Origin: Candidatus Delongbacteria bacterium
GTDB taxonomy: Bacteria > UBA4055
DNA: 11,300 bases
Direction of reading: 5' to 3'
NCBI GenBank assembly: GCA_016937995.1
Contig: JAFGVM010000059.1
Location: 1 to 11,300 of the forward strand
Part shown: positions 1 through 11,300 of the stretch, piece after piece
Layout: every line of letters starts with the position of its first letter
Numbering within the stretch: the first letter of the stretch is position 1
The notes under the pieces: generated by a model
Seen by the model: only the letters and a program-made list of their open reading frames with translations
What the model was told of the DNA's origin: nothing
Databases searched by the model: none
Program-made: the position numbers and the translations under genes

Positions 1-42
1 AAGTCAGAGGAAAAAGTCTTACAGTTCGAGAGCCTCAGTGTG

Positions 43-85
43 ACTTTTCGACTTATCACTTACCACTTATAACTTATCACTATAA
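43..85. repeat. Degenerate heptanucleotide tandem repeat
   Basis: Units of the form ACTTAYC follow each other with a period of 7: ACTTATC (51-57), ACTTACC (58-64), ACTTATA (65-71), ACTTATC (72-78) and a decayed ACTATAA (79-85). An earlier unit, ACTTTTC (43-49), is separated by one extra base. The array runs into the first possible start codon of the ATP-grasp gene and leaves no ribosome binding site there. A trace of the same heptamer recurs at 1535-1555. This is direct observation; the function is unknown. Confidence 0.75.
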
Positions 86-1014
86 TGGACACGGCCATGA
101 GAATCGGCATACTTACAGCAACTATAACGGAAAGCGATTTCTTTCCGAATATCATAGAGTTAAAAGATACTGCAGAGAAGCGCGGACATTCCGTTGATAT
201 TTTCAGGAATGGTGAGTTTAATTTGTTTGTTGAAAATGGAGCGACCAAATTATTCTATAATCAGAAAGCTTTTTTTGTGGAAGATTATGATATCGTCCTG
301 AATAGAATTTCTGTTAGAGAAAAAAGTAACGCTGAATATTATGTAGCTAATGAATTTATAAATAAAAATATCACTTTCTTTAATACACCCGATGCTATTG
401 CAAAAGCCAGGAATAAGTTGCTTTCATTGCAAATAATGGCAAAACTGGGAGTGAATCTTACCCGTTCAGCTATTATAAGAAGACCTGAGGACCTTGAATT
501 TGCAGTATCTCATTTTAATTACCCTCTGGTGCTTAAAAATATCTTCGGTTCACTCGGAAGCTCTACTCTGCTGATATATGATATCAAGCAATTGAGATCT
601 ACATTTGATTATCTTTGGAATATCAACCGTAATGAAGTTATCCTTATTCAGGAATATATCGAATCTGATGACAGAACTATCTCCGATTTCAGGGTATTTG
701 TTCTCGGTGATGAGGTTGTTGCCTCTATGAAGAGGACCAATTCGGATAATGATTTCAGAGCGAATTATAAAAAGGGTGCTGCTGTTAAGCTTGCTGAGAT
801 AACTGAATTGGAAAAAGAGCAGTGTCTTGCCATTGCAAAAGAATTCGGACTTGATATTGCAGGTGTTGACTTTATCAGGACAAAGAACGGACCTGTTTTT
901 TTAGAAGTAAATTCCAATCCCGGAATTGAAGGAATAAGAAAAGCCACCCAGGCGGATGGCTTTGACATTTTAGATAAGATCGTGGATTATTTGGAGAAGC
1001 GGGTAAAGAATTAA
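85..1014 (+). CDS. RimK-like ATP-grasp ligase
   Basis: ATP-grasp enzyme of the RimK type, a family that ligates amino acids (classically glutamate onto ribosomal protein S6) or related carboxylates via an acyl-phosphate. The 309 residues match the usual length of about 300. Visible hallmarks are an N-terminal pre-ATP-grasp domain (1-100), the ATP-binding lysine in LVLKNIFGSLGSS (K151), IQEYIES with E190, DFRVFVLGDEV (201-211), FRANYKKGA (224-232), D262, and the metal-binding FLEVNSNPG (272-280, E274/N276). The start is uncertain. ATG 85 lies at the edge of a 7-bp repeat, and ATG 97 (MRIGIL...) fits the family's usual N-terminus better; neither has a clear ribosome binding site. The substrate cannot be read from the sequence: S6 modification, coenzyme F420 or lysine-biosynthesis-type ligation are all known in the family. 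It converges on the next gene with a 2-bp gap. Confidence 0.9.
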   Translation: MDTAMRIGILTATITESDFFPNIIELKDTAEKRGHSVDIFRNGEFNLFVENGATKLFYNQKAFFVEDYDIVLNRISVREKSNAEYYVANEFINKNITFFNTPDAIAKARNKLLSLQIMAKLGVNLTRSAIIRRPEDLEFAVSHFNYPLVLKNIFGSLGSSTLLIYDIKQLRSTFDYLWNINRNEVILIQEYIESDDRTISDFRVFVLGDEVVASMKRTNSDNDFRANYKKGAAVKLAEITELEKEQCLAIAKEFGLDIAGVDFIRTKNGPVFLEVNSNPGIEGIRKATQADGFDILDKIVDYLEKRVKN

Positions 1015-1016
1015 TC

Positions 1017-1289
1017 CTACAATTTCTTTACTTCAGCGATCCCTTTCACTACAAACAGTTTCAAAACCATCCCGATGATCCATGCAAGCAATATCATAAC
1101 CGGTATAACAATTGCCAGTACAGCTAGTATAGTGATCACAATTCCCAGAACAGTTGTAACGACGACACCGACAAGAGGCAATGCTACTATTGCGACCACA
1201 ATTGATACAAGTATCGCAAAAACACTGAGTAATATTCGTAAAAAGGGATTTGTAACTTTTTTATTATTAATTGTAATATCCAAAGCCAT
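1017..1289 (-). CDS. Small hydrophobic membrane protein, unknown function
   Basis: A 90-residue protein I do not recognise. A short polar N-terminus (MALDITINNKKVTNP) is followed by two long hydrophobic stretches, about 18-48 and 49-80, rich in Val/Ile/Leu and separated by a glycine. It ends in a basic tail (VKGIAEVKKL). A two-helix hairpin in the inner membrane is the simplest reading. An AGGA ribosome binding site sits about 8 bases before the ATG. The opposite strand is also open over this span, but that frame has no ribosome binding site and a low-complexity Thr/Ile composition typical of the antisense of a hydrophobic gene. The gene stands alone, convergent with the ATP-grasp gene. A function in membrane stress or as a small scaffold would be guesswork. 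Confidence 0.75.
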   Translation of the reverse strand: MALDITINNKKVTNPFLRILLSVFAILVSIVVAIVALPLVGVVVTTVLGIVITILAVLAIVIPVMILLAWIIGMVLKLFVVKGIAEVKKL

Positions 1290-1315
1290 AGATCTTCCTG
1301 CTAATTATTTTTTAT

Positions 1316-1344
1316 AAATTAGATATTTAAATTAGAATAATCAA
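1316..1344 (-). promoter_or_regulatory. Possible sigma-70-like promoter of the membrane protein gene
   Basis: On the minus strand, TTGATT (1344-1339) and TAATTT (1321-1316) are separated by 17 bp, with transcription expected to start near 1309. Each hexamer matches consensus in only four positions, and the region is AT-rich, so this could be chance. Confidence 0.3.
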
Positions 1345-1381
1345 TGAGTTTTTTTGAATGGATTAAACAACGATCATTTAA

Positions 1382-1482
1382 CGTATTTCGTAGGGGAGTC
1401 CTTCCACGGTCTCCCGCTTCTGTTTTATATGCAAAATAATCCCAAAGCGGGAAGGCGTAGAAGCCTTCCCCTACGAAATACG
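1382..1482. repeat. Large imperfect palindrome (REP/MITE-like)
   Basis: Two 38-base arms, 1382-1419 and 1445-1482, are inverted copies matching at 31 of 38 positions around a 25-base AT-rich centre. The outer 16 bases of each arm (CGTATTTCGTAGGGGA and its complement) are identical. The right arm contains a nested GGAAGGCGTAGAAGCCTTCC palindrome. There are no transposase fragments. The shape and GC-rich composition in an AT-rich gap suggest a dispersed palindromic repeat or a small non-autonomous element. It lies downstream of the propeller lipoprotein gene and its terminator. Confidence 0.75.
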
Positions 1483-1488
1483 ATCAAT

Positions 1489-1512
1489 AAAAAAGGGCGT
1501 CCGCAAACACCC
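1489..1512 (-). terminator. Rho-independent terminator of the propeller lipoprotein gene
   Basis: On the minus strand, GGGTGT-TTGCGG-ACGCCC forms a 6-bp stem (one G-T pair) with a 6-base loop, followed directly by six T residues. It begins about 43 bases after the stop codon of the propeller gene. Confidence 0.7.
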
Positions 1513-1534
1513 CAATTCTCAATTGTAGAGGGCT

Positions 1535-1555
1535 ACTTACAACTTACTACTGCCC
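1535..1555. repeat. Second trace of the ACTTAYC-like heptamer
   Basis: ACTTACA (1535-1541), ACTTACT (1542-1548) and a decayed ACTGCCC (1549-1555) keep the 7-bp period seen at 43-85. The trace abuts the stop codon of the propeller gene. With only two good units it is supported mainly by its likeness to the longer array. Confidence 0.45.
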
Positions 1556-2730
1556 TAAATTCCCTCATAATGATAATCGTAAACCGAAAACACATTCTCT
1601 GTTATATCATATACAATGAACTTATCTTTCTTAAAATCAAACTTCATGTCTGTTGGAGTATGAGATTCAACCAGCTCGAGCTGATCAAGAATAATAGCAT
1701 TCTGAAACTCCCCATCCTTAAAAACATCAATGTGCGGATTATGCTTAACTCCTGTAGCACACTTCTGGGAGACCCATACAAGAATATTATTATATTTATC
1801 CGCATACATACCGTTCATTACCGACTTCAGCTTACAATTCGGAATTATCCTTTCACCGTTCCATACAAAACCGGCAGTATCCTCATAATGTTTCTTCTCT
1901 TCCGGATTATATTCGATCCTTGCATTATGCTTTGATATTACACCAAGAAGGTCTCCTTTTGTATTTTTCCAGTGTATATGATAATTTTCAGGAAAATTCG
2001 GTGCGTAGAAAATATTATCCGTATAATAAGCAAAAGGCATGAAAATGATCTTTGCATTTTCTACATCTATTGGATCATATTCCGTCGGGATCTCGTGTAT
2101 TAGGGTTTTTATTTTAAAACTCTTATCTTTTATTGAAAAACTGTTCCCTATTCGGACTTTATCATCTTCTGCTTTAAATGTCGGGAAATATCCAAGGATC
2201 TCATTTTCATTTATTCCAGTATCTGCAGCACCATAGTATAGGCCAGGTATTATAATCGTTCTGTGCTCTCCAAAGTTTCCATTAAGATCGAACATAGACA
2301 TTCTTGCCTGACCCGGTGATGTTAGTACCAATGAATCCCCTACAATAGCAATATCATTTGCACCGTCAATTTCAGCTGGACCGTTCCCTCTTGAACAGAA
2401 TTTCAGTAAGTATCTACCGTTTTTATCGTACTTGAATACTGTCTGTTTCGCAAAATCTAGAATATAAAAATTCCCATCTTTATCAATTTCCAGATCTGTA
2501 GCACCCGTAAATGTTACCATTGTATCCTGCTCAAGTCCCCCGATCTCAAATTTATTATCAATAACAAACTTTAGATTAGGATTTGCAGGTTTATTTCTGT
2601 TGCTATAATACTTCACACCGTCCTTTTCTGTAATTGTACATGTTTCATTCCTGGAGCAACTGACAGTCATCAGTGTGAGTAACAAACTGAAAGTGGTCAG
2701 AGTTAACAGAAATTTAAAATATCTCTTCAT
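1555..2730 (-). CDS. 6-bladed beta-propeller lipoprotein
   Basis: A 391-residue exported protein. The N-terminus has two basic residues, a hydrophobic core (7-22) and a lipobox-like TVSC, which puts the lipidated cysteine at C25. The mature part carries NHL/6-bladed-propeller repeats of the type DLEIDKDGNFYILD / VFKYDKNGRYLLKF (79-111), then the RGNGPAE motif (114-120) and NDIAIVGDSLVLT (125-137) with FDLNGNF (147-153). This is the pattern of 6-bladed beta-propeller lipoproteins common in Bacteroidota and relatives, whose ligands are mostly unknown. The middle (about 155-340) is more divergent, and a final blade is seen at TDMKFDFKKDKFIVYD near the C-terminus. A GAGGGG ribosome binding site precedes the ATG. 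It is a single-gene unit with its own promoter and terminator. Location on the outer or inner membrane is inferred, not shown. Confidence 0.85.
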   Translation of the reverse strand: MKRYFKFLLTLTTFSLLLTLMTVSCSRNETCTITEKDGVKYYSNRNKPANPNLKFVIDNKFEIGGLEQDTMVTFTGATDLEIDKDGNFYILDFAKQTVFKYDKNGRYLLKFCSRGNGPAEIDGANDIAIVGDSLVLTSPGQARMSMFDLNGNFGEHRTIIIPGLYYGAADTGINENEILGYFPTFKAEDDKVRIGNSFSIKDKSFKIKTLIHEIPTEYDPIDVENAKIIFMPFAYYTDNIFYAPNFPENYHIHWKNTKGDLLGVISKHNARIEYNPEEKKHYEDTAGFVWNGERIIPNCKLKSVMNGMYADKYNNILVWVSQKCATGVKHNPHIDVFKDGEFQNAIILDQLELVESHTPTDMKFDFKKDKFIVYDITENVFSVYDYHYEGI

Positions 2731-2797
2731 TTTTTCCCCTCAGATTAATATTATTTATCAATATCTTACAATTTACATAGTAAAACTTCGTTACTTA

Positions 2798-2827
2798 AAT
2801 ATACAACATTTATCGATAAAGTGTTAA
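2798..2827 (-). promoter_or_regulatory. Probable promoter of the propeller lipoprotein gene
   Basis: On the minus strand, TTAACA (2827-2822) and TATATT (2803-2798) are separated by 18 bp, each matching consensus in five of six positions. Initiation near 2791 would give a leader of about 60 bases. I see nothing else in 2731-2907. Confidence 0.45.
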
Positions 2828-2907
2828 TTATTAAGGTTGAAGCAATATATTAACCTGTCAAAAGGTTTGCTGCTGCTATTATATGAGAAATTTTATCCAT
2901 ACGTATC

Positions 2908-2937
2908 AAAAAAAATAGGGACAGTAAAAACCATCCC
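2908..2937 (-). terminator. Rho-independent terminator of the small-gene unit
   Basis: On the minus strand, GGGATGG and CTGTCCC pair (7 bp with two G-T pairs) around the loop TTTTTA, followed by TATTTTTTTT. It lies 23 bases after the stop codon of the 94-residue secreted protein and closes the three-gene unit that begins at the promoter at 3677-3705. Confidence 0.75.
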
Positions 2938-2960
2938 ATATATACAATATCAGACTCAAT

Positions 2961-3245
2961 TTATTCATAAATACGGTTCAAATACTTTTCATAAATAGTA
3001 TCGTCCTTTTTCTTTATAACTTCATAATTTGAAGAATACGAATCAGATTTTTTTGTAATTTTTGACTCTTGCGTAGTAACAACTAAATCATCAGAGTCTG
3101 ATCTAAGTGAAGAAAATTTATCAAACTCAGTTCTGGAATTTTTGTCTACTTCAATTCTACCTTTATTTGCTTCTCCGAATATAATCGTAGTTAATAAAAC
3201 CGCAACTAACATTATGCCGTAAATACACTTCCTCGAAATCTTCAT
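2961..3245 (-). CDS. Small secreted protein, unknown function
   Basis: A 94-residue protein of no recognised family. A signal peptide is clear: basic start (MKISRK), hydrophobic core about 7-24, likely cleavage after GEA near residue 26. The mature part, about 68 residues, is highly polar, with many Lys, Asp, Glu and Ser residues (for example SSLRSDSDD) and no cysteine. It is probably an extended or disordered periplasmic peptide. It ends in an IYE-KYLNR-IYE motif in which IYE occurs twice. A strong GGGAGG ribosome binding site lies a few bases before the ATG. It is the third gene of a unit after two paralogous basic microproteins, 58 bases downstream of the second, and is followed by a terminator. 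The shared transcription suggests, but does not show, a joint role. Confidence 0.75.
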   Translation of the reverse strand: MKISRKCIYGIMLVAVLLTTIIFGEANKGRIEVDKNSRTEFDKFSSLRSDSDDLVVTTQESKITKKSDSYSSNYEVIKKKDDTIYEKYLNRIYE

Positions 3246-3303
3246 TTTATCCTCCCTTTCAATTTTTATAGTTTTAAAAGTTGTAATTTATTTCAATTTA
3301 GAA

Positions 3304-3456
3304 TTAAAATAACAACATCCTCTGCCTCTTTACTCTATCGCTCATCCTTCTCATCTGATATCTCATATCCACTCTGATCGCTTCAACTCTCTTGCTCTGT
3401 TCTGTCATTTTTTCCGGATTACATCTTTCAATATTTTTTTCATTAGTGTTTTTCAT
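3304..3456 (-). CDS. Basic microprotein, paralogue of its upstream neighbour
   Basis: A 50-residue protein found by reading the minus strand behind the ribosome binding site AAAGGAGA (3462-3469), with the ATG at 3456 and a TAA at 3304-3306. It begins MKNTNEKNIERCN, and its C-terminal half contains VDMRYQMRRMSDRVKR (29-44). It is strongly basic, has no signal peptide or membrane segment, and the C-terminal half should form an amphipathic helix with Met/Val/Tyr on one face and Arg/Lys on the other. The 45-residue product of the preceding gene shares the core (10 of 16 identical, 15 of 16 similar) and the spacing of the MK..N....ER.N start. Parallel conservation of protein and ribosome binding site is good evidence that both are real genes. 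The function is unknown; nucleic-acid or membrane-surface binding is a guess from charge. Confidence 0.75.
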   Translation of the reverse strand: MKNTNEKNIERCNPEKMTEQSKRVEAIRVDMRYQMRRMSDRVKRQRMLLF

Positions 3457-3489
3457 AGTATTCTCCTTTATAAATTTTTTACAGTTATT

Positions 3490-3627
3490 TTAGAACATTC
3501 CGTGATTTCTTTTCACTTTATCGATTATCTTCTTCATTTGAAATCTCATATCAACACTTAACATATTCTTTTTATCAACTTTAACAGTGTTCGATCTCTC
3601 TGATTTTGTCTGATTATTGATCTTCAT
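3490..3627 (-). CDS. Basic microprotein, first gene of the small-gene unit
   Basis: A 45-residue protein, ATG at 3627 and TAA at 3490-3492, behind AAAGGAGAA (3632-3640) at the same distance as in its paralogue. It begins MKINNQTKSERSN, and its core is VDMRFQMKKIIDKVKR (25-40), ending NHGMF. Compared with the 50-residue paralogue, most changes in the core are conservative (Y/F, R/K, M/I), which fits selection on the protein. It is highly basic and presumably cytoplasmic. It lies about 43 bases after the expected transcription start of a near-consensus promoter, and 33 bases separate it from the next gene. It is too short for default gene callers and is likely missed in most annotations. Confidence 0.75.
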   Translation of the reverse strand: MKINNQTKSERSNTVKVDKKNMLSVDMRFQMKKIIDKVKRNHGMF

Positions 3628-3642
3628 GATATTCTCCTTTTG

Positions 3643-3760
3643 TTTTTATTAACTTTTTCAACATACCAACAAAGGAAATATAAATATATTTAATTTGCTT
3701 GTCAAGTTTTTATTTATATTTTTAATGCTTTATGCGTATTTTTATTAACTTTTTTAACAT
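3643..3760 (-). repeat. Pair of 22-base direct repeats flanking the promoter
   Basis: The segments 3643-3664 and 3739-3760 are identical at 21 of 22 bases. On the minus strand each reads ATGTT(A/G)AAAAAGTTAATAAAAA. The copies sit on either side of the promoter at 3677-3705. In one frame both would encode MLKKLIK, and the single difference (TTA/TTG) is silent. They may be remnants of duplication of the leader region or the starts of short leader peptides. Neither copy has a good ribosome binding site. Confidence 0.55.
3677..3705 (-). promoter_or_regulatory. Near-consensus sigma-70 promoter of the small-gene unit
   Basis: On the minus strand there is a perfect TTGACA (3705-3700), a 17-bp spacer and TATATT (3682-3677, five of six). 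The expected start is near 3670, ahead of the 45-residue microprotein. This is one of the two best promoters in the window and suggests strong transcription of the three small genes. Confidence 0.75.
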
Positions 3761-3900
3761 TTGCTACTCTACAGCATTAACTTTCTTATTCTTGATACAT
3801 AAGAAATCCTTTAATATTTATACATTATTTATATAAGGGCACATAGGGTATATTACATTCATGATAAAATACCCAGAACAACAGGTTTCAACCTGTGGAA
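3761..3900. other. Gene-free stretch with a short hairpin
   Basis: The gap between the microprotein unit and the redox operon (3628-3955) holds the promoter and direct repeats described separately, and a terminator at its far end. In 3761-3900 I see no convincing gene. The only structure is a perfect short palindrome, ACAGGTTTCAACCTGT (3881-3896), just beyond the terminator. It could be a second hairpin backing up termination or a small dispersed repeat. Confidence 0.5.
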
Positions 3901-3931
3901 TAAAAAAAAGGGCGATCATAAAAATCGCCCT
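3901..3931 (-). terminator. Rho-independent terminator of the redox operon
   Basis: On the minus strand, AGGGCGAT and ATCGCCCT form a perfect 8-bp stem around the loop TTTTATG, followed by eight T residues. It lies 24 bases after the stop codon of the 1214-residue fusion subunit and closes the operon. Confidence 0.85.
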
Positions 3932-3955
3932 ACTAAAATATGAAAATGAATAGAT

Positions 3956-6900
3956 TTACTTCATTTTCTCTTTAAACTCGTCTTCAAAACGTTTAACCAA
4001 ATTATCACAACCATAATCAAACGCTCTTGTAAATCTATCCTGATAGCTGCTTTCAAGATCATTATACTGCTCACAACTATCCTTCATGACCTCAACTGCT
4101 TCTGCAAGAATTTCCTCATTTGAACCGTAATCAGATTCCAGACCCAGCTTTTTCATAATATTATTAAGCTGATCTGTAAAAATAACTGTCTTAGGTTTAA
4201 TTCCTGCATTAAATGCACAAAGCATTTTCTGAGTATTTGAGAAACTTCCTCCTGATTCTATAGGAAACGATGAAGGAAGAATAAGATCCGCATTTTCAGC
4301 TGTCTTTGTCATAAAATAATCCGCAACTACACTAAATTGGTTTACAGGTTGTAATTTTCTTGAATTGGCTTGATCCAAAAGAGTTCCCATAGGATCTTCT
4401 CCGAAAATAAAAATATTCTTCGGTGGAACACTGTCCTTTCTGAAATTTTCCTCTGCAATACTAACTTTACTATCCGGATACTTTTCCTTCATTGCTTCAA
4501 ACAAACAATCACATACTTCTTCATAAATACCCATATCGAACAGACCTTGTGCATTATTTTTCTCTTTAAGACAAATAATACCACTAGAGGTCTTTCCAAG
4601 CTTACCGGTTATAACTGAAAGGTTAAATATTTCACTTTGAGTTTCACGTGAAACTGATCTTTCAGAGAAAACGACCACTGCATTCTGTTCGTTATTGTAT
4701 TCAACAGCTATCTTTTTTATGGTCTCAGCATCCAGACCAGACTGCTTTACAACTTTATCAATATCGGTTTCTAGTATTTTCTTTTCGTAGTCATCATAAC
4801 CTTCAGCATTGCCATCGATGAATAATTTATTTATCAGATTATCTTTAACAATAAAATAGTTCAGAGCCTTTACAAAGTCATAATAGCTGTCAACTTTAAC
4901 TATCTTGTCTGATTTTTTATTCATTGAAGAGTTTGAGCAAGTTGTTACGTTTATCACTTCAGTACCTTTTGCTCTTGCATTATTAAGCATAAAACCAAAT
5001 ACTGCGTTATGTTTATTTGGAGTTGAACCTATCAAATATACTTTCCCTGCTTTATCTAGTTCTTTAAAAGGTGTATTTGCATAAGAGTTGAAAAGTAATT
5101 CATCAGCTCTACCCAGAAAATGGAAAGATGCTATACTGTTAGTACCAACCGCTGCTCTTGCAAGTTTATTTGTAAGATAAAGTTCCTCGTTTGTAAGTCT
5201 TGCACCCGCATAAAAGTAATTTTCTTCAGGCTTTACCGATTTTATCTTGTCGACAATAATGTTATATGCTTCGTAGAAATCTATCTCTTCGAATTTACCA
5301 TCTTTTTTAAGAAGAGGTTTAGTAATTCTCTTCTTATCGTTTAGATAAGTATAACCGAATTTAGCATATTTACAGATATTCCCGTCAGGATTTGCAAGGG
5401 TCTTTCTACCTTCAGCTTTCACAAAATATCCGTTTTTATGATGAAGATTTACACCACAACCTATAGAACAGTAGTTACAAACTGCTTCCACGATCTCTGT
5501 TTTAAAAGGTCCAGGTTTGAAAGTTTTATTTTCTGATATTGCTCCTGTCGGACATGCATCAATACACATACCACAAGATTCACAAGAAGTATCTTTCAGC
5601 GAATTCCCCAAAGAAGGAGCTAAGTAAGTATCAAATCCTCTATTAACCAATCCCAGAGCACCTGCACCAACTACTTCACTACAGATCCTTACACAACGTG
5701 AACAAAGTATACATTTATTATTATCTATCTCAATATACGGATGAGAATAATCTACATCATACTTTTTAAAATCTCCCGAGTACTTCTTTTGGTCAACACC
5801 GTACTCTGTACAATATTTTTTCAGATCACAGGTAAACAGTTCACCACATCCACACTCCAAACATCTCTCAACTTCCTTTTCAGCTTGTTCAGGTTTATAA
5901 CCAAGCTCAACTTCGTTAAAATTGTGTCTCTCTTCCGGATCAAGTACAGGCATCTCCTCTCTAGTTTGAGGATAAAATTCATTTTTAAATTCTTCCGAGA
6001 CCATGTTTTCAAAATTATCTCTTTTACTTACAAATTCAGAGCTTTCACCTACTATTTCTTGTCCTGTCAAGAATTGATGACAGCTTTTTGCTGCAATTCT
6101 TCCCTGATTCACACCTTCTATCAGTGTTGCAGCACCAGTTACTGCATCACCTGCAGCAAATATTGAAGGAACTCCGGTCTGTAGAGTTTTTGGATCAGCA
6201 GCTATATCACTCCACTTGTTAAGTTCGAACTTTCCGTCAGCTAGACTGTTTATGTCATCAACGAAATCAACTACTGTCTTCTGACCGATCGCTGAAAGAA
6301 TATAATCCAGTTCAAGATCAAATTCAGAACCTTCTACAGGTACAGGTCTTCTTCTTCCTGAATCATCAGGTTCACCAAGTTCCATTTTGATGCATGTGAG
6401 TGTCTTAAGTCTACCATTCTCATCCGTATTAACTTTCTTTGGAAGAGTAAGGATCATGTATTCAACACCTTCAAGTTTCGATTCATGGATCTCGATCGGA
6501 TTTGCAGGCATCTCTGCTTCGGTCCTTCTATAAATGATATAAGATTTTTTTGCCCCACATCTTAAGGCTGAACGGCAGCAATCCATAGCTGTGTTACCTC
6601 CACCTATGGTCGCAACTACTTTACCTGTAAAGTCAGGTCTTGTTTTTGGATCTTCCATTGGTCTCAGAAAATCAATACCCGCTAGAACACCTTCAGAATC
6701 CTCGTTCTCTACTCTCATTGAAGAACCTTTCCAGCATCCAACACTTGTTATCATTGCATCATAATTTTCTTTTACTTCCGCATACTTAATGTCAGTACCG
6801 AACCTTGTGTTGTATTTTATCTTAACACCCAGTTCCTTTATAGTGTCGATCTCTTTATCAAGAAGTTCGTTGGGCAATCTATAAGCCGGTATTCCATATC

Positions 6901-7600
6901 TTAACATACCGCCACCGGAAGGCATTGCTTCGATAATATCAACATCATGACCTTCAAGAGCGAGATAGTATGCTGCTGTAAGCCCTGCAGGTCCTGCCCC
7001 GATAACAGAAACTTTTTTTCCTGTCAAAGGTTTTCTTTTCGGTACAAATCTGTCACCTGCAGCAAAATCGACATCAGTAGCATATCTTTTCAGATAATCA
7101 ATACCTACACCGGTCTCATCTATTAAATTTCTTCTACAGGCAACCTCACAAGGTCTTACACATACTCTACCGCAAATAGCAGGAAGAGGATTTTTTTCTT
7201 TGATCAGACCAACTGCTTCTGAATACATACCTTTGTCTATCAGAGCAAGATATCCCTGAACGTCAACTCCGGCTGGACAGGTAAGCTTACAAGGAGCTAT
7301 ACAATCTGCGTAATGATTACTTAAGAACAGCTCTAAAGCAGTTTTTCTGGATTTATTAATTCTTTCATTTTTTGTAGTGATCTTCATGTCATTATTTATC
7401 TTTGTAGAACATGCCGGTTGCAATGTTCTCCATCCTTCGATCTCGACTACGCATAAGAAACATGAAGAATAAGGCTTTAATCTTTCATCATGACATAGTG
7501 TGGGTATAGCAATACCGTTCTTTCTGCAAAGTTCAAGAATAGTATCGCCTTTGTTACCGGTGAACTCTTTATTATCAATATATACTTTAATTGCTTCCAT
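3956..7600 (-). CDS. NuoG/GltD/formate-dehydrogenase-like fusion oxidoreductase
   Basis: A 1214-residue iron-sulfur flavoprotein. Domain order: NuoG-type [2Fe-2S] ferredoxin (1-80; C36, C47, C50, C64); cysteine-rich GltD N-terminal domain for two [4Fe-4S] clusters (H96, C100, C104, C108, then C143, C147, C151, C155); GltD/NfnB-like FAD-NADPH module (GAGPAG 201-206, GGGNTAMD 333-340, YRRTEAEMPA 357-366, AAGDA 482-486); a Cys-rich linker (580-597); a two-cluster ferredoxin (C630/633/636/640 and C673/676/679/683); a molybdopterin-oxidoreductase [4Fe-4S] domain (C708, C711, C715, C743); and a formate-dehydrogenase-like domain (757-1135). The catalytic Cys/Sec-His position appears to be F826-H827, and the C-terminal molybdopterin-binding domain is missing, so this part may be a structural relic as in NuoG. 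The arginine pair in the second nucleotide site fits NADP(H). An AAGGAA ribosome binding site precedes the ATG, 17 bases after the HndC-like gene. It stands where cluster relatives encode the [FeFe]-hydrogenase; no H-cluster motifs are present. Confidence 0.9.
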   Translation of the reverse strand: MEAIKVYIDNKEFTGNKGDTILELCRKNGIAIPTLCHDERLKPYSSCFLCVVEIEGWRTLQPACSTKINNDMKITTKNERINKSRKTALELFLSNHYADCIAPCKLTCPAGVDVQGYLALIDKGMYSEAVGLIKEKNPLPAICGRVCVRPCEVACRRNLIDETGVGIDYLKRYATDVDFAAGDRFVPKRKPLTGKKVSVIGAGPAGLTAAYYLALEGHDVDIIEAMPSGGGMLRYGIPAYRLPNELLDKEIDTIKELGVKIKYNTRFGTDIKYAEVKENYDAMITSVGCWKGSSMRVENEDSEGVLAGIDFLRPMEDPKTRPDFTGKVVATIGGGNTAMDCCRSALRCGAKKSYIIYRRTEAEMPANPIEIHESKLEGVEYMILTLPKKVNTDENGRLKTLTCIKMELGEPDDSGRRRPVPVEGSEFDLELDYILSAIGQKTVVDFVDDINSLADGKFELNKWSDIAADPKTLQTGVPSIFAAGDAVTGAATLIEGVNQGRIAAKSCHQFLTGQEIVGESSEFVSKRDNFENMVSEEFKNEFYPQTREEMPVLDPEERHNFNEVELGYKPEQAEKEVERCLECGCGELFTCDLKKYCTEYGVDQKKYSGDFKKYDVDYSHPYIEIDNNKCILCSRCVRICSEVVGAGALGLVNRGFDTYLAPSLGNSLKDTSCESCGMCIDACPTGAISENKTFKPGPFKTEIVEAVCNYCSIGCGVNLHHKNGYFVKAEGRKTLANPDGNICKYAKFGYTYLNDKKRITKPLLKKDGKFEEIDFYEAYNIIVDKIKSVKPEENYFYAGARLTNEELYLTNKLARAAVGTNSIASFHFLGRADELLFNSYANTPFKELDKAGKVYLIGSTPNKHNAVFGFMLNNARAKGTEVINVTTCSNSSMNKKSDKIVKVDSYYDFVKALNYFIVKDNLINKLFIDGNAEGYDDYEKKILETDIDKVVKQSGLDAETIKKIAVEYNNEQNAVVVFSERSVSRETQSEIFNLSVITGKLGKTSSGIICLKEKNNAQGLFDMGIYEEVCDCLFEAMKEKYPDSKVSIAEENFRKDSVPPKNIFIFGEDPMGTLLDQANSRKLQPVNQFSVVADYFMTKTAENADLILPSSFPIESGGSFSNTQKMLCAFNAGIKPKTVIFTDQLNNIMKKLGLESDYGSNEEILAEAVEVMKDSCEQYNDLESSYQDRFTRAFDYGCDNLVKRFEDEFKEKMK

Positions 7601-7617
7601 ATAAGATTCCTTAGGGT

Positions 7618-9405
7618 TTAGTTTACATCAATAGCCTTGAACTTACAAGTATCTAAACATGCACCGCACTTTATGCACTTGTCCTGATCTATCACATGCT
7701 TTTCTTTTCTTTCTCCGCTGATCGCTTTTGGCGGACATACTCTAGCACATGCTGTACATCCTATACACTGATCATTTATTCCAAAAGTTAAAAGAGGTTT
7801 ACATGCTTTTGCAGGACACTTTTTATCGTAAATATGTGCTTCATATTCGTGTCTAAAGTACTTCAAAGTGGTTAATACAGGATTTGGAGCTGTTTGACCA
7901 AGACCGCAAAGAGATGAATCTTTTATCTGTGCTGCCAATTCCTCCAGCTTTTCTATATCTCCTTCTTCTCCATTTCCATCACATATTCTTTGCAAGATCT
8001 CAAGCATCCTTTTTGTTCCTACGCGGCAGAATGTACATTTACCACAACTTTCTTCCTGAGTGAAATTAAGGAAATATTTAGCAACATCCACCATACAAGT
8101 CGTTTCATCCATAACTACCATACCACCGGATCCCATAATGGCACCTGTTGCATTTACAGAATCATAATCAATGATCGTATCTTCTAATTCTGCAGGAATA
8201 CATCCACCAGAAGGTCCACCCATCTGAACTGCTTTGAATTTTTTACCGTCAGGAACTCCCCCGCCAATATCAAAAATTATCTCTTTTAAAGTAATTCCCA
8301 TTGGTACTTCCACAAGTCCGGTATTGTTTATCTTACCAACAAGTGAGAATACCTTTGTACCTTTACTCTTCTCTGTACCGATTTCAGCATATCTTTCTGA
8401 ACCGTTTGATATGATCCAGGGTATATTAGCCCATGTTTCAACATTGTTAATATTAGTTGGAAGACCCCAAAGTCCTGATTCTGCTGGAAAAGGAGGTCTC
8501 TTGTTCGGCATTCCTCTTTTACCTTCAATAGACGCTATCAATGCAGTTTCCTCTCCACATACAAAAGCACCAGCACCTTGCTTTATCCGAAGATTAAACT
8601 CAAATCCCTGTTCCATAATATCTTCACCAAGAAGTCCGTATTCTTTGGCCTGCTCAATAGCTGTTTCAAGTCTGGTGATAGCAAGAGGATACTCGGTTCT
8701 TAGATAAACAACTCCCTCGTTAGCTCCAATAGCCATTGCACCTATCAACATTCCTTCAATAACTGCATGTGGATCCGATTCAATTATACTTCTATCCATA
8801 TATGCACCAGGATCTCCTTCATCAGCATTACAGATGATATATTTCTTTTCACCTTTCTGCTTTTTACAGATCTCCCATTTCAGACCTGTAGGGAATCCTC
8901 CACCTCCACGACCTCTCAATCCTGAATCTTTGATTTCCTGAACTATTTCATCAGGTGTCATCTCAGTTAGTGCTTTAATAAACGCTTTATAACCGTCTCT
9001 TCCAATATAATCATCTATTTTCTCTGCATCGATCAAACCTTTGTTACGAAGTGCTATCAGCCTTTGTTTATTGAAGAATCCGATCTCGCTCATAGTCGGG
9101 ATCTCAGTTTTTTCACCAGGTGGTGTATACATCATTTTTTTAACAGGTCTTCCCTTTAAAAAATGCTCCTCTACCAAAAAAGGAATATCTTCTATTTGCA
9201 TCAACTGATAAAAAATATCATCCGGTTGAACGACCACGATCGGTCCCTGAGCACAAAATCCCTGACAACCCGTTCCTACTACAAGAACTTCTTTATCAAG
9301 TCCCTGTTTTTTTATCTCTGCTTCCAGAGTTTTTTTAACATCGAATGCACCACAAGATACACAAGCTGTACCGGTACATACCATTAAATGAGTCCTGTAT
9401 TCCAT
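7618..9405 (-). CDS. hndC: HndC/HydB/NuoF-like NADH and flavin subunit
   Basis: A 595-residue flavin subunit of the HydB/HndC type. An N-terminal thioredoxin-fold [2Fe-2S] domain (C10, C15, C47, C51) is followed by the NuoF core: GRGGGGFPTG (165-174) and NADEGDPGAYMDR (193-205) for NADH and FMN, GAGAFVCGEETAL (277-289), then ESCGKCTFCRVG (C454, C457, C460) with C500 for a [4Fe-4S] cluster. The tail has CPAKAC (530-535) and two [4Fe-4S] ferredoxin motifs (C547/550/553/557 and C577/580/583/587). The family takes NADH electrons at the FMN; in HydABC/HndABCD this is the bifurcation centre. The start is set at ATG 9405 because GAGGGAG lies 7 bases upstream; a GTG at 9423 is in frame but has no comparable site. 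The start is separated by one base from the preceding stop. The symbol is by analogy with hydrogenase clusters; the product here need not serve a hydrogenase. Confidence 0.92.
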   Translation of the reverse strand: MEYRTHLMVCTGTACVSCGAFDVKKTLEAEIKKQGLDKEVLVVGTGCQGFCAQGPIVVVQPDDIFYQLMQIEDIPFLVEEHFLKGRPVKKMMYTPPGEKTEIPTMSEIGFFNKQRLIALRNKGLIDAEKIDDYIGRDGYKAFIKALTEMTPDEIVQEIKDSGLRGRGGGGFPTGLKWEICKKQKGEKKYIICNADEGDPGAYMDRSIIESDPHAVIEGMLIGAMAIGANEGVVYLRTEYPLAITRLETAIEQAKEYGLLGEDIMEQGFEFNLRIKQGAGAFVCGEETALIASIEGKRGMPNKRPPFPAESGLWGLPTNINNVETWANIPWIISNGSERYAEIGTEKSKGTKVFSLVGKINNTGLVEVPMGITLKEIIFDIGGGVPDGKKFKAVQMGGPSGGCIPAELEDTIIDYDSVNATGAIMGSGGMVVMDETTCMVDVAKYFLNFTQEESCGKCTFCRVGTKRMLEILQRICDGNGEEGDIEKLEELAAQIKDSSLCGLGQTAPNPVLTTLKYFRHEYEAHIYDKKCPAKACKPLLTFGINDQCIGCTACARVCPPKAISGERKEKHVIDQDKCIKCGACLDTCKFKAIDVN

Positions 9406-9406
9406 T

Positions 9407-9790
9407 CTATAGCTCCCTCTCACTTCCTATTACCAACGCATAATCTTTTACGATCTTACCCTTAAGAACATGCTCATCAAATATCCTTCTGATCTTATCT
9501 TCAGTAAGATCACTGTATTTTACCGGTGCTTCACCTTTCAATTCTATTGTTGCCATTGGTTCCTTGCTACAGAAACCAGCACAACCTGAAGTTGTTACAA
9601 TAATGTCATCCCTTTTCGATTCTTCGACAATTTTAATAACTGTATTCATGATAGTTCTCGCACCTGCAGCGATTCCGCAAGTACCCATGTGAACTGTTAT
9701 TTTTGCGTTTGAGATCCCCTCACGGAGCATAGCTGTCTTTTTAACCTTATTTCTGATCTCTTCAAGGTCTTTTATGCTTAGTTTTGCCAT
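9407..9790 (-). CDS. hndB: HndB-like thioredoxin-fold [2Fe-2S] ferredoxin
   Basis: A 127-residue protein of the (2Fe-2S) ferredoxin-domain family that sits between the NuoE- and NuoF-like genes in Hnd-type clusters. After a helical N-terminus (1-28), the fold shows VHMGTCGIAAGAR (33-45) and TSGCAGFCSKEP (67-78). Only three of the usual four ligand cysteines are present (C38, C70, C74); the position of the first is V33/H34. In relatives the role is an accessory electron-transfer or structural subunit. A GGAGGG ribosome binding site lies within the end of the preceding gene, whose stop codon directly abuts this ATG, so the two are translationally coupled. The stop overlaps the ribosome binding region of the next gene. 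The family is clear; whether this copy holds a cluster is open. Confidence 0.85.
   Translation of the reverse strand: MAKLSIKDLEEIRNKVKKTAMLREGISNAKITVHMGTCGIAAGARTIMNTVIKIVEESKRDDIIVTTSGCAGFCSKEPMATIELKGEAPVKYSDLTEDKIRRIFDEHVLKGKIVKDYALVIGSEREL
9413..9419 (-). promoter_or_regulatory. Ribosome binding site that decides the hndC-like start
   Basis: GAGGGAG on the minus strand, inside the end of the hndB-like gene, is 7 bases ahead of ATG 9405. It supports that start over the in-frame GTG at 9423, which lies upstream of the site. Confidence 0.75.
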
Positions 9791-10312
9791 TTATATTCCC
9801 TCCAGTGATTTGTAATGTTTAATGATCTTTGGTATATCGGATCTTTTCAGCTTTCCATGAACATCTTCATTAACAGTTATCACAGGAGCAAGACCACAAC
9901 AACCTAAACATGATACAGATTCCAAAGTGAAAAGTCTGTCATCTGTAGTAGCACCGTCTTCAACATTCAATTCTGTCATTAAAGCATATGTAATATCTGG
10001 TGCATTCTGAACATGACAAGCAGTACCGTGACATACTTTAATTATATATTTCCCTACAGGGTTGATCCTGAACTGAGAATAGAATGTAACAACTCCAAAG
10101 ATATCACTCTCACTTAAATTAGCTTTTTGGGAAATTTTGCTTATAGCACTTTTGGGGACATAACCGTAAATCTCCTGAGTCCCCTGTAATAGAGAGATCA
10201 TACTGCCTTGCTTACCTGCATATTTTTCCAGCAATTCATCTAAAAGGTTCAGGTCTACTGGTTCATCCGGCAAAGTTGAGAACCTGGATGGGTTTTTTCT
10301 TTTAATCCTCAT
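9791..10312 (-). CDS. hndA: HndA/NuoE-like [2Fe-2S] subunit
   Basis: A 173-residue member of the NuoE family (24-kDa subunit of complex I, HydC/HndA of bifurcating hydrogenases). The N-terminal helical part (20-75) has LLQGTQEIYGYVP and IFGVVTFYSQF, as in the family. The thioredoxin-fold half carries the four [2Fe-2S] ligands in the canonical arrangement: CHGTAC (C94, C99) and CLGCC (C135, C139). It should dock on the NuoF-like subunit and relay electrons to or from its FMN. It is the first structural gene after a strong promoter and has a GAGGG ribosome binding site. The stop codon directly abuts the start of the next gene. In context it is part of a soluble NAD(H)-linked complex, not complex I: no membrane Nuo subunits are present. 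Confidence 0.92.
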   Translation of the reverse strand: MRIKRKNPSRFSTLPDEPVDLNLLDELLEKYAGKQGSMISLLQGTQEIYGYVPKSAISKISQKANLSESDIFGVVTFYSQFRINPVGKYIIKVCHGTACHVQNAPDITYALMTELNVEDGATTDDRLFTLESVSCLGCCGLAPVITVNEDVHGKLKRSDIPKIIKHYKSLEGI

Positions 10313-10337
10313 TTTACCCTCATTTTATTAATAATTC

Positions 10338-10367
10338 ATTATATTATACTTTTTATAAGAATATCAA
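10338..10367 (-). promoter_or_regulatory. Strong sigma-70-like promoter of the redox operon
   Basis: On the minus strand, TTGATA (10367-10362, five of six), an 18-bp spacer and a perfect TATAAT (10343-10338). Initiation near 10331 leaves a leader of about 20 bases before the hndA-like gene. It separates the structural genes from the PHP and HATPase genes, although read-through from upstream is possible because I see no terminator in 10313-10481. Confidence 0.7.
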
Positions 10368-10481
10368 TATTAAATTTCTTATTGAGTAAACGCAAGAATT
10401 TTTTCTGTTTATTTTTTCACAAAAATGTGGGAATTATTTTATCGTCAGGGTTTTGAACAAAAAAATGAAACATTAATTTGA

Positions 10482-10931
10482 TCAGAGATCATTTGAATCA
10501 AGGATAAAAGTCCCATCTTCATCAATATGAGTAAAAACAAAATTTATCTCAGGATATGATGTAAGCAAAGCAATGAATGTGCTTTTTAGATCACCGATCG
10601 GCTTTCTGTCAATATGATCATACTGAAATGTGGCTTTGACTTCTGTTCCTTCTCCGATCTTGGATCTTATGTTGAAAGTTCCATTACTTTCTTCTGATGC
10701 CTGAGATAAAAGAGATAATCCCATTCCTACTCTTCTTGTAGTCCTGGTCGTATAAAAAGGATCGAGTACTTTTTCTACAGTTTCCTCACTCATTCCTTTT
10801 CCGTTGTCGTTTATTTCTATAGCAAGAATATTATTGGTAGCATCCTCAGTAATATTTACTTCTATCCGTAAAGCTCCGGCAGCTATTGAATTCTCTACGA
10901 CATCAAGAATATGCAATGACAGCTCTTCCAT
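10482..10931 (-). CDS. Stand-alone HATPase domain protein
   Basis: A 149-residue GHKL ATPase without a histidine-phosphorylation or sensor domain. The Bergerat-fold motifs are complete: N-box ENSIAAGA (13-20), G1 box NDNGKGM (41-47), F-box DPFYTTR (57-63) and G2 box GMGLSLL (69-75). The last 50 residues form a short extra domain with no motif I recognise. Such small HATPase proteins, annotated as anti-sigma or sensor-kinase-like ATPases, are regular neighbours of HydABC/HndABCD clusters, next to a PHP gene as here; their role is not established. A GGAG ribosome binding site lies 7 bases before the ATG. The start overlaps the end of the PHP gene by 29 bases, which implies co-translation. A kinase-like or assembly function would be inference only. 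Confidence 0.85.
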   Translation of the reverse strand: MEELSLHILDVVENSIAAGALRIEVNITEDATNNILAIEINDNGKGMSEETVEKVLDPFYTTRTTRRVGMGLSLLSQASEESNGTFNIRSKIGEGTEVKATFQYDHIDRKPIGDLKSTFIALLTSYPEINFVFTHIDEDGTFILDSNDL

Positions 10932-11300
10932 CTCTGTTCTCCAGTGCTTTTTTTATTTCAGCTACAGTAACATCTTCTATTAAAAATGTAGTAGAGGTCT
11001 TTCCTATATCATGAAGAAAATGTGCATCAGAAAAAGTAACCTGAGGTAATCCTGCAGACATTGGGAAATCAAATTTATTGCTCTTCAACATATAATTTGG
11101 TGATAATTCTATACCGTCAAGATCAAGGCCTTCGGGAATAAAACCAAGCTGCCCGATAAGGCTGAACCTTTCACGATCAACATGAGAAGCTATAGCAAGA
11201 CCTCCATGGGAATGGATCAGTTCTACTATTTTTTCCACAGAAAGCTCTGTTGCTCCAATAAGAAGCCTTTCGTTCAGGGCAACGATCTCATCCTGATCAT
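10903..11300 (-). CDS. PHP-domain metal-dependent phosphoesterase, N-terminus outside the window
   Basis: Partial gene: about 132 C-terminal residues are visible and the frame stays open to the window edge. An in-frame GTG at 11238 is an internal codon, since the family-like sequence NERLLIGATELSVEKIVELIHSHGG continues across it. Metal-binding motifs of the later PHP segments are seen in IASHVDRE and SDAHFLHD. Together with the preceding helix and LDGIELSPNY this fits the PHP hydrolases related to TrpH and DNA polymerase PHP domains. The first metal-binding HxH motif would lie outside the window. PHP genes of this type commonly precede the HATPase gene in bifurcating hydrogenase clusters; the substrate there is unknown. 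It overlaps the HATPase gene by 29 bases. Confidence 0.85.
   Translation of the reverse strand, partial: DQDEIVALNERLLIGATELSVEKIVELIHSHGGLAIASHVDRERFSLIGQLGFIPEGLDLDGIELSPNYMLKSNKFDFPMSAGLPQVTFSDAHFLHDIGKTSTTFLIEDVTVAEIKKALENRDGRAVIAYS

Follow-up and report, generated by a model that had tools for sequence, protein, structure and literature searches.

The gene cluster described here most probably (we put the probability at about 0.87) encodes a Sporomusa-type bifurcating transhydrogenase, StnABC (Nfn-Bfu), of Candidatus Delongbacteria, the core of which is shown by sequence comparison to be recombinant with a hydrogenase-type tract. The window, that is, the whole stretch of DNA analysed, is an entire 11,300-bp contig from Candidatus Delongbacteria, the host of the stn cluster, and the 5′ part of its PHP gene is truncated at the contig end. 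The gene order PHP, HATPase, HndA, HndB, HndC followed by a 1214-aa fusion, as given in a preliminary description, was confirmed on the minus strand. The interval 3956-10312 marked there ends at the NuoE gene, and the PHP and HATPase genes fall outside it. The features are as follows:

3956..7600, minus strand: stnC (Nfn-bfuA), 1214 aa (PDB matches, Pfam domains, ligand Cys)
7618..9423, minus strand: stnB (bfuB), mosaic FMN/NAD(H) subunit for ferredoxin reduction, 601 aa (PDB matches, mosaic analysis)
8560..9904, minus strand: foreign recombinant tract with the stnA 3′ end, all of hydD and stnB codons 1 to ~285, boundaries approximate (windowed identity, informative sites, segment trees, AU tests)
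8974..9423, minus strand: StnB N-terminal thioredoxin-like domain of hydrogenase type, C-x4-C...C-x3-C (B5 site of A. mobile, assigned from its structure, PMC8880783)
9407..9790, minus strand: hydD (hndB-like), encoding a separate thioredoxin-like protein of 127 aa in which three Cys are conserved
9791..10312, minus strand: stnA (bfuC/NuoE-like), 173 aa, native except for the last ~35 residues (best PDB match 8oh5_A)
10482..10931, minus strand: HATPase-domain accessory gene of hydrogenase-type operons (Pfam PF02518; same position in G010, G011 and other hydD-type operons)
10903..11298, minus strand: PHP-domain gene, 5′ part missing (Pfam; the PHP gene is complete in G010)

Identity of the 1214-residue fusion

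By its sequence, this protein of 1214 residues can be identified as StnC (Nfn-BfuA), which serves as the NADPH subunit in StnABC, the bifurcating transhydrogenase of the Sporomusa type. Its PDB matches are nearly full length, with 807 bits for 9bov_A and 770 bits for 8oh5_C, the StnC of S. ovata. A single chain joins a NuoG-like 2Fe-2S front, a GltD/NfnB-like FAD-NADPH module, 2x[4Fe-4S] and an inactive FdhF-like domain, with the Pfam domains Fer2_4 (3-78), Fer4_20 (100-180), Pyr_redox_2 (196-499), Fer4_Nqo3 (621-688), Molybdop_Fe4S4 (703-754) and Molybdopterin (758-1136). Cysteines matching those of the ligand motifs in S. ovata StnC are present in the Delongbacteria protein; C114 of S. ovata, a position without strict conservation, is replaced by Val, which some homologues have too. 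K171 and R241 are the equivalents of S. ovata K170 and R239, K170 being the StnC-specific lysine at cluster C7 that is reported to be strictly conserved in StnC (PMC10482914). Identity to homologues outside the phylum is only ~40%.

The preliminary description had seen a HydBC-like core supplied by something other than an H-cluster, and this reading is upheld. Other genomes also have the fusion next to hndABC-like genes and no hydA with them, no hydA was recognised around the same operon on the longer contigs of G010 and G011, and the sole Fe_hyd_lg_C gene of the host genome sits on another contig (C75). What did not hold is the idea of a poorly described bifurcating enzyme, as the fusion is the StnC of StnABC, already well characterised (PMC7483475, PMC10482914), and of Nfn-Bfu (PMC9304861). 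Since the fusion corresponds to StnC, HndA to StnA and HndC to StnB, the apparent replacement of a hydrogenase is known biochemistry. A novel enzyme class is ruled out by the solved full-length homologues.

A mosaic bifurcating core

The stnA and stnB genes are neighbours in the operon, and the FMN site, the ferredoxin-like C-terminus and the core His-Cys-Cys site are all present. As a whole, StnB has its best PDB match in A. mobile 7t2r; its N-terminal half is closest to the hydrogenase HydB chains 7t2r_B and 7q4v_B and its C-terminal half to 9bov_B and 8oh5_B. The N-terminal domain belongs to the hydrogenase type and has a full four-Cys [2Fe-2S] motif, not the three Cys of the Stn type. Membership in Stn stands despite the four-Cys domain because a three-Cys N-domain is absent from the published Stn definition.

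Windowed identity shows a mosaic, and the segment trees conflict. The foreign tract comprises the last ~35 StnA residues, hydD and StnB residues 1 to ~285, StnC and the remainder of StnB being native. The breakpoints are sharp: informative sites place the StnA switch between residues 136 and 140 and the StnB switch at 282/289 (78 foreign to 8 native sites before it, 11 to 67 after it), the latter being an approximate position and the best estimate against G003:C144. A further foreign-like patch lies at StnB residues ~330-391, because of which one reference set puts the StnB 3′ breakpoint at 391/421; a single clean 3′ breakpoint was dropped, since the patch shifts the estimate. AU tests on the mosaic segments gave p values of 9e-49 and 0.009, and the StnCs of swapped operons do not form a clade (p 1e-30). 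A swap of the whole of StnB from a hydrogenase operon, as read from whole-gene trees, was replaced by the mosaic after the windowed identity and segment tree analyses. Among the genomes compared, all of them draft metagenome assemblies, the same mosaic arrangement is found in four Delongbacteria (G000, G003, G010 and G011), and unswapped stnABC is found in five congeners (G001, G002, G005, G006 and G012), with downstream genes common to the pairs compared.

These comparisons support a recombinant StnB/StnA/hydD core, in which a hydrogenase-type (Hyd/Bfu) tract lies in a resident stnABC operon. Also supported is that the swap exchanged a HydD-like three-Cys N-domain for a hydrogenase-type four-Cys [2Fe-2S] domain and brought in a stand-alone hydD. 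According to profile comparison, the Stn-type N-domain of StnB may itself derive from HydD.

Proposed mechanism

Homology with the enzyme of S. ovata, whose mechanism was described by cryo-EM (PMC10482914), leads us to infer reversible NADPH/NAD+/ferredoxin bifurcation as the function. A hydride would pass from NADPH to the FAD in StnC and electrons would then move singly via the StnC iron-sulfur clusters to the FMN in StnB, where the StnAB core would send one share to NAD+ and the other to ferredoxin, StnA serving as the moving gate. In vivo, the reverse direction may produce NADPH. On the sequence evidence, the present operon arose when its native segment between stnA codon ~137 and stnB codon ~285 gave way to a tract, hydD included, that came from a Bfu operon of hydrogenase type.

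Alternative explanations

The exchanged tract spans the domain next to the [2Fe-2S] cluster of StnA and takes in part of the FMN domain, and the new interfaces could disrupt gating, leaving a recombinant enzyme that no longer bifurcates and acts as a plain NADPH:NAD+ or NADPH:ferredoxin oxidoreductase. We consider this improbable, as StnB retains the FMN loop, the NAD-site acidic residues, the ligands of B1 to B4 and the His-Cys-Cys motif of the core, the open reading frames are intact in four species and the domain was donated by operons of bifurcating type.

Somewhat less probable still is that the complex reduces sulfur or oxygen with NADPH, in the manner of NsoABC from Thermococcus litoralis, and that transhydrogenation is a side reaction. 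NsoABC is closely homologous to StnABC (PMC7483475; PMC10482914), but for NsoC only part of the C-terminal domain is predicted, without the cysteines of the second C-terminal cluster (PMC10482914); the StnC of the window retains those cysteines, and Nso may itself be a transhydrogenase, as suggested by PMC7483475.

An assembly artefact of metagenome binning could be suspected behind the mosaic, given draft assemblies throughout and a window made of one short contig, but it is very improbable, since the same junctions recur in four species whose StnC sequences differ, and two of these species carry them on contigs of 29 kb and 41 kb.

Finally, a variant of formate dehydrogenase or hydrogenase, which the FdhF-like and NuoG-like domains of StnC might recall, can be dismissed: Gly830-Arg831 stands at the formate dehydrogenase active site, where Sec or Cys followed by His is required (homologues L022, L108 and L110 have Sec-His), Pfam gives no Fe_hyd_lg_C on the 1214-aa protein, and formate activity is absent from S. 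ovata Stn (PMC7483475). By these residues, the FdhF-like end of StnC is a dead formate-dehydrogenase domain, and its role would be structural only. An electron-bifurcating [FeFe]-hydrogenase (HydABC/HndABCD) was likewise rejected, there being no Fe_hyd_lg_C in the operon.

Comparison with known systems

StnABC of S. ovata (PDB 8oh5, 8oh9) has the same three-subunit plan, StnA-StnB-StnC, and the same StnC domain order, and shares the ligand cysteines, the K170/R239 equivalents, the dead FdhF-like domain and the C-terminal half of StnB. The Delongbacteria system differs from it in the hydrogenase-type four-Cys N-domain of StnB, the foreign last ~35 residues of StnA, hydD inside the operon, the HATPase and PHP genes upstream and the change of C114 to Val. 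Nfn-Bfu, a Type 1 Bfu (the T. sibiricus enzyme), has the same BfuBC core and an NfnB-like BfuA; PMC9304861 places Nfn-Bfu in a single BfuB clade (53), whereas the BfuB of the window is mosaic and hydrogenase-type in its N-terminal part. The NiFe-HydABCSL operon of A. mobile (7t2r; PMC8880783) likewise carries hydD along with hisK, but its BfuA connects to a NiFe hydrogenase, whereas the Delongbacteria StnC would bind NADPH and StnB is Stn-like in its second half.

NfnAB shares the GltD/NfnB-like FAD-NADPH module with StnC. It was rejected as an identity because the window contains no NfnA-like gene; the host genome has two PF10418 hits, on C81 and C11, and GltD-like hits on C4, C11, C36 and C66, the pair on C11 being ~8 kb apart. 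Unlike NfnAB, StnC has no NfnA partner and has lysine, not glutamate, at the cluster adjoining FAD, and bifurcation in Stn is expected at the core FMN, not at the FAD of the GltD/NfnB-like module.

Significance

No paper linking Delongbacteria with bifurcation was found in the literature searched. The novel part is the recombinant core; the chemistry of StnABC is already known. The mechanism of single-FMN bifurcation in Hyd/Bfu enzymes is disputed: one published model (PMC9304861) stores the low-potential electron on the N-terminal B5 cluster, and the A. mobile structure paper called that cluster a dead end (PMC8880783). As a tentative proposal, which we hold at less than even odds, the StnB N-domain may be a swappable redox part, the Stn type being a captured three-Cys HydD and the swapped operons having gone back to a four-Cys (B5) domain plus a free HydD. 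Electron storage beside FMN would thereby have changed, and congeners would run the same transhydrogenation with or without the canonical B5.

Recombination in the bifurcating core falls within genes here, and BfuB trees built on entire genes can therefore mislead function assignment. The partly overwritten StnB is a natural experiment on electron-pair splitting, and the role of the B5 domain is directly testable, since Delongbacteria offer close Stn pairs that differ mainly in the N-domain, the StnA tail and HydD.

The fusion protein as a StnC subunit

The preliminary description had given a Hnd/HydABC-like cluster with a giant fusion in the place of the hydrogenase gene, and its genes and domains are confirmed here. 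Its suggestion of a poorly described bifurcating enzyme is not borne out, since the 1214-aa fusion matches a solved StnC of a published family. The PDB matches 9bov_A (807 bits, residues 2-1180) and 8oh5_C (770 bits, residues 2-1158) run nearly end to end, and 9n5u_A aligns with the first two thirds. Entry 8oh5 is the Sporomusa ovata StnABC structure of the PMC10482914 study, as the matching length (1172 aa) supports.

S. ovata StnC combines a GltD-like NADPH/FAD module with a NuoG-like protein and ends in a catalytically inactive FdhF-like domain (PMC10482914), the same architecture as in the window. Compared residue by residue, its ligand-motif cysteines have counterparts in the window fusion; R239 corresponds to R241 and K170 to K171. 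This lysine, which takes the place of an NfnB glutamate, is strictly conserved among StnC proteins according to PMC10482914. C114 is changed to V114, as in some other homologues. The FdhF-like domain reads FHFL-Gly830-Arg831, against HCARL-Sec-HSP in relatives with an active-looking FdhF domain. The other two subunits also match StnA and StnB. The complex is thus identified with a well-characterised enzyme, StnABC, or Nfn-Bfu, the name used for the same enzymes (Type 1 members, Bfu family) in PMC9304861.

In S. ovata, NADPH reduces FAD in StnC, single electrons pass through the StnC clusters to FMN in StnB, and they are then split between NAD+ and ferredoxin, for which the StnA cluster is required (PMC10482914). 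Judging from the conserved ligands, the window enzyme would share this mechanism, electrons following the same route from NADPH over FAD, StnC clusters and FMN to NAD+ and ferredoxin.

StnC-like fusions of ~1400 aa at three other loci (G036:C113, G183:C115 and G321:C259) have an in-frame TGA in HCARL-Sec-HSP, the canonical formate-dehydrogenase motif, and possibly join an active selenocysteine formate dehydrogenase with an NADPH module. The few kb examined around the G036 and G183 fusions contain no BfuB-like gene.

Host and genomic context

The window is a complete contig; close relatives are Candidatus Delongbacteria. Besides the stn genes it carries:

85-1014, strand opposite to the stn genes: RimK-family ATP-grasp ligase
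1555-2730, downstream of stnC: beta-propeller (DUF5128) lipoprotein-like gene
2961-3245, downstream of stnC: small gene

Both downstream genes occupy the same place in a congener (locus L008). The host genome has one [FeFe]-hydrogenase gene, away from the stn operon and adjoining a fused NuoE-NuoF gene. No NfnAB pair is evident in this genome, which fits the pattern in acetogens, where Stn and Nfn almost exclude each other (PMC7483475). In two further host operons (contigs C66 and C36), the gene for a Complex1_49kDa (NiFe-hydrogenase-like) protein adjoins one for a GltD-like protein of 588-597 aa that carries ferredoxin domains.

Two operon forms and a mosaic core

Among 13 genomes of this family, all draft assemblies, seven carry plain stnA-stnB-stnC (G001, G002, G004, G005, G006, G007, G012; stnC is cut by the contig end in G001 and G005) and four have hydD between stnA and stnB (the window genome G000, G003, G010, G011). 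HATPase and PHP genes lie upstream of stnA in all three hydD-carrying operons with upstream sequence. Both forms occur within genus g1 (G000 versus G001 and G002), g5 (G010 versus G006 and G012) and g4 (G011 versus G005). The two forms have downstream genes in common: from inside stnB onward, 11 kb of G010 can be aligned collinearly with G012 (85.6% identity), and the small and beta-propeller genes after stnC are common to the window and G002.

Whole-gene trees place StnB of the hydD-carrying (swapped) operons with hydrogenase-type BfuB, and their StnA and StnC with Delongbacteria Stn, a conflict that arises because StnB identity switches along the gene. With the donor operon represented by a single 3.4-kb contig (G003:C144, BfuA cut), windowed identity at StnB 1-120 is 76-85% to its hydrogenase-type BfuB and 20-27% to unswapped StnB, and at 281-320 it is 52% and 88-90%, respectively. 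Informative sites put the StnB switch between 282 and 289 (foreign/native sites 78/8 before, 11/67 after) and the StnA switch between 136 and 140; around StnB 330-391 the sequence again looks foreign-like. The trees of the two StnB segments conflict in the way expected of a mosaic; trees of 120-160 columns have poor resolution. AU tests reject alternative placements (p 9e-49 for StnB 1-130, p 0.009 for 290-601) and a clade of swapped StnCs (p 1e-30); because the groups were chosen after the operons had been seen, these p-values should not be taken strictly, but the effect is large. Most simply, one recombination in Delongbacteria would have made the swapped core, a cassette that then spread onto resident stnC genes.

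Elsewhere, G158:C29 joins a hydrogenase-type N-domain (the N-terminal thioredoxin-like domain of StnB/BfuB) to a C-terminal part whose closest grouping is with an Stn-type member of its own family, G295 (AU p 2e-6 and 1e-4), and looks like a second, independent StnB mosaic. Outside Delongbacteria, G231, G298 and G160 combine a StnC of 1256-1279 aa with a hydrogenase-type HATPase-HydD-BfuB core, and their StnA, a few genes upstream, is also of hydrogenase type. At loci L127-L138, hydD-type BfuB cores are accompanied by short BfuA-like proteins and by various partners of oxidoreductase size in which a search for the H-cluster motif found none; these are possible Bfu enzymes.

The N-terminal domain of StnB and HydD

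Four cysteines are conserved in hydrogenase-type N-domains (28/28 sampled), three in Stn-type N-domains (15/15 tested) and three in stand-alone HydD (21/21 tested); in S. ovata StnB, glycine stands at two of the four positions where cysteine was expected (PMC7483475). By profile comparison the Stn-type N-domain is closer to the HydDs of two operon sets (scores 167 and 145, 40% and 24% identity) than to the hydrogenase-type N-domain (95, 21%), and a tree from a short alignment groups it with HydD rather than with the latter (support 100/100). As hydD is in most cases the gene immediately before bfuB, a hydD-bfuB fusion could have created Stn-type StnB. The swap restores the other state, with HydD separate and the N-domain holding the full ligand set of B5, its [2Fe-2S] site in A. 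mobile. The three-cysteine domain may or may not bind a cluster, since PMC10482914, which models one [2Fe2S] cluster in S. ovata StnB, docked the N-terminus of that subunit from a prediction.

HydD was absent from the purified A. mobile enzyme and was assumed to act in maturation or regulation (PMC8880783). In the same enzyme a distance of 11 A separates B5 from C1, and B5 was regarded as a dead end (PMC8880783); a later proposal places two low-potential electrons on C1 and B5 (PMC9304861). The N-domain, the StnA tail and HydD distinguish the swapped from the unswapped enzymes of Delongbacteria, which therefore offer a natural test of the role of the N-domain.
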